A program made the translations under genes and the position numbers. The notes under the pieces were generated by a model that made no database searches, was not told the DNA's origin, and saw only the letters and a program-made list of their open reading frames with translations. A stretch of 64,000 nt of DNA from Mesorhizobium loti (GTDB lineage: Bacteria > Pseudomonadota > Alphaproteobacteria > Rhizobiales > Rhizobiaceae), in assembly GCA_014189435.1 (NCBI GenBank), contig CP050293.1, positions 191,001-255,000 on the forward strand. The letters run 5' to 3'. This document shows, in pieces, positions 1-64,000 of this stretch (its first letter is position 1; the number at the start of each line of letters is the position of its first letter).

Positions 1-13
1 TCTTTGCGCCGGC

Positions 14-1477
14 TCAAACGACGATCGTTTTAAGCCGTTCGGCTATCAGGGCGGCGAGCCGCGCCGCCACCTCGTCCTTGCTCATCTCCGGCCATTCCTC
101 GACACCGGCCTTTGACACGATCCGCACCCGGTTGCGATCACCACCCATCACGCCCGAAGGACCGACGCCGCTTGCCTGCGACACGTCATTGGCGACGATA
201 AGATCGGCGCCTTTCTTCTTGAGCTTGGCCTCGGCGTTGCGCAGGAGATCCTGTGTCTCGGCGGCGAAGCCGATAACCAGGCCGGGTCGCTGACTGTGAT
301 GGCCGACGCCGGCGAGGATGTCGGGATTTTCGACCATGCGCAGCACCGGCGGCCCTTCGCCCGCGACCTTCTTGATCTTCTCATCGGCCGAATTCTCCGT
401 GCGCCAGTCGGCAACGGCGGCGACGAACACCGCCGCGTCGGCGGGCAGGAGCTGTTCCACCGCGTCGCGCATCTCCTGCGCACGTTCGACGTGGATGGTC
501 TTCACGCCTGCCGGATCGGCAATGCCGACAGGGCCGGAGACGAGGCGTACATCGGCGCCAAGCCTGGCCAGTGCCGCGGCGATGGCATGGCCCTGCTTGC
601 CGGACGAACGGTTGGCGATGTAGCGCACCGGGTCGATCGGCTCATGCGTCGGGCCGGAGGTGACGATGATCTTGCGCCCCGACAGCGGCTTGGGGCCGAC
701 ATCGAGCAGCGCCTCGATCGCGGCGACGATCTCCAGTGGTTCGGCCATGCGGCCTTCGCCCGCCTCATTGCTTTCTGCCATCTCGCCCCTGGCCGGACCG
801 ACGAAGGTGACACCGTCCTTCTGCAGCGTCGCGCGATTGCGGCGGGTGGCCGGATGCGCCCACATCCTTGGGTTCATGGCCGGCGCCATCAGCACCGGCT
901 TGTCGGTGGCGATGAGCACGGTGGAGGCGAGATCGTTGGCGTGACCGTTGGCGAGCTTGGCCATCAGGTCGGCGGTGGCGGGCGCCACCACCAGCAGCTC
1001 CGCTTCGCGCGACAGCCTGATATGGCCGACATCGTGCTCGTCATTGCGGTCGAACAGCTCGGTGAAGACATGGTCGGCGGAGAGCGCGCCAACCGACAGC
1101 GTGGTGACGAATTCCTGCGCGGCCGACGTCATGACAACCCGAACCGCGGCCCCGCGCTCGCGCAGCCGGCGGATCAGATCGAGCGCCTTGTAGGCGGCAA
1201 TGCCACCGCCGATGATGAGCAAGATACGCTTGCCGGAGAGGCCGCGCGGTATGATTTTCCCTGCGACAACTGGGGCGGCCAGGCCGCGTGCGCTCGCCAG
1301 TTCGCGCAAGGTCTGTTCGATCTGATCGATGCGGCCGGCCGAACCAAGCTGGCCCTCGACGGCGGCACGGATCATGACCCGCGCCTGCTCTTCCATCGAG
1401 CGGTCGTTCTCCGCCGCGAGCTGACGCAGCAGATCCTTGACCTCGTCGTCAAGATTGCGAATGGTGATGCTGGCCAT
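14..1477 (-). CDS. coaBC: RHH-domain fusion to bifunctional phosphopantothenoylcysteine synthetase/decarboxylase
   Basis: Makes 4'-phosphopantetheine for coenzyme A: CoaB joins cysteine to phosphopantothenate and CoaC decarboxylates the product. Residues 1-42 are a ribbon-helix-helix domain of the FitA/VapB antitoxin type (begins MASITIRNLDDEVKDLL), followed by a linker to about residue 80. The FMN-dependent CoaC half spans about 80-260 with H152 in HIRLSREAELLVVAPAT and N202 in APAMNPRMW. The CoaB half spans about 265-487 with TSGPTHEPIDPVRYIANRSS. The CoaC substrate-clamp segment reads GEMAESNEAGEGRMAEP and lacks the cysteine that E. coli Dfp uses there. The 487 aa length exceeds the usual ~400 because of the RHH extension. 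It is the last gene of ubiE-ubiB-coaBC. Function is sure; the role of the RHH domain is inferred. Confidence 0.95.
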   Translation of the reverse strand: MASITIRNLDDEVKDLLRQLAAENDRSMEEQARVMIRAAVEGQLGSAGRIDQIEQTLRELASARGLAAPVVAGKIIPRGLSGKRILLIIGGGIAAYKALDLIRRLRERGAAVRVVMTSAAQEFVTTLSVGALSADHVFTELFDRNDEHDVGHIRLSREAELLVVAPATADLMAKLANGHANDLASTVLIATDKPVLMAPAMNPRMWAHPATRRNRATLQKDGVTFVGPARGEMAESNEAGEGRMAEPLEIVAAIEALLDVGPKPLSGRKIIVTSGPTHEPIDPVRYIANRSSGKQGHAIAAALARLGADVRLVSGPVGIADPAGVKTIHVERAQEMRDAVEQLLPADAAVFVAAVADWRTENSADEKIKKVAGEGPPVLRMVENPDILAGVGHHSQRPGLVIGFAAETQDLLRNAEAKLKKKGADLIVANDVSQASGVGPSGVMGGDRNRVRIVSKAGVEEWPEMSKDEVAARLAALIAERLKTIVV

Positions 1478-1509
1478 ATGATTGCACTCTGCTCAACATT
1501 GCCGAATGC

Positions 1510-1530
1510 AATGATAGCAATGCAATCATT
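1510..1530. promoter_or_regulatory. candidate operator palindrome upstream of coaBC
   Basis: The 21-base sequence is an inverted repeat with arms AATGAT/ATCATT and inner GCA/TGC, mismatched at only one base pair besides the unpaired centre. A further half-site ATGATTGCA lies at 1478-1486, directly before the ATG, and AATGCAAT recurs at 1505-1512 and 1519-1526. Small AT-rich palindromes like this are typical targets of RHH antitoxin-type repressors. The gene just downstream starts with such a domain, so autoregulation is inferred. Confidence 0.5.
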
Positions 1531-1557
1531 CTGGAGCAAGCCGTTCTTGGCAAACCG

Positions 1558-3132
1558 CTAGATGATCTTCCAGGCGATATAAACCAGCGTCAGTGCGATC
1601 ACCCACAGTGCCAGGCGGCCGGAGCGGCTGTAACGCGCCTCGGCTTTGCCGATGGCGCGGGCTGTTGTCTCGTCGAAGCGCAGGCCGTGCTCGGCCATCA
1701 GGTCGATCTCGCGTGACAACCGGTCGGTGCGCGCCGCAAGCTCGGGCACTTGGCGGGCTAGCGTCAGCAGCGCCTTGGCGCCATCGCGCGCGTCGATCAT
1801 CATGCCACGCGGGCCCAGGTTGCCGGCGATCCAGCCGCCGACCACCGGTTCGGCCGTCTTCCACATGTTGAAGGCCGGGTCGAGCGTGCGCGCCACGCCC
1901 TCGACCACCACCATGGTCTTCTGCAGCAGGATCAGTTCCGGCCGCGTCGCCATGTCGAAGAGCTCGGTCACCTCGAACAGCAGCGTCAAAAGCTTGGCCA
2001 TCGAAATGGTCTCGGCCGGCTGGCCGTGGATCGGCTCGCCGATCGCCCGAATCGCTTGCGCGAAGGCCGCGACATTGTGCTGGCGCGGCACGTAGCCGGC
2101 CTCGAAATGCACCTCGGCGACGCGCAGATAGTCGCGCGTGATGAAGCCGTAGAGGATTTCGGCAAGGAAGCGGCGATCCTTCTTGCCAAGCCGGCCGGCA
2201 ATGCCGAGATCGACAGCGACGATGGTGCCGTTTGCCTCGACGAACAAATTGCCCGGATGCATGTCGGCATGGAAGAACCCGTCGCGCAGCGTATGGCGCA
2301 AGAACGACTGGATGAGGTTGGCGGCGATCGCCTTCAGATCGTGGCCGGCGGCTTCGAGACCGGCAATGTCGTTCATCTTGACACCGTCGACCCATTCCAT
2401 GGTCAGCACGTCGCGGCCGGTGCGCTCCCAGTCGACGGACGGCACGCGGAAGCCGGGGTCGTCCTTGGTGTTTTCGCCGAGTTCGGAAAGGGCGGCCGCC
2501 TCGAGCCTCAAATCCATTTCGATCTTGGTCGTCTGCGCCAGGGTCTCGGTAACCTCGACCGGCCGCAGTCGGCGTGACGACGGGATGTATTTTTCCTGCA
2601 GGCGGGCGGCGAGGAAATAGCTTTCGAGATCCTGGAAGAAGCGGCGGCGCACGCCGGGCCGGATCACCTTGACCGCCACCTTGGTGGCAACGCCTTCGTG
2701 GATGGTGTCGGCGGCATGGACCTGGGCGATGGAGGCGGCTGCGACCGGATCGCCGAATTGCGCGTAGAGATCGCCGACCTTGCGGCCGAGCGAAGCCTCG
2801 ATGGCCGCGACCGCCTCGGCCTTCGGAAAGGTGTGCATCTTGTCCTGCAGCATGGCGAGATCGAGCGCCATGTCGTTGCCGACGACATCGGGCCGTGTCG
2901 CCAGGAACTGGCCGAGCTTGACATAGGAAGGGCCAAGCCGGACGACTGCCTTGGCCAGCCGGTCGCTGCGCTCATAGGCAAGGGCGCGACGGCGGGTGAA
3001 CAGCCGCGCCAGCCGCCAGCCGAATTTCGGCAGGCCCGACAGCTCCTCGCCCGGCAAGGCGGCGACGACGCCCTCGCGCACCAGCACCCAGCCGGCCCTT
3101 ACGAGCCGAAATCCAGCGCTGACCGTGCTCAT
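1558..3132 (-). CDS. ubiB: ABC1/UbiB-family protein kinase-like ubiquinone biosynthesis factor
   Basis: Atypical kinase/ATPase needed for ubiquinone (coenzyme Q) biosynthesis at the inner membrane. The 524 aa product has the family marks: the KLGQFLATRPD nucleotide-loop region, the alanine-rich AAASIAQVHAA stretch, HADMHPGNLF as catalytic loop and AVDLGIAGRL in place of DFG. A C-terminal hydrophobic helix (WVIALTLVYIAW) anchors it. A longer frame begins at 3234 but would overlap ubiE. The ATG at 3132 (MSTVSAGFRLVRAGW) leaves a normal gap after the ubiE stop and is preferred. It sits between ubiE and coaBC on the same strand, the usual alphaproteobacterial order. Confidence 0.93.
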   Translation of the reverse strand: MSTVSAGFRLVRAGWVLVREGVVAALPGEELSGLPKFGWRLARLFTRRRALAYERSDRLAKAVVRLGPSYVKLGQFLATRPDVVGNDMALDLAMLQDKMHTFPKAEAVAAIEASLGRKVGDLYAQFGDPVAAASIAQVHAADTIHEGVATKVAVKVIRPGVRRRFFQDLESYFLAARLQEKYIPSSRRLRPVEVTETLAQTTKIEMDLRLEAAALSELGENTKDDPGFRVPSVDWERTGRDVLTMEWVDGVKMNDIAGLEAAGHDLKAIAANLIQSFLRHTLRDGFFHADMHPGNLFVEANGTIVAVDLGIAGRLGKKDRRFLAEILYGFITRDYLRVAEVHFEAGYVPRQHNVAAFAQAIRAIGEPIHGQPAETISMAKLLTLLFEVTELFDMATRPELILLQKTMVVVEGVARTLDPAFNMWKTAEPVVGGWIAGNLGPRGMMIDARDGAKALLTLARQVPELAARTDRLSREIDLMAEHGLRFDETTARAIGKAEARYSRSGRLALWVIALTLVYIAWKII

Positions 3133-3202
3133 GGCCGCGCCCGTCCTGCCGGCTCTTTGAACCGGCACAGACCACATTGCGTGCGAGAAATGCGAGCCAG
3201 CC

Positions 3203-3979
3203 TCAAAGCTTCCAGCCCGAATGAAGCGCGGCAATACCGCCGGAATAATTGCGGAAGGAAACGCGGTCGAAGCCGGCGCGGGAAATCATCGTCGCGAAAT
3301 TCTGCTGATTGGGGAACCTAGCGATCGATTCGACCAGATAGGAATAGGGTTCACCGTCGCCGGTCACCATCTTGCCGATCTTGGGAATGGCGTTGAATGA
3401 CCAGGCCTCGTAAGCCTTGTCGAGCAGCGGCATCTCGACCTCGGAAAATTCCAGGCACAGGAAACGTCCGCCCGGCTTCAGCACACGAAACGCTTCTGCG
3501 AGCGCGACATCGATGCGCGGCACGTTGCGGATGCCGAAAGCGATGGTGTAGGCGTCGAATGTGGCATCAGCAAAGGGCAATTCTTCGGCATTGGCCTCGA
3601 CGAAATCAGTGTTGCCGGACAGGCCTTTCTTTTCGGCGCGGTCGCGGCCGACGGCCAGCATCGAGCCATTGATGTCGAGCACCGTGGCATGAGCGTTGCC
3701 GTGGCTGGCATCGACGATGCGGAAGGCGATGTCGCCGGTGCCGCCGGCAACGTCGAGCACCTTCCAGCCAATCCTTTTTGGAGGATTGAGCCATGTCACC
3801 ATGGCGTCCTTCCACAGCCGGTGCAGGCCGGCCGACATCAGATCGTTCATCAGGTCGTAGCGGTTGGCAACCTTGTGGAAAACATCGTTGACCAGGGACT
3901 GCTTGTCGCCAGCCCCTACACGCTTGAAACCATAGGAGGTTTCCATGCCGCCCGCGGCCGTGGTTCTCTCAACTGACAT
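3203..3979 (-). CDS. ubiE: ubiquinone/menaquinone biosynthesis C-methyltransferase UbiE
   Basis: SAM-dependent C-methyltransferase of ubiquinone synthesis. The 258 aa product has the UbiE signatures: [20 protein letters not shown] near residues 34-53, the SAM-binding [21 protein letters not shown], and [18 protein letters not shown]. It is first in the ubiE-ubiB-coaBC series and is divergent from add. The leader before GFKRV carries an extra ~15 residues compared with E. coli UbiE, which is common in rhizobia. Confidence 0.95.
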
Positions 3980-4113
3980 TTTTTTGATCCGTCATAAAAC
4001 CGGCGGGACCATAGCCGATCGATGTTGTGGGCGCTATTGTTTAAGGCGCGGTGTTCGGCCGCGCTTCCAGGTGGTGGGTTTTCAAGACCTGGACTGACCG
4101 ACGGGATGTTTGA

Positions 4114-5088
4114 ATGCCTTTGAAAGCGGAACTGCACTGCCACATTGAAGGGGCAGCGGCGCCAGAACTCGTCATCCGCCAGGCGCAGAAATACGGCAAG
4201 GATACCTCGCCCTATATCCAGAACGGTTCGTTTGTCTGGCACGATTTCACCTCCTTCCTCGCGGCTTATGACTTTTCCGCCGATCTGTTCCGCACCGAGG
4301 AAGATTACGCGCGGCTGGCCGACCATTATCTGACCAGCCTTGCCCGCGATGGCGCCATCTACTCCGAGGTGTTCACCTCGCCGGACCATGCGACGAAAGC
4401 CGGCCTATCGCCCAAGGCCTATACCGACGCGCTGGGCGAGGGCATGCTCCGCGCCAAGGCCAAGACCGGCATAGAGGGCCGCATGATCGTCACCGGCGTG
4501 CGCCATGTCGGCGTCGAGTCGATCGAAAAGGCGGCGCGCTTCGCGGCGCGCTGCGGGCATCCGCTGGTCACCGGTTTCGGCGTCGCGGGCGATGAGCGGA
4601 TGGGCGAGATGGAGGACTATGTCAGGGCTTTCGAGATCGCGCGCGAGGCCGGGCTCGGCATCACCATCCATGCCGGCGAACTGACGGGCTGGGAGACCGT
4701 GCAGGCGGCGCTCGACCACATCAAACCCTCGCGCATCGGCCATGGCGTGCGCGCCATCGAGAATCCGGACCTTGTCCGGCGCATCGCCGACGAAGGCATC
4801 GTTCTGGAATGCTGCCCCGGTTCCAACATCGCGCTCAAGGTGTTCGACAGTTTTGCCGACCATCCGTTTCCGGCCCTGCAGGCGGCCGGTTGCAAGGTGA
4901 CGCTCAATTCCGACGATCCGCCCTATTTCTGGACCTCGCTCAAGCGTGAATACGATATCGCCACCGAGCATTTCTCGATGAACGACAAGGCGCTGACCGC
5001 CGTCACCAGAACGGCCATCGAAGCCGCTTTCGTCGACAAAAAGACCAAGACCGCGCTTCTTGCCCGGTTGAACGGCGCGGCACGCTGA
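4114..5088 (+). CDS. add: adenosine deaminase
   Basis: Hydrolyses adenosine (or deoxyadenosine) to inosine plus ammonia. The 324 aa product carries the amidohydrolase zinc ligands in LHCHIEG near the N-terminus, ITIHAGE around residue 185, RIGHGVRAI and the terminal LNSDDPPYF. The start ATG (MPLKAELHC) gives the normal N-terminus. Downstream upp and the opposite-strand nucleoside operon fit a salvage role: inosine formed here would feed the purine nucleoside phosphorylase at about 8 kb. Adenine deaminase shares this fold, so the exact substrate is a family-level inference. Confidence 0.88.
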
Positions 5089-5234
5089 TTTCTGCCGACA
5101 AAGCTGTGGTCGGTGCGGGTCAAGCGGTTCCTTGGCCGGCGCATTGTCGCTAGGGTTCGCTCAAGCAGCTTGAAGCGCGGCGCTTCCGAAAGGACCATGC
5201 GCGCGCTTTCGGGCGCAGGCATCAGGAGAACACC

Positions 5235-5864
5235 ATGCAGGGCGTCACCGTCGTCGACCATCCGCTTGTCCAGCACAAGCTGACCATCATGCGCAAGAAG
5301 GAAACCTCGACGGCGGGCTTCCGCCGGCTGCTGCGCGAAATATCGCTGCTGCTCGGCTACGAGGTCACGCGCAATCTCGAACTGACGACGACGACGATCG
5401 AAACGCCGATGGAAACCATGGAAGCGCCGACGCTGGAGGGCAAGAAGCTGGTCTTCGCCTCGGTGCTGCGCGCCGGCAACGGCTTGCTGGAAGGCCTGCT
5501 TGACCTGGTGCCGGCGGCCCGCGTCGCCCATGTCGGTCTCTACCGCGATCACGAAACGCTGGAAGCGGTCGAGTATTTCTTCAAGGCGCCAAGCGACCTC
5601 GCCGACCGGCTGGTGATCGTCGTCGATCCGATGCTGGCGACCGCCAATTCGGCGATCGCGGCGATCGACAAGCTGAAAGAGCGCGGCGCCACCAACATCC
5701 GTTTCCTTTGCCTGCTGGCCGCGCCCGAAGGCATCGAGCGCTTCACCAAGGCGCATCCGGACGTTCCCGTCTTCACCGCTTCGATCGACCGCCAGCTCAA
5801 CGAGAAGGGCTACATCATGCCCGGCCTCGGCGACGCCGGCGACCGCATGTACGGGACCAAGTAA
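5235..5864 (+). CDS. upp: uracil phosphoribosyltransferase
   Basis: Converts uracil plus PRPP to UMP. The 209 aa product matches the family in length, with [20 protein letters not shown] in the uracil/PRPP-binding centre and VVIVDP-type loop [20 protein letters not shown]. The C-terminal [11 protein letters not shown] is the standard uracil-binding tail. The ATG follows CAGGAGAACACC, giving a good ribosome binding site. A 146-base gap separates it from add, in which nothing distinct is seen. Together with cdd and the nucleoside transporter it completes a pyrimidine salvage route. Confidence 0.95.
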
Positions 5865-5959
5865 TTTACCAATTGTTTACGTAAAGGCGGGTTTCTGGCG
5901 CCCGTTAAAGCGGCAAACACCATCCGGGCTTAAAGATCGGCTCTCACGAAGGCCGAGCC

Positions 5960-6523
5960 ATGCTGCGCAAACTTCTCATCCTCGGTGTTTTCGCCGGTAC
6001 ATCGGCATCGATACCGATTGTGTACCAGTCGAATCCGCAATTCGTCGAAAACCTGCTGAAATCGGCATCGCCGGGCAAACCCGCGGTCGACGTCCAACCC
6101 AATGTCAACCTGGCATCGGTGCCCGACAAGCCGGCGGCATCGCTGCCGATGGGCCGCAAGGTCGTCGTTGCGGCAGACGAGCGCGGACATTTCTCGTCGG
6201 CCTTCAAGCTCAATGGACGTCAGATCGACGGCATGATCGACACCGGCGCCACGCTGGTCGCCATCAACACCTCGACGGCACGCAGAATCGGCCTGTCGTT
6301 GAACGCTTCCGACTTCAACCGTGAAGTCAGCACCGCCAACGGCACCATCAAGGCGGCCGTGGCCATGATCGACCGCCTGCAGATCGGCAACATCACGGTC
6401 AATGACGTCCAGACCATCGTACTCGACGACAAGGCGCTGCGCACGAATCTGATCGGTATGAGCTTCCTCAGCCGGCTCGACAAATATCAGGTCGAGAACG
6501 GCACGCTGCTGCTCATCCAGTAA
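5960..6523 (+). CDS. retropepsin-like aspartic protease family protein (clan AA)
   Basis: Small secreted or membrane-tethered aspartic protease-like protein of the type found in many alphaproteobacteria. Residues 1-20 form a hydrophobic signal or anchor (MLRKLLILGVFAG). The protease-like domain covers roughly residues 75-187 with the active-site triad sequence DTGAT in GMIDTGATLVAINTSTARR and a C-terminal LIGMSFLSRLDKYQV. The 187 aa length suits a single-lobe, dimerising retropepsin-like enzyme. Substrate is unknown. It ends convergently with deoA across a hairpin. Confidence 0.8.
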   Translation: MLRKLLILGVFAGTSASIPIVYQSNPQFVENLLKSASPGKPAVDVQPNVNLASVPDKPAASLPMGRKVVVAADERGHFSSAFKLNGRQIDGMIDTGATLVAINTSTARRIGLSLNASDFNREVSTANGTIKAAVAMIDRLQIGNITVNDVQTIVLDDKALRTNLIGMSFLSRLDKYQVENGTLLLIQ

Positions 6524-6551
6524 GGGCCTATTCGTTTTCCGCAATTCCCAA

Positions 6552-6575
6552 GGGAAAGCGCTATGCGCTTTTCCC
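6552..6575. terminator. hairpin between convergent protease gene and deoA
   Basis: GGGAAAGCGC-TAT-GCGCTTTTCCC forms a strong stem with one bulged base. It lies between two genes that end toward each other, so it can serve either strand. No long T tract follows on either side. Confidence 0.5.
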
Positions 6576-6610
6576 GGGGAGAACCGCTTCATACTTATCC
6601 TGGAATTGCT

Positions 6611-7930
6611 CTAGCCGCGTGGCAGAATCCGCCGGATGACCGACTTGTCCGCGGCCGGTTTCGAAGCGCCGACCGTATAGGCCGAGAGCACCGTGGCGGC
6701 CGCCGCCTCGGCATCGGCCAATGAGCGGGCATGGACCAGCGCCAACGGCTCGCCGGCGCGAACCTCGGCACCGACCGGCAACAGCCTGGTGATGCCGACC
6801 GCGGGGTCGATCTTGTCGTCCGGCCGCGTGCGTCCGCCTCCCAGGCCAACCACGGCGAGCCCGATGTCGCGGGTCGCGATGCCCGTGACGAAGCCATTCG
6901 CCGTCGCCTTGACGGCAAACTCGGTCGCCGCCGTGGCCAGGTATTTTTCCGGCTTCTCGATGAAATCAGCCGGGCCGCCGAGCACGGCAACCATGCGCGC
7001 GAAGGTGGCGGCGGCGCGGCCGCTGGTGAGCGTCTCTGTGGCACGCCGCATGCCGTCCTGATTGGACGACACCAGTCCCGCCGACTGCAGCATTTCGGCG
7101 GCCAGCGCCAGCGTCACATCCTCGAGCCGATGGTCACGAAAGCGTCCGGTGAGGAAATCAACGGCGTTGCGCACCTCGACGGCGTTGCCGGCGGCCGACG
7201 CCAGCGGCTCGTTCATGCCGGTGATCAACGCCGAGGCCTTCAGCCCGGCGCCATTGGCGATCTCGACCAGGCTGTTGGCGAGCGCGGTGGCGTCGCGCGA
7301 CTTTTCCATGAAGGCGCCGTTGCCGACCTTGACGTCGAGCACCAGCGATTGCAGCCCGGCCGCCAGCTTCTTCGACAGGATCGAAGCGGTGATCAGCGGC
7401 ACCGATTCGACCGTGCCGGTGACGTCGCGGATCGCATAGAGCCGTCGATCGGCCGGCGCGAGGTCGGCGGTCTGGCCGATGATGGCGCAGCCGGTTTCGA
7501 GCACCGCCTTGCGAAACAGCGCGATATCGGGCTGGCTGGTGTAGCCGGGGATCGCATCCATTTTGTCCAGCGTGCCGCCGGTGTGGCCAAGGCCACGGCC
7601 TGATATCATCGGCACATAAGCGCCGCATGCGGCGACGATCGGCGCCAGCATCAGCGAGACATTGTCGCCGACGCCGCCAGTCGAATGCTTGTCGGTGACC
7701 GGGCCGGGCAGATCCGACCAGTCGAGCACGTCACCGGAATCGCGCATCGCCAGCGTCAGCGCCACCGCCTCGTCGCGGTTCATGCCGTTGAAGAACACCG
7801 CCATGGCGAAGGCGCCGACCTGGCCATCCGAAACGGCCCCGCCGGTCAAGCCCTTTACAAAGTCGGCGATCTCCTGCTCCGACAGCCTCAGGCCGTCGCG
7901 CTTGCGGCGGATGATTTCCTGCGGAAGCAT
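6611..7930 (-). CDS. deoA: thymidine phosphorylase
   Basis: Phosphorolyses thymidine (and deoxyuridine) to base plus deoxyribose-1-phosphate. The 439 aa product starts MLPQEIIRRKRDGLRLS and has the family signature KHSTGGVGDNVSLMLAPIVA, then SGRGLGHTGGTLDKMDAIPG. A longer frame reaches 8206 but is out-of-frame punA sequence. The ATG at 7930 overlaps the punA stop as TGATG, showing translational coupling. It is the last gene of the nucleoside operon that starts at 12855. Confidence 0.95.
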   Translation of the reverse strand: MLPQEIIRRKRDGLRLSEQEIADFVKGLTGGAVSDGQVGAFAMAVFFNGMNRDEAVALTLAMRDSGDVLDWSDLPGPVTDKHSTGGVGDNVSLMLAPIVAACGAYVPMISGRGLGHTGGTLDKMDAIPGYTSQPDIALFRKAVLETGCAIIGQTADLAPADRRLYAIRDVTGTVESVPLITASILSKKLAAGLQSLVLDVKVGNGAFMEKSRDATALANSLVEIANGAGLKASALITGMNEPLASAAGNAVEVRNAVDFLTGRFRDHRLEDVTLALAAEMLQSAGLVSSNQDGMRRATETLTSGRAAATFARMVAVLGGPADFIEKPEKYLATAATEFAVKATANGFVTGIATRDIGLAVVGLGGGRTRPDDKIDPAVGITRLLPVGAEVRAGEPLALVHARSLADAEAAAATVLSAYTVGASKPAADKSVIRRILPRG

Positions 7931-8739
7931 CAGCTCTCCAGCAGTCCGTCGCGGAACACGCGCTGTAGGATCGTTGCCAGCCGCGCACCGCCTACCGGCG
8001 CCATGTCCTTGGTCTCCTGGTGCGAAAGCTCGGCCCCGGTCATGCCGGCCGCCAGATTGGTGATGACCGAACAGGCGGCGACGCGCAGTCCGAGGAAACG
8101 GGCGAGAATGACCTCCGGTACGGTCGACATGCCGACCGCGTTGGCGCCCATGATGCGCGCCATGCGGATTTCGGCGGGTGTTTCGAAGCATGGCCCCGAG
8201 AACCACATGTAGACGCCCTTGTGCAGTGTGGTGCCAGTCGCTTTCGCCGCCCGTTCGATGGCCTTGCGGATGCCGGCATCATAGGCCTCGGTCAGGCCGA
8301 CGAAGCGGCGGTCGCTGGGCTCGCCGATCAGCGGATTGGTGCCCGAGAAATTGATGTGGTCCGATATCAGCATCACCGAGCCCGGTGGCATGTCCGGATC
8401 GACCGAGCCGGCGGCGTTGGTGAGGATCAGTTTCGTGATGCCGATGCCGGCAAGCACTTCCAGCACCGGGCGCATCGCCGCCGCGTTGCCGTGCTCATAG
8501 TAGTGGGCGCGGCCGGACAGCATCAGCACCGGCACACCGGCAAACAGCCCCGCCACCACTTCGCCGGCATGGCCGGTGACGCCGCTTCTGGGAAAGCCCG
8601 GCAGGTCGGCATAGGAGATGCGGATCGGATGCTCGATCTGGTCGACCAGCCCGCCCAGGCCCGAACCCAGCACCAGCGCTGTCAACGGCGCCAAGCCGTC
8701 CAGTCTTTCGATGAGATGGTCGAGAGCCTTTTCCGTCAT
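7930..8739 (-). CDS. punA: purine nucleoside phosphorylase, class I trimeric type
   Basis: Cleaves inosine or guanosine (and deoxy forms) with phosphate to the free purine. The 269 aa product has VLGSGLGGLVDQI at the phosphate-binding N-terminus, SGRAHYYEHG, LTNAAGSVDP, and the class signature SGPCFETPAEIRMARIMGAN with MSTVPEVILAR. The length fits the trimeric (PunA/XapA-like) class rather than hexameric DeoD. It is 30 bases after cdd and overlaps deoA by one base. It can use the inosine made by the nearby adenosine deaminase. Confidence 0.93.
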   Translation of the reverse strand: MTEKALDHLIERLDGLAPLTALVLGSGLGGLVDQIEHPIRISYADLPGFPRSGVTGHAGEVVAGLFAGVPVLMLSGRAHYYEHGNAAAMRPVLEVLAGIGITKLILTNAAGSVDPDMPPGSVMLISDHINFSGTNPLIGEPSDRRFVGLTEAYDAGIRKAIERAAKATGTTLHKGVYMWFSGPCFETPAEIRMARIMGANAVGMSTVPEVILARFLGLRVAACSVITNLAAGMTGAELSHQETKDMAPVGGARLATILQRVFRDGLLES

Positions 8740-8769
8740 TTCAGCCAGCTCTTCATTTCAGCCCGTTGT

Positions 8770-9162
8770 TCATTTCAAAATGTCGCCGCGGAAGCCGTAG
8801 GGCAGCATCTCGCCCATGGTCACGGTCTCGGCCACGCCGGCATTGTCGCAGAGATAGAGCTTTGTTTCCGGCCGGCAGAATTCGGCCAGCCGCTGCCGGC
8901 AGCCGCCGCAAGGCGAGCATTTCGCCATGCGCTCGGCAAGAACGGCGATTTCCACGATCTTACCGCCGCCGCCCATGATGTAGTGGCCGAGCGCCGTGGT
9001 CTCGGCGCACCAGCCTTCCGGATAGGACGCGACCTCTATGTTGGCGCCGGTAAAGACGCGCCCGTCCTCGGTGCGCAAGGCAGCGCCCACCGGAAATTTC
9101 GAATAGGGCGCATAGGCCTTGGCCATGGCAGCCTTGGCGGCCTCGAACAGATCATGCGACAT
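8770..9162 (-). CDS. cdd: cytidine deaminase
   Basis: Deaminates cytidine and deoxycytidine to uridine forms. The 130 aa product is the short homotetrameric type. The zinc site is visible as GWCAETTA (Cys plus catalytic Glu) and SPCGGCRQRLAEF (two Cys). The N-terminus AYAPYSKFPVGAAL is standard. It lies 51 bases after the second permease gene and 30 before punA, inside the nucleoside uptake and degradation operon. Confidence 0.95.
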   Translation of the reverse strand: MSHDLFEAAKAAMAKAYAPYSKFPVGAALRTEDGRVFTGANIEVASYPEGWCAETTALGHYIMGGGGKIVEIAVLAERMAKCSPCGGCRQRLAEFCRPETKLYLCDNAGVAETVTMGEMLPYGFRGDILK

Positions 9163-9213
9163 TCAGGTGTTCTCTCCGATGATCGTGTCCAAAACCCGGC
9201 ACCAGGCCGCCCC

Positions 9214-10185
9214 TCAGCGTTCCTTGACGTAAGGCACCCCGCCGGCGCGTGGCGGAATGGCCTTGCCGATGAAGCCGGCGAGCAGGATGACGGTAAGGAT
9301 GTAGGGCAGCGCCTGCATGAACTGCACCGGCACCTTGCCGATGATGGGCAGCGGCGAGCCTTGCAGGCGGATCGACAGCGCGTCGAGGAAGCCGAACAAC
9401 AGGCAGGCGAACATGGCGTTGACCGGTTTCCACTTGGCGAAGATCAGGGCGGCCAGCGCGATATAGCCCTTGCCGGCGGTCATGTCCTTCACGAAGCCGC
9501 CATTTTGCACCATCGACAGATAGGCGCCGGCGATGCCGGTCAGGATGCCGGTGCAGATCAGTGCCCGGTAGCGCAGCCAGGTGACAGAGATGCCAGCGGT
9601 GTCGACGGCGGCCGGATTCTCGCCGACGGCGCGCAGGCGCAGGCCGAAGCGGGTGCGAAACAGCACCCACCAGGTGAACGGCACCATCGCGAAGGCGAGA
9701 TAGACCAGGATCGAGTGGCCCGACAGGAGCTCGGCATAGATCGGCCCGATGACAGGCACGTCGCGGATGGCTTCGGCACCCGGCAGAGTGATGGCCTCGA
9801 AGCGCTCGCCCGGTTGCAGCGCCGGTGTGCGCCCGCCCTGCTGGAACCAGGCCTGGCCGAGAATGATGGTCGAGCCGGCGGCTATGAAATTGATGGCCAC
9901 GCCGGAGACGATCTGGTTGCCGCGATGGGTGATCGAGGCAAAGCCGTGGATCATGGCGAAGGCGACCGAGATCAGGATGGCCATGCCGAGGCCGAGAAAG
10001 GCCGAATGGAACACGGAAGCCGCCGCAGCACCGGCGAAGGCGCCGACCAACATCTTGCCTTCGAGACCGATGTCGAAGATGCCGGCGCGCTCCGAATAGA
10101 GGCCGGCGAGGCAAGCAAGCAGCAGCGGCACCGAGAGGCGGATGGTGGAGTCCAAAGTCTGGACGATTGCGTTGAACACGTCCAT
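9214..10185 (-). CDS. ABC transporter permease, nucleoside (BMP) uptake family, second subunit
   Basis: Inner-membrane permease of the branched-chain/ribose-like group used by BMP-type nucleoside importers. The 323 aa product begins MDVFNAIVQTLDSTIRLSVP and contains 8-10 hydrophobic segments, with the family sequence GIFDIGLEGKMLVGAFAGA near residue 40 and VGENPAAVDTAGISV around residue 205. The open frame extends to 10293, but ATG 10185 follows the preceding permease stop by one base and is preferred. Partner of the permease and ATPase genes upstream. Confidence 0.9.
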   Translation of the reverse strand: MDVFNAIVQTLDSTIRLSVPLLLACLAGLYSERAGIFDIGLEGKMLVGAFAGAAAASVFHSAFLGLGMAILISVAFAMIHGFASITHRGNQIVSGVAINFIAAGSTIILGQAWFQQGGRTPALQPGERFEAITLPGAEAIRDVPVIGPIYAELLSGHSILVYLAFAMVPFTWWVLFRTRFGLRLRAVGENPAAVDTAGISVTWLRYRALICTGILTGIAGAYLSMVQNGGFVKDMTAGKGYIALAALIFAKWKPVNAMFACLLFGFLDALSIRLQGSPLPIIGKVPVQFMQALPYILTVILLAGFIGKAIPPRAGGVPYVKER

Positions 10186-10186
10186 C

Positions 10187-11326
10187 TCAGGCACCCTTCC
10201 CCTTGACCGCTTCCATGCCCACCGACCGCGGACTGAACGAGGCGAACAGCGCCTGAATGTAGGGCCGGAACATGTGCTCCAGCGCCCCGGCAAACAGGAT
10301 CACCAACCCTTGAATGATGACGATCATGTCGCGGCTGATCGCCGGCATCTCGAAGGCTAGCTCGGCACCGCCCTGGTAGAGCATGCCGAACAGGATCGCC
10401 GCCAGCACGATGCCGACCGGGTGCAGGCGGCCCATCAGCGCCACGGCGATGCCGACGAAGCCGGCGCCGGAAACGAAGTCGATGGCGACATTGTGCTGGT
10501 CGCCCATAACCGGGTTGAGCGCCATCATGCCGGCCAGCGCGCCGGAGATCATCATGGCGGTGATGATGATGCGGGTTTCGGAAATGCCGGCATAGCGCGC
10601 CGCCTTCGGGCTGTGACCGTAGGTGCGCATCTCATAGCCGAGCTTGGTGCGCCAGATCAGCAGCCAGACCAGGAAGGCCATGGCCAGCGCCAGCAGGAAG
10701 GAAATGTTGAGCGGCGCCGAACGGATCTTGGCGCCGAACAGCTCGATGATCCAGTTGAGCTTCGGCAATTCCGCGCCGGCAAAGAAGTTGCGCGTCTGCG
10801 GCGCCTGCGAGGCTGCGGGCTTCAACGGGCCCACCAGCAGGTAAACCATGATCGAGGCGGCGATGAAATTGAACATGATGGTGGTGATGACGATGTGCGA
10901 ACCGCGCTTGGCCTGCAGGTAGGCGGGGATTAGCGCCCACAAGGCGCCCACGACCGCCGCAGCAACGATCGCCAGCGGAAAGGTCAGCCACCATGGCAGC
11001 GTGCTGTCGAAGCTCAGGCAGACGACGGCGATGCCGAGGCCGGCGATATAGGCCTGCCCCTCGGTGCCGATGTTGAACAGGCCGCAATGCGCTGCCACGG
11101 CCACCGAAAGCCCGGTGAATATGAAGGTGGTGGCATAGAACAGGGTGAAGGCAATGCCTGTGCCCTTGCCGAAGGCGCCTTCGACCAGGATAACGGCGGC
11201 GCGGAACGGGTTCTCGCCGACCAGAAGCACGACGAAGCCGGCGACGACGAAGGCGACGAACAGATTGATCAGCGGGATCAGCCCGTAGTCGGCCCAGGCC
11301 GGCAGTTTGGCATAAGGCGTGCTCAT
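10187..11326 (-). CDS. ABC transporter permease, nucleoside (BMP) uptake family, first subunit
   Basis: The 379 aa membrane protein has about ten hydrophobic segments and the family motif GLFNIGTEGQAYIAGLG, with YGHSPKAARYAGIS in the coupling region. It pairs with the second permease to form the channel of a nucleoside importer. The ATG overlaps the ATPase stop by four bases (ATGA), so the three transporter genes are translationally coupled. Confidence 0.9.
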   Translation of the reverse strand: MSTPYAKLPAWADYGLIPLINLFVAFVVAGFVVLLVGENPFRAAVILVEGAFGKGTGIAFTLFYATTFIFTGLSVAVAAHCGLFNIGTEGQAYIAGLGIAVVCLSFDSTLPWWLTFPLAIVAAAVVGALWALIPAYLQAKRGSHIVITTIMFNFIAASIMVYLLVGPLKPAASQAPQTRNFFAGAELPKLNWIIELFGAKIRSAPLNISFLLALAMAFLVWLLIWRTKLGYEMRTYGHSPKAARYAGISETRIIITAMMISGALAGMMALNPVMGDQHNVAIDFVSGAGFVGIAVALMGRLHPVGIVLAAILFGMLYQGGAELAFEMPAISRDMIVIIQGLVILFAGALEHMFRPYIQALFASFSPRSVGMEAVKGKGA

Positions 11327-12855
11327 TGCGCGGCCTCCTGATGCTCGACGCCGGCCATCAGCAGGCCGAGCTCGCCTTCGGTCGCTTCGGGGCCGCGCTC
11401 GCCGACGATGCGGCCGGCAAACATCACCAGGATGCGGTCGGAAAGCGAACGGATTTCGTCCAACTCGACCGAGACCACCAGCACCGCCTTGCCCTGGTCG
11501 CGCATGGCGATCAGGCGCTTGTGGATGAATTCGATGGCGCCGACATCGACGCCGCGCGTCGGCTGGCCGACGATGAGAACACCCGGGTCTTGTTCCATTT
11601 CCCGCGCGAGCACGATCTTCTGCTGGTTGCCGCCGGAGAAATTCGCGGTCTTGAGCCGGCAGTCCGTCGGGCGGATATCGTATTTGGCGATCTTGTCCTT
11701 GGCATCGTTGCGGATGGCATCGATGTTGAGGAACGGTCCCTTCAAATAGCGGGGGTCGTCATGATAGCCGAGGATGGAATTCTCGTTCTCCTCGAAGGCC
11801 AGCACCAGCCCGACGTGATGGCGGTCCTCCGGCACATGCGCCAGGCCACGGTCGCGCAATTCTCCGGGGTCGGCGGCACCGGTCAGGTCGATCGGCTTGC
11901 CGTCCAGCATGACCGAGCCGGAGACGGCGCGCCTGATGCCGGAAATCGCCTCGAGCAGTTCGGATTGGCCGTTGCCGGCGACACCGGCGATGCCGACGAT
12001 CTCGCCGGCGCGGATGTCGAAGGAGATGTCGTCGACCATGGTGACGCCGCGCGTGTCCTTCACCGTCAGGTTCTTGACCGCGAGCTTGACGCCGCCGGCT
12101 TCCGCCTCGCCCTTTTCGACCCTCAAGAGCACGCGCCGCCCGACCATCAGCTCGGCCAGCTCCTCGACCGTGGTCTTGGCTGTCTCGCGCGTCGCCACCA
12201 TCGTGCCCTGGCGCATGACCGACACCGTGTCGGTGATGGCCATGATCTCGCGCAGTTTGTGGGTGATCAGCACCACCGTCTTGCCCTGTTCCTTCAACTG
12301 CTTGAGGATGCGGAACAGATGGTCGGCCTCGGCCGGCGTCAGCACGCCCGTTGGCTCGTCGAGGATCAGGATCTCGGCGCCGCGATAAAGCGCCTTCAGG
12401 ATCTCCACACGCTGCTGCAGGCCGACCGGCAGTTCCTCGATGATCGCATCGGGATCGACTTCCAGCCCGTATTCGCGTTCGAGACGCTCGAGTTCGGAGC
12501 GCGCCTTGGCGATGCTCTTCTTCAGCAGCGCATCGCTCTCGGCGCCGAGGATGATGTTCTCCAGCACCGAGAAATTGTCGACCAGCATGAAATGCTGATG
12601 CACCATGCCGATGCCGAGCGCGATCGCGTCATTGGGCGTCTTGATCGAGGCCGGCTGGCCGCCGACACGGATTTCGCCGCTGTCGGCCTGGTAGAAGCCG
12701 TAGAGGATCGACATCAGCGTCGACTTGCCGGCCCCGTTCTCGCCGACGATGCCGTGGATGGTGCCGCGCGCGATCTCCAGATTGATGTCGCGGTTGGCGC
12801 GCACGGCGCCAAAACTCTTGTTGATGCCGATCAGCTCGATTGCGGCTTGCGCCAT
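11323..12855 (-). CDS. ABC transporter ATP-binding protein, double-domain, nucleoside uptake
   Basis: Energises the BMP-type nucleoside importer. The 510 aa protein holds two fused ATPase domains. The first has Walker A GENGAGKSTLM near residue 38, Q-loop GMVHQHFML and Walker B LILDEPTGVLTP. The second begins near residue 255 with a degenerate Walker A, GVAGNGQSELLEA, and a signature FSGGNQQKIVLARE. A weak second site is normal for the RbsA-like group. It is the first gene of the operon, divergent from slyX across 231 bases. Confidence 0.92.
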   Translation of the reverse strand: MAQAAIELIGINKSFGAVRANRDINLEIARGTIHGIVGENGAGKSTLMSILYGFYQADSGEIRVGGQPASIKTPNDAIALGIGMVHQHFMLVDNFSVLENIILGAESDALLKKSIAKARSELERLEREYGLEVDPDAIIEELPVGLQQRVEILKALYRGAEILILDEPTGVLTPAEADHLFRILKQLKEQGKTVVLITHKLREIMAITDTVSVMRQGTMVATRETAKTTVEELAELMVGRRVLLRVEKGEAEAGGVKLAVKNLTVKDTRGVTMVDDISFDIRAGEIVGIAGVAGNGQSELLEAISGIRRAVSGSVMLDGKPIDLTGAADPGELRDRGLAHVPEDRHHVGLVLAFEENENSILGYHDDPRYLKGPFLNIDAIRNDAKDKIAKYDIRPTDCRLKTANFSGGNQQKIVLAREMEQDPGVLIVGQPTRGVDVGAIEFIHKRLIAMRDQGKAVLVVSVELDEIRSLSDRILVMFAGRIVGERGPEATEGELGLLMAGVEHQEAAQ

Positions 12856-13086
12856 GCAGCCTGTCCCACTCTTATTTTTTTATCGCTTGGTCAAAACGCC
12901 TAGCATGACGCTCCGTCCATGCCAATTGGCCGGAGCAGTGTTCACTCTCGACAAATCCCGGTGCGCTTGTCAATTTCCAACGTGGCCGAGGCCTTCACAT
13001 TCGCTAATATGGCGAAGCCGAAATTCGCACCGCGGTGCAAGACATCGCGGTGGAAGACTTCGTGGTGAAGGACTGGGGAATTTTAC

Positions 13087-13296
13087 ATGATCATGCCTGC
13101 CGATCGGCTGACGACGCTGGAGATCCGCGCCGCCGAACAGGAGAAGACCATCGAGGAACTGTCCGGCCAGATTGCCGAGCAGTGGAAGGTGATCGAACGT
13201 ATGCAGCGCAAGCTCGACGCGCTGACGGATCGCTTCCTGGCGCTTGAGGAGCAGGCAGGAGATGATGTGCCAGTAACCAAGCCGCCGCACTGGTGA
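13087..13296 (+). CDS. slyX: SlyX family protein
   Basis: Small coiled-coil protein of unknown biochemical role, found widely in proteobacteria. The 69 aa product is almost wholly one amphipathic coiled coil (TTLEIRAAEQEKTIEELSGQ onward) ending in the SlyX tail VTKPPHW. GGGGAA six bases before the ATG decides the start. The gene ends inside the left end of the MITE-like repeat: its stop TGA shares its A with the repeat. Confidence 0.9.
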   Translation: MIMPADRLTTLEIRAAEQEKTIEELSGQIAEQWKVIERMQRKLDALTDRFLALEEQAGDDVPVTKPPHW

Positions 13297-13463
13297 GAGA
13301 CTGTTTGGAAATTCTACTCTGGCGGCCATCTGATGGCGTTTTCTGCGCTTCCCCGTTCTACTGCGTGCAGTAGAACTGAGCTCACGGACCAAATGTCCGC
13401 TCCGCTACGGTTCTCGAAATCACCATCATATGACTCGCCAGAGCGAATTTCGAAACAGTCTCT
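13296..13463. repeat. MITE-like element with long imperfect terminal inverted repeats
   Basis: The left end AGAGACTGTTTGGAAATTC is matched in inverse at the right end (GAATTTCGAAACAGTCTCT). The similarity continues inward for about 45 bases per side (CTCTGGCG, TGATGG, TTTC). A perfect inner hairpin GTTCTACTGC-GT-GCAGTAGAAC lies near 13355-13377. There is no coding frame. The ~168-base size and paired ends are those of a non-autonomous transposon or large palindromic repeat. No certain target duplication is visible. Confidence 0.7.
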
Positions 13464-13489
13464 GAGGAAAAAGGGGGAGGGTGCACGCC

Positions 13490-13882
13490 ATGGCCAGTGA
13501 AAGCGATCGCGTCGCGCGGGCCGGCGACTATGTGCTCGGCCTGATGAACGACGCGGAACGTGAACGGGCCGAGCGCGATCTGGAGATCGACCCGGCCTTC
13601 CGCGACGCCGTCGTGCAACTTGCCGAACGCATGCACATCTTCGACCGTGCCGAACCGGCTGATGGCGAAGCGCGCTGGAAGCAGATCACGCAGCGCATTG
13701 CCGACCTGCCGCAGATGCGCAGCTCTGGCCTGAGCGACGCCAGGTCGCCAACCGTGATCCGAAGCCTGTCGCAGCGGCCGCACGGCATTGGCCTGCACAC
13801 GCTTGGCGGTCGGCGCGGATTTGCCGTCGCCGTCGGGTTGATGGCGGCGTTTGCGCTGGGGTACCTGGCCGGCAAGTTTTAG
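13490..13882 (+). CDS. anti-sigma-factor-like membrane protein (RskA-type N-terminus)
   Basis: The 130 aa product has an N-terminal segment GDYVLGLMNDAERERAERDL (about residues 8-28) like the cytoplasmic part of anti-sigma-K type proteins, a tryptophan-containing ARWKQITQRI helix, and one membrane helix at the C-terminus (FAVAVGLMAAFALGYLAG). The typical periplasmic domain is absent, so it is a short form. GGGGGAGG lies nine bases before ATG 13490; an in-frame GTG at 13481 abuts that site and is less likely. No sigma factor gene is adjacent, so any partner is elsewhere. Confidence 0.55.
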   Translation: MASESDRVARAGDYVLGLMNDAERERAERDLEIDPAFRDAVVQLAERMHIFDRAEPADGEARWKQITQRIADLPQMRSSGLSDARSPTVIRSLSQRPHGIGLHTLGGRRGFAVAVGLMAAFALGYLAGKF

Positions 13883-13896
13883 GGCTTCTTTCGGGG

Positions 13897-14361
13897 TCAC
13901 GCTCGCGGCTGGCACGACATCAGAGCCATCGTTTCGTCGTCCTGCGCAAAAACCTCAATCATGTTCCAGCCAAGGGATGCGTAGAAATCACGTGCTTCCC
14001 ATGTGTAGAGATAGAGTGTCTCGACACCCCGCGCAGCCGCATGGGCTTCAGTCGCCCTGACCAGCGCGCTGCCGATCCCTGCGCCTCGATACCCGGCATC
14101 GACAACCAACCCGGCCAGCCATGGCGTGAGATCATGCGCTGGTTCAAGTTCGTGGCGGACCAGCAGGCATGTCCCAACCGGCACGTCGCCGATCAGGGCC
14201 ACGAATGCCGCCTCGAAGCCGTCGTCGCCGGCGAGCAAGGTGCGAAGCCCTGCCGTGTCCTCCTCGATGGTCCTTCCTGTTCCCTCGAAAAAGGTGGCCA
14301 GGCGCAATTGCGCGACCGCTGCTACATCGCGCTCGTCCATAGGCTCGATTGTCGGCTGCAT
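13897..14361 (-). CDS. GNAT family N-acetyltransferase
   Basis: The 154 aa product has a GNAT fold: strand-rich N-terminus (TIEPMDERDVAAVAQLRL), the acetyl-CoA loop VVDAGYRGAGIGSALVRATEA near residues 92-112, and the C-terminal LYTWEARDFYASLGW. The substrate cannot be told. A longer frame reaches 14469, but ATG 14361 matches the domain start and clears the terminator at 14432-14460. It converges with the anti-sigma-like gene 14 bases away. Confidence 0.85.
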   Translation of the reverse strand: MQPTIEPMDERDVAAVAQLRLATFFEGTGRTIEEDTAGLRTLLAGDDGFEAAFVALIGDVPVGTCLLVRHELEPAHDLTPWLAGLVVDAGYRGAGIGSALVRATEAHAAARGVETLYLYTWEARDFYASLGWNMIEVFAQDDETMALMSCQPRA

Positions 14362-14431
14362 CTGTATCCCGTGTATCCCGCGATGGTGTTCCCTACGCAA
14401 CGGCGAACGTTCACCCGGTCCGGCAAAAGAC

Positions 14432-14460
14432 AAAAACCGCCGGGCTGCGCCCGGCGGTTT
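14432..14460 (-). terminator. rho-independent terminator of the BMP binding protein gene
   Basis: CCGCCGGGC-TGC-GCCCGGCGG forms a nine-pair GC stem. Read on the minus strand it is followed by a run of five T. It lies 28 bases after the stop of the gene ending at 14489. Confidence 0.85.
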
Positions 14461-14488
14461 GCGGATCATTGCTGGATATCCGTGCCGC

Positions 14489-15478
14489 TCAGTACGGGCA
14501 GGCGTTGTCAGTCGTATAGTCGTGCACTTCGAGCTTGCCGGCGATGATGTCGGCCTTGGCCTTTTCGACCGCCGCCTTCATCTCGTCGGTCACCAGCGCC
14601 TTGTTGTTGTCGTCCATGGCGTAGTCAACGCCGCCTTCCTTGAGGCCGAGGTTCTCGACGCCACCCTTGAAGGTGCCGTTCTTGCCGTCCATGAAGGCGG
14701 TGTAGACGGCAACGTCGACGCGCTTCATCATCGAGGTCAGCACTTTGCCGGGCTGCAGGCCGTTCTGGTTGGAATCGACGCCGATGCCGAGCTTGCCGGC
14801 ATCAGCCGCTGCCTGCAACACGCCGACGCCGGTGCCGCCTGCCGCGGCATAGACCACGTCGGAGCCCTGGTCGATCTGGGTCTTGGCGATCTCGCCGCCC
14901 TTGGCCGGGTCGTTCCAGGCCGCTGGCGTGTCGCCGGTCATGTTCTGGATGACGTCGGTCGCGCCGGCCGACTTGGCGCCGCCAACATAGCCGCATTCGA
15001 ACTTGCGGATCAGCGGGATGTCCATGCCGCCGATGAAGCTGACCTTCTTGGACTTCGAAGCCATCGCCGCCAGGATGCCGACGAGATAGGAGCCTTCGTT
15101 CTCCTTGAATACCAGCGAGCGAACATTGGGCAGGTCGACAGCGTCGTCGATGATGGCGAAGTTGAGATCGGGATATTCGGCCGCGACCTTCTTCAGCGCA
15201 TCCTCCCAGGCGAAGCCGGCCATGACGATCGGGTTGTGGCCGTCCTCGGCGAAGCGGCGCAGCGCCTGCTCGCGCTGCGAGGCATTGGACACCTCGAACT
15301 CGACGTAAGCGACGCCGGTCTCGGTCTTGAACTTCTCGGCGCCGTGATAGGCAGCCTCGTTAAAGGATTTGTCGAACTTACCGCCGAGATCATAGAGGAT
15401 GGCCGGCTGGACATCCGCGGCGAAAGCCGGAAGAACCATTGCGGTTGCGGCCAGGAGGCCGAGAATGATACGTTTCAT
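14489..15478 (-). CDS. BMP family periplasmic binding protein of a nucleoside ABC transporter
   Basis: Periplasmic ligand-binding protein of the PnrA/BMP family, which binds purine and pyrimidine nucleosides. The 329 aa product has a Sec signal (MKRIILGLLAATAMVLPAFA) cleaved before ADVQP. It lacks a lipobox cysteine, so it is soluble, as in other alphaproteobacteria. Family marks are GGKFDKSFNEAAYHG near residue 35, GFAWEDAL, YLVGILAAMASKSKKV and VYAAAGGTGVGVLQAA. The longer frame to 15547 is rejected because it delays the signal peptide. It is separate from the permease operon but almost certainly serves it. Confidence 0.9.
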   Translation of the reverse strand: MKRIILGLLAATAMVLPAFAADVQPAILYDLGGKFDKSFNEAAYHGAEKFKTETGVAYVEFEVSNASQREQALRRFAEDGHNPIVMAGFAWEDALKKVAAEYPDLNFAIIDDAVDLPNVRSLVFKENEGSYLVGILAAMASKSKKVSFIGGMDIPLIRKFECGYVGGAKSAGATDVIQNMTGDTPAAWNDPAKGGEIAKTQIDQGSDVVYAAAGGTGVGVLQAAADAGKLGIGVDSNQNGLQPGKVLTSMMKRVDVAVYTAFMDGKNGTFKGGVENLGLKEGGVDYAMDDNNKALVTDEMKAAVEKAKADIIAGKLEVHDYTTDNACPY

Positions 15479-15606
15479 GTGATCCACACCCTGTCGGTTA
15501 TTTTTTCCGTTACGCACCGCATGCCGGCCCGGTTCTCCGGCAGGCATGCGACGTCAGCCAGGAGTGTACTCCCCTCCCGCTCGGGTCAATCTGGCATGGC
15601 CCGAAA

Positions 15607-15627
15607 CAAAATTCACGCGGAATTTTG
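15607..15627. promoter_or_regulatory. candidate operator upstream of the BMP gene
   Basis: CAAAATTC-ACGCG-GAATTTTG is a perfect inverted repeat with eight-base arms and a five-base spacer, about 130 bases before the BMP start. Its size fits a dimeric repressor site. No cognate regulator is encoded beside it. The assignment is inference from symmetry and position. Confidence 0.4.
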
Positions 15628-15677
15628 ACCTTTTGGAAAAGCATGGCGCGGCCAAGCCGCGCCGCAGCTTGTTCCTT

Positions 15678-15787
15678 GCGCCTAAAGCGCGTCGCGTCGA
15701 AACGGATTCATGCGCCGCCCTTTAGGTCCTTGTTTCCATGCATGTCGTTGTCTCAAACCGGGCCACTTTTGAGCGACATGCATTGCG
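15678..15787. repeat. rhizobial intergenic palindromic repeat, long form
   Basis: Two nested symmetric parts: CCTAAAG...CTTTAGG at 15682-15725, and ATGCATGTCG (15738-15747) paired with CGACATGCAT (15774-15783) enclosing CTCAAACCGGGCCACTTTTGAG. The core resembles the repeats at 16515-16563 and 56601-56646. It abuts the msrA stop. Confidence 0.65.
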
Positions 15788-15790
15788 GCT

Positions 15791-16456
15791 TCAGGCGGAG
15801 GCGGCAGCCGGCGTGGGGCAAGGGACACCCGTGCCCTTGAGGTTACACGTGCCGTAAGGGTTCTTCGCCAGATATTGCTGGTGATCGCCCTCGGCGAAGT
15901 AGAACTCGGGCGCCGGGGCGATCTCGGTGGTGATCTTGCCGTGGCCGGCGCCGCGCAGCGAGGCCTCATAGGCATTGCGCGAGGCGTTCGCCGCCCGCAA
16001 TTGCGCATCACCTGATGTGTAGATCGCGGAGCGGTAGGTGGTGCCGACATCATTGCCCTGGCGCATGCCTTGCGTCGGGTCGTGGCTTTCCCAGAACAGC
16101 TTCAGAAGCGCGGCATAGGAGACGATCTCGGGATCGTGGACGACCAGCACCACTTCGGCATGGCCGGTAAGCCCGGTGCAGGTTTCCTGATAGGTCGGAT
16201 TGGGCGTGAAGCCGCCGGCATAGCCGACCGCCGTGACCCAGACGCCTTCCAATTGCCAGAACAGCCGCTCCGCACCCCAGAAGCAGCCCAGCCCGAACAT
16301 CGCCGTCTCCAACCCCTCGGGATAGGGACCCTTGAGCGGTCTTTTCAAGACCTTGTGCCTGGGTGCGGTCGGGATCGCCCGGGCGCGGCCCGGCAACGCC
16401 TCGGACGGCTTCGGCAGATTGAGCTTCTTGTTCAACATGTCGCTGAGAAAGAACAT
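15791..16456 (-). CDS. msrA: peptide-methionine (S)-S-oxide reductase
   Basis: Repairs methionine-S-sulfoxide in proteins and free methionine. The 221 aa product has the catalytic [15 protein letters not shown] with the nucleophilic cysteine near residue 55, [46 protein letters not shown] and a C-terminal [10 protein letters not shown], whose two cysteines can act as resolving residues. Start [11 protein letters not shown] is chosen because the frame upstream to 16534 enters a repeat. It stands alone between two dispersed repeats. Confidence 0.95.
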
Positions 16457-16514
16457 GCACGGTTTTCCTCTGTCGGTGTAACGCAAGAAACCGCCTGACG
16501 GCGGCTCTTTCGCT

Positions 16515-16563
16515 TGAGCATAGGATCTTCCCAAAACCGGCCACCACTTTGGGTCCGATGCTC
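16515..16563. repeat. rhizobial intergenic palindromic repeat, short form
   Basis: TGAGCAT (from 16515) is mirrored by ATGCTCA at 16557-16563, enclosing GATCTTCCCAAAACCGGCCA and CCACTTTGGG. It has the same AAAACCGG...CCACTTT core as the copies near 15.7 and 56.6 kb. It overlaps the stop codon of the next minus-strand gene. Confidence 0.65.
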
Positions 16564-16885
16564 AGGTGGCGGCGAACTGTCCCGTGCGCCGTTGTCGCCT
16601 GTAGCCAATCGCATAGAGCAGGAAGGCCAGCACCGCGAACACGGCGAAGCCGGGCTGGTTGAGCACCCAGGCGATGGCGCCGTCCCACAGCAGCGGACCG
16701 GCCTTGGCCCGAACGAAGGTCTCGAAGGCGGCCCGCGTGTCGGGCGAGACGGCCAGCCAGCTGGTGTTGAGCGGGGTCAGCACCAGCACCGAGGCCGCCA
16801 CGGTGCGTGTCGCGTCGAGCACCGCCATGATGACGGAAACCGACAGCGCGACCATTGCGGCAAGACGGAAGACGAAGCGAAACAT
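16562..16885 (-). CDS. small membrane protein of unknown function
   Basis: I do not recognise a named family. The 107 aa product has two clear membrane helices, one near the N-terminus (MVALSVSVIMAVLDATRTVA) and one near the C-terminus (FAVFAVLAFLLYAIGY), separated by a loop containing LNTSWLAVSPDTRAAFETF. The tail YRRQRRTGQF is basic and so probably cytoplasmic. ATG 16885 follows GGAGGGAAGG and is preferred over the frame start at 16963. Homologues of this shape are common in rhizobia, so it is probably a real conserved gene. Confidence 0.75.
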   Translation of the reverse strand: MFRFVFRLAAMVALSVSVIMAVLDATRTVAASVLVLTPLNTSWLAVSPDTRAAFETFVRAKAGPLLWDGAIAWVLNQPGFAVFAVLAFLLYAIGYRRQRRTGQFAAT

Positions 16886-17002
16886 TGGAGACCTTCCCTC
16901 CGGCCAGTCCTCAAGCTCCTCCCGAGGGCCTTCCGGTTTCAAGACGAGAGATAGAATGCGCATGTCTGGTTCGCAATCGCCATACGCGAATTTGAAGCCC
17001 GA

Positions 17003-17734
17003 CTATGCCGCCGGCTTGCGTTTGCGCCGGTGGACGCGCCAGACGGCGAAAATGCCGCCGCCTATGGCGCCGATCACCAGCCCGGCCAGGCCGATGAACA
17101 CGGCGAAATAACCGCAGGCGCCTTCGAAGCAGCTCATGTCGGTGGCATTCGCGATCACTGAGCCGATGGCGAATCCGCCTACGGCACCGATGACCGCGCC
17201 GAGGACGATGCCGAGCAGGGCGGCGATGACCGAGACGAAGACAGGTGGGCTTTCGGTTTTAGGATTGGCATAAACGGCATCGGCTTCGGATCCCCGGCGC
17301 AGCAGGTAGATGCAGAGAACCCCGATGGCGATCTGAGCGGCCGTGATGGCAAGCGCCTTGCCCGAAAAGACGAAATCGGAAATCATCAGTACACAGGCCT
17401 GCCAGGCCAGCAGCCAGATGATTGTGGCGACCTGCCAGAGGGTGAACTGGCGCGGGAAGCGGGCCGAGCGGCCGAAGGCGAGGCCGAGCAAATAAAGCCC
17501 CCACAGGATGGTGATGATGTCGACGGCGAGCCCGCCAAGGAGGAGATAGAAGATGCCGCCCGGCAGTCTGCCGTAATCGCCGACCAGCCACCATGCCGAC
17601 ACCACACCGTAGACCGACCATGCCATGACGAAGATGAGCCAGCCCACCGGCACGAAGGACAGTCCGCTGTCCGGCCGCTTGGCTGGCGTCTGTCCACTGC
17701 CCGACGTTCCACTGCTCGATGTCATGTCCGACAA
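17003..17734 (-). CDS. multi-pass membrane protein, possibly DUF2569-like
   Basis: The 243 aa product has about six membrane helices. After a polar, serine-rich leader (TSSSGTSGSGQTPAKRP) the first four form a block resembling DUF2569 (YdgK-like) proteins (VGWLIFVMAWSVYGVVSAWW, then WQVATIIWLLAWQACVL). The C-terminal pair is glycine-rich (IAALLGIVLGAVIGAVGGFA) with a CFEGAC cysteine pair in the loop between. The tail VHRRKRKPAA is strongly basic. The function is unknown and the family call is tentative. Confidence 0.65.
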   Translation of the reverse strand: MSDMTSSSGTSGSGQTPAKRPDSGLSFVPVGWLIFVMAWSVYGVVSAWWLVGDYGRLPGGIFYLLLGGLAVDIITILWGLYLLGLAFGRSARFPRQFTLWQVATIIWLLAWQACVLMISDFVFSGKALAITAAQIAIGVLCIYLLRRGSEADAVYANPKTESPPVFVSVIAALLGIVLGAVIGAVGGFAIGSVIANATDMSCFEGACGYFAVFIGLAGLVIGAIGGGIFAVWRVHRRKRKPAA

Positions 17735-18087
17735 TGCCCCCGCAGCGCCTTTGCGCTACTCGACAGACGGGCAGGGGCGAAGTCAAGCGCGGCTGGCTTT
17801 GCGGCTTGGCCTGTGCACACTATTTGCTGGCGGTACCTGTCAGAAACGGCGGCGCCGGCGGCCTTGCGAAACACTGTGTGGCCGGCAAAGCGAATAGACT
17901 GCCGTTATGGCTTGGCATTCGCCGTCGGATCGACTAGATGAGCCCCGCGCCTGTTGCTTCGACGGCTCAGGTGCGGGGAAAGGCGTTTGCTGGTTGGCGA
18001 CGCCGATGGCGGAAGTTCCGCCTTGCCCAAGGGAGGTGCATCTCCCCAACCCGCGCGGCGAAACCGGCCGGCGCGACATGCAAGGAC
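17735..18087. other. 353-base gap without a supported gene
   Basis: Lies between the start of the minus-strand membrane gene and tRNA-Ser. Short frames exist but have no ribosome binding site, no family resemblance and no conserved composition. It presumably holds promoters for both neighbours, but I see no clear motif. Confidence 0.5.
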
Positions 18088-18177
18088 GGAGAGGTGGCCG
18101 AGTGGTTGAAGGCGCACGCCTGGAAAGTGTGTTTACGGGAGACCGTAACGCGGGTTCGAATCCCGCTCTCTCCGCCA
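18088..18177 (+). tRNA. tRNA-Ser (GGA)
   Basis: A 90-base tRNA with encoded CCA. The acceptor GGAGAGG pairs with the CTCTCC-side strand before GCCA. The D arm contains GGCCGAGTGGTTGAAGGC. The anticodon loop is CTGGAAA with anticodon GGA, reading TCC and TCT. The long variable arm around TACGGGAGACCGTA is the serine hallmark, and the T arm is GCGGGTTCGAATCCCGC. An IS66-type element begins 14 bases downstream. Confidence 0.97.
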
Positions 18178-18191
18178 ACAGCTTCAAGAGT

Positions 18192-19914
18192 GTAACCGGG
18201 GCAGATTACCGGGCGGTGGGGGTTTGCAGGCGCGTGCTTTCGTGATTCACCCTTTGCGTGACGCTACCACCGACTGATTCGCTTGAAGGCCTGTCGCTCG
18301 CGGAACTCCGCGGGCTGGTTTCTGCGCTGATCGGCGAAGTGCGCGGTCTTCAAGGCCGGGTCGAGAGCCTTGAGATCGAGAACCAGGCGCTACGCGCCGA
18401 GAACCAGACCCTGAAGGATGAGATCGCCCGGCTGAAGGACCTGCCGCCGCGTCCCCCGGTCAAGCCGACCAAGCCATCGGGCATGGAGAAGGCGACGCAG
18501 CCGACATCTGGCAAGGGCAAGCGCCGCCGGCGCGGCGCCAAGCGCGACGGCGGTCGCGTGAGCCGCGAGGTGACGGTTGCGGTGAGCGCTCCTGCGGGCT
18601 CTCGCTTCAAGGGGTATGAGACGATCCTGGTGCGCGATCTGGCGTTGTCGGCCGAGGTGGTGCGCTATCGCCGCGAGCGCTGGGTGACACCGACCGGCGA
18701 AACGATGGTGGCGCCCTTGCCGGCGGGGATCATCGGCGGCTGGGGCGCGAACCTGCGCCGCTTCATTCTGGCCTGTCACATTCAAGGCCAGGTGACGACG
18801 GAGCGGTTGACGGCGTTGTTGACCGGGATCGGGGTCGACATTTCGAAGCGCCAGGTGGTGCGGCTGATTTCGGAGGGCCTGGAGGCCTTCGCGGCGGAGG
18901 ACCGTGACGTGCTGCGCGCCGGGCTGGCTACGGCGCCCTGGATCACCGTCGATGATACGTCGGCGCGCCACGCCCACCAGGACGGCTACACCACCCAGAT
19001 CGGCGATCGCCGCTTCACCGCGTTCCGCACCGGGCGATCGAAGTCACGGGAGGCGTTCCTGGCGACGCTGCGTGCCGGGCACAGCGATTACTTCATCAAT
19101 GAAGAGGCCCTGGCCTATATGCGCGGCCGCAACCTCGCCGGTCCGGTGATCGCGCGGCTAGCGGCTGCGCCGCACAAGGCATTTGCCGACAGCGCCGCAT
19201 GGCAGGCGCATCTGGCCGCACTCGGCCTCGACCAGCTCGCGGTTGAGCCCAACCCAGTCAGGATCGCCACCGAAGGGGCGATGTGGGGAGCGATCCGCCA
19301 CCACGGCTTTCTTGGCGATACCGTGGTCGTGTCCGATGATGCCGGCCAGTTCCGCATCGGCGACCATGCTCTGTGCTGGGTCCACGCCGAGCGGCTCGTC
19401 CACAAATTGATACCCGTGACCCCGGATCAACGTCAGGCCGTCGACATCATGCGCCAGTTGATCTGGTGGTTCTATCGCGACCTCAAGAGCTACCAGCGTG
19501 CTCCTTGTCCGCGCCACGCGGCGGCCCTGCGCGCCCGCTTCGAGCGCCTGTTCAAACGACGAACCGGCTACGTCATGCTCGACCGGCTTCTTGCCAGGCT
19601 GCATCGCCGCAAGCATGAACTCCTGCGCGTTCTCGATCGTCCCGAGATCCCGCTCCACACCAATGGTTCGGAAAACGACATCCGCACCTTCGTCACCAAG
19701 CGCAAGATCTCCGGCGGAACCGTCAGCGAGGCAGGCAAGAACGCCCGCGACGTCCTGCTCGGCCTGATGAAGACCTGCATCAAGCTCGACGTCTCATTCT
19801 TCCGCTATCTCGGCGACCGCCTCGGCATACCAACACAAGAGTCGATTCCGCCGCTCCCGGATCTCGTTAGGCAAGCCGCTCAAGCCTGACTGCCCGGTAA
19901 TCTGCCCCGGTTAC
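18192..19914 (+). mobile_element. complete IS66-family insertion sequence, single-transposase (ISBst12-like) type
   Basis: Terminal inverted repeats GTAACCGGGGCAGATTACCG (left) and its complement at the right continue to about 26 bases with one mismatch. The flanks show a nine-base direct repeat TTCAAGAGT at 18183-18191 and 19915-19923; 8 bp is usual for IS66, and one base may belong to an end. The 1,723-base element holds one transposase gene and no tnpA/tnpB, as in the ISBst12 subgroup. Intact ends and an intact gene suggest recent insertion. Confidence 0.93.
18258..19889 (+). CDS. IS66-family transposase (TnpC)
   Basis: DDE transposase of 543 aa. The N-terminal leucine-zipper-like coiled coil covers about residues 20-60, then a basic linker ([15 protein letters not shown]). 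The catalytic core has [10 protein letters not shown] near residue 232, [21 protein letters not shown] and a C-terminal [19 protein letters not shown] that contains the last acidic residue. The start is a GTG at 18258 and the frame is intact. The stop lies 25 bases inside the right inverted repeat. Confidence 0.93.
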
Positions 19915-20078
19915 TTCAAGAGTGGTGTAACCGTCTGATAACATTGCGTTTCGTAAGGACGCCAGAGTGTCTGCCGCCGCAAATTCATAGTCACCTTGAC
20001 GGTTGGCCGGCCGGTTCGCCATCGGTTTTGGGATTCTTACGTGATCTGGTAGTGGTGATCCAAATCACAGGAGATGGC

Positions 20079-20303
20079 ATGCCAAACGATGTAGTCGTGC
20101 GCGACAGCAATGGCGCTCAATTGAATGACGGCGATTCCGTCACGCTGATCAAAGACCTCAAAGTCAAAGGCACTTCGGAGACGATCAAGCGCGGCACGTT
20201 GGTGAAGTCCATCCGCCTCAACGGCAATCCCGGTGAGATCGAATGCAACACCAAGCAAGTGAAAGGCCTGGTGCTCAAGACCGAGTTCGTGAAGAAGGCG
20301 TGA
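20079..20303 (+). CDS. PhnA/YjdM-like protein, C-terminal domain only
   Basis: The 74 aa product matches the C-terminal PhnA domain: VVRDSNGAQLNDGDSVTLIK, DLKVKGTSETIKRGTLVKSI and the end VKGLVLKTEFVKKA. The zinc-ribbon half of full-length E. coli YjdM is missing; short forms like this are common in rhizobia. AGGAGA five bases before the ATG fixes the start, although an open frame runs back to 19944. Despite the name, PhnA has no proven link to phosphonate use. The gene lies just outside the IS66 element. Confidence 0.85.
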   Translation: MPNDVVVRDSNGAQLNDGDSVTLIKDLKVKGTSETIKRGTLVKSIRLNGNPGEIECNTKQVKGLVLKTEFVKKA

Positions 20304-20364
20304 CCCTCAAGGCGGCAAGCTATCTCGATGGATGGTCTATTATGAGCGTGGAGCAATCGCGGAC

Positions 20365-21610
20365 ATGATTGGACTTTATGATCTCTGGCCCGCGTTTGTG
20401 GTCATGGCGCTGGTTTGGCCGCTTGCAGGCATGCCGCTATTTCAGCGGGTAGGCTTCGAATCGAGCTCCGCCAGAATCCGGACAATAGACGGGATGCGAG
20501 GGTATCTGGCGCTTGCCGTCGCGCTTCACCACTCTGTCATCTACCATGAATTCTTGACGACTGGCGCATGGAAGTATCCGCCTTCCGCTTTCTACGGGCT
20601 GCTGGGGCAGGTAGGGGTATCCTTCTTCTTCGTCATCTCCGCCTATCTGTTCTGGGGGAAACTGCTGTCGGCAAAGTCCTCCGTGGATTTTCCGACCTTG
20701 TTGCTCAAGCGGGCTTTCAGGATTGGGCCGCTCTACATTCTGGCCGTGGGCTTGGCGATGGCATTGGAGGTCATCGATGGGCAGATCGATTACTCGACGT
20801 TCGCCACATATGAGCACGCATTTTTCAATCTGCTGTTTGGTGTCTTCGGCTACGTCCCGCTTTCGAGCTCCGGTGTCTACTTGCTGGCCGGCGTAACCTG
20901 GACCTTGCCCTATGAATGGCTGTTCTATTTCAGCCTGCCGATCATGGCGATATTCAGCCGGCACCCGATTGCCCGCTTGGGTCTGCCAGTCGCCCTCCTG
21001 GCTTTTTCCATTCTCATGTCGGTGGCCGGAGGCAGTCTCGCCTACTGCTACCTGGGACTTTTCGCAGGGGGGCATGGTGTGCGCGACGCTTGAAGCAAAC
21101 GCCCTGCTGGTGAAAGTGCATCGACACACCCTGTCCGCCGTCGCTCTGGCGGTGCTGGTGTATATATTTGCCACCTACGAGATTGCCTACGCACCGGTGC
21201 CGATACTGCTGTGCATAGGCAGCTTCTTCCTGATTGTGTCAGGCGCTGATTTCTTTGGTCTTCTGACGGCCAACCGTTCCGTGCGACTGGGAGAGATCAG
21301 CTATGGCATCTATCTGCTGCAGGGGCTTGCCTTCGTCTTGGTTTTCTCCGTTGCGCCCGTGCGGAATTTTGCCCTGGACAGCGCCAGCCAGTATTGGCTC
21401 GTGATATTGATGACAATGGTGCTTCTGGTTTTGATGGCGCTGGTCGCGCACCTTGTTGTCGAAAAGCCGGGCGTCTCGCTAGGAAACAGTCTTGTGACAG
21501 TTCTTCACCTGCTGACGACGCACGATACACACGAGGCTGCAATTGCGAGCGTGGCTCGGCCCGGGCGGATGCCGGGAAGCTTCACAAGACAATCTGCCGA
21601 CCGCTTGTAG
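20365..21610 (+). pseudogene. acyltransferase 3 family membrane protein, frameshifted
   Basis: Encodes an OafA/ExoZ-like integral membrane O-acyltransferase, which acylates surface sugars. The first part (to 21093) has RTIDGMRGYLALAVALHHSV with the catalytic-type histidines, QVGVSFFFVISAYLFWGKLL and about six helices, and stops at GHGVRDA. The second part continues in the next frame (VCATLEANALLVKVHRHTL and about four helices with GEISYGIYLLQGLAFVLV). The break is in a GGGGGG run at 21067-21072; five G would give one ~414 aa protein. It may be a pseudogene, a sequencing error or a slippage switch. Start ATG 20365 has GGAG upstream; 20332 is an alternative. Confidence 0.75.
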
Positions 21611-21726
21611 CCGGATACATCGCGGCCTTCTTGGGAAAACAGGCCCATGAAAGTTTTATTCGCATTTTAACTAATGAAGCTCATCCTACTAAATGGTGTG
21701 GTATCGACTCGCGGGGGCGGGGTGGA

Positions 21727-22023
21727 ATGACTGACCAGGATGACGAGGATGGCGTCCCAAAACCCAGCCCATCCAAACGCTGGCGGACAATAGCTCTGAA
21801 GACAGCACAGTTTATCCCACCTGTCATCTCGATAGGATGTGCCGTCACAGTTGGCTATTTTGCCTATATGGCTGCCAACCAAAAACCGCCGGCCGATATA
21901 GCAGCACTGGCAGTGTCGATCCTCAAGTCCAGCGATGCGTCCCCGGAAATGCGGGAATGGGCCGCGGATGCCATAGGAATACAGAACGATATTGGAATGC
22001 CGGCCAAATCCATTCAGCAATGA
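21727..22023 (+). CDS. small single-helix membrane protein, unknown
   Basis: I do not recognise this 98 aa protein. It has an acidic N-terminus (MTDQDDEDG), a proline-serine stretch, one membrane helix (IPPVISIGCAVTVGYFAYMA) around residues 30-50, and a soluble tail containing SILKSSDASPEMREWAADAI. GGGGCGGGGTGG lies just before the ATG. It follows the frameshifted acyltransferase in the accessory patch. It could be real, but support is only the frame, the helix and the ribosome site. Confidence 0.5.
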   Translation: MTDQDDEDGVPKPSPSKRWRTIALKTAQFIPPVISIGCAVTVGYFAYMAANQKPPADIAALAVSILKSSDASPEMREWAADAIGIQNDIGMPAKSIQQ

Positions 22024-22190
22024 AACTGTGGCACGCGCAGATCGCCAAGCACATATGCCCGCCCGACATCACCGGCTAAGCGGGTATCCGACGCAAGGCC
22101 CTGGACACATTTCCTGAAGCCGCTCAGCCTTCGAAACAACCGCTTCGACAGCAGTCGGGCACATCCAAAAAAACGTCCAGGCCCAAGCTT

Positions 22191-22215
22191 GGAACCTCCT
22201 GCCTTGTTGCGCGTT
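22191..22215 (+). promoter_or_regulatory. sigma-EcfG (general stress response) promoter
   Basis: GGAAC at 22191-22195, a 16-base spacer, and CGTT at 22212-22215 exactly match the alphaproteobacterial EcfG consensus GGAAC-N16/17-CGTT. It points at the DUF982 gene, whose start is 72 bases downstream of the -10 element. Confidence 0.75.
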
Positions 22216-22286
22216 TCTTGGCGTCCCGTTCGTGGACCCGCCCGGATATTTCTCCAAGGGCTGCGATAAAATCAGGAGCCCGCTTC

Positions 22287-22589
22287 ATGCACGACAAGCT
22301 GTTTCATTCACCGGTCGCACTGTCCGTCGGCCTCGGCTTCAAGCGCGAGATCGCCTCACTGGCCGAAATGCACGATTTCCTGACCAATTGGACGACCTCC
22401 CGCCGCGGCCCGCTTTTTCGCAACGCGGTGAAGGCCTGCGATCTTGCCGTCCCGGGTTATGTGACCACGGAGCAGGCGCGCCGGGCGCTGGTGGAGTTTG
22501 CGCAGGCTGCCGGCATCCTATGGCCGGATCTCGAGCCGGTTGCGGGCGCCCGCGCCGTTGCCCGTGGTTATGGCGGCTACGCCGCCTGA
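22287..22589 (+). CDS. DUF982 domain protein
   Basis: Family of about 90 aa proteins of unknown function that is expanded in rhizobia. The 100 aa product fits it: FHSPVALSVGLGFKREIASL, a central AEMHDFLTNWTTSRRGPLF, then AVKACDLAVPGYVTTEQARR and ALVEFAQAAGI. ATG 22287 follows ATCAGGAGCC. An EcfG-type promoter upstream and a strong hairpin downstream frame it as a single stress-induced transcript. Base composition is like the core genome rather than the IS-containing patch before it. Confidence 0.85.
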   Translation: MHDKLFHSPVALSVGLGFKREIASLAEMHDFLTNWTTSRRGPLFRNAVKACDLAVPGYVTTEQARRALVEFAQAAGILWPDLEPVAGARAVARGYGGYAA

Positions 22590-22635
22590 GGATTGATGCC
22601 ATCGTGGCGGCTAAAGCCATACCAGCCACCACAGA

Positions 22636-22668
22636 AAGCCCGGCTTGGCCCTCCAGCCGGGCTTTCAC
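22636..22668. terminator. bidirectional terminator between DUF982 and DUF892 genes
   Basis: GAAAGCCCGGCT and AGCCGGGCTTTC form a twelve-pair stem around a nine-base loop. A-rich and T-rich ends flank it, and the two genes converge on it. Confidence 0.8.
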
Positions 22669-22861
22669 TTTTCCAGCGACCCAGAAACCGCCATCTTGCA
22701 GCTGAGCCTGACGACGTTGCGCCTTCCGTGGCGATCAACTTGTCGAACCTGTGCATCGCACGGGCTGCGGGAAATCGCCGAGTTCGATCCGACCTAGCTC
22801 AGCATGATGCGGAAACCGCGCCAGATCGTTTAGACGCGGCCCACCGATCATTTTCGCGGAT

Positions 22862-23359
22862 CTACGCTGCTTCCGCCGCGACGTTCACGGCCGACTCCGC
22901 GAGCTGCGTCAGCGCTTCGTCGGTGGCTTTCTCTTCCTTCAGCGTCGCTTCAAGCAGCGTCACGGCCTCGTTCAGGCCAAGTTCGCCAGCCCAGGTCCTC
23001 AGCGTCCCATAGCGCGAGATCTCGTAGTGTTCGACCGCTTGCGCGGCAGCCAGCAGGCCGGCGTCGAGCGCGGGAGATCCCTTGTACTCCTCCATGATCT
23101 CGGCGCCTTCCTCGGTGATGCCCATGATGGCCGCACAGGTCTTGCCGGCCGGCTTCTTGCCGATCACGCCAAAGACCTTCTCCAGCCTTGCGACGTGTCC
23201 TTCGGTCTCGGTGCGGTGCTTTTCGAAGGCGGCTTTCAGGTCGGCACTTTGCGCGGCCTTGGCCATTTTCGGCAACGTCGCCAATATCTTCTTCTCGGCG
23301 AAATAGATGTCTTTCAGCGTGTCGTGAAACAGGTCGTCGAGCACTTTCTGCTTTGCCAT
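22862..23359 (-). CDS. ferritin-like DUF892 protein (YciE/YciF family)
   Basis: The 165 aa product is a four-helix ferritin-like protein of the YciE/YciF group, linked in many bacteria to osmotic and general stress. Metal-ligand-like residues are seen in DIYFAEKKILATLPKMAKAA, KHRTETEGHVARLEKVF and QAVEHYEISRYGTLRTWA. Helices one to four cover nearly the whole chain. AAAGGA suits ATG 23359 (MAKQKVLDD) better than the ATG six bases earlier. A weak EcfG-like promoter lies at 23396-23420. Confidence 0.9.
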   Translation of the reverse strand: MAKQKVLDDLFHDTLKDIYFAEKKILATLPKMAKAAQSADLKAAFEKHRTETEGHVARLEKVFGVIGKKPAGKTCAAIMGITEEGAEIMEEYKGSPALDAGLLAAAQAVEHYEISRYGTLRTWAGELGLNEAVTLLEATLKEEKATDEALTQLAESAVNVAAEAA

Positions 23360-23395
23360 TGTCATGTCCTTTGGTGCGTGAGCCCTCAGGTCGAC

Positions 23396-23420
23396 AATCT
23401 CCCGTCCGGGGATTCGTTCC
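23396..23420 (-). promoter_or_regulatory. weak sigma-EcfG-like promoter before the DUF892 gene
   Basis: On the minus strand GGAAC (23420-23416) is followed after 16 bases by GATT (23399-23396), where the consensus is CGTT. The -35 is perfect and the distance to the gene (about 30 bases) matches the site at 43.8 kb, but the -10 keeps only TT. Confidence 0.35.
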
Positions 23421-23626
23421 GCCCGCTTCGAACGGAAACCTTTATAAAATTCCTATTTCTTTCCACTGCGCCCCGTCTCGAACCTTTATGGCGATCGGGT
23501 CCATATTCCCTTGAGCAAAACGCCGGACGCCGCCACCGATCGAAGTGGGGCGCGCCGTCTTCACGTAATTGTCAGCTTGCAAGCAGCAGGCGCGCCATAG
23601 AAAAATGGAAGCAAGGAACAAACATA

Positions 23627-23707
23627 ATGGACGTCATTGTTCTCGGGATCGGGGTTTTATTTTTCACCCTGTTCTTCGCCTATGTCAAAGCCTGCGACAG
23701 AATTTGA
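23627..23707 (+). CDS. 26-residue membrane peptide leading the kdp operon
   Basis: Reads MDVIVLGIGVLFFTLFFAYV then KACDRI and stop. It is one hydrophobic helix with a charged KACDR end. AAGCAAGGAACAAACATA before the ATG provides a Shine-Dalgarno match. It lies 16 bases before kdpF. Similar ultra-short peptides ending ACDR are seen at the head of kdp operons in other alphaproteobacteria, so it is probably real. Role unknown; it may be a small subunit or leader. Confidence 0.6.
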   Translation: MDVIVLGIGVLFFTLFFAYVKACDRI

Positions 23708-23723
23708 GCTGGAGGATCGGATC

Positions 23724-23813
23724 ATGCTTGTCGATTACATCCTTGGTGGTGGCGTGACGTTGTTCCTGCTCGCCTACCTGACCTACGCGCTCATTCGTCC
23801 AGAACGCTTCTGA
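23724..23813 (+). CDS. kdpF: potassium-transporting ATPase subunit KdpF
   Basis: 29-residue single-helix subunit that stabilises the KdpFABC complex. Sequence [20 protein letters not shown] then YALIRPERF and stop. The YALIRPERF end is the KdpF signature. GGAGGATCGGATC gives a good ribosome site. It is 20 bases before kdpA. Confidence 0.9.
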
Positions 23814-23833
23814 AGGCACGGAAAGCCACAGCC

Positions 23834-25537
23834 ATGACAACAAACGGTTGGATACAGATCCTGGTCTTTTGCGGGATCATCATTTTGCTGGTGAAGCCGC
23901 TCGGCGGCTACATGCACCGCGTCTTCAACGGTGACCGCACACTGCTTTCGTCAATCTTCGGCCCGCTCGAGCGCGGGCTCTATCGGATTTGCGGAACCAG
24001 CGAGCGCGAGGAACAGCACTGGACGACCTACGCGGTCGCTCTGCTGCTGTTCAACCTTGCCGGCTTCCTGGTGCTTTATGTCCTGCAGCGCCTGCAGGGA
24101 AGCCTGCCCTACAATCCGGCCGGCATGACCGCGGTTGAACCAGGGCTGGCTTTCAACACCGCCGCCAGTTTCATGACCAACACCAACTGGCAGAATTATG
24201 GTGGCGAGAGCACGATGTCCTATCTCGTGCAGATGGCCGGCCTGACGGTGCAGAACTTCGTTTCGGCGGCCACGGGCATCGCCATCGCCATTGCGCTGAT
24301 CCGCGGCTTCGCCCGCGCATCGGGCAAGTCGATCGGCAATTTCTGGGTCGATATGACCCGTTCCACGCTCTATCTGCTGTTGCCCTTCTGCGTCGTGCTG
24401 ACGCTGGTCTATGTGTGGCTCGGCATGCCGCAGACGCTTGGCGCCTATGTCAACGCCACGACGCTCGAAGGCGCCCAGCAGACCATCGCTGTCGGCCCGG
24501 TCGCCTCGCAGGTGGCCATCAAGATGCTCGGCACCAATGGCGGCGGCTTCTTCAACGCCAATGCCGCGCATCCGTTCGAGAACCCCGACGCGATCTCCAA
24601 CCTGATCCAGATGGTGTCGATCTTCGCCATTGGCGCTGCCTTGACCAACGTCTTCGGCCGCATGATCGGCAACCAGCGCCAGGGCTGGGCGATCCTGTCG
24701 GCCATGGGCGTCATGTTCATCGCCGGTGTCGCCATCTGCTACTGGGCGGAAGCCGCCGGCAACCCGCTGGTGCATGCGCTGGGCATCGACGGCGGCAATA
24801 TGGAAGGCAAGGAGAGCCGCTTCGGCATCGCTCTGTCGGCACTGTTTGCCGTCATCACAACGGCCGCCTCCTGCGGCGCCGTCAACGCCATGCACGGCTC
24901 GTTCACCGCGCTCGGCGGCATGATCCCGATCATCAACATGCAGCTTGGCGAAGTCATCGTCGGCGGTGTCGGCGCCGGTCTCTACGGCATCCTGATGTAC
25001 ATCGTCGTCGCCGTCTTCGTCGCCGGCCTGATGGTTGGCCGCACGCCCGAATATCTCGGCAAGAAGATCGAGGCCAAGGAGGTCAAGATGGCGATGCTGG
25101 CCATCCTGTGCCTGCCGCTGGCGATGCTGATCTTCACGGCCATCGCGGTCGTGCTGCCGACAGGCGTGGCGTCGATGGGCAATGCCGGCCCGCACGGCTT
25201 CTCCGAGGTTCTCTATGCCTATACGTCGGGTGCGGCCAACAATGGCTCGGCCTTTGGCGGCCTCAGCGGCAACACGCCCTGGTACAACATCACCATCGGC
25301 ATCGGCATGCTGATGGGCCGCTTCCTGGTCATCATCCCGGCGCTGGCCCTTGCCGGCTCGCTGGTGGCGAAGAAGACTGTTCCGGCCTCCGCCGGCACCT
25401 TCCCTACCGATGGCCCGCTGTTCGTCGGGTTGCTGGTCGGCGTCATCCTGATCGTCGGTGGTCTGACCTTCTTCCCGGCGCTCGCCGTCGGGCCGATCAT
25501 CGAGCACCTGGCAATGATCCACGGGCAGACCTTCTGA
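23834..25537 (+). CDS. kdpA: potassium-transporting ATPase subunit KdpA
   Basis: Potassium-channel-like subunit of the high-affinity K+ pump KdpFABC. The 567 aa product has about ten membrane helices with four selectivity-filter-type loops: [20 protein letters not shown] near residue 110, [20 protein letters not shown] near 230, the [16 protein letters not shown] region near 345 and [20 protein letters not shown] near 470. Length is standard. It is followed by a small ORF before kdpB rather than by kdpB directly. Confidence 0.97.
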
Positions 25538-25544
25538 GGCCGTC

Positions 25545-25760
25545 ATGTCCTGGTTCAACACCATGCGTCGCAAGACCAGCCACAGTGGCGATCACGGGAA
25601 GGAGGAGAGACCTCCTCCTTTCCCGACCCTGTCGACGTTCCTCGGTCTTGCGGCAGTCATGCTCGTCCTCTGGTTGCTGGCCTACGGGCCGCCCCATCTC
25701 TTTTCGGCATCCGATCATCCGGTGCCGTCCAACAACACCGAAGCCGGAGCTTCAAAATGA
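25545..25760 (+). CDS. small membrane protein encoded between kdpA and kdpB
   Basis: The 71 aa product has a basic N-terminal part ([20 protein letters not shown]), a single helix ([17 protein letters not shown]) around residues 32-48 and a short polar C-terminus. I know no family for it. It begins seven bases after kdpA and overlaps kdpB by four (ATGA), so it is made with the pump and coupled to it. Canonical kdpFABC has no gene here. It may be an accessory subunit or an operon-specific insertion; function is unknown. Confidence 0.7.
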
Positions 25761-27850
25761 GCCACTCGAAATCAGCAAGCATCATGGATGCCCGCATCCT
25801 GCTTCCCGCCATCGGCGGCGCCTTCCGCAAGCTCGACCCGCGCACGCTGGCCAGGAACCCGGTGATGTTCGTCGTCGCCGTCGTCTCGGCGCTCACCACG
25901 GTGCTGTTCGTCAAGGACTTGGTCACCGGCGGCGGCAATCTCGGCTTCACGCTGCAGATCATCATCTGGCTTTGGTTCACCGTTCTGTTCGCCAACTTCG
26001 CCGAAGCGGTCGCTGAGGGCCGCGGCAAGGCGCAGGCGGATTCGCTGCGCAAGGCACGCACCGAAACCCAGGCCAAGCTTTTGACCGGTGAAGACCGCAC
26101 CAAATACAAACTCGTGCCCGGCACCAGCCTCAAGGTCGGCGATGCCGTGCTGGTCGAGGCCGGCGACATCATCCCGTCCGACGGCGAAGTGATCGAAGGC
26201 GTCGCTTCGGTCAACGAGGCCGCGATCACGGGCGAATCCGCACCGGTCATCCGCGAATCCGGCGGCGACCGTTCGGCGGTCACCGGCGGCACGCAGGTGC
26301 TGTCCGACTGGATCCGCGTGCGCATCACCGCCGCCTCCGGCCACACCTTCCTCGACCGCATGATCTCGCTCGTCGAAGGCGCCGAGCGCCAGAAGACGCC
26401 GAACGAGATCGCGCTCAACATCCTGCTTGTCGGCATGACGCTGATCTTCGTTCTGGCCACCGCAACGATCCCGAGTTTTGCGACCTATTCGGGTGGCTAT
26501 ATCTCGGTGACGGTGCTGGTTGCTTTGTTCGTGACCCTGATCCCGACCACCATCGGCGCGTTGCTGTCGGCCATCGGCATCGCCGGCATGGACCGCCTGG
26601 TGCGCTTCAATGTGCTGGCCATGTCGGGCCGCGCCGTTGAGGCTGCCGGTGACGTCGACACGCTGCTGCTCGACAAGACCGGCACGATCACGCTCGGCAA
26701 CCGCCAGGCAACCGAGTTCCGTCCGGTCAAGGGCGTCACCGAGCAGGAGCTGGCCGATGCTGCCCAACTCGCCTCGCTCGCCGACGAAACGCCGGAAGGC
26801 CGTTCGATCGTTGTGCTGGCCAAGGAGAAATACGCCATCCGGGCCCGTGACATGGCGACGTTGCACGCCACCTTCGTGCCCTTCACGGCGCAGACCCGCA
26901 TGAGCGGCGTCGACATCGACGGCTCCTCGGTACGCAAGGGCGCGGTCGATTCCGTGCTCGCCCATGTCAGCCAGTCGACGGTCGCAGCACACGCCACGCG
27001 GCCCGGCAGCGATACCGTCAGGGATCTTCAGGCGATCGCCGACGAGATCGCCAAATCGGGCGGCACGCCGCTGGCGGTCGAGCGCGACGGGCGCCTGCTC
27101 GGCGTCGTCCACCTCAAGGATATCGTCAAAGGCGGCATCAGGGAGCGCTTCGCCGAACTGCGCAAGATGGGCATCCGCACGGTGATGATCACCGGCGACA
27201 ACCCGATGACGGCGGCAGCCATTGCAGCGGAAGCCGGCGTTGACGACTTCCTCGCCCAGGCGACGCCCGAGGACAAGCTGAAGCTGATCCGCGACGAGCA
27301 GGCCAAGGGCAAGCTGGTCGCCATGTGCGGCGACGGCACCAACGATGCGCCAGCCCTTGCCCAGGCCGATGTCGGCGTCGCCATGAACACCGGCACGGTG
27401 GCCGCGCGCGAGGCCGGCAACATGGTCGACCTCGACAGCGACCCGACCAAGCTCATCGAGATCGTCGAGATCGGCAAGGCGCTGCTGATGACGCGCGGCT
27501 CGCTGACGACCTTCTCCATCGCCAACGACGTGGCCAAATATTTCGCCATCATCCCGGCGATGTTCGCGGCCTTCTACATCGCGCCGGGGCAGACCACCGG
27601 CCCGTTGCAGGCGCTCAACGTCATGCATCTGGCGACACCGCAGAGCGCCATCCTGTCAGCCATCATCTTCAACGCGCTGATCATCATCGCACTGATCCCG
27701 CTGTCGCTGAAAGGCGTCAAATATCGCGCCATCGGCGCCGGTGCGCTGCTCAGCCGCAACCTGCTTGTCTACGGCCTCGGCGGCATCATCGTGCCCTTCG
27801 TCGGCATCAAGGCGATCGACATGATCGTCACCGCGCTTGGCCTCGCTTAA
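25757..27850 (+). CDS. kdpB: potassium-transporting ATPase ATP-binding subunit KdpB
   Basis: Type IA P-type ATPase that powers KdpFABC. The 697 aa product has the [14 protein letters not shown] actuator loop near residue 155, the phosphorylation motif [14 protein letters not shown] with the aspartate near residue 306, the nucleotide-binding KGA region ([11 protein letters not shown]), [14 protein letters not shown] and [20 protein letters not shown]. Membrane helices are split before and after the cytoplasmic domains, as expected. It is coupled to the preceding small gene by a four-base overlap. Confidence 0.97.
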
Positions 27851-27861
27851 GGAATACGTTC

Positions 27862-28428
27862 ATGCTCAAACAGATAAGACCCGCGATCATCATGATCATC
27901 TTCTTCACGGCGCTGACCGGCCTGATCTATCCCCTCGGCATGACCGGCATCGCCCAGGCGCTGTTCCCGCGTCAGGCCAATGGCAGTCTGATCGAAAAGG
28001 ACGGCAAGGTCATCGGTTCCGAACTGATCGGCCAGGGCTTCGCCAGTGACCGCTATTTCCACGGCCGCCCCTCGGCTGCCGGCGACGGTTACAACGCCGC
28101 CGCCTCGAGCGGCAGCAACCTCGGCCCGACCAACCCCAAGCTGATCGACCGCATCAAGGGCGACGCCGAAAAGCTGAAAGCGGAAAATCCGAACCAGCCT
28201 GTTCCGATGGACCTGGTGACGACGTCCGGCAGCGGCCTCGACCCTGACATCAGCCCCGAAGCGGCCTACTTCCAGGTCGCCCGCGTGGCCAAGGCCAGGG
28301 GTATCGACGAAGCCAAGATCAAGGCGCTTGTCGACGCCCAAGTCGAGGGCAGGGAGCTCGGCTTCATGGGCGAACCCGTGGTCAATGTGCTCGGTCTCAA
28401 CCTTGCGCTGGACGCCGCGAAACAGTGA
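27862..28428 (+). CDS. kdpC: potassium-transporting ATPase subunit KdpC
   Basis: Single-pass subunit that raises the ATP affinity of KdpB. The 188 aa product has an N-terminal membrane helix ([20 protein letters not shown]), [20 protein letters not shown] near residue 68, [20 protein letters not shown] and a C-terminal [15 protein letters not shown]. It starts 11 bases after kdpB. A hairpin separates it from kdpD. Confidence 0.96.
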
Positions 28429-28437
28429 ATGATGCGG

Positions 28438-28462
28438 GCCGGGGATCGACAGTATCCCCGGC
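28438..28462. promoter_or_regulatory. intra-operon hairpin between kdpC and kdpD
   Basis: GCCGGGGAT-CGACAGT-ATCCCCGGC is a perfect nine-pair stem with a seven-base loop, nine bases after the kdpC stop and 20 before the kdpD start. No T tract follows, so it is more likely an mRNA stabiliser or partial attenuator than a terminator. This would set structural (FABC) and regulatory (DE) transcripts at different levels. Confidence 0.5.
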
Positions 28463-28482
28463 GCCATCCATGATCGATCCTG

Positions 28483-31212
28483 ATGCCGGACGACAGAAGC
28501 AACGACGCCAGACCTTCTCCCGACGCACTGCTTGACCATGCCGAGCGGGAGGGGCGCGGCCGCTTGAGAATTTTCCTCGGCGCAGCACCGGGCGTCGGCA
28601 AGACCTACGAGATGCTGATGTCGGGCCGCGCCAGGCTGGCCGACGGCGTGGATGTGGTGGTCGGCGTCGTCGAGACGCATGGCCGCAAGGAAACACTGGC
28701 CCTGGTCGAGGGGTATGAGGTCATTCCCCGCCGCAAGGTCGACTACAAGGGGCGCGTCCTCGACGAGATGGATATCGACGCCATCATTGCCCGGCGCCCG
28801 GCATTGGTTCTCGTCGATGAACTCGCCCACACCAACGCGCCCGGCAGCCGGCACCCCAAGCGCTATCTCGACGTCCAGGAAATCCTGACGCAAGGCATCG
28901 ACGTCTACACGACGCTCAACATCCAGCATGTCGAAAGCCTGAACGATGTCGTCGCCCAGATCACCAAGGTCAGGGTCCGTGAGACGGTTCCCGACTCCAT
29001 CATCGACCAGGCCGACGATGTCGAGATCATCGATCTCACCCCCGACGACCTGATCAAGCGGCTCGAGGAGGGCAAGGTCTATTTCCCCAACACCGCCCAG
29101 CGCGCGATCGAGAACTATTTCTCGCCGGGCAATCTGACGGCGCTGAGAGAGCTGGCGCTGCGCCGCACCGCGCAGCGCGTCGACGACCAGTTGCTGATCC
29201 ATATGCAGGCGCACGCCATTCCCGGACCGTGGGCGGCCGGCGAAAGGGTTCTCGTCTGCCTCGACGCGCGCCCGGGAGGAGCGGCCCGCGTCCGCTATGC
29301 GCGCAGGCTGGCCGACCGGCTGCGTGCTCCGTGGACGGCGCTGCACGTCGACAGCACCCGCTCGGCCAGCATGCCCGAGGAGGACAAGGACCGGCTCGCG
29401 ACGAACCTGCGCCTTGCCCAACAGCTTGGCGCCGAAGTGACCACCATTCCGGGTCAGAACGTCGCGCAGGACATCGTGCGCTATGCGACGGCGAACAATT
29501 TCACCCATATCGTGGTCGGCAGGCCGACCCGGTCGCGCTGGCGCGAATTGATCGAAGGCTCGCTCACCTATGATCTCATCCGCAATGCCGGCGACATCAG
29601 CGTCCATGTCATTTCGGGAAACGAACGCGGTACCGAGACGGCGTCGAGGAGCGTCAGGGCAGCGGACGAGCAGTGGCAGTTCGAAATCTGGCCTTATCTC
29701 AAGGCCACGGCCTTTGTCATGGGCTCGCTCGCCTTCGCCGTCCTTCTCGACCAGTTTCTCGACGTTCGCAATCTGGCGATCATCCTTCTCATCGGGGTGC
29801 TGGCGTCGGCGGTAACCGGCGGTCTGTGGCCGGCTTTGTACGCCTGTTTCGTCAGCGCCCTTGCCTTCAACTATTTCTTCCTGGAACCGCGCTACACGCT
29901 GACCATCCGGGATCCGGAGAGCATTGTTGCGCTTGGCGTGTTCCTGGTTGTTGCCGTCATTGCCAGCAATCTGACGGCGCGCGTGCAGCGCCAGGCGGTC
30001 GCCGCCCGCTCACGGGCGCGGGCCACGGAGGATATCTACCTTTTTTCAAAAAAGCTCGCCGGTGCCGGCACGCTCGACGATGTGCTGTGGGCAACCGCCT
30101 TCCAGATCGCCTCGATGCTGAAGCTGCGGGTGGTGCTGCTTTTGCCGGAAGATGGAACGATCACCGTCAAGGCCGGCTATCCGCCAGACGACACGCTGGC
30201 CGAAGCCGACATCGCTGCCGCACGCTGGGCCTGGGAACACAACCGCGCCGCGGGACGCGGCGCCGACACGCTGCCTGGCGCCAAGCGCCTCTATCTTCCC
30301 TTGCGCACCGGGCGCACGGCAATCGGCGTCGTCGGCCTCGACAATGACAAGCAGGGTCCGCTGCTGACGCCCGAGCAGCAGCGCCTGCTCGATGCGCTGG
30401 CCGATCAGGCGGCGGTCGCCATCGAGCGTATCCAACTGGTCGCGGACGTTGACCGCGCCAAGCTCGCCGCCGAGGCGGACCGGCTGCGCTCGGCGCTGCT
30501 CACCTCCATCTCCCACGATTTGAAGACGCCGCTCGCCGCCATCATGGGCGCGGCCGGCACGCTGCGCGAATTCGCACCGGCACTTCCCGAACAGGACCGG
30601 GTGGAACTGCTGACGACCGTGCTCGACGAATCCGAGCGGCTGAACCGCTTCATCGCCAATCTGCTCGACATGACCAAGATCGAGTCCGGCGCGATGGAGC
30701 CGAACTACGCTTTCCACTATGTCGGCGACATCGTCGGCTCTGCCCTGCAGCGGGCCAGGAAAATCATAGCCGAGCACAAGACCGAGACTGACATCCCCTC
30801 GGATTTGCCGATGTTGAAGGTCGACCCGGTCCTGTTCGAGCAGGCGCTGTTCAATCTCCTCGACAATGCGGCGAAATACGCGCCAGCCGGCTCGACGATC
30901 CGCGTGCAGGGCTGGACCGATAATGGCTCAGTCCTCCTGCAGGTCATGGATGAAGGGCCGGGCATCCCCCCTGGCGATCTGGAGCGGATTTTCGATACGT
31001 TCTACCGGGTGCGCAAGCGCGATCAGGTCCGCGCCGGCACCGGGCTCGGGCTGTCGATCTGCCGCGGCTTCATCGAGGCGATGGGTGGCACGATCATGGC
31101 GGCAAACCGGACCGATCGTTCGGGCGCGGTGTTCACCATCAAGATGCCGAAGCCGGCGAACCCGCCCAATTTTGATGCCTCGAACACGGACGATGTGGGT
31201 GACTTGGCATGA
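28483..31212 (+). CDS. kdpD: sensor histidine kinase KdpD
   Basis: Senses potassium limitation and phosphorylates KdpE. The 909 aa product has the N-terminal KdpD domain with Walker A GAAPGVGKTYEML (GVGKT at residues 37-41) and LVDELAHTNAPGSRHPKRYL, a USP-like segment near 240-370, four membrane helices near 400-510, a GAF-like region, and a kinase core with SISHDLKTPLAAI (phosphorylated histidine near residue 678), NLLDNAAKYAP, DEGPGIPPGDLERIFD and GTGLGLSI. It ends with a four-base overlap with kdpE. Confidence 0.96.
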   Translation: MPDDRSNDARPSPDALLDHAEREGRGRLRIFLGAAPGVGKTYEMLMSGRARLADGVDVVVGVVETHGRKETLALVEGYEVIPRRKVDYKGRVLDEMDIDAIIARRPALVLVDELAHTNAPGSRHPKRYLDVQEILTQGIDVYTTLNIQHVESLNDVVAQITKVRVRETVPDSIIDQADDVEIIDLTPDDLIKRLEEGKVYFPNTAQRAIENYFSPGNLTALRELALRRTAQRVDDQLLIHMQAHAIPGPWAAGERVLVCLDARPGGAARVRYARRLADRLRAPWTALHVDSTRSASMPEEDKDRLATNLRLAQQLGAEVTTIPGQNVAQDIVRYATANNFTHIVVGRPTRSRWRELIEGSLTYDLIRNAGDISVHVISGNERGTETASRSVRAADEQWQFEIWPYLKATAFVMGSLAFAVLLDQFLDVRNLAIILLIGVLASAVTGGLWPALYACFVSALAFNYFFLEPRYTLTIRDPESIVALGVFLVVAVIASNLTARVQRQAVAARSRARATEDIYLFSKKLAGAGTLDDVLWATAFQIASMLKLRVVLLLPEDGTITVKAGYPPDDTLAEADIAAARWAWEHNRAAGRGADTLPGAKRLYLPLRTGRTAIGVVGLDNDKQGPLLTPEQQRLLDALADQAAVAIERIQLVADVDRAKLAAEADRLRSALLTSISHDLKTPLAAIMGAAGTLREFAPALPEQDRVELLTTVLDESERLNRFIANLLDMTKIESGAMEPNYAFHYVGDIVGSALQRARKIIAEHKTETDIPSDLPMLKVDPVLFEQALFNLLDNAAKYAPAGSTIRVQGWTDNGSVLLQVMDEGPGIPPGDLERIFDTFYRVRKRDQVRAGTGLGLSICRGFIEAMGGTIMAANRTDRSGAVFTIKMPKPANPPNFDASNTDDVGDLA

Positions 31213-31901
31213 CAAACTCGAACGTCAGGATACTGGTCGTCGATGACGAGCCGCCGATCCGCAAGCTGCTTCGCGTCGGGCTCGGCAGCCAGGGTTACGC
31301 GATCAGCGAGGCGCCGAACGCCAAGGTGGCGATCGAGGTGATGGAGGCGGAGAAGCCGGACCTTGTCCTGCTCGACCTCGGCCTGCCCGGCATGAGTGGC
31401 CATGAGCTGTTGCGCAAATGGCGCGACGACGGTCTCGACATTCCGGTGGTCATCCTGTCCAGCCGCACCGACGAGGCCGGCATCGTCCAGGCTCTGGAAC
31501 TCGGAGCCGACGATTATGTCACCAAGCCGTTCGGCATGAACGAGCTGGTCGCGCGCATCCGCGTGGCGTTGCGGCACAAATTCCAGCAGCAGGGCGAAAA
31601 ACCGGTGTTCCACACCGGCGACCTCAGTGTCGATCTGGTCAAACGCATCGTCAAGGTCGAGGGCAAGGACGTAAAGCTCTCGCCGAAGGAATACGACATC
31701 CTGCGCATCCTCGTGCAGCACGCCGGCAAGGTGCTGACCCACCATTTCCTGTTGAAGCAGGTCTGGGGCGATTCAACCGACGTGCAGTATCTCAGGGTCT
31801 ATGTCCGGCAGCTCAGGCAGAAGATCGAGAAGAGCCCCGACCAGCCGCGTTACATCACCACCGAGACCGGTGTCGGTTACCGCCTGCGCGAGGTGGAGTG
31901 A
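31209..31901 (+). CDS. kdpE: response regulator KdpE
   Basis: OmpR-type activator of kdpFABC. The 230 aa product has the receiver domain with acidic VVDDEP, the phosphorylated aspartate near residue 56 in LVLLDLGLPGMSG, the SSRTDEAGIVQALELGADDY region and a conserved KPF. A winged-helix DNA-binding domain follows (LSPKEYDILRILVQHAGKVL, VRQLRQKIEKSPDQPRYI). The kdp promoter is probably in the 261-base gap at 23366-23626, but I cannot mark its operator. Confidence 0.95.
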   Translation: MTNSNVRILVVDDEPPIRKLLRVGLGSQGYAISEAPNAKVAIEVMEAEKPDLVLLDLGLPGMSGHELLRKWRDDGLDIPVVILSSRTDEAGIVQALELGADDYVTKPFGMNELVARIRVALRHKFQQQGEKPVFHTGDLSVDLVKRIVKVEGKDVKLSPKEYDILRILVQHAGKVLTHHFLLKQVWGDSTDVQYLRVYVRQLRQKIEKSPDQPRYITTETGVGYRLREVE

Positions 31902-31915
31902 GGGGTTAGGCGCTT

Positions 31916-33352
31916 CTAGCCGGTAGCTTCCAGCTGCCGACCAAGCGGCATGGATACTCGCAAGGCCGCCAGGCAGCCGACAATGCCGAGCGGCACGAAG
32001 GCAAGAAACAGCCAGGACGCCACATTCGCCGCCGCGTCGTGGTTCAAGCCTTGCGAAAAGCCGCTGGCATTGGCGACGATGCCGGCAAGGGCGGCCCCCA
32101 CGGCATAGCCGATGCGCTGCATGGTCGGCACCGCCGCCGAGGCGATGGTCTGCTCGCCCTCCGGCGCTGAGGCGACGATGACGCGCGTCAGGAAGGGCCA
32201 GGCGATGCCGAAGCCGCCGCCCTGCAACAGGGCGCACATCAGGATCAGCGGGATGGAGCCCATCGGTATCGTGTAGGCAAAGCCGGCGATGCCGGCCGCG
32301 ATCATCACCGCGCCGCCAACGATGATCAGCCGCTCGCGCTGCGGCGGCGCATTGGCGACCAGGATCGACAGGATCGACCAGGCGATCGATTCGGCGGCGA
32401 TGATGTAGCCGGTGGTCAGCAGGGGAATGTCGTGCAGGCTGGTCAGCAGCAGCGGCCCGTAGACGCCGAAGGAACAGGTCGCCACCGAAAAGGCGGCAAC
32501 CATGGTCATGCCGGCGCCGACCGGCGTGCGCCATGAGAACAGCCGCGCCGGGAACAGCCGCGAGCGCGGCTTCAGCGCGTCGATGGTGAAGAACAGCACC
32601 AGACCGCTGAGGCCCAGCACCATCAGCAGCGAGGAGCGCAGCAAGGCGATGTCGACGCCGGCCGAGGCGATCAGCACCACGGCGACGGCAAGGCAGCCGA
32701 GGGCCGTGAACGGGAAGGGCGGCGCCTTGCCTGTGCTTGCCCTGGGTTTCGTCGCCTGCGGCGTGTTGAGCACGATGAAGCTTGCCAGCGCCATGGCTGT
32801 GCCGCCGAAGGTGAAGATGCCGAAGGCCCAGCGCCATGAGAACAGCTCGGTCATGATCGCGCCGAGCAACGGCCCGCTGAAGGCGGCGACGCCCCAGATT
32901 GCCGACATGATGCCGAACAGCTGCGGCCAGATGGCGCGCGCGAACAGCTGTTCGACCGAGACGAAGGCCAGCGACACCAGCGCACCGCCGCCAAGCCCCT
33001 CGATCAGGCGGCCGGCGAGGAACAATTGCATGGAAGGAGAGGTGGCGCAGATCAGTGCGCCTGCTGCGTAGAGCAGCGCGGCGACCACCATGTTGGTGCG
33101 CAGCGGGACATAGCTCACCAGCCGTCCGGCGGCCGCGCCGGCAACGATGGCGCCGAGTTCATAGATCGCCAGTGACCAGCCGACGAGCTGGACGCCGGCC
33201 AGTTCGCCGACCATGGCCGGCATCACCGTTGCCACCATCGTTTCGTTGGTGGCGTGCAGCAGGATGCCGAGGCTGATGAAGCAGAAGCGCGCCAGGTCGC
33301 CGCTTGCCCACAATGCGCGCCAGTCGACCCTTTTTGTGTTGATTTCGGTCAT
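31916..33352 (-). CDS. MFS transporter, drug/H+ antiporter type with about 14 helices
   Basis: The 478 aa product is a multidrug-type major facilitator of the DHA2-like group. It has TNETMVATVMPAMVGELAGV in helix one, a G-rich helix-2/3 region, LFLAGRLIEGLGGGALVSLA (motif C-like) and WRWAFGIFTFGGTAMALASF, with about fourteen hydrophobic segments. ATG 33352 is preferred over the in-frame GTG six bases earlier because GGGGTGG precedes it. It converges with kdpE at a 14-base gap. Its substrate is unknown and no regulator lies next to it. Confidence 0.85.
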   Translation of the reverse strand: MTEINTKRVDWRALWASGDLARFCFISLGILLHATNETMVATVMPAMVGELAGVQLVGWSLAIYELGAIVAGAAAGRLVSYVPLRTNMVVAALLYAAGALICATSPSMQLFLAGRLIEGLGGGALVSLAFVSVEQLFARAIWPQLFGIMSAIWGVAAFSGPLLGAIMTELFSWRWAFGIFTFGGTAMALASFIVLNTPQATKPRASTGKAPPFPFTALGCLAVAVVLIASAGVDIALLRSSLLMVLGLSGLVLFFTIDALKPRSRLFPARLFSWRTPVGAGMTMVAAFSVATCSFGVYGPLLLTSLHDIPLLTTGYIIAAESIAWSILSILVANAPPQRERLIIVGGAVMIAAGIAGFAYTIPMGSIPLILMCALLQGGGFGIAWPFLTRVIVASAPEGEQTIASAAVPTMQRIGYAVGAALAGIVANASGFSQGLNHDAAANVASWLFLAFVPLGIVGCLAALRVSMPLGRQLEATG

Positions 33353-33575
33353 TTCCACCCCTGCCTTGCATATCTCGACGCCGGCGCAGGACGCCAGAAG
33401 CCAGTACAGGTTTCCGGCAGGACCATGCGAATCGACAGCGCCGGATTGCGCGCCGCATCAAGGCGTTGTTGCGTTCGGGGCAGGCTTGTAAAACCTCAAC
33501 CGCGATTGAGTTCAAGCGGTTTCTTGAGGATCGTTCGCGCGGCCGTCTTTTCGATCGGCAGCCTTTGCTGCAGCA

Positions 33576-34058
33576 TCAGTTCTCGGTGCTGCGCAACTGG
33601 AACTGGCTGACGCCGATCGCGAGGTTCATGCCGGTCTGCGTCTGCAGACTGAGTGGCTGCAAGGTGAAGGCCTGCGAGGAGCCGCCGACCAACAGATTGG
33701 CGCCGGCGCCGACGGCCGCCGTCACCTCGGCGCTGGCGCCGATATAGTCGCCGGCCAGCGCGCCCGGCGCATAGATGTTCTTCAGCGGCGTCAGCACGAT
33801 CCACTGCATGACCGTCTGCTTCGTCGTGCCGATGTCGAGGCCGTATTTGTTGACGGCGCCGAAATAGGCTTCCGGCGCGAAGCTCTTGTCGGCGGGGTTG
33901 AAGGTGCAGCTCAGATCCTTGCTCGAGCCGAAAATGAAGCCGGTGCCGCCTCCGATGGCGCAATCAAGCACGCCGAGTTCGATGCCTTTGTCCTGCGCAT
34001 GCGCCGTCCCGGCAAGCACGGTGGCGAATATGGCAGCGGCAAAGGCTGTCTTCGGCAT
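33576..34058 (-). CDS. DUF992 secreted protein
   Basis: The 160 aa product has a Sec signal (MPKTAFAAAIFATVLAGTAH ending AHAQ) and a mature DUF992 domain: ELGVLDCAIGGGTGFIFGSS with one of two conserved cysteines, LSCTFNPADKSF with the other, and the glycine-rich GAGANLLVGGSSQAFTLQPL. DUF992 is a rhizobial family of unknown function that is probably periplasmic. A paralogue lies directly upstream on the same strand. Confidence 0.88.
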   Translation of the reverse strand: MPKTAFAAAIFATVLAGTAHAQDKGIELGVLDCAIGGGTGFIFGSSKDLSCTFNPADKSFAPEAYFGAVNKYGLDIGTTKQTVMQWIVLTPLKNIYAPGALAGDYIGASAEVTAAVGAGANLLVGGSSQAFTLQPLSLQTQTGMNLAIGVSQFQLRSTEN

Positions 34059-34080
34059 GGCGGTCCCCCTCAAAATCAAA

Positions 34081-34113
34081 CGGCGCGGAACCATCCTATC
34101 TGGTTCCGCGCCG
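34081..34113 (-). terminator. rho-independent terminator between the two DUF992 genes
   Basis: CGGCGCGGAACCA and TGGTTCCGCGCCG make a perfect thirteen-pair stem with a seven-base loop. On the minus strand the sequence continues TTTGATTTTG. It separates the transcript of the upstream paralogue from that of the downstream one. Confidence 0.8.
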
Positions 34114-34151
34114 CGGGGTGAGGGGGGATGGAGCGCATGGCTCCATGCAAT

Positions 34152-34628
34152 TTACTTGAACGAGTGGATCAGCTGGAGCGAGGTCACAGCCACGGCAAGG
34201 TTGACGCCGGTCTGTGCCTGGACGCTGAGCGGTTCGAGCATGAAGGCGCTGTCCAGGCCACCAACCAGCAGGTTGGCGCCGCCGCCGGTCACGACGCTCG
34301 CCTCGGCGTTGACGCCGTAATAGCTGCCGGCGAGATCGCCACCGTCACGATCGCGGGTCGCGGCCAGCACGGCCCAGACCAACTGGCCCTGATGCGTCTG
34401 GCCGACATCGAGGCCGATCTTGGAGATGACGCCCGTGTAAGTCTCCGACGGTCCGTGATGGTGGGGACGGAAGGTGCAGGACACGCCCTTGTTGGAGGCG
34501 ACGATGTAGGCGGTGCCGCCGTCGATGGTGCAGTCGAGCGTGCCGAGCTGCAGCTTGCCGGCGCTGGCCGGGGCAGCAGCGAAGACTGTCGTGGCGAGGG
34601 CAGCGGCGCAGGCGAGTTTCTTGATCAT
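34152..34628 (-). CDS. DUF992 secreted protein, paralogue
   Basis: The 158 aa product has a signal peptide (MIKKLACAAALATTVFAAAP to ASA) and the DUF992 pattern: LQLGTLDCTIDGGTAYIVAS, VSCTFRPHHHG and GGGANLLVGGLDSAFMLEPL. It differs from the neighbour by a histidine-rich insert (RPHHHGPSE) that could bind metal. The two lie in tandem, separated by a terminator, so they arose by duplication but are transcribed apart. Confidence 0.88.
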   Translation of the reverse strand: MIKKLACAAALATTVFAAAPASAGKLQLGTLDCTIDGGTAYIVASNKGVSCTFRPHHHGPSETYTGVISKIGLDVGQTHQGQLVWAVLAATRDRDGGDLAGSYYGVNAEASVVTGGGANLLVGGLDSAFMLEPLSVQAQTGVNLAVAVTSLQLIHSFK

Positions 34629-34831
34629 GGGAGGGTCCTTTCGCAAATCACTTCTTAACAACGGATTGGATGGGCAGACCGTTCCGCTGAAAACTTGGCG
34701 CGATCAAGGCAGGGGCCAACAGCCTGCTGCCGGGGTTAATGCGCGGTTGCCGGATTGACGAGGTGAAGCGCGCCGCGCGTCCTTTCGGACGCTGCGGCAC
34801 CTGATGCGCACGTAGCCTGCTGAAGTCGATG

Positions 34832-35674
34832 TCAGCTGACGCGGGCTAGGCCGTCCTTGGCAGGCTGGTAGGTCGGGTCGAGGCGAACGGCTTCCTTATA
34901 GGATTTCGCTGCCTTGGCCTTGTCGCCGCGCCGCTCGTAGATCAGCGCCTGGTTGGCCCAGGCCTCGGCATTCTTGCCGTCGAGCTTGATCGCCATGTTG
35001 AAGTCGGAGAAGGCGTTGTCTTCGTCGTTGGTCGCCAGATAGGAGAGACCACGGCCGTTGTAGGGCTCGGCGGCGTCCGGCGCCAGCGAGATGGCCGTCG
35101 AGAAGTCCTCGATAGCGAACTTGTGCTGGCCCTGGCTCTGATAGATCAAGCCACGATTGTGGTAGGCGCGCGCGTCGGTGGTGTCGAGCTGGATCGCCTT
35201 CTGGAAGTCGTTGAAGGCGTCCTGGGTGCGGCCTGCCTTCCGGTAGAGATTGCCACGGCCGATATAGGCGGCGTCATAATTTGAATTGATCTGGATCGAA
35301 CGGTTGTAGTCCTCGAGCGCGGCCGTCTGATTGCCGAGGAAGCGCTGGATGAGCGCGCGGTTCGAATAGGCCTGGAAGAAATTCGGGTTGAGCTGGATGG
35401 CCTGATTGAAGTCCTTGAGCGCTGCCTGGTACTGGCCGCCACGGCCATAGGCCGAGCCGCGCACATTGTAGCCTTCGGGATCCTGGGGATTGCGCTGGAT
35501 GACCGCCGACAGCGAGGAGATGTTCTCGCTCGACCCTTGCGCCTTGTCGATGTTGTTGAATTCACCGGTCGGGCCGGCCGTTTGGCAACCGGCAAGCGCC
35601 AGTCCGGAGAGCAGAGCCGCTGTCAGGGCGAAACCACGCAATGCGGTCCCGCGCTCCACGCTTGTTGCGTTCAT
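34832..35674 (-). CDS. tetratricopeptide-repeat lipoprotein
   Basis: The 280 aa product is an outer-envelope lipoprotein with a lipobox LALAGC near residue 29, then six or so TPR units from about residue 60 to 275 (for example ALKDFNQAIQLNPNFFQAYS, AIEDFSTAISLAPDAAEPYN and AAKSYKEAVRLDPTYQP). It is similar to NlpI-like TPR lipoproteins, which act as scaffolds for peptidoglycan enzymes. That role here is inference from architecture only. Confidence 0.85.
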   Translation of the reverse strand: MNATSVERGTALRGFALTAALLSGLALAGCQTAGPTGEFNNIDKAQGSSENISSLSAVIQRNPQDPEGYNVRGSAYGRGGQYQAALKDFNQAIQLNPNFFQAYSNRALIQRFLGNQTAALEDYNRSIQINSNYDAAYIGRGNLYRKAGRTQDAFNDFQKAIQLDTTDARAYHNRGLIYQSQGQHKFAIEDFSTAISLAPDAAEPYNGRGLSYLATNDEDNAFSDFNMAIKLDGKNAEAWANQALIYERRGDKAKAAKSYKEAVRLDPTYQPAKDGLARVS

Positions 35675-35752
35675 GTCTGCCCTGTCCTCACTTCAAGCCG
35701 CGTCGATCAGGTCCGGTTCCCCCCTCCGGGCCGGGTCACAATCAAAACAAAA

Positions 35753-35782
35753 AGGTGGCGGCGATTCCGCATCGCGCCACCT
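35753..35782 (-). terminator. rho-independent terminator of rpsU
   Basis: AGGTGGCG (35753-35760) and CGCCACCT (35775-35782) with inner GCGAT/ATCGC form a stem with one bulge. On the minus strand it runs into TTTTTGTTTTGATTG. It lies 34 bases after the rpsU stop. Confidence 0.8.
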
Positions 35783-35815
35783 CTGATATCCTTCGAAAAG
35801 GACGAAAAATTGGCG

Positions 35816-36094
35816 TTAGAACCGCGGCGGACGCGGAGCGCCACCAGGACCACCGGCGGCGCCAGCGGCAACCGGGCGCGGCGTCATCGGCAGCAGGCCT
35901 TCGCGCTGGGCGCGCTTGCGGGCAAGCTTGCGGGCGCGGCGGACGGCTTCAGCCTTTTCACGGGCGCGCTTCTCGGACGGCTTCTCGTAGTGACCGCGCA
36001 TCTTCATTTCGCGGAAAATGCCTTCGCGCTGCATCTTCTTCTTGAGAGCGCGAAGCGCCTGATCAACGTTATTGTCGCGGACGAGTACCTGCAC
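35816..36094 (-). CDS. rpsU: 30S ribosomal protein S21
   Basis: Small-subunit protein S21. The 92 aa product starts [20 protein letters not shown], continues [20 protein letters not shown], then a basic helix, and ends in a glycine-proline tail ([12 protein letters not shown]) longer than in E. coli, as in other rhizobia. The start is a GTG at 36094, with AGGA six bases upstream; the in-frame TTG at 36100 touches that site and is rejected. Confidence 0.95.
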
Positions 36095-36273
36095 GGGCAA
36101 TCCTGTCTTTCGGGTTTGATATCAACAGGCAAGCGGCCATAGCCACTAGCCTCCGCGGCGGTTTACACCACGAATTGGGGCGGCTGATAGCAGAATCATG
36201 CCGCGCTGTCCACAGCCGAAATGCACTTGGAGGGCCAAACCGCAGTCGGTTTGTCTGGAGATCAGGGAGCCGA

Positions 36274-36660
36274 CTAGGCCGTGGCGAGGTGAAGCCGCTC
36301 GAAATCCTCGAAGAACTCGCCGTAGTCGCAGGTGATCTCCTCGCCGGCGGCGATGTCGCGGGTCGCGGTGGCTCCGCCATACTGCGAAAAATCCGTGTTC
36401 GGGTTGCCGGCATGGTTCATGAAGCGCCCATTGTCGACTTCATAGACCATGAAACCCGGCCGGTCCGGGCTCGGATAGGCATAGCGGTCGAGCAGTTCCC
36501 TGAGATGCGAGGGGGCTGCCTCGTATTTGTCCATCGGGATCAGCCGATCGAAATCCGGATCGAGCCGCCAGATCGAAGCGCCTTTCCTGATAGGCTCGGC
36601 GGCAAACACGCCAACGCCCTCGATCGCGCTCGCAGCCACATAGGTTCTGATCAGCATCAT
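36274..36660 (-). CDS. SET-domain protein-lysine methyltransferase-like protein
   Basis: The 128 aa product is a minimal SET domain: TYVAASAIEGVGVFAAEPIR at the N-terminus (GxG motif), FMNHAGNPNTDF (the RFxNHxxxPN SAM-binding motif), and AAGEEITCDYGEFFEDF (the ELxxDY motif, here EITCDY). These are the catalytic and cofactor motifs of SET enzymes. The target protein is unknown. Two adjacent ATG codons (36660 and 36657) are possible starts. A longer frame reaches 36735. Confidence 0.8.
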   Translation of the reverse strand: MMLIRTYVAASAIEGVGVFAAEPIRKGASIWRLDPDFDRLIPMDKYEAAPSHLRELLDRYAYPSPDRPGFMVYEVDNGRFMNHAGNPNTDFSQYGGATATRDIAAGEEITCDYGEFFEDFERLHLATA

Positions 36661-36789
36661 GTTTGCAGGACCGGTTTTGACAAGAAGACCCGTTTCGACA
36701 GCAAACGGCATCGCCAAATCGCGGCGAAAAAGCAAGACCGGCCGGCTGCCTGCCGGCTATGAACATGCCCGTTCGCCGCGAAAAATCCA

Positions 36790-37548
36790 TCACGTCCGGT
36801 TGATCGACACGCCGCCATCGGCCAGCAGCGCCGTTCCTGTGGTGAAGCTCGAGGCGTCGGAGGCGAGATAAAGCGCCGAACGAGCAATCTCCTCCGGCTG
36901 CGCCATGCGCTTCAAGGCATGGATGCCTTCGACGAAGGCGCGGGCTTCGGGCGTGGTCGTCGTCGCGCCGGGCGTGTCGGTGCCGCCGGGCAACAGCGCG
37001 TTGACGCGCAGGCCTTGCGGCCCGTATTCGGCGGCCAGCACCTGCGTCAGGCCGATCAGGCCGGCCTTGGCCGCGGCGTAGGCGGCCATGCCGGGCATGC
37101 CGGCTGTGTAGCCGACAAAGCTCGACGTGAAGATCAGCGAGCCGCCGCCACGGTCTAGCATGGCCGGTATCTGGTGCTTGGCGCAGAGAAAGGCGCTGGT
37201 CAGGTTGGTGTCCATCGTCTCGTGCCATGTCTTCGGCACCATCTCCGGGATCGGACCCATCAGGCCGACGGCGCCGGCATTGTTGAAGGCGACGTCGAGT
37301 CCACCGAACTTTTCGACCGCCAGATCGACAAGGGCCTTTGCATAGGCTTCGTCCCTGACATCGCCGGCAAGCGCGACTGCCGTGCGGTCGGTGTCCGCGA
37401 TCTCTGCGACAAGCGCATCGAGCTCGGCCTGGCGGCGGGCGGCAACGATGACCCTGGCGCCTTCCTCGGCAAAGAGTTTTGCAGTGGCGCGGCCTATGCC
37501 GGAACTGGCGCCGGTGACGATGGCGACCTTGTTGGCGAGTGCGAACAT
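36790..37548 (-). CDS. short-chain dehydrogenase/reductase (SDR)
   Basis: The 252 aa product is a classical SDR: TGASSGIGRATA at the NAD(P)-binding N-terminus, NNAGAVG, catalytic serine in IFTSSFVGY, and YAAAKAGLIGL with the YxxxK pair. The C-terminus ALYLASDASSFTTGTALLAD GG is the usual quinone/ketoacyl reductase-type end. The substrate is not predictable. ATG 37548 is preferred with AGGA about eight bases upstream; the frame opens at 37602. Confidence 0.88.
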   Translation of the reverse strand: MFALANKVAIVTGASSGIGRATAKLFAEEGARVIVAARRQAELDALVAEIADTDRTAVALAGDVRDEAYAKALVDLAVEKFGGLDVAFNNAGAVGLMGPIPEMVPKTWHETMDTNLTSAFLCAKHQIPAMLDRGGGSLIFTSSFVGYTAGMPGMAAYAAAKAGLIGLTQVLAAEYGPQGLRVNALLPGGTDTPGATTTTPEARAFVEGIHALKRMAQPEEIARSALYLASDASSFTTGTALLADGGVSINRT

Positions 37549-37653
37549 TTTTTGCATCCTTTTTTGCGCCAGCTGCGCCGGCAATTGGATGCTTGGTCGC
37601 AAATGGGGCGGGTCGGAGCCACCCGATACCTGCGAAGGCCGCGTCGCCCTGAG

Positions 37654-38022
37654 CTATTGCCTCAACAGCCAGCCGAGTCGGTCCATCGAGAACGCATAGC
37701 TGATGGCAATCAGCAGGGCGACGATGATGCCCGTAGTCGTGTAACCGGCCCCATAGAACCCAGCCGCACCGCCGAACAGGATGACCAGTTCGAGCACCAG
37801 CCGCACCACGCCGGGCACAGGCACCGGTGCGCGGCCCGACCGGCTTGGGTCATTGAGTACCGCGAAGGTCCCCCACAGTACGGCCGCAATGAGCGGCAAG
37901 GCCAGCGCGAGGAGCCAGCGCCCCCATCCGTCGGAGAGACTCCAGCCGGCAATGCCGAGGCCAAGCAAGGCGGCAAGCTCCAGCAGGAAGCGCAACGTCA
38001 TATTCCACCAGGCGTTGCCCAT
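37654..38022 (-). CDS. DUF2568 (YrdB-like) membrane protein
   Basis: The 122 aa product has four membrane helices: LRFLLELAALLGLGIAGWSL, WLLALALPLIAAVLWGTFAV, VRLVLELVILFGGAAGFYGA and TTGIIVALLIAISYAFSMD, with the DUF2568 loop NDPSRSGRAPVPVPG between the second and third. The function of the family is unknown. A much longer frame upstream is an antisense shadow of soxB. It is divergent from soxB across 216 bases. Confidence 0.85.
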   Translation of the reverse strand: MGNAWWNMTLRFLLELAALLGLGIAGWSLSDGWGRWLLALALPLIAAVLWGTFAVLNDPSRSGRAPVPVPGVVRLVLELVILFGGAAGFYGAGYTTTGIIVALLIAISYAFSMDRLGWLLRQ

Positions 38023-38238
38023 ATTCGTCCTCCCGAGTCTCGCGGCAGGCAGTGTGACTGAACGCAGCCATGGCAGCCAGATCGCATGCGTCTTTTTCGT
38101 CGTGGCGCAAAACGGCAAGCGCCGTCGCAAACAGCGCAAGGGTGGAAGCCCGGTTTCGCTAGTGATACACCTCGCGCGCCGGGACCGAATGAATGCCCGG
38201 CCGCTATTCGCGAGACCTTTTGGCGAGAGGCTGGAACG

Positions 38239-39492
38239 TTGAAGAAATATTCGGTATTCGCCATCGCCCGCGAGGCCATGCGCGGCCACAAGGGCTGGGA
38301 GGAACAATGGTCCTCGCCTGAGCCGAAGAAGGAATACGACGTCATCATCGTCGGCGCCGGCGGCCATGGCCTGGCCACCGCCTATTATCTTGCCACGGTG
38401 CACGGCATCACCAATGTCGCGGTGCTCGAAAAGGGCTGGCTTGGCGGCGGCAACACCGGCCGCAACACCACCATCATCCGTTCCAACTATCTCTATGACG
38501 AGAGCGCCGGCATCTACGACCACGCGCTGAAGCTGTGGGATGGGCTCAGCCAGGAGCTCAACTACAACGTCATGTATTCGGCGCGGGGCGTCATGATGCT
38601 CGCTCACAATGTGCACGACGTCCAGGTGCTGAAGCGCCACGTGCACGCCAACCGGCTGAACGGCATCGACAATGAGTGGCTGACGCCGGAGCAGGCGAAG
38701 GAATTCTGCCCGCCGCTCAACACCTCCAAGGATGCCCGCTATCCGGTCGTCGGCGCTGCCTTGCAGCGCCGCGGCGGTACGGCGCGCCACGATGCGGTTG
38801 CCTGGGGCTACGCACGCGGCGCCTCGGCGCGCGGCGTGCACATCATCCAGAATTGCGAGGTCACCGGCGTCAAGCGGGCCGCCAATGGTGCGGTCATGGG
38901 CGTCGACACGACGCGCGGCTTCATCGGCGCCAAGAAGGTCGGTGTGGTTGCCGCCGGCCATTCCTCGGTCATCATGAACATGGCCGGCGTGCGCATGCCG
39001 CTGGAAAGCTATCCGCTGCAGGCGCTGGTGTCGGAGCCGGTCAAGCCGGTGGTTCCCTGCGTGGTGATGTCGAACACGGTGCACGCCTATATCTCGCAGT
39101 CCGACAAGGGCGAGCTGGTGATCGGCGCCGGCACCGACCAATATGTCTCCTATTCGCAGACCGGCGGCCTGCACATATTGCAGCATACGCTCGACGCCAT
39201 CTGCGAGATGTTCCCGATCTTCACGCGCATGAAGATGCTGCGTTCGTGGGGTGGCATCGTCGACGTCACGCCGGACCGCTCGCCGATCCTGGCCAAGACG
39301 CCGGTGCCCGGCCTCTATGTCAATTGCGGCTGGGGCACGGGCGGCTTCAAGGCGACGCCGGGCTCGGGCCATGTCTTTGCCCATACGATTGCCAAAGACG
39401 ATCCGCATCCGATCAACGCGCCCTTCACCATCGAGCGCTTCCGCACCGGCCGGCTCATCGACGAGGCGGCGGCGGCGGCGGTGGCGCACTGA
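38239..39492 (+). CDS. soxB: sarcosine oxidase subunit beta
   Basis: FAD/FMN-binding subunit of heterotetrameric sarcosine oxidase, which oxidatively demethylates sarcosine. The 417 aa product starts with TTG ([20 protein letters not shown]); GAGAGG lies eight bases before it, and the family N-terminus agrees. The FAD-binding Rossmann motif is [20 protein letters not shown] near residue 33. [16 protein letters not shown] carries the region of covalent FMN attachment in this family, and a C-terminal [16 protein letters not shown] follows. The open frame reaches back to 38086 without a good start. Confidence 0.95.
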
Positions 39493-39932
39493 TGATGGCG
39501 CAGATGGCTGTCGCGATGCCGCTGATGCTGGCGGGGGAACAAGTGCTGGCGGGGGAACGGGGCATGTTCCATTTTCCGTCGGCGGACGAAGTGCGCACGC
39601 AGCCGATCAGCCGTGCCGGGAACGAGGCCAGCTGGCCGTTTTCGGTAGACGAGGGCACGCTGGCTTGCGTCTGGAGCGGCGGTCAGAGGGTGGTCATATT
39701 CCTGGAGAAAGAGCCTTCCGATTTCGGCGAGGACGAGACATTCCAGCCACGTCAAGTCATCGTCACCACCGATCCGATGCAGCTTACCCTCGGCAACATG
39801 GCGTATCGGGACCTCTTTCGCCCGGCCGCAAGCGTGGAAGAGCGCATCCGGCTCGTCGCGCCGTTCGCGACGCTGGGACAGAAGCTTTGCGATCAACCGG
39901 CGGGCGCCCGCGTCGGCCACGGCGAATTGTAG
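39492..39932 (+). CDS. unknown protein inserted between soxB and soxD
   Basis: The product is up to 146 aa; ATG 39492 overlaps the soxB stop as TGATG. An alternative start is ATG 39564 (MFHFPSADEVRTQ). The N-terminus contains a short duplication (LAGEQ/LAGER, from CTGGCGGGGGAAC twice). The middle, WPFSVDEGTLACVWSGGQRV, resembles the core of DUF2511 (YebY-like) proteins, but only weakly. It is not part of the usual soxBDAG set. It is co-transcribed with the oxidase, so it may be an accessory or merely inserted. Function unknown. Confidence 0.55.
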   Translation: MMAQMAVAMPLMLAGEQVLAGERGMFHFPSADEVRTQPISRAGNEASWPFSVDEGTLACVWSGGQRVVIFLEKEPSDFGEDETFQPRQVIVTTDPMQLTLGNMAYRDLFRPAASVEERIRLVAPFATLGQKLCDQPAGARVGHGEL

Positions 39933-39944
39933 GAACGAACCAAA

Positions 39945-40241
39945 ATGCTTCTCATCCGCTGCCCCTATTGCGAGGAAGAGCGCCCGGAACTCGAATTCCG
40001 CAACGCGGGCGAGGCGCATATTGCGCGCTCGGCCAACATGGCTGGCGAGAGCGACGACGATTTCGAGAAGTTCTTCTTCATCCGCTCCAACCCCAAGGGC
40101 ATCATTTATGAGCGCTGGCGGCACATGCATGGCTGCGCCCGCTTCTTCAACGCCGTGCGCGACACCGTCACCGACAAGTTCGTCATGACCTACAAGGCCG
40201 GCGAGCCGAAGCCGTCGAAGCTCCCGGGAGTTGCCAAATGA
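39945..40241 (+). CDS. soxD: sarcosine oxidase subunit delta
   Basis: Zinc-binding small subunit of the heterotetramer. The 98 aa product begins MLLIRCPYCEEERPELEFRN with a CxxC pair; later His and Cys in WRHMHGCARFFNAVRDT complete the site. It starts 12 bases after the inserted gene and overlaps soxA by four bases (ATGA). Confidence 0.95.
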   Translation: MLLIRCPYCEEERPELEFRNAGEAHIARSANMAGESDDDFEKFFFIRSNPKGIIYERWRHMHGCARFFNAVRDTVTDKFVMTYKAGEPKPSKLPGVAK

Positions 40242-43223
40242 GCGGCGCGTTCCGCATTCCCGGCGTCGGCCGCTTCAGCCAAGCCAAGACCGCGCGCTTC
40301 AGCTTCGACGGCCAGTCCTATGCTGGCATCGAGGGCGACACGCTGGCCTCGGCGCTGCTTGCCAATGGCGTCCATCTGGTCGGCCGCTCGTTCAAGTATC
40401 ACCGTCCGCGTGGCATCTTGTCGGCGGGCGCCGAGGAGCCTAACGCGCTGGTCGAGATCAAGCGCGACGCGGCGCGCAAGACGCCGAACGTGCGGGCCAC
40501 GGTGCAGGAACTCTATGACGGGCTTGACGCGCAGTCGCAGAACCGCTGGCCGTCGCTGTCTTTCGACGTCGGTGCGGTCAACGACATCGCCTCGCCGCTG
40601 TTTTCGGCCGGTTTCTACTACAAGACCTTCATGTGGCCGAAGGCGGCGTGGAAGAGCCTCTACGAACCCAAGATCCGCGCCGCGGCCGGCCTTGGTGTTT
40701 CCCCGGACCAGCCGGATCCGGACCATTATTCGTCGCGCTATGCGCATTGCGACGTGCTGGTGCTGGGTGGCGGTGCCGCCGGCATCGCGGCAGCATTGGC
40801 GGCGGCTGAAACCGGCGTGCGGGTCATCCTCGCCGACGAGCAGGCCGAGTTCGGCGGCAGCCTGCGTTTCGAAACTGGTGCGAAGATCGACGGCCAGGAC
40901 GGTTTTACCTGGGCTCAAGGTGCGATTGCGAAGCTGAGCGGGATGGACAATGTCCGCGTGCTCTCGCGCACGACCGCCTTTGGTTATTACGCGCAGAATT
41001 TCGTCGGGCTGGTCGAGCGTGTCAGCGATCATCTGAAGGCCCCCGGCCACGACCTGGCGCGCGAACGGCTGTGGCAGGTGAGGGCCAAGCGCGTGGTGCT
41101 GGCCTCCGGCGCCATCGAGCGCCACATGGTGTTCGCGGACAATGATCGGCCGGGCATCATGCTGGCGGGTGCGGCGCGCACCTATCTCAACCACTATGGC
41201 GTCGCGGTCGGCAAAAATGTCGGCGTCTACACCGCCAATGATTCTGCCTATGCGGCGGCGATCGACCTGAAGAAGGCCGGCGTCAATGTGGCGGCGATCG
41301 TCGATCTGCGCGACAATCCGACCGGACCGGTGATCGACGAGGCGAGGGCGCTCGGCATCGAGGTCAATTTCGGCCGCGCGGTCATCCGTGCCGGCGGTAA
41401 GCTCCGCGTTTCCTCGATGACGGTGCAGCCGAAGAATGGCGGCGGCGAACGCACCATCCCGGTCGATGCGATCCTGATGTCGGCCGGCTGGACGCCGTCG
41501 GTGCATCTGTTCTCGCAGTCGCGCGGCAAGGTTGCCTTCAACGACGAGACCAAGCGCTTCGTGCCCGGCACCTATGCGCAGGATTGCGTCTCTGTCGGCG
41601 CCTGCAACGGCACCGACGGGCTGTCGGCGACGGTCGACGAGGCCTATGCGGCCGGCGCCAAGGCGGCCAAGGATGCGGGTGCCAAAACCGCCAAGGGTAC
41701 AAAGCCGAAGGTCGACGCCTCCGAGAGCTGGTCGCGCGGCATGCTGGGCGCTGCCCCCGGCGCCGGGCCGGACACGACGGTGAAAGCCTTCGTCGATTTC
41801 CAGAACGACGTCACCGCCAAGGACATCCGCCAGGCGGTGCATGAAGGCATGCGCTCGATCGAGCACGTCAAGCGCTTCACGACCAACGGCATGGCGACCG
41901 ATCAGGGCAAGACCTCCAACATGCACGGCCTGGCGATTGCCGCCGAGACGCTGGGCAAGCAGATCCCGGAGGTCGGCCTGACCACGTTCCGGGCGCCCTA
42001 TACGCCGGTGACCTTCGGCGCGATCGTCAGCCATGCGCGCGGTCCGCTGTTCGACCCGACGCGCAAAACGGCGATCCATCCCTGGGCCGAGGCGCAAGGA
42101 GCGGTGTTCGAGGATGTCGGCCAGTGGAAGCGCGCCTGGTATTTCCCCAAGGCGGGGGAAGACATGCACGCTGCGGTCGACCGCGAATGCGTCGCGGTGC
42201 GCAAGGCGGCGGGTCTGTTCGATGCCTCGACGCTGGGCAAGATCGAAGTGGTCGGTCCTGACGCAGCGAAATTCATGGAGCTGCTTTACACCAATCCGTG
42301 GGAGAAGCTGGAGCCGGGCCGCTGCCGCTATGGCATCATGCTGCGCGAGGACGGTTTCATCTATGATGACGGTGTCGTCGGCAGGTTGGCGCCGGACCGT
42401 TTCCATGTGACGACGACGACCGGCGGTGCGCCGCGCGTCATGAACCACATGGAGGACTATCTCCAGACCGAGTTCCCGCATCTCAATGTCTGGCTGACCT
42501 CGATCACCGAGCAGTGGGCTGTCATCGCCGTGCAAGGCCCCAAGTCGCGTGACATCATCGCGCCGCTGGTCGAAGGCATCGACATGTCGGACGAGGCGCT
42601 GCCGCATATGTCGGTGCGCGAAGGCAAGATCTGCGGCGTGCCGACCAGGCTGTTCCGCATGTCGTTCACCGGCGAGCGCGGCTTCGAGGTCAACGTGCCG
42701 GCCGATTACGGCCAAGCCGTCTGGGAAGCGCTATGGGCTGAAGGGCAGAAGCATGGCGCTGCCGCCTACGGCACCGAGGCCATGCACGTGTTGCGCGCCG
42801 AAAAGGGCTACATCATCGTCGGCCAGGACACCGACGGCACGGTGACGCCGAACGATGCCGGTCTCGACTGGGCGGTCGGCAAGAAGAAGACCGATTTCGT
42901 CGGCATCCGCGGCATGGCGCGGCCGGATCTGGTCGCCAAGGGCCGCAAGCAGCTGGTCGGCCTCAAGACCAAGGATCCCAAGGTGGTGCTGGAAGAAGGC
43001 GCGCAGATCGTTGAGGATCCCAAACAGGCGATCCCGATGAAGATGATCGGCCATGTCACCTCGAGCTACTGGTCGGAAAATTGCGGCCGCTCGATCGCGC
43101 TGGCGCTGGTCGCCGGCGGCCGCGACCGCATGGGCGACACGCTCTATGTGCCGATGCCGAACGGGGTGATCGAAGTGGAGGTTACCGGCATGGTGTTCTT
43201 CGACGAGACGGGAGGGCGCCTCA

Positions 43224-43231
<8 letters not shown>
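40238..43231 (+). CDS. soxA: sarcosine oxidase subunit alpha
   Basis: Large subunit of 997 aa. The N-terminal part (to about residue 110) has a ferredoxin-like 2Fe-2S-type fold with DTLASALLANGVHLVGRSFK. An NAD+-binding Rossmann region has DVLVLGGGAAGIAAALAAAE near residue 170. The C-terminal half from about residue 580 is a GcvT-like, tetrahydrofolate-binding domain (QWAVIAVQGPKSRDIIAPLV, TGERGFEVNVPADYG) that captures the methyl group as methylene-THF. It overlaps soxG by eight bases. Confidence 0.95.
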
Positions 43232-44098
<867 letters not shown>

Positions 44099-44174
44099 TT
44101 TCCATCGGACCAGATCGTATCGGACCTTCTCAATCCCAGTGGGCGTGCTATTTAAAGCGCTTTGGGAGATGAAA

Positions 44175-44960
44175 ATGCTGACAAAAGCGATCGTTTGGGG
44201 CGAGAATGTCCACGAGCAGACCAATGCCGCCGTGCGCGACCTCTATCCCTTGGGGATGCATGGCACCATTGCCGCGGCGCTCAACCAGGGCAAAAGTATC
44301 GAGGCGACCACCGCCACCTTGCAGGAACCCGAACATGGCCTGAGCGAAAAGCGTCTGGCGGCCACCGACGTGCTTTTGTGGTGGGGCCACGCGGCGCATG
44401 GCGAGGTCAAGGACGAGATCGTCGAGCGGGTGCAGAAGCGGGTGTGGGAAGGCATGGGCCTGATCGTGCTCCATTCCGGCCACTACTCCAAGATTTTCAA
44501 ACGGCTGATGGGCACGCCCTGTTCGCTGAAATGGCGCGAGGCTGGCGAACGCGAGCGCGTCTGGGCGATCAACCGCAGTCACCCGATCGCGCAAGGCATC
44601 GGCGAGTGCCTGGAGATCGGCGAGACCGAAATGTATGGCGAGCCCTTCGCCGTGCCGGAGCCGCTCGAGACGGTGTTCGTCTCCTGGTACGAGGGCGGCG
44701 AGGTGTTCCGGTCAGGGCTGACCTATCAGCGCGGCGCCGGCAGGATCTTCTATTTCTCGCCCGGCCACGAGACCTATCCGATCTATCACAATGAGGGCGT
44801 GCAGCAGGTGCTGCGAAACGCCGTGCACTGGGCGCACAACCCGGCGCCGGCATGGTCCGGCATCACCAATGCGCCGAACGTTCCGACGGAAGCGGCCAAG
44901 GAGAAAATCGTCCAAAAGGGGCTGCGCCTGCATGCCGACGGCGACAGGGGCCTGAGTTGA
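44175..44960 (+). CDS. ThuA-like domain protein
   Basis: ThuA proteins have a class I glutamine amidotransferase-like fold and take part in trehalose/sugar catabolism through 3-keto intermediates. The 261 aa product has [13 protein letters not shown] near the N-terminus, [40 protein letters not shown], and the signature [23 protein letters not shown] 44175 is preferred with GGGAG six bases upstream; ATG 44169 is too close. A Gfo/Idh/MocA gene follows, as thuB follows thuA in Sinorhizobium. No sugar ABC transporter is adjacent. Confidence 0.88.
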
Positions 44961-45058
44961 TCGGGCTTGGGTTGATCGGGGACTTGGGTTGATCGGGGCG
45001 TGAGTTGATCGGAGCTTGAGCCGATTGGGGGCTAAGTTGATTGGGGGCTTGAGTTGAC
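44954..45058 (+). repeat. degenerate tandem repeat, about 16-17-base unit, six to seven copies
   Basis: Unit approximately GAGTTGATCGGGGGCTT, repeated with substitutions from the thuA stop to the TTG start of the next gene. Each unit carries a G-run and a TTG. The first copy includes the thuA stop and the last supplies both GGGGG and the TTG start at 45054. Confidence 0.8.
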
Positions 45059-46106
45059 GCATCGAATTCTTCTGCTCGGCACCGGCGGCATCGCCGGGCA
45101 TCATGTCGAGGAGTTTGCAGAAATCCCGGGCTGCAGCATCGTCGCTTGCGTCGATCAGGTGCCCGGCCGTGCGGCGGCGTTCGCCGCCGTCAGCAAGATC
45201 GACGCTTCCTTCGAAAGCCTGGAAGCGGCGATCGCCTGGGGTCAGTTCGATGCCGCCATCAACGCGACGCCGGATGGTGCGCATATGGCGACGACGCTGG
45301 CCCTGTTGGCTGCGGGAAAGCATGTGTTTTGCGAAAAGCCGCTGGCGCCGAACCATGCCGATGCGCTTGCTATGACCGAAGCGGCCGAGGCAGCCGGGGT
45401 GGTCAACATGGTCAACCTGACCTACCGCAACTCACCGGCGATCCAGGAGGCACGGCGCATGGTTCAGGCCGGCGAGATCGGCGAACTGCGCCATGTCGAG
45501 GCGAGCTACCGGCAGAGCTGGCTGGTCAGCAAATCATGGGGCGATTGGCGGGTCGAGGACAAATGGCTGTGGCGTCTGTCGAGCCGGCATGGTTCGACCG
45601 GCGTGCTCGGCGATGTCGGCATCCATATCCTGGACTTCGCCACCTATGGGGCCGATCAGGATATCGTCAGCTTGCATGCCGATCTGGTGACGTTTCCGAA
45701 GGCCGACGGCGAGCGCATCGGCGACTATGTGCTGGATGCCAATGACAGCGTGGCAATGACGGCGCGGCTCAATTCCGGAGCGCTCGCCACCATCGTGGCG
45801 AGCCGCTACACGACCGGCCACGCCAACGATCTATCGCTGGCCCTGCACGGCACCAAAGGCGCCATCAAGGTCGAGACCGACGGCAAGGTATCGAACCTGT
45901 CGGCTTGTCTCGGTGCGGATGTCGATCTGCAGCGCTGGCAGACTCTGGCGCTGCCCAGCGTCAAGCGCAATGCCCGACGCTTTGCCGACGCGCTGGATTC
46001 AGGCCGCAACGGCGATCCGTCATTCCGGCGCGCCGCCGACATGCAGAAGCTGATCGACGCGGCCTTCGAAAGTTCAGCGGCCAAACTGCCGATCTCGGTC
46101 GGCTGA
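45054..46106 (+). CDS. Gfo/Idh/MocA family oxidoreductase
   Basis: NAD(P)-dependent sugar or polyol dehydrogenase of 350 aa. The Rossmann motif is ILLLGTGGIAGHHVEEFAEI at the N-terminus. The family lysine is in KHVFCEKPLAPNHADALAMT near residue 95, and GSTGVLGDVGIHILDFATYG holds the catalytic aspartate/histidine region. Translation begins at TTG 45054 with GGGGG six bases before it, inside the tandem repeat. Next to the ThuA gene, it resembles ThuB of the 3-keto-disaccharide pathway, but the exact sugar is not shown. Confidence 0.88.
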   Translation: MTHRILLLGTGGIAGHHVEEFAEIPGCSIVACVDQVPGRAAAFAAVSKIDASFESLEAAIAWGQFDAAINATPDGAHMATTLALLAAGKHVFCEKPLAPNHADALAMTEAAEAAGVVNMVNLTYRNSPAIQEARRMVQAGEIGELRHVEASYRQSWLVSKSWGDWRVEDKWLWRLSSRHGSTGVLGDVGIHILDFATYGADQDIVSLHADLVTFPKADGERIGDYVLDANDSVAMTARLNSGALATIVASRYTTGHANDLSLALHGTKGAIKVETDGKVSNLSACLGADVDLQRWQTLALPSVKRNARRFADALDSGRNGDPSFRRAADMQKLIDAAFESSAAKLPISVG

Positions 46107-46108
46107 AA

Positions 46109-46130
46109 CTGGCCGGCTTGTGCCGGCCAG
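46109..46130. terminator. hairpin between convergent oxidoreductase and secreted-protein genes
   Basis: CTGGCCGGC-TTGT-GCCGGCCAG is a perfect nine-pair stem three bases after the oxidoreductase stop. No pure T run follows, but two genes converge here and it probably ends one or both transcripts. Confidence 0.55.
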
Positions 46131-46148
46131 ACGTGATTTCTGCGGATA

Positions 46149-46397
46149 TCAGAATGCGCTCGGCACAATCCACGGATTGATGCTGATGCCGAGGCGCGGG
46201 CCCTTGCCTTCAGCGGTGTTTTCCGTAGCGCCCTTCTTCTCGACCGAGCCAGTCGAAGCGCAATCGAGCTTCACATTGGTCTTGGTGTCAACACACGCCG
46301 CGACCGGCGCATGCTTGACCGGGTGGGTGGTGTTGGCGGCAAAGGCCGAGCCCGAAAGTGCCAGCACGGCGGCGAGGGTGAGGAGTGTCTTTTTCAT
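46149..46397 (-). CDS. small secreted protein, possibly DUF680-like
   Basis: The 82 aa product has a signal peptide (MKKTLLTLAAVLALSGSAFA) and a short mature part with two cysteines (VAACVDTKTNVKLDCASTGS) and a charged KGATENTAEGKG region. Small proteins with this layout are abundant in Mesorhizobium (DUF680). That match is by general resemblance only. A cluster of palindromes upstream (46454-46525) suggests TetR-type control. Confidence 0.65.
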   Translation of the reverse strand: MKKTLLTLAAVLALSGSAFAANTTHPVKHAPVAACVDTKTNVKLDCASTGSVEKKGATENTAEGKGPRLGISINPWIVPSAF

Positions 46398-46453
46398 TGT
46401 CAGTCTCCGTTTTCCGGGGTCGAATTCAATTCGTGCCGACGGGTGAACCTTTC

Positions 46454-46525
46454 TCGTACATGTACGATACACTGTACAGATACGTCCGCTGATCGCGAAG
46501 TTCAAGTCAAAACCGTACGCGTACG
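46454..46525. promoter_or_regulatory. palindrome cluster, candidate TetR operators
   Basis: TCGTACATGTACGA (46454-46467) and CGTACGCGTACG (46514-46525) are perfect palindromes. Between them ATACACTGTAC (46467-46477) forms part of the imperfect inverted repeat TGTACGATACACTGTACA. All lie in the promoter region of the small secreted-protein gene, downstream of the tetR-type gene. The ATACRCTGTAC element recurs before that regulator. Confidence 0.5.
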
Positions 46526-46609
46526 ATAAATTTTTTGTTAACCAAGAAATTCGTCCCGGTTTGGCGGGGAAGGGCGGAGAGGAAATATGGAAATGAACGG
46601 AGCTGGCGT

Positions 46610-47254
46610 TCAGCAGTTGACCGGGGTCTCGGTCAGCGGTGGCACGTTTTGCGTGCTGAGCGTGGCAAGCGTGAAATCGCACATCCGCTTCACGAAGGCC
46701 TGCGGATCGCCGAAGGGGTAGAACGGAAAGGTGATGAGCAACGAGATCGTGCCGTGGCCGACCGCCCACAGCATGGTGGCGATGGCGCGCGGGTCGCCCT
46801 GCAGCTTGCCGGCGGCGACGCAGGCCTCGACCCGGCTGATCAGCGCTTTCATGGCCGGGTTACCCTCTTCCATGTCCTCGTAGCTTCTGCCTTCCGGCAG
46901 TTTGGTCTTTTCGGTCATGAACACGGTGCGGTATTCGTTGGGATTGCCGAGCCCGAAGGCGGCATATTCGGTCATGACCGCCTGCAAGGCCTCGATCGGA
47001 TCGTCGGACGAATGCTTCTCGATGCGCCGGGCAAGCGTCTCGAACGCATCTTCCGCCAGCGCGAACAGGATGTCCTGCTTGTCGGCGAAGTAGGAATAGA
47101 CCGACATCGGGGCATAGCCGACCCGCTTGGCCAGCTTGCGGATTGTCAGGCCCTCATAGCCTTCTTCCTGGACGAGCTTGTGGGCGGCCGCGACCAGCTC
47201 GGAGCGCTGTTCTGCCTTTTGTTTCTCGCGGCGTGTCTGGACGCTCGGCGGCAA
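46610..47254 (-). CDS. TetR family transcriptional regulator
   Basis: The 214 aa product has an N-terminal helix-turn-helix domain: AAHKLVQEEGYEGLTIRKLA and KRVGYAPMSVYSYFADKQDI (about residues 22-62), then a TetR C-terminal ligand domain. Translation starts at TTG 47254, with GAAGG nine bases upstream; no ATG is available. It lies after the SDR/MaoC locus on the same strand and probably represses that locus, itself, or the adjacent secreted-protein gene. Confidence 0.88.
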   Translation of the reverse strand: MPPSVQTRREKQKAEQRSELVAAAHKLVQEEGYEGLTIRKLAKRVGYAPMSVYSYFADKQDILFALAEDAFETLARRIEKHSSDDPIEALQAVMTEYAAFGLGNPNEYRTVFMTEKTKLPEGRSYEDMEEGNPAMKALISRVEACVAAGKLQGDPRAIATMLWAVGHGTISLLITFPFYPFGDPQAFVKRMCDFTLATLSTQNVPPLTETPVNC

Positions 47255-47294
47255 GATCTCGTGCCTTCGTTGGGTTGGTGCGTGGCTAAATTAT

Positions 47295-47305
47295 ATACGC
47301 TGTAC
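47295..47305. promoter_or_regulatory. candidate TetR operator before the regulator gene
   Basis: ATACGCTGTAC matches ATACACTGTAC at 46467-46477 except for one base. On the minus strand it is followed by TATATAATTTA-like AT-rich sequence, which contains a TATAAT -10 candidate for the regulator gene. Confidence 0.4.
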
Positions 47306-47346
47306 GAAAACGGACAAGGGCGCGGGAAGTTCCCAAACGGCAGGTG

Positions 47347-48123
47347 TCAGATTGCGCCGACGCCGCCGTCGACGGCCAGGGCATGGCCGGTCATGAAGGA
47401 ATTAGCGGGGTCGGCGGCGAACAGGATCGCCGTAATCACCTCCGCCACTTCGGCCACCCGCTTCATCGGCACGCCACGCGTCAGCTCGGCCAAGGCCTCG
47501 TCTTCCGGCACGCCGGAAACGCGCACGAAGCCGTCCACCATCGCAGTCCTTGTGTGGGCGGGGCAGATCGCGTTGATCCGCACGCCCTTGGTCGCGTATT
47601 CGGCCGCCGCCGATTTTGTCAGCCCGACGACGCCATGCTTGGCGGCCGCATAGACCGAAAGTTTTGGCGCGCCGACCAGTCCGGCGACCGAGGCGATGTT
47701 GACGATGGCGCCGCCCTTGGCCGTAGCCTTGAACTGCCGTTCCATCTGCGGGATCTGATGCTTCATGGCATAGAACACGCCGAGCAGATCGATTTCCAGC
47801 ACACGGCGGGCCTCGTCCGACGCGACCTGCGGCAGACGCACGAAGCTCTGGACGATGCCGGCATTGTTGATGGCGACATCCAGCCGGCCGAATGTCTCGA
47901 CCGCCAGCCTGACCAGATCCTCGGACAGGCTTTCGTCCGCTATGTTGCCGGCCAGGATCGCCGTTTCGACCGGCAGCGTGCCGGCCAGATCGGCCAGCGC
48001 CTTTTCGTCGATGTCCGACAGCACCAGCTTTGCGCCTTCCGCGGCAAAGCCTTTCGCCGCACCTCGGCCAAGCCCGCCGGCAGCACCCGTGATCAGCACT
48101 GTTGCTCCGTCAAAGCGGCCCAT
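47347..48123 (-). CDS. short-chain dehydrogenase/reductase, acyl-CoA locus
   Basis: The 258 aa classical SDR has TGAAGGLGRGAAKGF at the cofactor site, NNAGIVQSF, IVNIASVAGLVGAPKLSVY with catalytic serine and YAAAKHGVVGL with YxxxK. Start ATG 48123 overlaps the preceding phosphotransferase stop (TGATG), so the frame that opens at 48432 is not used. In this locus it probably oxidises a hydroxyacyl intermediate, but the substrate is unknown. Confidence 0.88.
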   Translation of the reverse strand: MGRFDGATVLITGAAGGLGRGAAKGFAAEGAKLVLSDIDEKALADLAGTLPVETAILAGNIADESLSEDLVRLAVETFGRLDVAINNAGIVQSFVRLPQVASDEARRVLEIDLLGVFYAMKHQIPQMERQFKATAKGGAIVNIASVAGLVGAPKLSVYAAAKHGVVGLTKSAAAEYATKGVRINAICPAHTRTAMVDGFVRVSGVPEDEALAELTRGVPMKRVAEVAEVITAILFAADPANSFMTGHALAVDGGVGAI

Positions 48124-49157
48124 CAGGCCTCCTTGTCGATCAGTTTCGCGGCAAGACGCGAAAGCAGCTTTACCGCTTCGCCATAGGTCCTGGCTTTTTC
48201 CGGATTGGAGGCGTTGCCGTCCAGCGCCCGCTTGAAGACGCCCTGGCAGATTGCAGCCAGCCGGAAGAAGGAGAAAGCGAGGAAGAAGGTCCAGTTGCCG
48301 ATGCCGTCGAGCCCGCGCCGTCGGCAATAGGCTGCGACATAGTCCGCTTCGGAGGGCAGGCCGAGTGCGGAACGGTCGACACCGCCCAGGCCGCGAAAAC
48401 CCGACGCGTGCGGCAGCCGCCATTGCATGCACTGATAGGCGATATCGGCGAAGGGGTGGCCCGATGTCGACAGTTCCCAGTCGAGCACCGCCAGAACCTT
48501 TGGCCGATCCGGCGCGAAGATCAGATTGTCCAACCGGTAGTCGCCATGCACCAGCGAGACGCGGCCGTCATCGGCGGGCATATGCGTTTCCAGCCAGGCA
48601 ATCAGCCGATCCATATCGGCGATGGTGCCGGTCTCCGAAGCGCGGTACTGGCTGGTCCAGCGCGCCAGCTGGCGCTCGAAATAATTGCCCGGCCGGCCGA
48701 AATCGCCGAGACCCACAGCCTCGACATCGACATCGTGCAGGGCCGCGAGGGTGTCGTTCATGGCGTCGTAGATCGCCGCGCGTTCTTCGTTGTCGCCGGC
48801 CTCCGGCAGCGCCGGATCCCAGAAGATGCGGCCGTCGAGGAAATCCATCACATAGAACATGCGGCCGATCGGCGAGTCCTCCGCCGACAGATGCAGCATG
48901 TCAGGCACAGGCACAGGTGTGCCTGCAAGCGCACCCATCACTCTGAATTCACGGTCGACCTGATGCGCCGATTTCAACAACTGCCCCGGCGGCTTGGCGC
49001 GCAGCACGTAACGGCCGCTTGCCGCCGTCAAAAGATAGGTCGGGTTGGATTGGCCGGAATTGAATTTTTCGATTGCAGCAAGCCCGGAAAAGCCCGGTAT
49101 GCTCGCCTCGAGGTAAGGCGCAAGCGCTGCCTGGTCGAGAACGTTCGGAGCGCTCAT
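48123..49157 (-). CDS. phosphotransferase family protein (APH fold, ACAD10-like)
   Basis: The 344 aa product has the aminoglycoside-phosphotransferase/choline-kinase fold: a G-rich N-lobe (FNSGQSNPTYLLTA), VLRAKPPGQLLKSAHQVDRE, the catalytic loop LVHGDYRLDNLIF and VLDWELSTSGHPFADIAY with the metal-binding DW(E). These are usually found beside acyl-CoA dehydrogenases; in human ACAD10/11 the two domains are fused, where 4-hydroxyacyl-CoA is phosphorylated. It overlaps the MaoC gene by four bases. It is unlikely to be a drug-resistance gene. Confidence 0.88.
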   Translation of the reverse strand: MSAPNVLDQAALAPYLEASIPGFSGLAAIEKFNSGQSNPTYLLTAASGRYVLRAKPPGQLLKSAHQVDREFRVMGALAGTPVPVPDMLHLSAEDSPIGRMFYVMDFLDGRIFWDPALPEAGDNEERAAIYDAMNDTLAALHDVDVEAVGLGDFGRPGNYFERQLARWTSQYRASETGTIADMDRLIAWLETHMPADDGRVSLVHGDYRLDNLIFAPDRPKVLAVLDWELSTSGHPFADIAYQCMQWRLPHASGFRGLGGVDRSALGLPSEADYVAAYCRRRGLDGIGNWTFFLAFSFFRLAAICQGVFKRALDGNASNPEKARTYGEAVKLLSRLAAKLIDKEA

Positions 49158-49639
49158 GCCGTCTCGGGCTGGCGTTCGATCAAGGTCAGCGTCAGCCAGC
49201 GCGCGGTCAGCGCCGGTTTCTTCGAACCCTCGATCTCGATCGTCACGTCATGCGCCGTCTGCACCCAGCCCGACGGCCTGACCTTGACGTCGGCCAGCAC
49301 GAAACGGGTGCGGATGCGCGCGCCGGTCTTTACCGGCGCCAGGAAGCGCAGCGAATCGAAGCCGTGGTTGACGCCCATCTTGCCGTTTTCCAGCGGCGGC
49401 ATGGTCTCGAAGGTCATCGCTGACAAAAGCGACAGCGACAGGAAGCCGTGCGCGATGGTGCCGCCGAACGGCGTCTCGCGCATCGCCCGCTCCGGATCGC
49501 AGTGGATGAACTGGTGGTCGTCGGTGGCATCGGCGAACTGGTCGATCATGCGTTGCGTGACCACCCGCCACGGCGACACGCCAACCTCCTTGCCGACATT
49601 GGCCAGAAGCACATCGAGACTGATCGGTTCCACGCTCAT
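49154..49639 (-). CDS. MaoC-like dehydratase
   Basis: The 161 aa hot-dog-fold protein has the hydratase-2-type motif DQFADATDDHQFIHCDPERA near residue 30 and FGGTIAHGFLSLSLLSAMTF. It hydrates enoyl-CoA or a similar thioester. It lies between two SDR genes in an acyl-CoA degradation cluster and overlaps the phosphotransferase gene by four bases. Confidence 0.9.
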   Translation of the reverse strand: MSVEPISLDVLLANVGKEVGVSPWRVVTQRMIDQFADATDDHQFIHCDPERAMRETPFGGTIAHGFLSLSLLSAMTFETMPPLENGKMGVNHGFDSLRFLAPVKTGARIRTRFVLADVKVRPSGWVQTAHDVTIEIEGSKKPALTARWLTLTLIERQPETA

Positions 49640-49678
49640 GTCCTCCAGTTCACCTCCGGCTTCTGTGGCCGGAAAATG

Positions 49679-50494
49679 TCATTCCTTGAACAGCGTCAGC
49701 CCATGCTGCACCGACTGTCCGCCGTCGATTGGCAGGATGGCGCCGGTGACATAGCTGCCTGCACGGCTGCACAAATAGAGCGTTGCGCCGGCAATGTCAT
49801 CCGGTGCGCCGATACGACCGATTGGAACATGGTTGCCGACATGTGTGGCCTGTTCTTGCGTGCCGGTGGCAAACGCCGTCATGCGGCTCTGGAAGGGGCC
49901 GGGAGCGAAAGCGTTGACGGTGATGCGGCGGGCGGCGAACTCGAGCGCCAGTGTGCGCGTCAGATGGTGAACGGCGGCCTTGGAAGCGGTGTAGGAATAG
50001 GCATCGTCGGCCAGCGGCTGGGTGCCCATCACCGAACCGAGGTTGATCACCCTGGCCGGATCGGCGTCGCTGGCGGCGGCATCGAGCAGCGGCAGCAATT
50101 CGCGGGTCAGATGGAAGACCGCGGTGACGTTGACGCCGAACACTTTCGCCCATGCCGAATAGGGAAAGCTCTCCAGCGGCGCGCCCCAGGAAACGCCGGC
50201 ATTGTTGACCAGAATATGCAGTTTCCCGGTCCGCGCCTTGACCTCGTCGACGAGTGCGGCAATGCCGGCTTCGCTGGAGACATCGCCGGCAAAGCCTTCG
50301 GCCCGGCCCGGTGCATCAAGTTCGTTCAACTCAGCAGCGACCTTGACGCAATCCTCGCCCTTGCGCGATGCGATCATCACGCTGGCGCCGGCCCTGACCA
50401 GCGCGGTCGCCGCCATGCGGCCGATGCCGGTCGCGGCACCCGTCACCAGCGCGGTCTTGCCGGCCACCGAAAACAGCTCGTCCAGATAGCTCAT
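49679..50494 (-). CDS. short-chain dehydrogenase/reductase, first gene of the minus-strand acyl-CoA operon
   Basis: The 271 aa SDR begins MSYLDELFSVAGKTALVTGA and has TGAATGIGRMAATALV, NNAGVSWGAP, catalytic VINLGSVMG with a serine, and YSYTASKAAVHHLTRTLALE with YxxxK. Its C-terminus (YVTGAILPIDGGQS) is typical of 3-ketoacyl reductase-like enzymes. It heads the operon SDR-MaoC-APH-SDR-TetR and is divergent from the acyl-CoA dehydrogenase gene across 115 bases, so a shared control region is likely. Confidence 0.88.
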   Translation of the reverse strand: MSYLDELFSVAGKTALVTGAATGIGRMAATALVRAGASVMIASRKGEDCVKVAAELNELDAPGRAEGFAGDVSSEAGIAALVDEVKARTGKLHILVNNAGVSWGAPLESFPYSAWAKVFGVNVTAVFHLTRELLPLLDAAASDADPARVINLGSVMGTQPLADDAYSYTASKAAVHHLTRTLALEFAARRITVNAFAPGPFQSRMTAFATGTQEQATHVGNHVPIGRIGAPDDIAGATLYLCSRAGSYVTGAILPIDGGQSVQHGLTLFKE

Positions 50495-50609
50495 CACAAT
50501 CCTCAGCGCTCGGCATGCGGGCAAACAGTTCGCGTTGACAAGGCTATCCGAAGTACGGTCATCCTTGCCACTGACAAAATGCCTGGCGTGTATGAAGGGT
50601 TAGCGACCA

Positions 50610-51851
50610 ATGACGGAGATGAATCTCGGCATGACCGAGCGGCTGAAGCCGATCCACGCGCGCGTCGCCGCCATGGTGCGCGGCGAGATCATGCCGCTGG
50701 ACCGGGAATTCCTGAGCGAGGTGGGCAAGGCAGGCGATCGCTGGGTCTATAGTGCGCGCCAGAGCGAGATCCTCGAAGGGCTGAAGAAGACCGCAAGAGA
50801 GCGCGGCCTGTGGAATTTCTGGCTGACCGGCTCGGAACGCGGCTACGGCCTTTCCACCGTCGAATACGCCTATCTGGCCGAGGAGATGGGCAAGGCGCAT
50901 CTCGGTGCGGAAGCCTTCAACTGCTCGGCGCCCGACACCGGCAACATGGAGGTGCTGGAACGCTACGGCTCGGCCGATCACAAAAAAGAATGGCTGGAAC
51001 CGCTGCTCGACGGCAAGATCCGCTCGGCCTATCTGATGACCGAGCCGGATGTCGCCTCGTCCGACGCCACCAACATTGCCATGCGCTGCGAACGTCAGGG
51101 CGACGACTATGTGCTCAACGGCGAGAAATGGTGGGCATCGGGCGCCGGTGATCCACGCTGCGCCATCTACATCGTGATGGTCCGGACCGGCGGCGATGAA
51201 GAGCCGCAGCACCGCCGCCATTCGATGGTCCTGGTGCCTTCCGACACCAAAGGCGTGACCAAGGTGCGGGCCATGCAGGTCTATGGCGACGATGACGCGC
51301 CGCATGGCCACATGCACCTTCGCTTCGACAATGTGCGTGTACCGGCGTCGAACCTGATCCTCGGCGAGGGCAGGGGGTTCGAGATCGCGCAAGGGCGGCT
51401 CGGCCCCGGCCGCATCCATCACTGCATGCGCGCCATCGGCCAGGCCGAGATGGCGCTGGAGATGCTGTGCCAGCGTTCCGTACGCCGCGAGGCCTTCGGC
51501 CAGCCCCTGGCAAAGCTTGGCGCCAATTTCGACATCATCGCCGAATGCCGCATGGAGATCGAGATGGCCCGCCTGCTCTGCCTCAAGGCGGCGTGGATGA
51601 TCGACCAGGGCGATGCGCGGGCAGCCGCCCCCTGGATCAGCCAGATCAAGGTGATCGCTCCGCGCGTCGCGCTCAAGGTCACCGACGAGGCGGTGCAGAT
51701 GTTCGGCGCGCAAGGCATCAGCCAGGACACGCCGCTGGCACGTTCATGGACGCATCTGCGGACATTGCGCCTTGCCGACGGGCCTGACGCCGTGCATCGC
51801 CGTCAGGTGGCGCGCACCGAGTTGAGAAAATACACGCAGGAAAAGGTCTGA
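50610..51851 (+). CDS. acyl-CoA dehydrogenase
   Basis: FAD-dependent dehydrogenase of 413 aa. Signature elements are YLMTEPDVASSDATNIAMRC (FAD/substrate loop) near residue 143, VLNGEKWWASGAGDPRCAIY and the C-terminal AVQMFGAQGISQDTPLARSW. The HHCMRAIGQAEMALEM helix is typical of the ACAD10/11-like branch, in line with the APH-fold gene opposite. It probably starts the breakdown of a branched or hydroxylated acyl chain. The next gene follows at 53 bases. Confidence 0.9.
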   Translation: MTEMNLGMTERLKPIHARVAAMVRGEIMPLDREFLSEVGKAGDRWVYSARQSEILEGLKKTARERGLWNFWLTGSERGYGLSTVEYAYLAEEMGKAHLGAEAFNCSAPDTGNMEVLERYGSADHKKEWLEPLLDGKIRSAYLMTEPDVASSDATNIAMRCERQGDDYVLNGEKWWASGAGDPRCAIYIVMVRTGGDEEPQHRRHSMVLVPSDTKGVTKVRAMQVYGDDDAPHGHMHLRFDNVRVPASNLILGEGRGFEIAQGRLGPGRIHHCMRAIGQAEMALEMLCQRSVRREAFGQPLAKLGANFDIIAECRMEIEMARLLCLKAAWMIDQGDARAAAPWISQIKVIAPRVALKVTDEAVQMFGAQGISQDTPLARSWTHLRTLRLADGPDAVHRRQVARTELRKYTQEKV

Positions 51852-51904
51852 GCGCCGGCATCGCCATCCGGCGACGCCGGCAGGTCCAAGCAAGGAGTGT
51901 TCCG

Positions 51905-52942
51905 ATGACGATCCCCTCCGAAATGAAGGCGCTGTTGCTGGTCGGCGACGGCTACACCAGGACGCCCAGCGGCAGTGTGCTGGAGGCGATGGAGCCCTAT
52001 CTCGAGCCGGGCAGCATCGCGGTGCCGACACCCGGACCGACGCAGGTGCTGATCAAGGTCAGCCTCGCCTCGATCAATCCGTCCGATGTCGCCTTCGTCA
52101 AGGGCCAGTACGGCCAGCCGCGCATCAAGGGCCAGCCGGCCGGTTTCGAGGGCGTCGGCATCGTCGTTGCCTGCGGTGACGAGCCCTATCCCAAAAGCCT
52201 GATCGGCAAACGCATTGCTTTTGCCACGGGCGTCACCAACTGGGGCTCATGGGCCGACTATGCCGTCGCCGAAGCTGCGGCCTGCATTCCGCTGCTCGAC
52301 ACGGTCCGCGACGAGGATGGCGCGGCGATGATCGTCAACCCGCTCACCGCGCTCGCCATGTTCGACATCGTCAAACAGGAAGGTGAAAAGGCCTTCGTCA
52401 TGACCGCCGGCGCCAGCCAGCTGTGCAAGCTGATCATCGGCCTGGCCAGGGAAGAGGGTTTCCGGCCAATCGTCACCGTGCGCCGCGACGATCAGATCGC
52501 GGCGCTGAAAGCGCTTGGCGCGGCGCACGTCCTCAATGAAAAGGCGCCGGATTTCAAGACGGCTTTGCGCGAGGTGATGAAGACCGAACAGCCGCGCATC
52601 TTCCTTGACGCGGTGACCGGGCCGCTGGCCTCGGCCATCTTCGACGCCATGCCGAAGCGGTCGCGCTGGATCATCTACGGGCGGCTCGATCCCGAAGCCA
52701 CTGTTATCCGCGAGCCCGGCCAGCTGATCTTCCAGCACAAGCATATCGAAGGTTTTTGGCTGAGCGAGTGGATGCGCCAGTTCCGCGACCGTCGCGGCCC
52801 GGCGATCCTGGAAGCGCAGAAGCGGTTTTCCGACGGACGCTGGTCGACCGATGTGACGGCGGTGGTGCCGCTTGCCGAAGCCATGGCGCGGCTGCCCGCC
52901 GAACTGGCCAAGCCCAACGGCAAGGTGTTCATCCGGCCGTAG
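51905..52942 (+). CDS. medium-chain dehydrogenase/reductase (quinone oxidoreductase-like)
   Basis: The 345 aa product is a zinc-independent MDR enzyme: ASINPSDVAFVKGQYGQPRI in the catalytic domain, GFEGVGIVVACGDEPYPKSL, then a Rossmann part with FVMTAGASQLCKLIIGLARE near residue 165 and GAAHVLNEKAPDF. No structural zinc cysteines are seen. AAGGAGTGTTCCG precedes the ATG. It follows the acyl-CoA dehydrogenase and probably reduces an enoyl or quinone-type substrate of the same pathway. Confidence 0.88.
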   Translation: MTIPSEMKALLLVGDGYTRTPSGSVLEAMEPYLEPGSIAVPTPGPTQVLIKVSLASINPSDVAFVKGQYGQPRIKGQPAGFEGVGIVVACGDEPYPKSLIGKRIAFATGVTNWGSWADYAVAEAAACIPLLDTVRDEDGAAMIVNPLTALAMFDIVKQEGEKAFVMTAGASQLCKLIIGLAREEGFRPIVTVRRDDQIAALKALGAAHVLNEKAPDFKTALREVMKTEQPRIFLDAVTGPLASAIFDAMPKRSRWIIYGRLDPEATVIREPGQLIFQHKHIEGFWLSEWMRQFRDRRGPAILEAQKRFSDGRWSTDVTAVVPLAEAMARLPAELAKPNGKVFIRP

Positions 52943-53160
52943 AGCGGTTCGAAAGACGCGGGAAGCTTGGATGCGACACCTTCAGAGGGCTTTCGACAGC
53001 GGGAGGAATGTCGGTATTTGGCCGTTGCCCGGATCGTCAAGCCGATGGCCGCGTCTTTCAGCCCCCTATGCCACGCCGCTTTGTCCGTGATATGCCGCCG
53101 CCATCGAATGCCGGGACAATGCTGGACTGAGCCAGTTCCGGGGTGGTGTGGGATGCCTTG

Positions 53161-54324
53161 ATGATGATTTCCAAGCCGGTTTTCGACCGTTTGGGGTTCT
53201 GCCTGTGGATCGGAGCGTTCCTGGTCGTTCTTGCCCTGGTCCTGTGGTCGCCGCACACGCGGACGGTATGGAAGGCCTATATAGGCGGCAGCGAGGCGCT
53301 TCTGGCCGGTCTGCCCCTCTACGACACCCAATCCGAGATGGGGTATCTCTACGCGCCGGCCTTTGCAGCGCTCTATATTCCAATCGTCAAACTCGGCCCG
53401 CATCTGGGCGGCGTGGTGTGGCACTCCCTTGGCTTCGCGGTGCTGACCTACGCCGCGATGCGGCAGGTGCGAAAGCTCGGCGGTGGCGAATTGATGTGGC
53501 TGCTTTCTTTCGGCCTTTTCCTCGCTTTGCCGATGGCGCTCGGCGCGATCCGCAACGGCCAGGCGACAGTCCTTTTGACCGGCGCCTGCTGGCTTCTCAC
53601 ATTGTCGGCGCTGGAAGGGCGGCGGGCGGAGACGTTCTTCTGGGCCTCGCTTGCCATCATCGCCAAGCCGACCGCGATTATCATGCTGTTGTTGGTAGGA
53701 GCCCTTCGGCTCCGGTTGATACCGGTGCTGGTGTTGGCGGTGCTGTTCGTGCTGGCGCTGCCTTACGCTTTCGCTCCCGCTGGCTATCTCAACGATCAGT
53801 ATCGTGTCTTCGCCCAGATGCTGACCTCCATGGCCGTCGACAACACCAGCCATTTCGTGCCCACCGATTTCACGGCGCCATTCACCGGAATGGGGCTGCC
53901 CATTCCGGAGTTCTGGGCAACCATCGTGCGTATGGTCGGGGCCCTGTTTACGCTTTCGGCGGTGCTCTGGTTCGACCGCAGGCTCGAACGCGGACCGGCA
54001 GGGCTGGCGATCTTCCTGACGGCCACTTTCTACATGTGCGTCTTCAACCCGCGCGTCGAGCCCAACACCTATGCGATGATTGCGGTGCCCGCCGGTCTCG
54101 CCATCGCGCTGTTGTGGCGCGAAGAACGAGGCGGCGTCCTCGCCTCGGTGCTGTCCACGGTGTTGTTTCTGACCGGGCTGAGCGGTGTCGAGCGCCATGT
54201 GCACGATTTCCTCTACCCCTGGTTCCGGCCGATCGCAGTTACGTTCATTGCCGGTACGCTGATCTGGTGGTTCTGGGCCAAGGCACGCGACAAGGTGGTG
54301 AATGCGGGGGTCGCAAATGGCTGA
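53161..54324 (+). CDS. GT87-type (DUF2029) membrane glycosyltransferase
   Basis: The 387 aa product has about ten membrane helices. It has a periplasmic-loop aspartate region in GLPLYDTQSEMGYLYAPAFA near residue 50, GAIRNGQATVLLTGACWLL, and IIAKPTAIIMLLLVGAL, all in the style of polyprenyl-phosphate-sugar-dependent GT-C enzymes of family GT87. Such enzymes transfer sugar from a lipid carrier to an acceptor on the periplasmic side. ATG 53161 or 53164 is preferred; GTG 53143 is an alternative. It overlaps the next gene by eight bases. Confidence 0.82.
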   Translation: MMISKPVFDRLGFCLWIGAFLVVLALVLWSPHTRTVWKAYIGGSEALLAGLPLYDTQSEMGYLYAPAFAALYIPIVKLGPHLGGVVWHSLGFAVLTYAAMRQVRKLGGGELMWLLSFGLFLALPMALGAIRNGQATVLLTGACWLLTLSALEGRRAETFFWASLAIIAKPTAIIMLLLVGALRLRLIPVLVLAVLFVLALPYAFAPAGYLNDQYRVFAQMLTSMAVDNTSHFVPTDFTAPFTGMGLPIPEFWATIVRMVGALFTLSAVLWFDRRLERGPAGLAIFLTATFYMCVFNPRVEPNTYAMIAVPAGLAIALLWREERGGVLASVLSTVLFLTGLSGVERHVHDFLYPWFRPIAVTFIAGTLIWWFWAKARDKVVNAGVANG

Positions 54325-55306
54325 GTTGCGGCTGACCCTCGATATCGTCGCGCCGTTCTTCAACGAGGCGCCATCGGCATCGGCATTTGCCAAACTGCTC
54401 GGTGAGCTCGAAGCGGCCGTGGCACAGCGCTTCGGCATGACCGTGCACAAGATCCTGGTCGATGACGGCAGCCGTGACGATGGCGCCGGGCGGTTTTCGC
54501 AGGCACTGACGGGGTCGTGGGAGATCGTCCGCCTCAGCCGCAATTTCGGCAAGGAAGTCGCTGTGCTCGCTGGTCTCGACCAGTCGCGCGGCGACATGGT
54601 GCTGATCATGGACGCCGACCTCCAGCATTCCCTGGACATCAGCCTGAAGCTGATCGCCGAGCTGGTGGACCATCCGGACATCGACGTCGTCTATGCGCAG
54701 AACGACCGCCGCGAGGCGAGCTGGCGGCGCAGCCAGCTGGCCCGGCTTTTCTACAGCCTGATCAACTCAAGCCAGCGTTTCGACATTCCCGAAAATGCCG
54801 GCGACTTTCGCGTCATGCGCGGCGCTGTGGCGCGCGCGCTCACCAGCCTGCGCGACAAGCGGCGCTTCAACAAGGGTCTTTTTGCCTGGGCGGGCTTTCG
54901 CCAGAAGGCATTGCCCTATTCGCCGGAAGGCCGCGCCAGCGGCACGTCGAAGTGGAGCCGGCTCAACCTGATCGCCTTCTCGCTGGAGGGTTTCACCTCG
55001 TTCTCCGTCATTCCGCTCAGGCTGATCAGCTTGAGCGGGTTGCTCGCGGCGTTGGCCGGCGTGGTCTACGGCGCCAAGGTGTTCTTCGAGGTGATCTTTT
55101 ACGGCATTGCAGTTCCGGGCTACCCCAGCCTGCTGGTCGCCGTCGTCCTGCTCGGCGGCCTCAACCTGACCCTGCTTGGCCTGATCGGCGAATATGTCTG
55201 GGTCACGCTCAGCGAGAGCAAGGATCGGCCGGTCTATCTCGTGCGCGATGTCGTGCGCAGCGACGTCTCCGCTGACAGGCCGGAGCCGGGCGCTTCCGAC
55301 AGATGA
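54317..55306 (+). CDS. GT2 polyprenyl-phosphate glycosyltransferase (GtrB/ArnC-like)
   Basis: Loads a sugar onto undecaprenyl (or longer) phosphate at the cytoplasmic face. The 329 aa product has LDIVAPFFNEAPSASAFAKL, VDDGSRDDG, the metal site LIMDADLQHS (DAD) near residue 97, ENAGDFRVMRGAVARAL, and NKGLFAWAGFRQ. Two C-terminal helices (LISLSGLLAALAGVVYGAKV, SLLVAVVLLGGLNLTLLGLI) anchor it. GGGGGTCGCAA precedes ATG 54317. It overlaps both neighbours, so the four-gene set is one operon. Confidence 0.9.
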   Translation: MAELRLTLDIVAPFFNEAPSASAFAKLLGELEAAVAQRFGMTVHKILVDDGSRDDGAGRFSQALTGSWEIVRLSRNFGKEVAVLAGLDQSRGDMVLIMDADLQHSLDISLKLIAELVDHPDIDVVYAQNDRREASWRRSQLARLFYSLINSSQRFDIPENAGDFRVMRGAVARALTSLRDKRRFNKGLFAWAGFRQKALPYSPEGRASGTSKWSRLNLIAFSLEGFTSFSVIPLRLISLSGLLAALAGVVYGAKVFFEVIFYGIAVPGYPSLLVAVVLLGGLNLTLLGLIGEYVWVTLSESKDRPVYLVRDVVRSDVSADRPEPGASDR

Positions 55307-56124
55307 CGCGGCGCATCCGCCTGATCGCCGACGATTATGGCCTGGCGCCCGGCGTTTCCGCTGCGATTCTCGACCTGCTTGATCGTGGGCGGTTGACAGG
55401 CACCAGTTGCATGACCGGCTTTCCGGAATGGGCTGATGAGGCGGCGCGCATAAAACCTCTATGCGGCCGCGTCGCGGTCGGGCTGCATCTCACCTTGACC
55501 GACCAGCCAGCCGTCACCGGCCGGTCGAGCCTGGCGCCGGAAGGCCGGCTGCCGCCGCTCCGCTCGCTGGGACTGCCTGTCCTGCGCGGCCGCATCGACG
55601 ATCGCGATATCCATGCCGAGCTCGACGCCCAGTACAGCCGCTTCGTCGAAGCACTCGAGCGCCGCCCCGATTTCGTCGACGGGCATCAGCATGTGCATTT
55701 CCTTCCCGTCGTGCGCACATGGCTGCGCGCGCGCTTTGGCCCGGGAAGCGACAGGCCGGCGCTGCGCGGCGCCCCGGCACTGGCGGGCCAATTCGCCTCG
55801 GTGCCGAAAATCGCCGCGATTGCGGCGCTGGCTGCCGGCTTCAACCGGTCGATGCAGCGCGCCGGCTTCACCCTTTTCGAGCCGCTCACCGGCATCTATG
55901 ACTGGCGGCAACCCGAAAAATTCGCTTCCGTGCTGCAGGCCGCCGTCGAGGCATTGCCGGAACGCGGGTTGTTCATGTGCCACCCTGGCCATGTTGACGA
56001 AACGCTGCGCGCGCGCGACACGATGCAAGGCGTGCGCGAGGTCGAATTCGCGGCCCTGGCATCGGACGCGTTCGGCGCCAGTCTGGCCCGCGCCGGTGTC
56101 GCAATCATGGATGGCAGGGGATGA
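55303..56124 (+). CDS. ChbG/HpnK (YdjC-family) carbohydrate deacetylase
   Basis: Metal-dependent N-deacetylase of acetylated amino sugars. The 273 aa product has the ADDYGL motif (metal Asp) at residues 8-13, VGLHLTLTDQP, the metal-binding DGHQHVHFLPVV near residue 127 and a C-terminal LFMCHPGHVDE. In this operon it probably deacetylates a lipid-linked HexNAc, as NaxD does in Francisella. It overlaps both the GT2 gene and the GtrA gene by four bases. Substrate is inferred from context. Confidence 0.88.
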   Translation: MTRRIRLIADDYGLAPGVSAAILDLLDRGRLTGTSCMTGFPEWADEAARIKPLCGRVAVGLHLTLTDQPAVTGRSSLAPEGRLPPLRSLGLPVLRGRIDDRDIHAELDAQYSRFVEALERRPDFVDGHQHVHFLPVVRTWLRARFGPGSDRPALRGAPALAGQFASVPKIAAIAALAAGFNRSMQRAGFTLFEPLTGIYDWRQPEKFASVLQAAVEALPERGLFMCHPGHVDETLRARDTMQGVREVEFAALASDAFGASLARAGVAIMDGRG

Positions 56125-56531
56125 GCGACGCCGAGCGGCCCCAGCGTTCGACCGGCAACAAGATCGTCCGCTTTGCCATTGTCGGACTTGCCAACACAGC
56201 CATCGACCTTGCCAGCTTCTTCCTGCTGCTCAAGCTCGGGGTTTTGCCGCTACCCGCCAACATCGCTGCCTGGTTCATCGCCGTCACCTTCTCGTTCGCG
56301 GCGAACGGCTTCTGGTCGTTCGAGCGCAATCGAGCCATCCGGCTGCGTGACGCGTTCCTTCGCTTCGCCTCGCTTGGGGGGCTGATTTCGCTCGGCGTCT
56401 CCAGCCTTTCGATCGCGCTGTTCGCCGGCATCGCCGGGGTGTGGCCGGCAAAGATCGGCGGTGTCGTGGTGGCGGCAGTGCTGAATTTCCTTGCCGCGCG
56501 CTGGTCGATCGAAGGCCGGTTGCTGAAGTAG
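56121..56531 (+). CDS. GtrA-family membrane protein (putative lipid-linked sugar flippase)
   Basis: The 136 aa product has four membrane helices with FAIVGLANTAIDLASFFLLL near the N-terminus, IAAWFIAVTFSFAANGFWSF, FASLGGLISLGVSSLSIALF and VVAAVLNFLAARW. This is the GtrA/DPMS-associated pattern. GtrA proteins are thought to flip polyprenyl-phosphate sugars to the periplasm. It is the last gene of the GT87-GT2-deacetylase-GtrA operon. Confidence 0.9.
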   Translation: MSDAERPQRSTGNKIVRFAIVGLANTAIDLASFFLLLKLGVLPLPANIAAWFIAVTFSFAANGFWSFERNRAIRLRDAFLRFASLGGLISLGVSSLSIALFAGIAGVWPAKIGGVVVAAVLNFLAARWSIEGRLLK

Positions 56532-56600
56532 CGCGGAAAACCGCCACACACTTTCCTGGAATGTCTCTATTCCGCCGGCTCTACATCTGGACCTGATCCA

Positions 56601-56646
56601 ACCATGATCTTTCCGAAAACCGGTTCCCACTTTTCGGGATCATGGT
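56601..56646. repeat. rhizobial intergenic palindromic repeat
   Basis: ACCATGAT (56601-56608) and ATCATGGT (56639-56646) enclose CTTTCCGAAAACCGGTTCCC and ACTTTTCGGG. It shares its core with the copies at 15.7 and 16.5 kb. Its right end covers the stop codon of the RND transporter gene. Confidence 0.7.
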
Positions 56647-59600
56647 CTGGTGTAGGCGGCTTCCTCGAGCTCGCGTTTCAGCCGCGCTTCCTCATGGGTT
56701 TTCGGCGTGACAAAGCGGCCAAGCAGGAGATAGGCGACCGGCGTCAGGAACAGCGTCGAGACGGTGGCCAGCCCCAGTCCGCCAACGATGACCCAGCCAA
56801 GTGCGACGCGCGCCTCGGCACCAGCGCCGCTCGCCAGCACCAGCGGCAAGCCGCCGAGTACGGTACAGATCATCGTCATCATCACCGGCCGCACGCGGAT
56901 GATCGAGGCCTGTTCGATCGCCTCGCGCACGCCAAGCCCGCGATCGCGCAGCTGGTTGGCGAATTCGACGATGAGGATGCCGTTCTTGGCCATGACGCCG
57001 ACCAGCAGCACCAGGCCGATCTGGCTGTAGGCGTTGAGACTGGTGCCCGAGAGCAGCAAGGCGAAAATCGCGCAGGCGAGACCGAGCGGCACCGTCGCCA
57101 TGATGATGACGGCGCTGACGAAGCTTTCGAACTGGGCGGCCAGCACCAACAGGATGATGACCAGCGCGAAGCCGAAGATGGTGACCATGGCGCTGTTGGT
57201 CTCGCCCAGCGTCGTCGCCTCGGCCAACGGCAGGATGCGGCTGCCGGCGGGCAGCAGCGGCGTGGCGATCTCCTCGGCGCGGGTCAGCGCATCGCCCAGC
57301 GCGAAGTCGCCACTGAGGTTGGAGGTGATGGCCACTGAAGGCTGCTGCTGTTCGCGCGATAGCGATGGCGGCACGGCACGTTCGGTCAGCGTGGCGATGG
57401 CCGACATCGGCACGAAGCGTCCGTCTGATGTTTTCAGGAAGATGTTTTCCAGATCCGTCGGATCGTTGATCGGATTGGTGGTCGAGACCAGCTTCACCCC
57501 ATAGCTGCGGTCGGCAATGTAGACGTCGACGACGTCGTTGCCGTCGAGCATGACCTGCAAGGTGTTGGCCAGCCCTGATATGTCGATGCCAAGATCGGAG
57601 GCGCGCTCGCGATCGATGGCCACCGCCAGCTGCGGCTGCGTCGGGTCGATGGACAGGCGCGGTGTCTGGAAACGCGGGTCCTTCTGCATCTCGGCGATGA
57701 TCTTCACGGCCGCGTCGCCAAGCGCCTTGCGGTCGTTGCCGACCAGCGCGAACTGCAGGCCGTTGCCGGCGCCGCGGATGCCGAGGCTGTTGGGCTGCAC
57801 CGGGAAGATGCGCACGCTCGGCACCTGTTTGGTCAGCCGGCTGATCTCGGCCATGATCTCCTGCTGGCTGCGGCTGCGCTCGTTCCACGGCGCCAGCGTC
57901 ATCACCATGAAGCCGGAATTGTAGGAGCCGTTCTGGCCGGCGTTCTCGAAGGTGCTGCGGATCTCGCCGGAATCGCGCATCGGCTGGATCAGCTTCTCGA
58001 TCTTCTGCATCTGCTGGGTGGTGTAGTCGAGGCTGACGCCTTGCGGGGCGCTGATGCGCAACAGCACGGCGGCGCGGTCCTCGGTCGGTGTCAGTTCCTG
58101 GCGGATGGTGCCGAACAGGGTGAAGGCGATGCCGGCAAACAGCACCGCGACCAGAAGCACGATCCATGGCGCGTCGAGGCAGGCATGCAGGGCGCGCTTG
58201 TAGGCTGTGTTAAGCGCGCCACCGATGCGGGCGCCGATGCCGTGGCCGCCTTCGTGGTGGAGGGACGCGCTGGTCAGCATGCGCGAAGCGAGCATCGGGC
58301 AAAGTGTGAGCGCCACCACGCAGGACAAAAGCACCGACATGGCAAGCACGAAGCCGAATTCGCGGAACAGCCCACCGGTCTGGCCAGGCAGGAAGGAGAT
58401 CGGCACGAAGACGGCGACCAGCGTCAAGGTGGTGGCAATGACGGCGAAAAACACTTCCTGCGCACCGAGCACGGCGGCGGCGCGGGGCCCCATGCCTAGG
58501 TTGCGTCGTCGCACGATGTTTTCGAGCACGACGATGGCGTCGTCGACGACCAGTCCCGTCGCCAGCACCAGGGCAAGCAGGGTCAGGATGTTGACCGAGA
58601 AGCCAGCCAGATAGATGGCGGCGATCGTGCCGATCATGGCGACCGGCATCGACAGGCCGGGGATCAGCGTCGCGCGCCAGTCGAGCAGAAATACATAGAT
58701 GACGATCAGCACCATGGTCACGGACAGACCAAGCGCGATCTCGACCTCGTGCACCGCGCCCTTGACGAAGACCGCGTCGTCGCTGGTGATCTTGATCGAC
58801 ATGCCCTTGGGCAGGTTTTCCTGCAGCTTGGCGACGGCGGCCTGGACGCCGGTCGAGATGTCCAGAGTGTTCGATTCCGCCTGGCGGATGATGCCGATGC
58901 CAATGCCGGTCTTGCCATCCGAACGCAGCGTGGTCTGGCCGACGTCGGGGCCGAGCGTGACAGTGGCGACGTCGCGGATGCGCGTCGTGCCGCCGACGAT
59001 GATGTTTTCGAATTCTTCCGGCGTTGTGACATCGGCGGTGGTGCGGACGATCAGATCCTGGTTGGTCGTGGTGATCGATCCGGCGGGCGAATCGAAGGCG
59101 ACCGAGGCAAGTGCTGTCCTGAGGTCGGCAACGGTGAAGCCGAGGCTGGCGAGCTTGTTCTGGTCGACGTCGATGCGGAAGATCTTGTCGCGGTCGCCAT
59201 AGACCTGGACGTCGGCAACGCCGGGCACGGCGGCCAACTCGTCCTCGATCTGGTCCTGGACCACCACGGTCATGTCCTGGATCGACATGTTGTCCGAGGT
59301 CACCGCCAGTCGCATCACTGCGTCGGAATTGGCATCGGCCTTGACGATGCGCGGTGGATCGGCGGTGTCCGGCATCTGGTTGGCGACGCGGCCGACGGCA
59401 TCACGCACGTCCGAGGCGGCGACATTGAGGTCGACGCCGTCGTTGAACTCGATGGTCACGCGGCTCGAGCCGAATGAGGAAGACGACGAGATCGACTTGA
59501 CGCCGGAGACCCGGGCGACGGCGCCCTCGATCGTGTCGGTCAGTTCGCGGTCGACGGTTTCGGCAGCCGCCCCTTCGAAGGCGGTGGAAACAGTGACGAC

Positions 59601-59759
59601 CGCACGATCGACGTCGGGCAGTTCGCGGATCTCGACGCCGTAGAAGGCGGCGAGGCCGGCAACGGCAATGAGCGTGTTCAGCACGAAGGCCATCACCGGC
59701 CTGCGGATGAACAGCGCGGTGAACCCGGTATCGCTGGCGGCGTTGATGGTTCCGGTCAT
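56640..59759 (-). CDS. RND-family efflux transporter, HAE1-type inner-membrane pump
   Basis: Proton-driven pump of 1,039 aa with the twelve-helix RND layout. TALFIRRPVMAFVLNTLIAV starts helix one. The porter region has IRELPDVDRAVVTVST. LALVLATGLVVDDAIVVLEN near residue 400 holds the paired Asp of the proton relay. LVLLVGVMAKNGILIVEFAN in the second half supplies the Lys region. The frame upstream to 59978 is a shadow; ATG 59759 overlaps the adaptor stop by four bases. No outer-membrane channel gene or regulator is adjacent. Substrate unknown. Confidence 0.93.
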   Translation of the reverse strand: MTGTINAASDTGFTALFIRRPVMAFVLNTLIAVAGLAAFYGVEIRELPDVDRAVVTVSTAFEGAAAETVDRELTDTIEGAVARVSGVKSISSSSSFGSSRVTIEFNDGVDLNVAASDVRDAVGRVANQMPDTADPPRIVKADANSDAVMRLAVTSDNMSIQDMTVVVQDQIEDELAAVPGVADVQVYGDRDKIFRIDVDQNKLASLGFTVADLRTALASVAFDSPAGSITTTNQDLIVRTTADVTTPEEFENIIVGGTTRIRDVATVTLGPDVGQTTLRSDGKTGIGIGIIRQAESNTLDISTGVQAAVAKLQENLPKGMSIKITSDDAVFVKGAVHEVEIALGLSVTMVLIVIYVFLLDWRATLIPGLSMPVAMIGTIAAIYLAGFSVNILTLLALVLATGLVVDDAIVVLENIVRRRNLGMGPRAAAVLGAQEVFFAVIATTLTLVAVFVPISFLPGQTGGLFREFGFVLAMSVLLSCVVALTLCPMLASRMLTSASLHHEGGHGIGARIGGALNTAYKRALHACLDAPWIVLLVAVLFAGIAFTLFGTIRQELTPTEDRAAVLLRISAPQGVSLDYTTQQMQKIEKLIQPMRDSGEIRSTFENAGQNGSYNSGFMVMTLAPWNERSRSQQEIMAEISRLTKQVPSVRIFPVQPNSLGIRGAGNGLQFALVGNDRKALGDAAVKIIAEMQKDPRFQTPRLSIDPTQPQLAVAIDRERASDLGIDISGLANTLQVMLDGNDVVDVYIADRSYGVKLVSTTNPINDPTDLENIFLKTSDGRFVPMSAIATLTERAVPPSLSREQQQPSVAITSNLSGDFALGDALTRAEEIATPLLPAGSRILPLAEATTLGETNSAMVTIFGFALVIILLVLAAQFESFVSAVIIMATVPLGLACAIFALLLSGTSLNAYSQIGLVLLVGVMAKNGILIVEFANQLRDRGLGVREAIEQASIIRVRPVMMTMICTVLGGLPLVLASGAGAEARVALGWVIVGGLGLATVSTLFLTPVAYLLLGRFVTPKTHEEARLKRELEEAAYTRP

Positions 59760-60910
59760 GAGCCTTCGGCCGCGTCCGCGGCGCGCTGCTCCTCGCCGGC
59801 GAGGCGGACCGCGCCGCCCTCGCTGACGCTCTGGGTGCCTTCGGTGACCACCATGTCGCCGCTGTCGATCTCGGCGTCGATCAGCACCGTCTCGGTGTTG
59901 CGCTGGATGATGCGCACCGGGACCCGCTTGGCCTTGCCGTCCTCGATCTGCCAGACATAGGCGCCGTCCGACCCCCACAGGATCGCCAGCGGACTGACGG
60001 CCGGATAGGTTTGTCCCGGAAATTTCATTGTGATGCCGAACGACATGCCGGCGCGCAGCGAATCGGCCGGGTTGGCGATCTTGGCCTTGACCAGCAAGGT
60101 GCGGCTCTTTTCGTCGATGTGGTTGTCGATGGCCGAAACCGTGCCGGTGTAGGCATTGCTGGGATTGGCGATCGGAGTCGCCGTCAATTGCGCACCGACC
60201 TTGACGGCGGCGGCGAAGCGCTCCGGCACCAGGAAATCGACCAGAATGCTGGAGCGATCGTCAAGCGTGGCGATCGCCGACTGGTTGGTGACATAGTTGC
60301 CGGCGGAGATAGGCAGAATGCCGACGGTGCCGGCGATCGGCGCCAGAATCGACCGGCGCTGCAGTGCAAGTTCAGCATCCTGAAGCGCCAGCTTGGCGCC
60401 CGCCAGCACCACTTCGGCATCGGCCACGGCTACCGGAGTTGCTGCGTTGGAGGCACGCAGCGACCTGACGCGGTCGAGCTTGGATTGCGCGTCCTGCAAG
60501 GCGAGCTTGGCCCGGTCCTGAGAGATCACTTCGGTCTCGGAATCGAGAGTCGCGAGGATCTGTCCCTTGTCGACATGGCTGCCGGATTCGACCAGCAGTT
60601 CGGCAAGGCGGCCGGAACTGTAGGGATTGACGGTCACCGAGGCGTTGGCACGGCCGGTGCCGATCGCCTGCAGGCGGTCGTTGATAACAGCCGAAGTGGC
60701 CGCCAGAGCGACCACGTTCACCCGCTGGTTGCGGCCGTTTGCCTGCTTCGCGTTGGCGGCACCAGATTCAGCCGGGGGCGCTGCCGCATGAGCCCAGTCG
60801 ATGCCCCAGCGTGCCAGCACGTCGTGAGCGCCGGGATAAAAGCGCAGCCAGGCGGCGGCCGCCACAACCAGCACCACAAGCGCGAAAAGTATCTGTTTCC
60901 AAGCGGCCAT
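59756..60910 (-). CDS. RND efflux periplasmic adaptor (membrane fusion protein)
   Basis: The 384 aa product has an N-terminal membrane anchor (ILFALVVLVVAAAAWLRFY), a barrel-sandwich domain with VNPYSSGRLAELLVESGSHV, an alpha-helical hairpin (SQDRAKLALQDAQSKLDRVR to ALQRRS), IAPIAGTVG-type ILAPIAGTVGILPISAGNYV and a beta-barrel part (VPERFAAAVKVGAQL). It links the inner-membrane pump to an outer-membrane channel encoded elsewhere. GGAG is six bases before ATG 60910. GTG 60916 is rejected because it overlaps that site. Confidence 0.92.
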   Translation of the reverse strand: MAAWKQILFALVVLVVAAAAWLRFYPGAHDVLARWGIDWAHAAAPPAESGAANAKQANGRNQRVNVVALAATSAVINDRLQAIGTGRANASVTVNPYSSGRLAELLVESGSHVDKGQILATLDSETEVISQDRAKLALQDAQSKLDRVRSLRASNAATPVAVADAEVVLAGAKLALQDAELALQRRSILAPIAGTVGILPISAGNYVTNQSAIATLDDRSSILVDFLVPERFAAAVKVGAQLTATPIANPSNAYTGTVSAIDNHIDEKSRTLLVKAKIANPADSLRAGMSFGITMKFPGQTYPAVSPLAILWGSDGAYVWQIEDGKAKRVPVRIIQRNTETVLIDAEIDSGDMVVTEGTQSVSEGGAVRLAGEEQRAADAAEGS

Positions 60911-61069
60911 CGGCACTCCGGTTGGTGAAGCAATCCTTCCGTCTACCGGTTTCCCGAAATGAAGCAGACGCAGCGAGGCTATTGTAAGGCAAGGAAGCCA
61001 CCCCGATATCGCGTCCTTATGACAACTCTCCAGTGCCTGCGCACATTAAATATGCGTAACGTTTGACGT

Positions 61070-61897
61070 CTAACGCAGACTTTCCATCTCGCGAATGCGT
61101 TTGGCGCCCTCTGCTTCCAGTTGCCTGGTGACGGCGCCGATCAGCGTTTCGGCGACGACGAACAAGGCAGCCGAAGAGTCCCATGCCGACGGCACCGCGG
61201 TGCGCCCGGCGATGACATGGCGAGCAAAGCGGGCGATCGGCGACAGCCACTGGTCGGTGAACAGCACGATCTGAACGCCGCGCTGATGCGCCTTCTCGGC
61301 GAAGCGGGCGAGGCTGTCCTGGTAGCGTCGGATGTCGAAGATCACCAGAACATCGCGTTTGCCCATGTCGATCAGCCGGTCGCGCCACATGCTTTCCTGT
61401 CCGGCGAGGTGAAAGACATCCGGCTGGATGACGGCGAGGTGGGCGGCCATGTAGCGCGCCAGCGGATCGGTGAAGCGGCCGCCGATCAGGAAGGTCTTGC
61501 CGCGCCGGTCGGCGAGCCGGGCGGCGATGTCGGCAAGCTGCTTGTCGGACAGGTGCCTGAACGTCTCGCGCATGTTGTCGAGCGTCGCTTCCAGCATCGG
61601 CGACACCGTGCCGCCGCCGGGCGAGGGCGGGTTGAGCGTCCTTGTCGCCGGCGATTGCAGTTGCGCCGCTAGTTCGTCCTGGAGGCTCGACTGGAATTCC
61701 GGATAGTTCTGGAAGCCCAGCCGGGCAACGAAACGCAGGATCGTCGGCGACGAAACGCCGGCCGCGGCCGAGAATTCGGCCACCGTCTTCAGGCCGATCA
61801 TCGGATAGGAAGCGATCAGCGTCTGGGCCGCGCGCCGTTCGCTGGCCGGCATCGTGCCGATGCGGTCGGCGATCAGTTCGGCAATGTTGGAAATCAT
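61070..61897 (-). CDS. MurR/RpiR family transcriptional regulator
   Basis: The 275 aa product has an N-terminal RpiR helix-turn-helix (SNIAELIADRIGTMPASERR to SSPTILRFVARLGFQNYPEF, about residues 3-70) and a C-terminal SIS domain (TFLIGGRFTDPLARYMAAHL near residue 133, VLVIFDIRRYQDSLARFAEK near 180), which usually binds a sugar phosphate. GGGTGGGAAAAG before ATG 61897 settles the start; the frame begins at 61975. It is divergent from the N-formylglutamate amidohydrolase-family gene and probably controls it and the permease. Confidence 0.9.
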   Translation of the reverse strand: MISNIAELIADRIGTMPASERRAAQTLIASYPMIGLKTVAEFSAAAGVSSPTILRFVARLGFQNYPEFQSSLQDELAAQLQSPATRTLNPPSPGGGTVSPMLEATLDNMRETFRHLSDKQLADIAARLADRRGKTFLIGGRFTDPLARYMAAHLAVIQPDVFHLAGQESMWRDRLIDMGKRDVLVIFDIRRYQDSLARFAEKAHQRGVQIVLFTDQWLSPIARFARHVIAGRTAVPSAWDSSAALFVVAETLIGAVTRQLEAEGAKRIREMESLR

Positions 61898-62040
61898 CTT
61901 TTCCCACCCCTGGCTCGGTCGATCGTCTTTTCCGAAATCGCATTTGACAAAGCCGGACAAACTGTATGAAATCATCCACAGGGACGCAATGAGGCAAAAT
62001 ACGTAACATACGATACAGCGCTCCCCGGGGACGGCAGACT

Positions 62041-62859
62041 ATGGAGAAAGCACGGCCCGCCAGCCTTGCATCGTCTGATACCGTGAGGGTGACGAACCCC
62101 GGCGGATCGAGCCCTTTTGTGCTGACCTGCGATCACGCCTCGAACTTCCTGCCCGCCGAATTCGGTACGCTCGGCCTTGCCGCCGAGGATCTGTCCCGTC
62201 ACATCGCCTGGGATCCAGGCGCGCTGCCGGTTGCCCGCCGCATGGCGCAGGCGCTCGACGCGACGCTGGTCGAAACCCGTATTTCGCGTCTCGTCGTAGA
62301 CTGCAACCGGCCGCTCGACGCGCCCGACCTGGTACCGCCGGTCAGCGAGACGACGGCCATACCGGGCAATACCGGTCTGACGGAAAAGCAGCGCGCGGCC
62401 CGTGTCGCCCTGTCATGGCAGCCGTTTCATGCCGCCATCGAGCATGTTGTCAACGACAGGTTGGCGCGTGGACAGGCGACCCGCCTGGTTTCGGTGCATT
62501 CCTTCACGCCGGTCTACAAGGGCCGCAACCGGCCCTGGCATATAGGCATCATCCATGACGAGGATCGCCGGTTGGCGGCACCGCTGATATCAGCGCTGAA
62601 GCGGCTTGCCGGCGTCACCGTCGGCGTCAACGAGCCCTATTCGCCTGATGACCGCGTCTATTTCACGCTGGAACGGCATGCGCGCTCGCGCGGCTTGCCC
62701 TGCGCGATGATCGAAATCCGCAACGATGAAATCTCCGGCGAGACCGGGCAGCGGAAATGGGCGGATCTGCTCACAGGCATTTTTTCGGATCTGGAGCCAG
62801 AGGAGGCCGGACACACCAGATCGCATTCAGTCGGAAAGTCAGTTCAATCGGCCAGCTAA
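62041..62859 (+). CDS. N-formylglutamate amidohydrolase family protein
   Basis: Hydrolase of the HutG family, which removes formyl (or a related acyl) groups from glutamate-like compounds. The 272 aa product has the metal-binding LTCDHASNFLP near residue 27, LVVDCNRPLDAPDLV, SVHSFTPVYKGRNRPWHIGI and a C-terminal CAMIEIRNDEISGETGQ. It precedes an amino-acid-type permease by 21 bases, so uptake and hydrolysis of an acylated amino acid is likely. No other his utilisation genes are near. Confidence 0.88.
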   Translation: MEKARPASLASSDTVRVTNPGGSSPFVLTCDHASNFLPAEFGTLGLAAEDLSRHIAWDPGALPVARRMAQALDATLVETRISRLVVDCNRPLDAPDLVPPVSETTAIPGNTGLTEKQRAARVALSWQPFHAAIEHVVNDRLARGQATRLVSVHSFTPVYKGRNRPWHIGIIHDEDRRLAAPLISALKRLAGVTVGVNEPYSPDDRVYFTLERHARSRGLPCAMIEIRNDEISGETGQRKWADLLTGIFSDLEPEEAGHTRSHSVGKSVQSAS

Positions 62860-62880
62860 GAACCAAAAGGGGACACCAAA

Positions 62881-64000
62881 ATGGCAGCACCGGGCTATAC
62901 AGACGTTGACAAGAAGGAGGACCTGAAGGTTCTCCACGGAATGGGCTATGCCCAAGAACTGTCGAGAAGCATGAGCCGCTTCTCGAATTTCGCGATCTCG
63001 TTCTCGATCATCTGCATCCTGTCGGGCGGCATCAATTCCTTCGCACAGGCGACGTCGTCGATCGGTGGCGCGGGCGCCGGCATTGGCTGGATCGTCGGCT
63101 GCTGCGTATCGGGCTTCTTCGCCCTTGCCATGGCGCAGATCGCCTCGGCATTTCCAACCGCCGGCGGCCTCTACCACTGGTCTTCAATCCTCGGAAACCG
63201 CTTCACCGGCTGGCTGACCGCCTGGCTCAACCTGTTCGGCCTGATCACCGTGCTCGGCGCGATCAACATCGGCACCGCTTTCTTCTTTGTCGGAACATTC
63301 GGCAGCTGGTTTGGCATCACCGGCACTCCTGGTGAGATCGTCGGGTTCGTCGCTTTCATCACCGTGCTGCAGGCGCTGTTCAACCATTTCGGTATCAAGC
63401 TGACGGCTATGCTGACGGACGCTTCCGGCTTCCTGATCCTCGGAGCAACGGCGGTCCTGATCGTGGCTTGCCTGGTGTTTGCGCCGGCGATCGACATCAC
63501 GCGGCTTTGGACCTTCACCAACTACTCGGGTGATGCTGGCGGCGGTGTTTTCCCGCAGACCGATTCCATGAGCTACCTGTTCCTGCTCTGCTTGCTCCTG
63601 CCCGTTTATACCATCACCGGCTATGACGCGTCGGCGCACACGTCGGAAGAAACGGTGAAGGCAGCGCACTCGGTTCCGCGGGCGATCGTTTCGTCCGTGC
63701 TTTGGTCCTCGCTCATCGGTTGGGTCATGCTGTGCGCGATTGTTCTGGCCATTCCGGATCTGGCGGCCGGCGCCAAGCAGGGCTGGAGCGTGTTCTTTTT
63801 GACCATGGACGCGATCCTGCCGGCTTGGCTGAAGGAACTGCTTTATCTGGCAATCCTGATCTCGCAATTCCTCTGCGGCCTGGCCACAGTGACGTCGGCC
63901 TCGCGCATGCTGTTTGCCTTCTCTCGCGACGGCGGCATGCCCGTTGGCTCGGCGGCTCTCGCGAGGGTCAATCCGACCTGGCGCACGCCGGTCAACGCGA
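62881..64000 (+). CDS. APC-family amino acid permease, truncated by the window end
   Basis: The visible 373 residues begin MAAPGYTDVDKKEDLKVLHG and show about nine membrane helices in the amino acid/choline (GABA permease-like) pattern: SRFSNFAISFSIICILSGGI, SAFPTAGGLYHWSSILGNRF, and TGYDASAHTSEETVKAAHSV. The frame is still open at base 64000. AGGGGA lies eight bases before the ATG. Its place after the amidohydrolase and divergent RpiR regulator suggests uptake of the hydrolase's substrate or a related amino compound. Confidence 0.88.
   Translation, partial: MAAPGYTDVDKKEDLKVLHGMGYAQELSRSMSRFSNFAISFSIICILSGGINSFAQATSSIGGAGAGIGWIVGCCVSGFFALAMAQIASAFPTAGGLYHWSSILGNRFTGWLTAWLNLFGLITVLGAINIGTAFFFVGTFGSWFGITGTPGEIVGFVAFITVLQALFNHFGIKLTAMLTDASGFLILGATAVLIVACLVFAPAIDITRLWTFTNYSGDAGGGVFPQTDSMSYLFLLCLLLPVYTITGYDASAHTSEETVKAAHSVPRAIVSSVLWSSLIGWVMLCAIVLAIPDLAAGAKQGWSVFFLTMDAILPAWLKELLYLAILISQFLCGLATVTSASRMLFAFSRDGGMPVGSAALARVNPTWRTPVNA

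Follow-up and report, generated by a model that had tools for sequence, protein, structure and literature searches.

The window, that is, the whole 64,000-nucleotide stretch of DNA analysed here, comes from the soil and root-nodule bacterium Mesorhizobium loti and carries, at positions 53161-56531 of the plus strand, genes for a GT87 protein, a GtrB-like GT2 glycosyltransferase, a YdjC-family deacetylase and a GtrA protein (Table 1). The first-pass annotation had placed four overlapping genes here; all four open reading frames were confirmed and each product scored above its Pfam cut-off. The overlaps amount to 8 or 23 bases between GT87 and GT2, and to 4 bases (ATGA) both between GT2 and YdjC and between YdjC and GtrA. 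We took the ATG at 53161 as the GT87 start, although a GTG at 53143 upstream is possible; the near relatives are mostly 387-388 amino acids long, which fits the ATG, with a few of 393 amino acids (e.g., P0007) among the homologues listed. A promoter scan of the region 52900-56700 revealed no sigma-70-like promoter, and the single terminator-like site detected in the same region is fewer than shuffled sequences give.

Table 1 Genes of the four-gene locus (window coordinates).
Feature	Position	Strand	Description
GT87	53161..54324	+	387 aa GT-C membrane glycosyltransferase, divergent subfamily; putative periplasmic transferase
GT2	54302..55306	+	GtrB/PgfS-like polyprenyl-phosphate sugar synthase, DxD; start 54302 or 54317
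YdjC-family N-deacetylase	55303..56124	+	Pfam PF04794
GtrA-family small membrane protein	56121..56531	+	Putative lipid-linked sugar flippase; Pfam PF04138

Conservation of the gene set and its protein families

The genomic survey for the same gene order that the first-pass annotation had proposed recovered GT87-GT2-YdjC-GtrA, on one strand and in this order, in 49 of 50 loci (L002-L051, the first 50 of the 80 relatives listed). Both 4-base start/stop overlaps (ATGA, GTGA or TTGA) were present in all 49, so that the arrangement is not due to chance. The exception, L049, has GT2-YdjC-GtrA together with a PMT_2 enzyme and no GT87, and we did not find a GT87 of this subfamily in the remaining 30 of the 80 listed loci (L052-L081). 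Of 102 loci, a few being duplicates of one genome, 96 have GT2 at most 400 bp from YdjC. Loci were read as stop-to-stop frames; greedy gene calling missed YdjC in 7 of 29 loci.

Among 397 genomes of the order, 16 contain the GT87 subfamily, nine of them Mesorhizobium and seven from genus g185 (three assigned to Kaistia). A GT87 copy adjoins GT2-YdjC-GtrA in all 16, as an operon in the nine Mesorhizobium and in tail-to-tail orientation to GtrA in the seven g185 genomes. Genome G554 contains two extra copies (L192 and L194) without partner genes on the stretches taken, and the one further relative in the class (L200, from genome G906) has no partner on its 4.8-kb contig. Elsewhere in the M. loti genome itself, one more protein matches GT87, weakly (27 bits). 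The type strain of M. huakuii, NBRC 15243, presumably identical with IFO 15243, also carries the operon (L020).

The GT2 protein matched Pfam PF00535 (Glycos_transf_2; 73.3 bits, cut-off 23.3) and, in the PDB, 5ekp (sll0501, presumably a characterised GtrB) with an E value of 5.7e-60 over residues 10-317, as well as ArnC (9hwj, E 8.1e-25). Both aspartates of its DxD motif (D104-x-D106) are each kept in 104 of 105 sequences, and the protein thus has the GT2 domain, the DxD motif and the full-length similarity to GtrB of a GtrB-type synthase. Its best NCBIfam match was PgfS (191 bits, below the cut-off of 500); as its scores for the NCBIfam equivalogs listed all stay well under the respective cut-offs, its sugar cannot be told from the sequence. 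The deacetylase (PF04794, 160.6 bits, cut-off 29.7) is the only YdjC match in the genome. Residues D10, D11, H62, H128, H130 and H227, which we take to form the metal site, are each kept in 109-111 of 111 sequences, and the Asp and His motifs align with those of 7vi8 and 2i5i. Reading of its N-terminus showed no signal peptide, and we took the enzyme to be cytosolic. The GtrA protein (PF04138, GtrA_DPMS_TM; 66.5 bits, cut-off 26.1) is one of four GtrA matches in the genome.

A GT87 subfamily without the catalytic aspartate

The GT87 protein scored 40.4 bits against the Pfam GT87 model (cut-off 25), covering it entirely (1-237), and its predicted structure takes the GT-C fold of PimE. It is a GT87-fold protein, for which we do not claim normal GT87 chemistry. 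The catalytic aspartate at the apex of JM1 (D58 in PimE) is absent, its place being occupied by Ser/Thr35-Val36 in 39 of 39 subfamily sequences; for ordinary GT87s of Rhizobiales, two of three MAFFT modes place it in 22 of 22 sequences, and the remaining mode (genafpair) misaligned the JM1 region. The 39 sequences comprise the window, 34 of the 120 listed homologues, L048 and L051 (these 37 hand-picked), plus L167 and L168. The ordinary set corresponds to 22 of the 26 loci L141-L166 (L141, L143, L157 and L163 gave no frame by the length/hydropathy filter), and two weak GT87 matches, L169 and L170, were left out of the alignment. Comparison of the two groups with hhalign in local mode reported only columns 63-350. 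Searched against the PDB, neither the GT87 protein alone nor an ordinary Rhizobiales GT87 had any match, and the GT87 profile retrieved designed helical repeats only (E 0.007). As these searches supplied no residue-level alignment to PimE, the case for the missing aspartate rests on the alignment with ordinary GT87s and on the text of the PimE paper.

PimE, a mycobacterial GT87 mannosyltransferase, needs this residue, both D58A and D58N being reported to abolish activity (PMC12041525), whereas the subfamily studied here has Ser/Thr-Val there and an invariant R298 and E300 in the motif NPRVExNT. Transfer by a GT87 that lacks an aspartate essential in PimE cannot be taken for granted. All 39 subfamily sequences share nine invariant residues (Y40, Y64, R131, Q134, K169, D236, R298, E300 and T303). 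Judging by motif order, not by alignment to PimE itself, K169 and Q134 are likely counterparts of K195 and Q163, given as phosphate-site residues of PimE (PMC12041525). In the 22 ordinary GT87s, the column of K169 contains K in 21, and that of Q134 contains Q in 13, H in 8 and N in 1. In the alignment, the deeper relative L200 has an aspartate at position 35, with the conserved tyrosine five residues further on, so that the aspartate would have been lost before the enzymes of Mesorhizobium and Kaistia arose.

Exchange of the final transferase

What varies between lineages is the GT-C partner. An ArnT-like PMT_2 enzyme stands beside the GT2-YdjC pair in 17 of 19 loci of sister genera (L049, L112-L129), and the partner is one and the same GT87 subfamily in Mesorhizobium, Corticibacterium and, separately, Kaistia. 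At 11 of these 19 loci, GtrA was not found by phmmer with the window's GtrA, a search that a distant GtrA could escape. On the tree of the donor module, GT87 requires two changes, both forced by the starred branches, so that the module and this same GT87 partner came together twice, in separate lineages; L056 was entered as 'other' though its locus has a PMT_2 protein, which leaves the GT87 count unaffected. The M. loti genome also encodes three PMT_2 proteins elsewhere.

A putative hexosamine transfer pathway and its acceptor

Family membership and the predicted fold lead us to propose, with a probability of roughly 0.65, that the operon encodes a three-component periplasmic glycosylation system (GtrB-type synthase, GtrA-type flippase and GT-C transferase) with a built-in deacetylase, which would deliver a hexosamine (HexN) to an envelope acceptor. 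On the cytosolic side of the membrane, the GT2 enzyme would use UDP-HexNAc to charge polyprenyl phosphate with HexNAc (GlcNAc or GalNAc). The YdjC enzyme would strip the acetyl group ahead of flipping, given that it has no signal peptide and that its gene is locked to that of GT2. GtrA, to judge from its family, would help polyprenyl-P-HexN across the membrane, and the GT87 protein, with its predicted PimE fold, would transfer HexN in the periplasm to one envelope acceptor, leaving a free amine on the surface. The first-pass annotation had outlined the same logic; family assignments, conserved active-site residues, gene linkage and the predicted fold favour it, but its last step is weakened by a GT87 without the catalytic aspartate.

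Several known systems resemble this scheme in part. We know of no GT87 among the final enzymes of the Shigella Gtr and the CsbB/GtcA/YfhO systems. In Francisella, FlmF2 is a GT2 synthase, NaxD a YdjC-type deacetylase and FlmK an ArnT-type GT-C transferase; LgmB of Bordetella is also ArnT-type. The M. loti locus has in common with the Francisella system the GT2-YdjC pair and a GT-C transferase, and with Bordetella LgmA-C a similar amino-sugar logic, but both differ from it in their ArnT-type (PMT_2) last enzyme and in having an established acceptor. The initial claim that Francisella does the same holds at the level of function only, since FlmK is ArnT-type, whereas the final step here would fall to a GT87 that lacks the aspartate. 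The Francisella system places galactosamine on lipid A (for reviews, see PMC4688374 and PMC8149597). The three genes lgmA, lgmB and lgmC are reported to be required for the amino-sugar modification in Bordetella, lgmD being non-essential (PMC4993483), and LgmB to act in the inner membrane, where it attaches GlcN to phosphates (PMC11401268). Shigella GtrA/GtrB/Gtr(type) and the Gram-positive CsbB/GtcA/YfhO share the three-component scheme, with a GtrB-type synthase, a GtrA-type flippase and an extracytoplasmic transferase of its own specificity, and the accounts available name no deacetylase for them (PMC7389260; PMC3259042). GpgS, GpgD and GpgF of P. aeruginosa (glycosyltransferase, deacetylase and putative flippase, in one predicted operon for a zwitterionic amino-sugar lipid) form a similar set of roles, but belong to other protein families and are described as putting the sugar directly onto a phospholipid (PMC12713373).

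As a first guess, LPS is the likeliest acceptor, through either a core sugar or a lipid A phosphate whose bond is lost in acid. A phosphate nucleophile requires no general base, which would fit the missing aspartate. For the published M. loti structure, lipid A had been freed by treatment with 0.6% acetic acid at 105 C, and hot acid of this kind likely cleaves a sugar phosphodiester. The 4'-phosphate of lipid A, the target in Francisella and Bordetella, is a possible acceptor, though well short of probable; the first-pass annotation had named lipid A or another glycan. The closest worked-out pathways act there, LgmA-C being required for GlcN on B. pertussis lipid A phosphates (PMC4993483), and a 4'-phosphate is described in Mesorhizobium lipid A. 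However, that of M. loti MAFF303099 is given as P-4-GlcNN-GlcNN-GalA, with the phosphate partly methylated instead and no further amino sugar in the structure reported (PMC4103559), and the same backbone, again with no extra HexN, is described for the M. huakuii type strain (PMC5644692), one of the carriers of the operon. These structures weaken the lipid A reading without refuting it, since an amino sugar linked through phosphate may not have survived the acid treatment. GlcN has been reported in the LPS polysaccharide of M. loti NZP2213, by a method that cannot tell GlcN from GlcNAc (PMC6274867).

Speculatively, and with considerable doubt, this GT-C lineage may have dropped its general base, either because its acceptor needs none (an ionised phosphate, of lipid A at 4' or another) or because E300 or D236, both invariant, took over as base while R298 binds the acceptor. 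The enzyme would then make an amino-sugar phosphodiester that is sensitive to acid. Destruction of such a bond by the standard lipid A work-up would explain its absence from published Mesorhizobium lipid A.

It is improbable that the GT87 protein, having lost the catalytic aspartate, is not the transferase and has some other role (lipid-sugar handling or partner subunit), with a PMT_2 encoded elsewhere doing the transfer. The invariance of nine residues, K169 and E300 included, is unlike a decaying active site, and in sister genera a PMT_2 enzyme accompanies the module in place of GT87. A membrane phospholipid acceptor, yielding an amino-sugar glycerophospholipid, seems less probable again: P. 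aeruginosa makes GlcN-PG by glycosyltransfer and deacetylation, but the products of its operon (a GT4 enzyme, a COG3233 deacetylase, a YbhN-like protein) fall outside the four families found here, and the account available mentions no step on a polyprenyl carrier (PMC12713373). It is very unlikely that the deacetylase serves chitooligosaccharide breakdown (ChbG) next to glycosyltransferase genes by chance; its best partial NCBIfam match is indeed the chitin disaccharide deacetylase NF002559, but at 81.7 bits it is far under the equivalog cut-off of 227, for which we rejected this identity, and the 4-base overlaps with GT2 and GtrA (49/49 loci) and the linkage to GT2 (96/102) speak against chance. 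A hopanoid head-group pathway (HpnK with its glycosyltransferase) was likewise rejected and is hardly credible, because TIGR03473, despite covering most of the protein, scored 62 bits against a cut-off of 232.6, and the genome had no hopene cyclase match at E 0.001 (a weak control, 2 of 14 control genomes being positive and none over the cut-off).

If the proposed route of sugar loading, deacetylation, flipping and GT-C transfer proves correct, the operon, which is common in Mesorhizobium, gives rise to a cationic surface sugar, of which we found no description among the literature matches listed by title and abstract. Legumes perceive the LPS of these bacteria. Given the acid-lability argument, mesorhizobial lipid A deserves to be re-analysed by an acid-free procedure. 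Whether every GT-C enzyme depends on the catalytic aspartate, or only those with hydroxyl acceptors, can be asked of the subfamily that lacks it, and the swap of PMT_2 for GT87, made on donor cassettes of one kind, amounts to a natural experiment in acceptor choice.

Operon organization and donor steps

The Mesorhizobium-like genome carrying the window (8.33 Mb in 3 contigs) encodes a single YdjC. The first-pass annotation had claimed four overlapping genes here, and these were borne out, all on the same strand, with products above the Pfam cut-offs for GT87, Glycos_transf_2, YdjC and GtrA_DPMS_TM. The GT87 gene shares its ATG start with the database protein P0001 (387 aa). The core of a palindromic repeat following the operon occurs in 22 copies in this genome (≤2 mismatches), the reversed control yielding 0.

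Coordinates of the features in the window and in other loci (L) and genomes (G)
Record	Feature	Position	Strand	Context
Window	Zinc-type alcohol dehydrogenase	ends 52942		upstream neighbour of operon
Window	Four-gene operon	53161-56531	+
Window	GT87 start codon	53161	+
Window	Palindromic intergenic repeat	56602-56645		between operon end and convergent RND gene
Window	25-base core of repeat	56613-56637
Window	AcrB-type RND pump		opposite to operon	downstream neighbour of operon
L192 (G554)	Further Asp-less GT87 copy	6132-7364
L194 (G554)	Further Asp-less GT87 copy	1448-2692
L200 (G906)	Deep relative of GT87 subfamily	2579-4747		contig of 4.8 kb
L052	YdjC/opposite-strand GT2/membrane-protein arrangement	5259-6785

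The nearest solved structure to the GT2 is sll0501 (E 5.7e-60), followed by ArnC, and its best NCBIfam model, PgfS, scores 191 bits, below the cut-off of 500. YdjC retains D10, D11, H62, H128, H130 and H227. Since its N-terminus (MTRRIRLIADDYG) has no visible signal peptide, cytosolic deacetylation before flipping would be the natural order: the enzyme would deacetylate the lipid-linked sugar in the cytosol, and the product would then be flipped.

Linkage of the genes and distribution of the GT87 subfamily

A YdjC-protein scan of genome records gave at least 80 loci. The survey of gene order proposed by the first-pass annotation, covering the first 50 of these (L002-L051), recovered the four genes in the same order and strand in 49, all with both 4-base start/stop overlaps (GT2/YdjC and YdjC/GtrA) and 47 with an alcohol dehydrogenase homologue somewhere on the locus. 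Across 102 loci (L002-L081, L112-L131, L171 and L172, including the duplicate modules L049 = L114 and L051 = L130), 96 have GT2 no farther than 400 bp from YdjC; the exceptions are L054, L060, L063, L071, L127 and L129. YdjC matches at E 0.001 occurred in 43 of 297 genomes of the family, many of them weak; beyond the genus, the module is thus patchily distributed. Two of the family's genomes have YdjC-like matches interrupted by internal stop codons (L107, L109).

In Methylobacterium, Microvirga and their kin, the YdjC gene adjoins an opposite-strand GT2 gene and neighbours a protein of ~509-571 aa with many membrane spans (L052, L053, L055, L057, L058, L061, L067, L068, L070, L072, L073, L075, L077); that of L052, the sole one scanned among these loci, is MurJ (360 bits).

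The GT87-subfamily profile A3 (E 1e-10) matched 16 of 397 genomes of the order and, the window's own aside, one of 385 of the class. The 16 comprise nine genomes of the window's genus and seven of one other, including Kaistia dalseonensis, K. adipata and Kaistia sp. 32K. A GT87 copy adjoins GT2-YdjC-GtrA in all 16: the operon is contiguous in 9/9 genomes of the window's genus (window, L083-L086, L193, L201-L203), and GT87 is convergent with GtrA in 7/7 of the other genus (L171, L172, L195-L199).

In a tree built from concatenated YdjC and GT2 sequences (47 rows; L127, which has no GT2, left out), for which the program warns of long branches coming together at the deepest junction, the Mesorhizobium and Corticibacterium modules form one clade with the family's PMT_2-bearing modules, and Kaistia lies elsewhere. 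GT87 needs two changes on this tree, and the starred branches force two. A single kind of GT87 has thus come together with the donor module twice, in separate lineages, and this gives good support to the view that the subfamily acts on the donor which the module would make.

Genome G554 has two further GT87 copies, and the surrounding sequence covered holds none of the partner genes GT2, YdjC and GtrA. The deep relative in L200 keeps an aspartate at the JM1 position.

Exchange of the last enzyme

The last enzyme is the part of the system that varies. Among 19 loci of the family lacking GT87 (L049, L112-L129), 17 have, within 5.5 kb of YdjC, a GT-C-like protein of ~500-570 aa, detected by a score of at least 372 against a query set containing four of these very proteins; L127 and L129 have none. 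All eight scanned (seven from these loci, one from L056) passed the cut-off for PMT_2, the ArnT-like superfamily. The fewest forced changes for PMT_2 on the donor-module tree is one; PMT_2 may or may not have come first within the family.

GtrA was detected in eight of the 19 loci. In L118-L121, L123-L125 and L128, PMT_2, GT2 and YdjC lie on one strand and GtrA was not found; the flippase of these genomes may be missing, diverged or encoded elsewhere.

Candidate acceptors

All four genes are present in the record of M. huakuii NBRC 15243 (L020), which we take to be the same strain as IFO 15243. The published lipid A of IFO 15243 has the same backbone as that of M. loti (PMC5644692), which in MAFF303099 is P-4-GlcNN-GlcNN-GalA with a partly methylated phosphate (PMC4103559). 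The M. loti lipid A was released by heating for 2.5 h at 105 °C in 0.6% acetic acid, and a phosphate-linked HexN could therefore have gone. Glucosamine is reported from the LPS polysaccharide of M. loti NZP2213, by a method whose N-acetylation masks whether the amine was free (PMC6274867). LPS core and lipid A phosphate are both possible acceptors.

The gene set of the first-pass annotation is confirmed and its pathway logic likely; lipid A, its proposed target, is unproven and somewhat disfavoured by the published lipid A. We give the pathway with a periplasmic acceptor a probability of roughly 0.65. What is new in this system is that the partner is a GT87 and that this GT87 lacks the aspartate.
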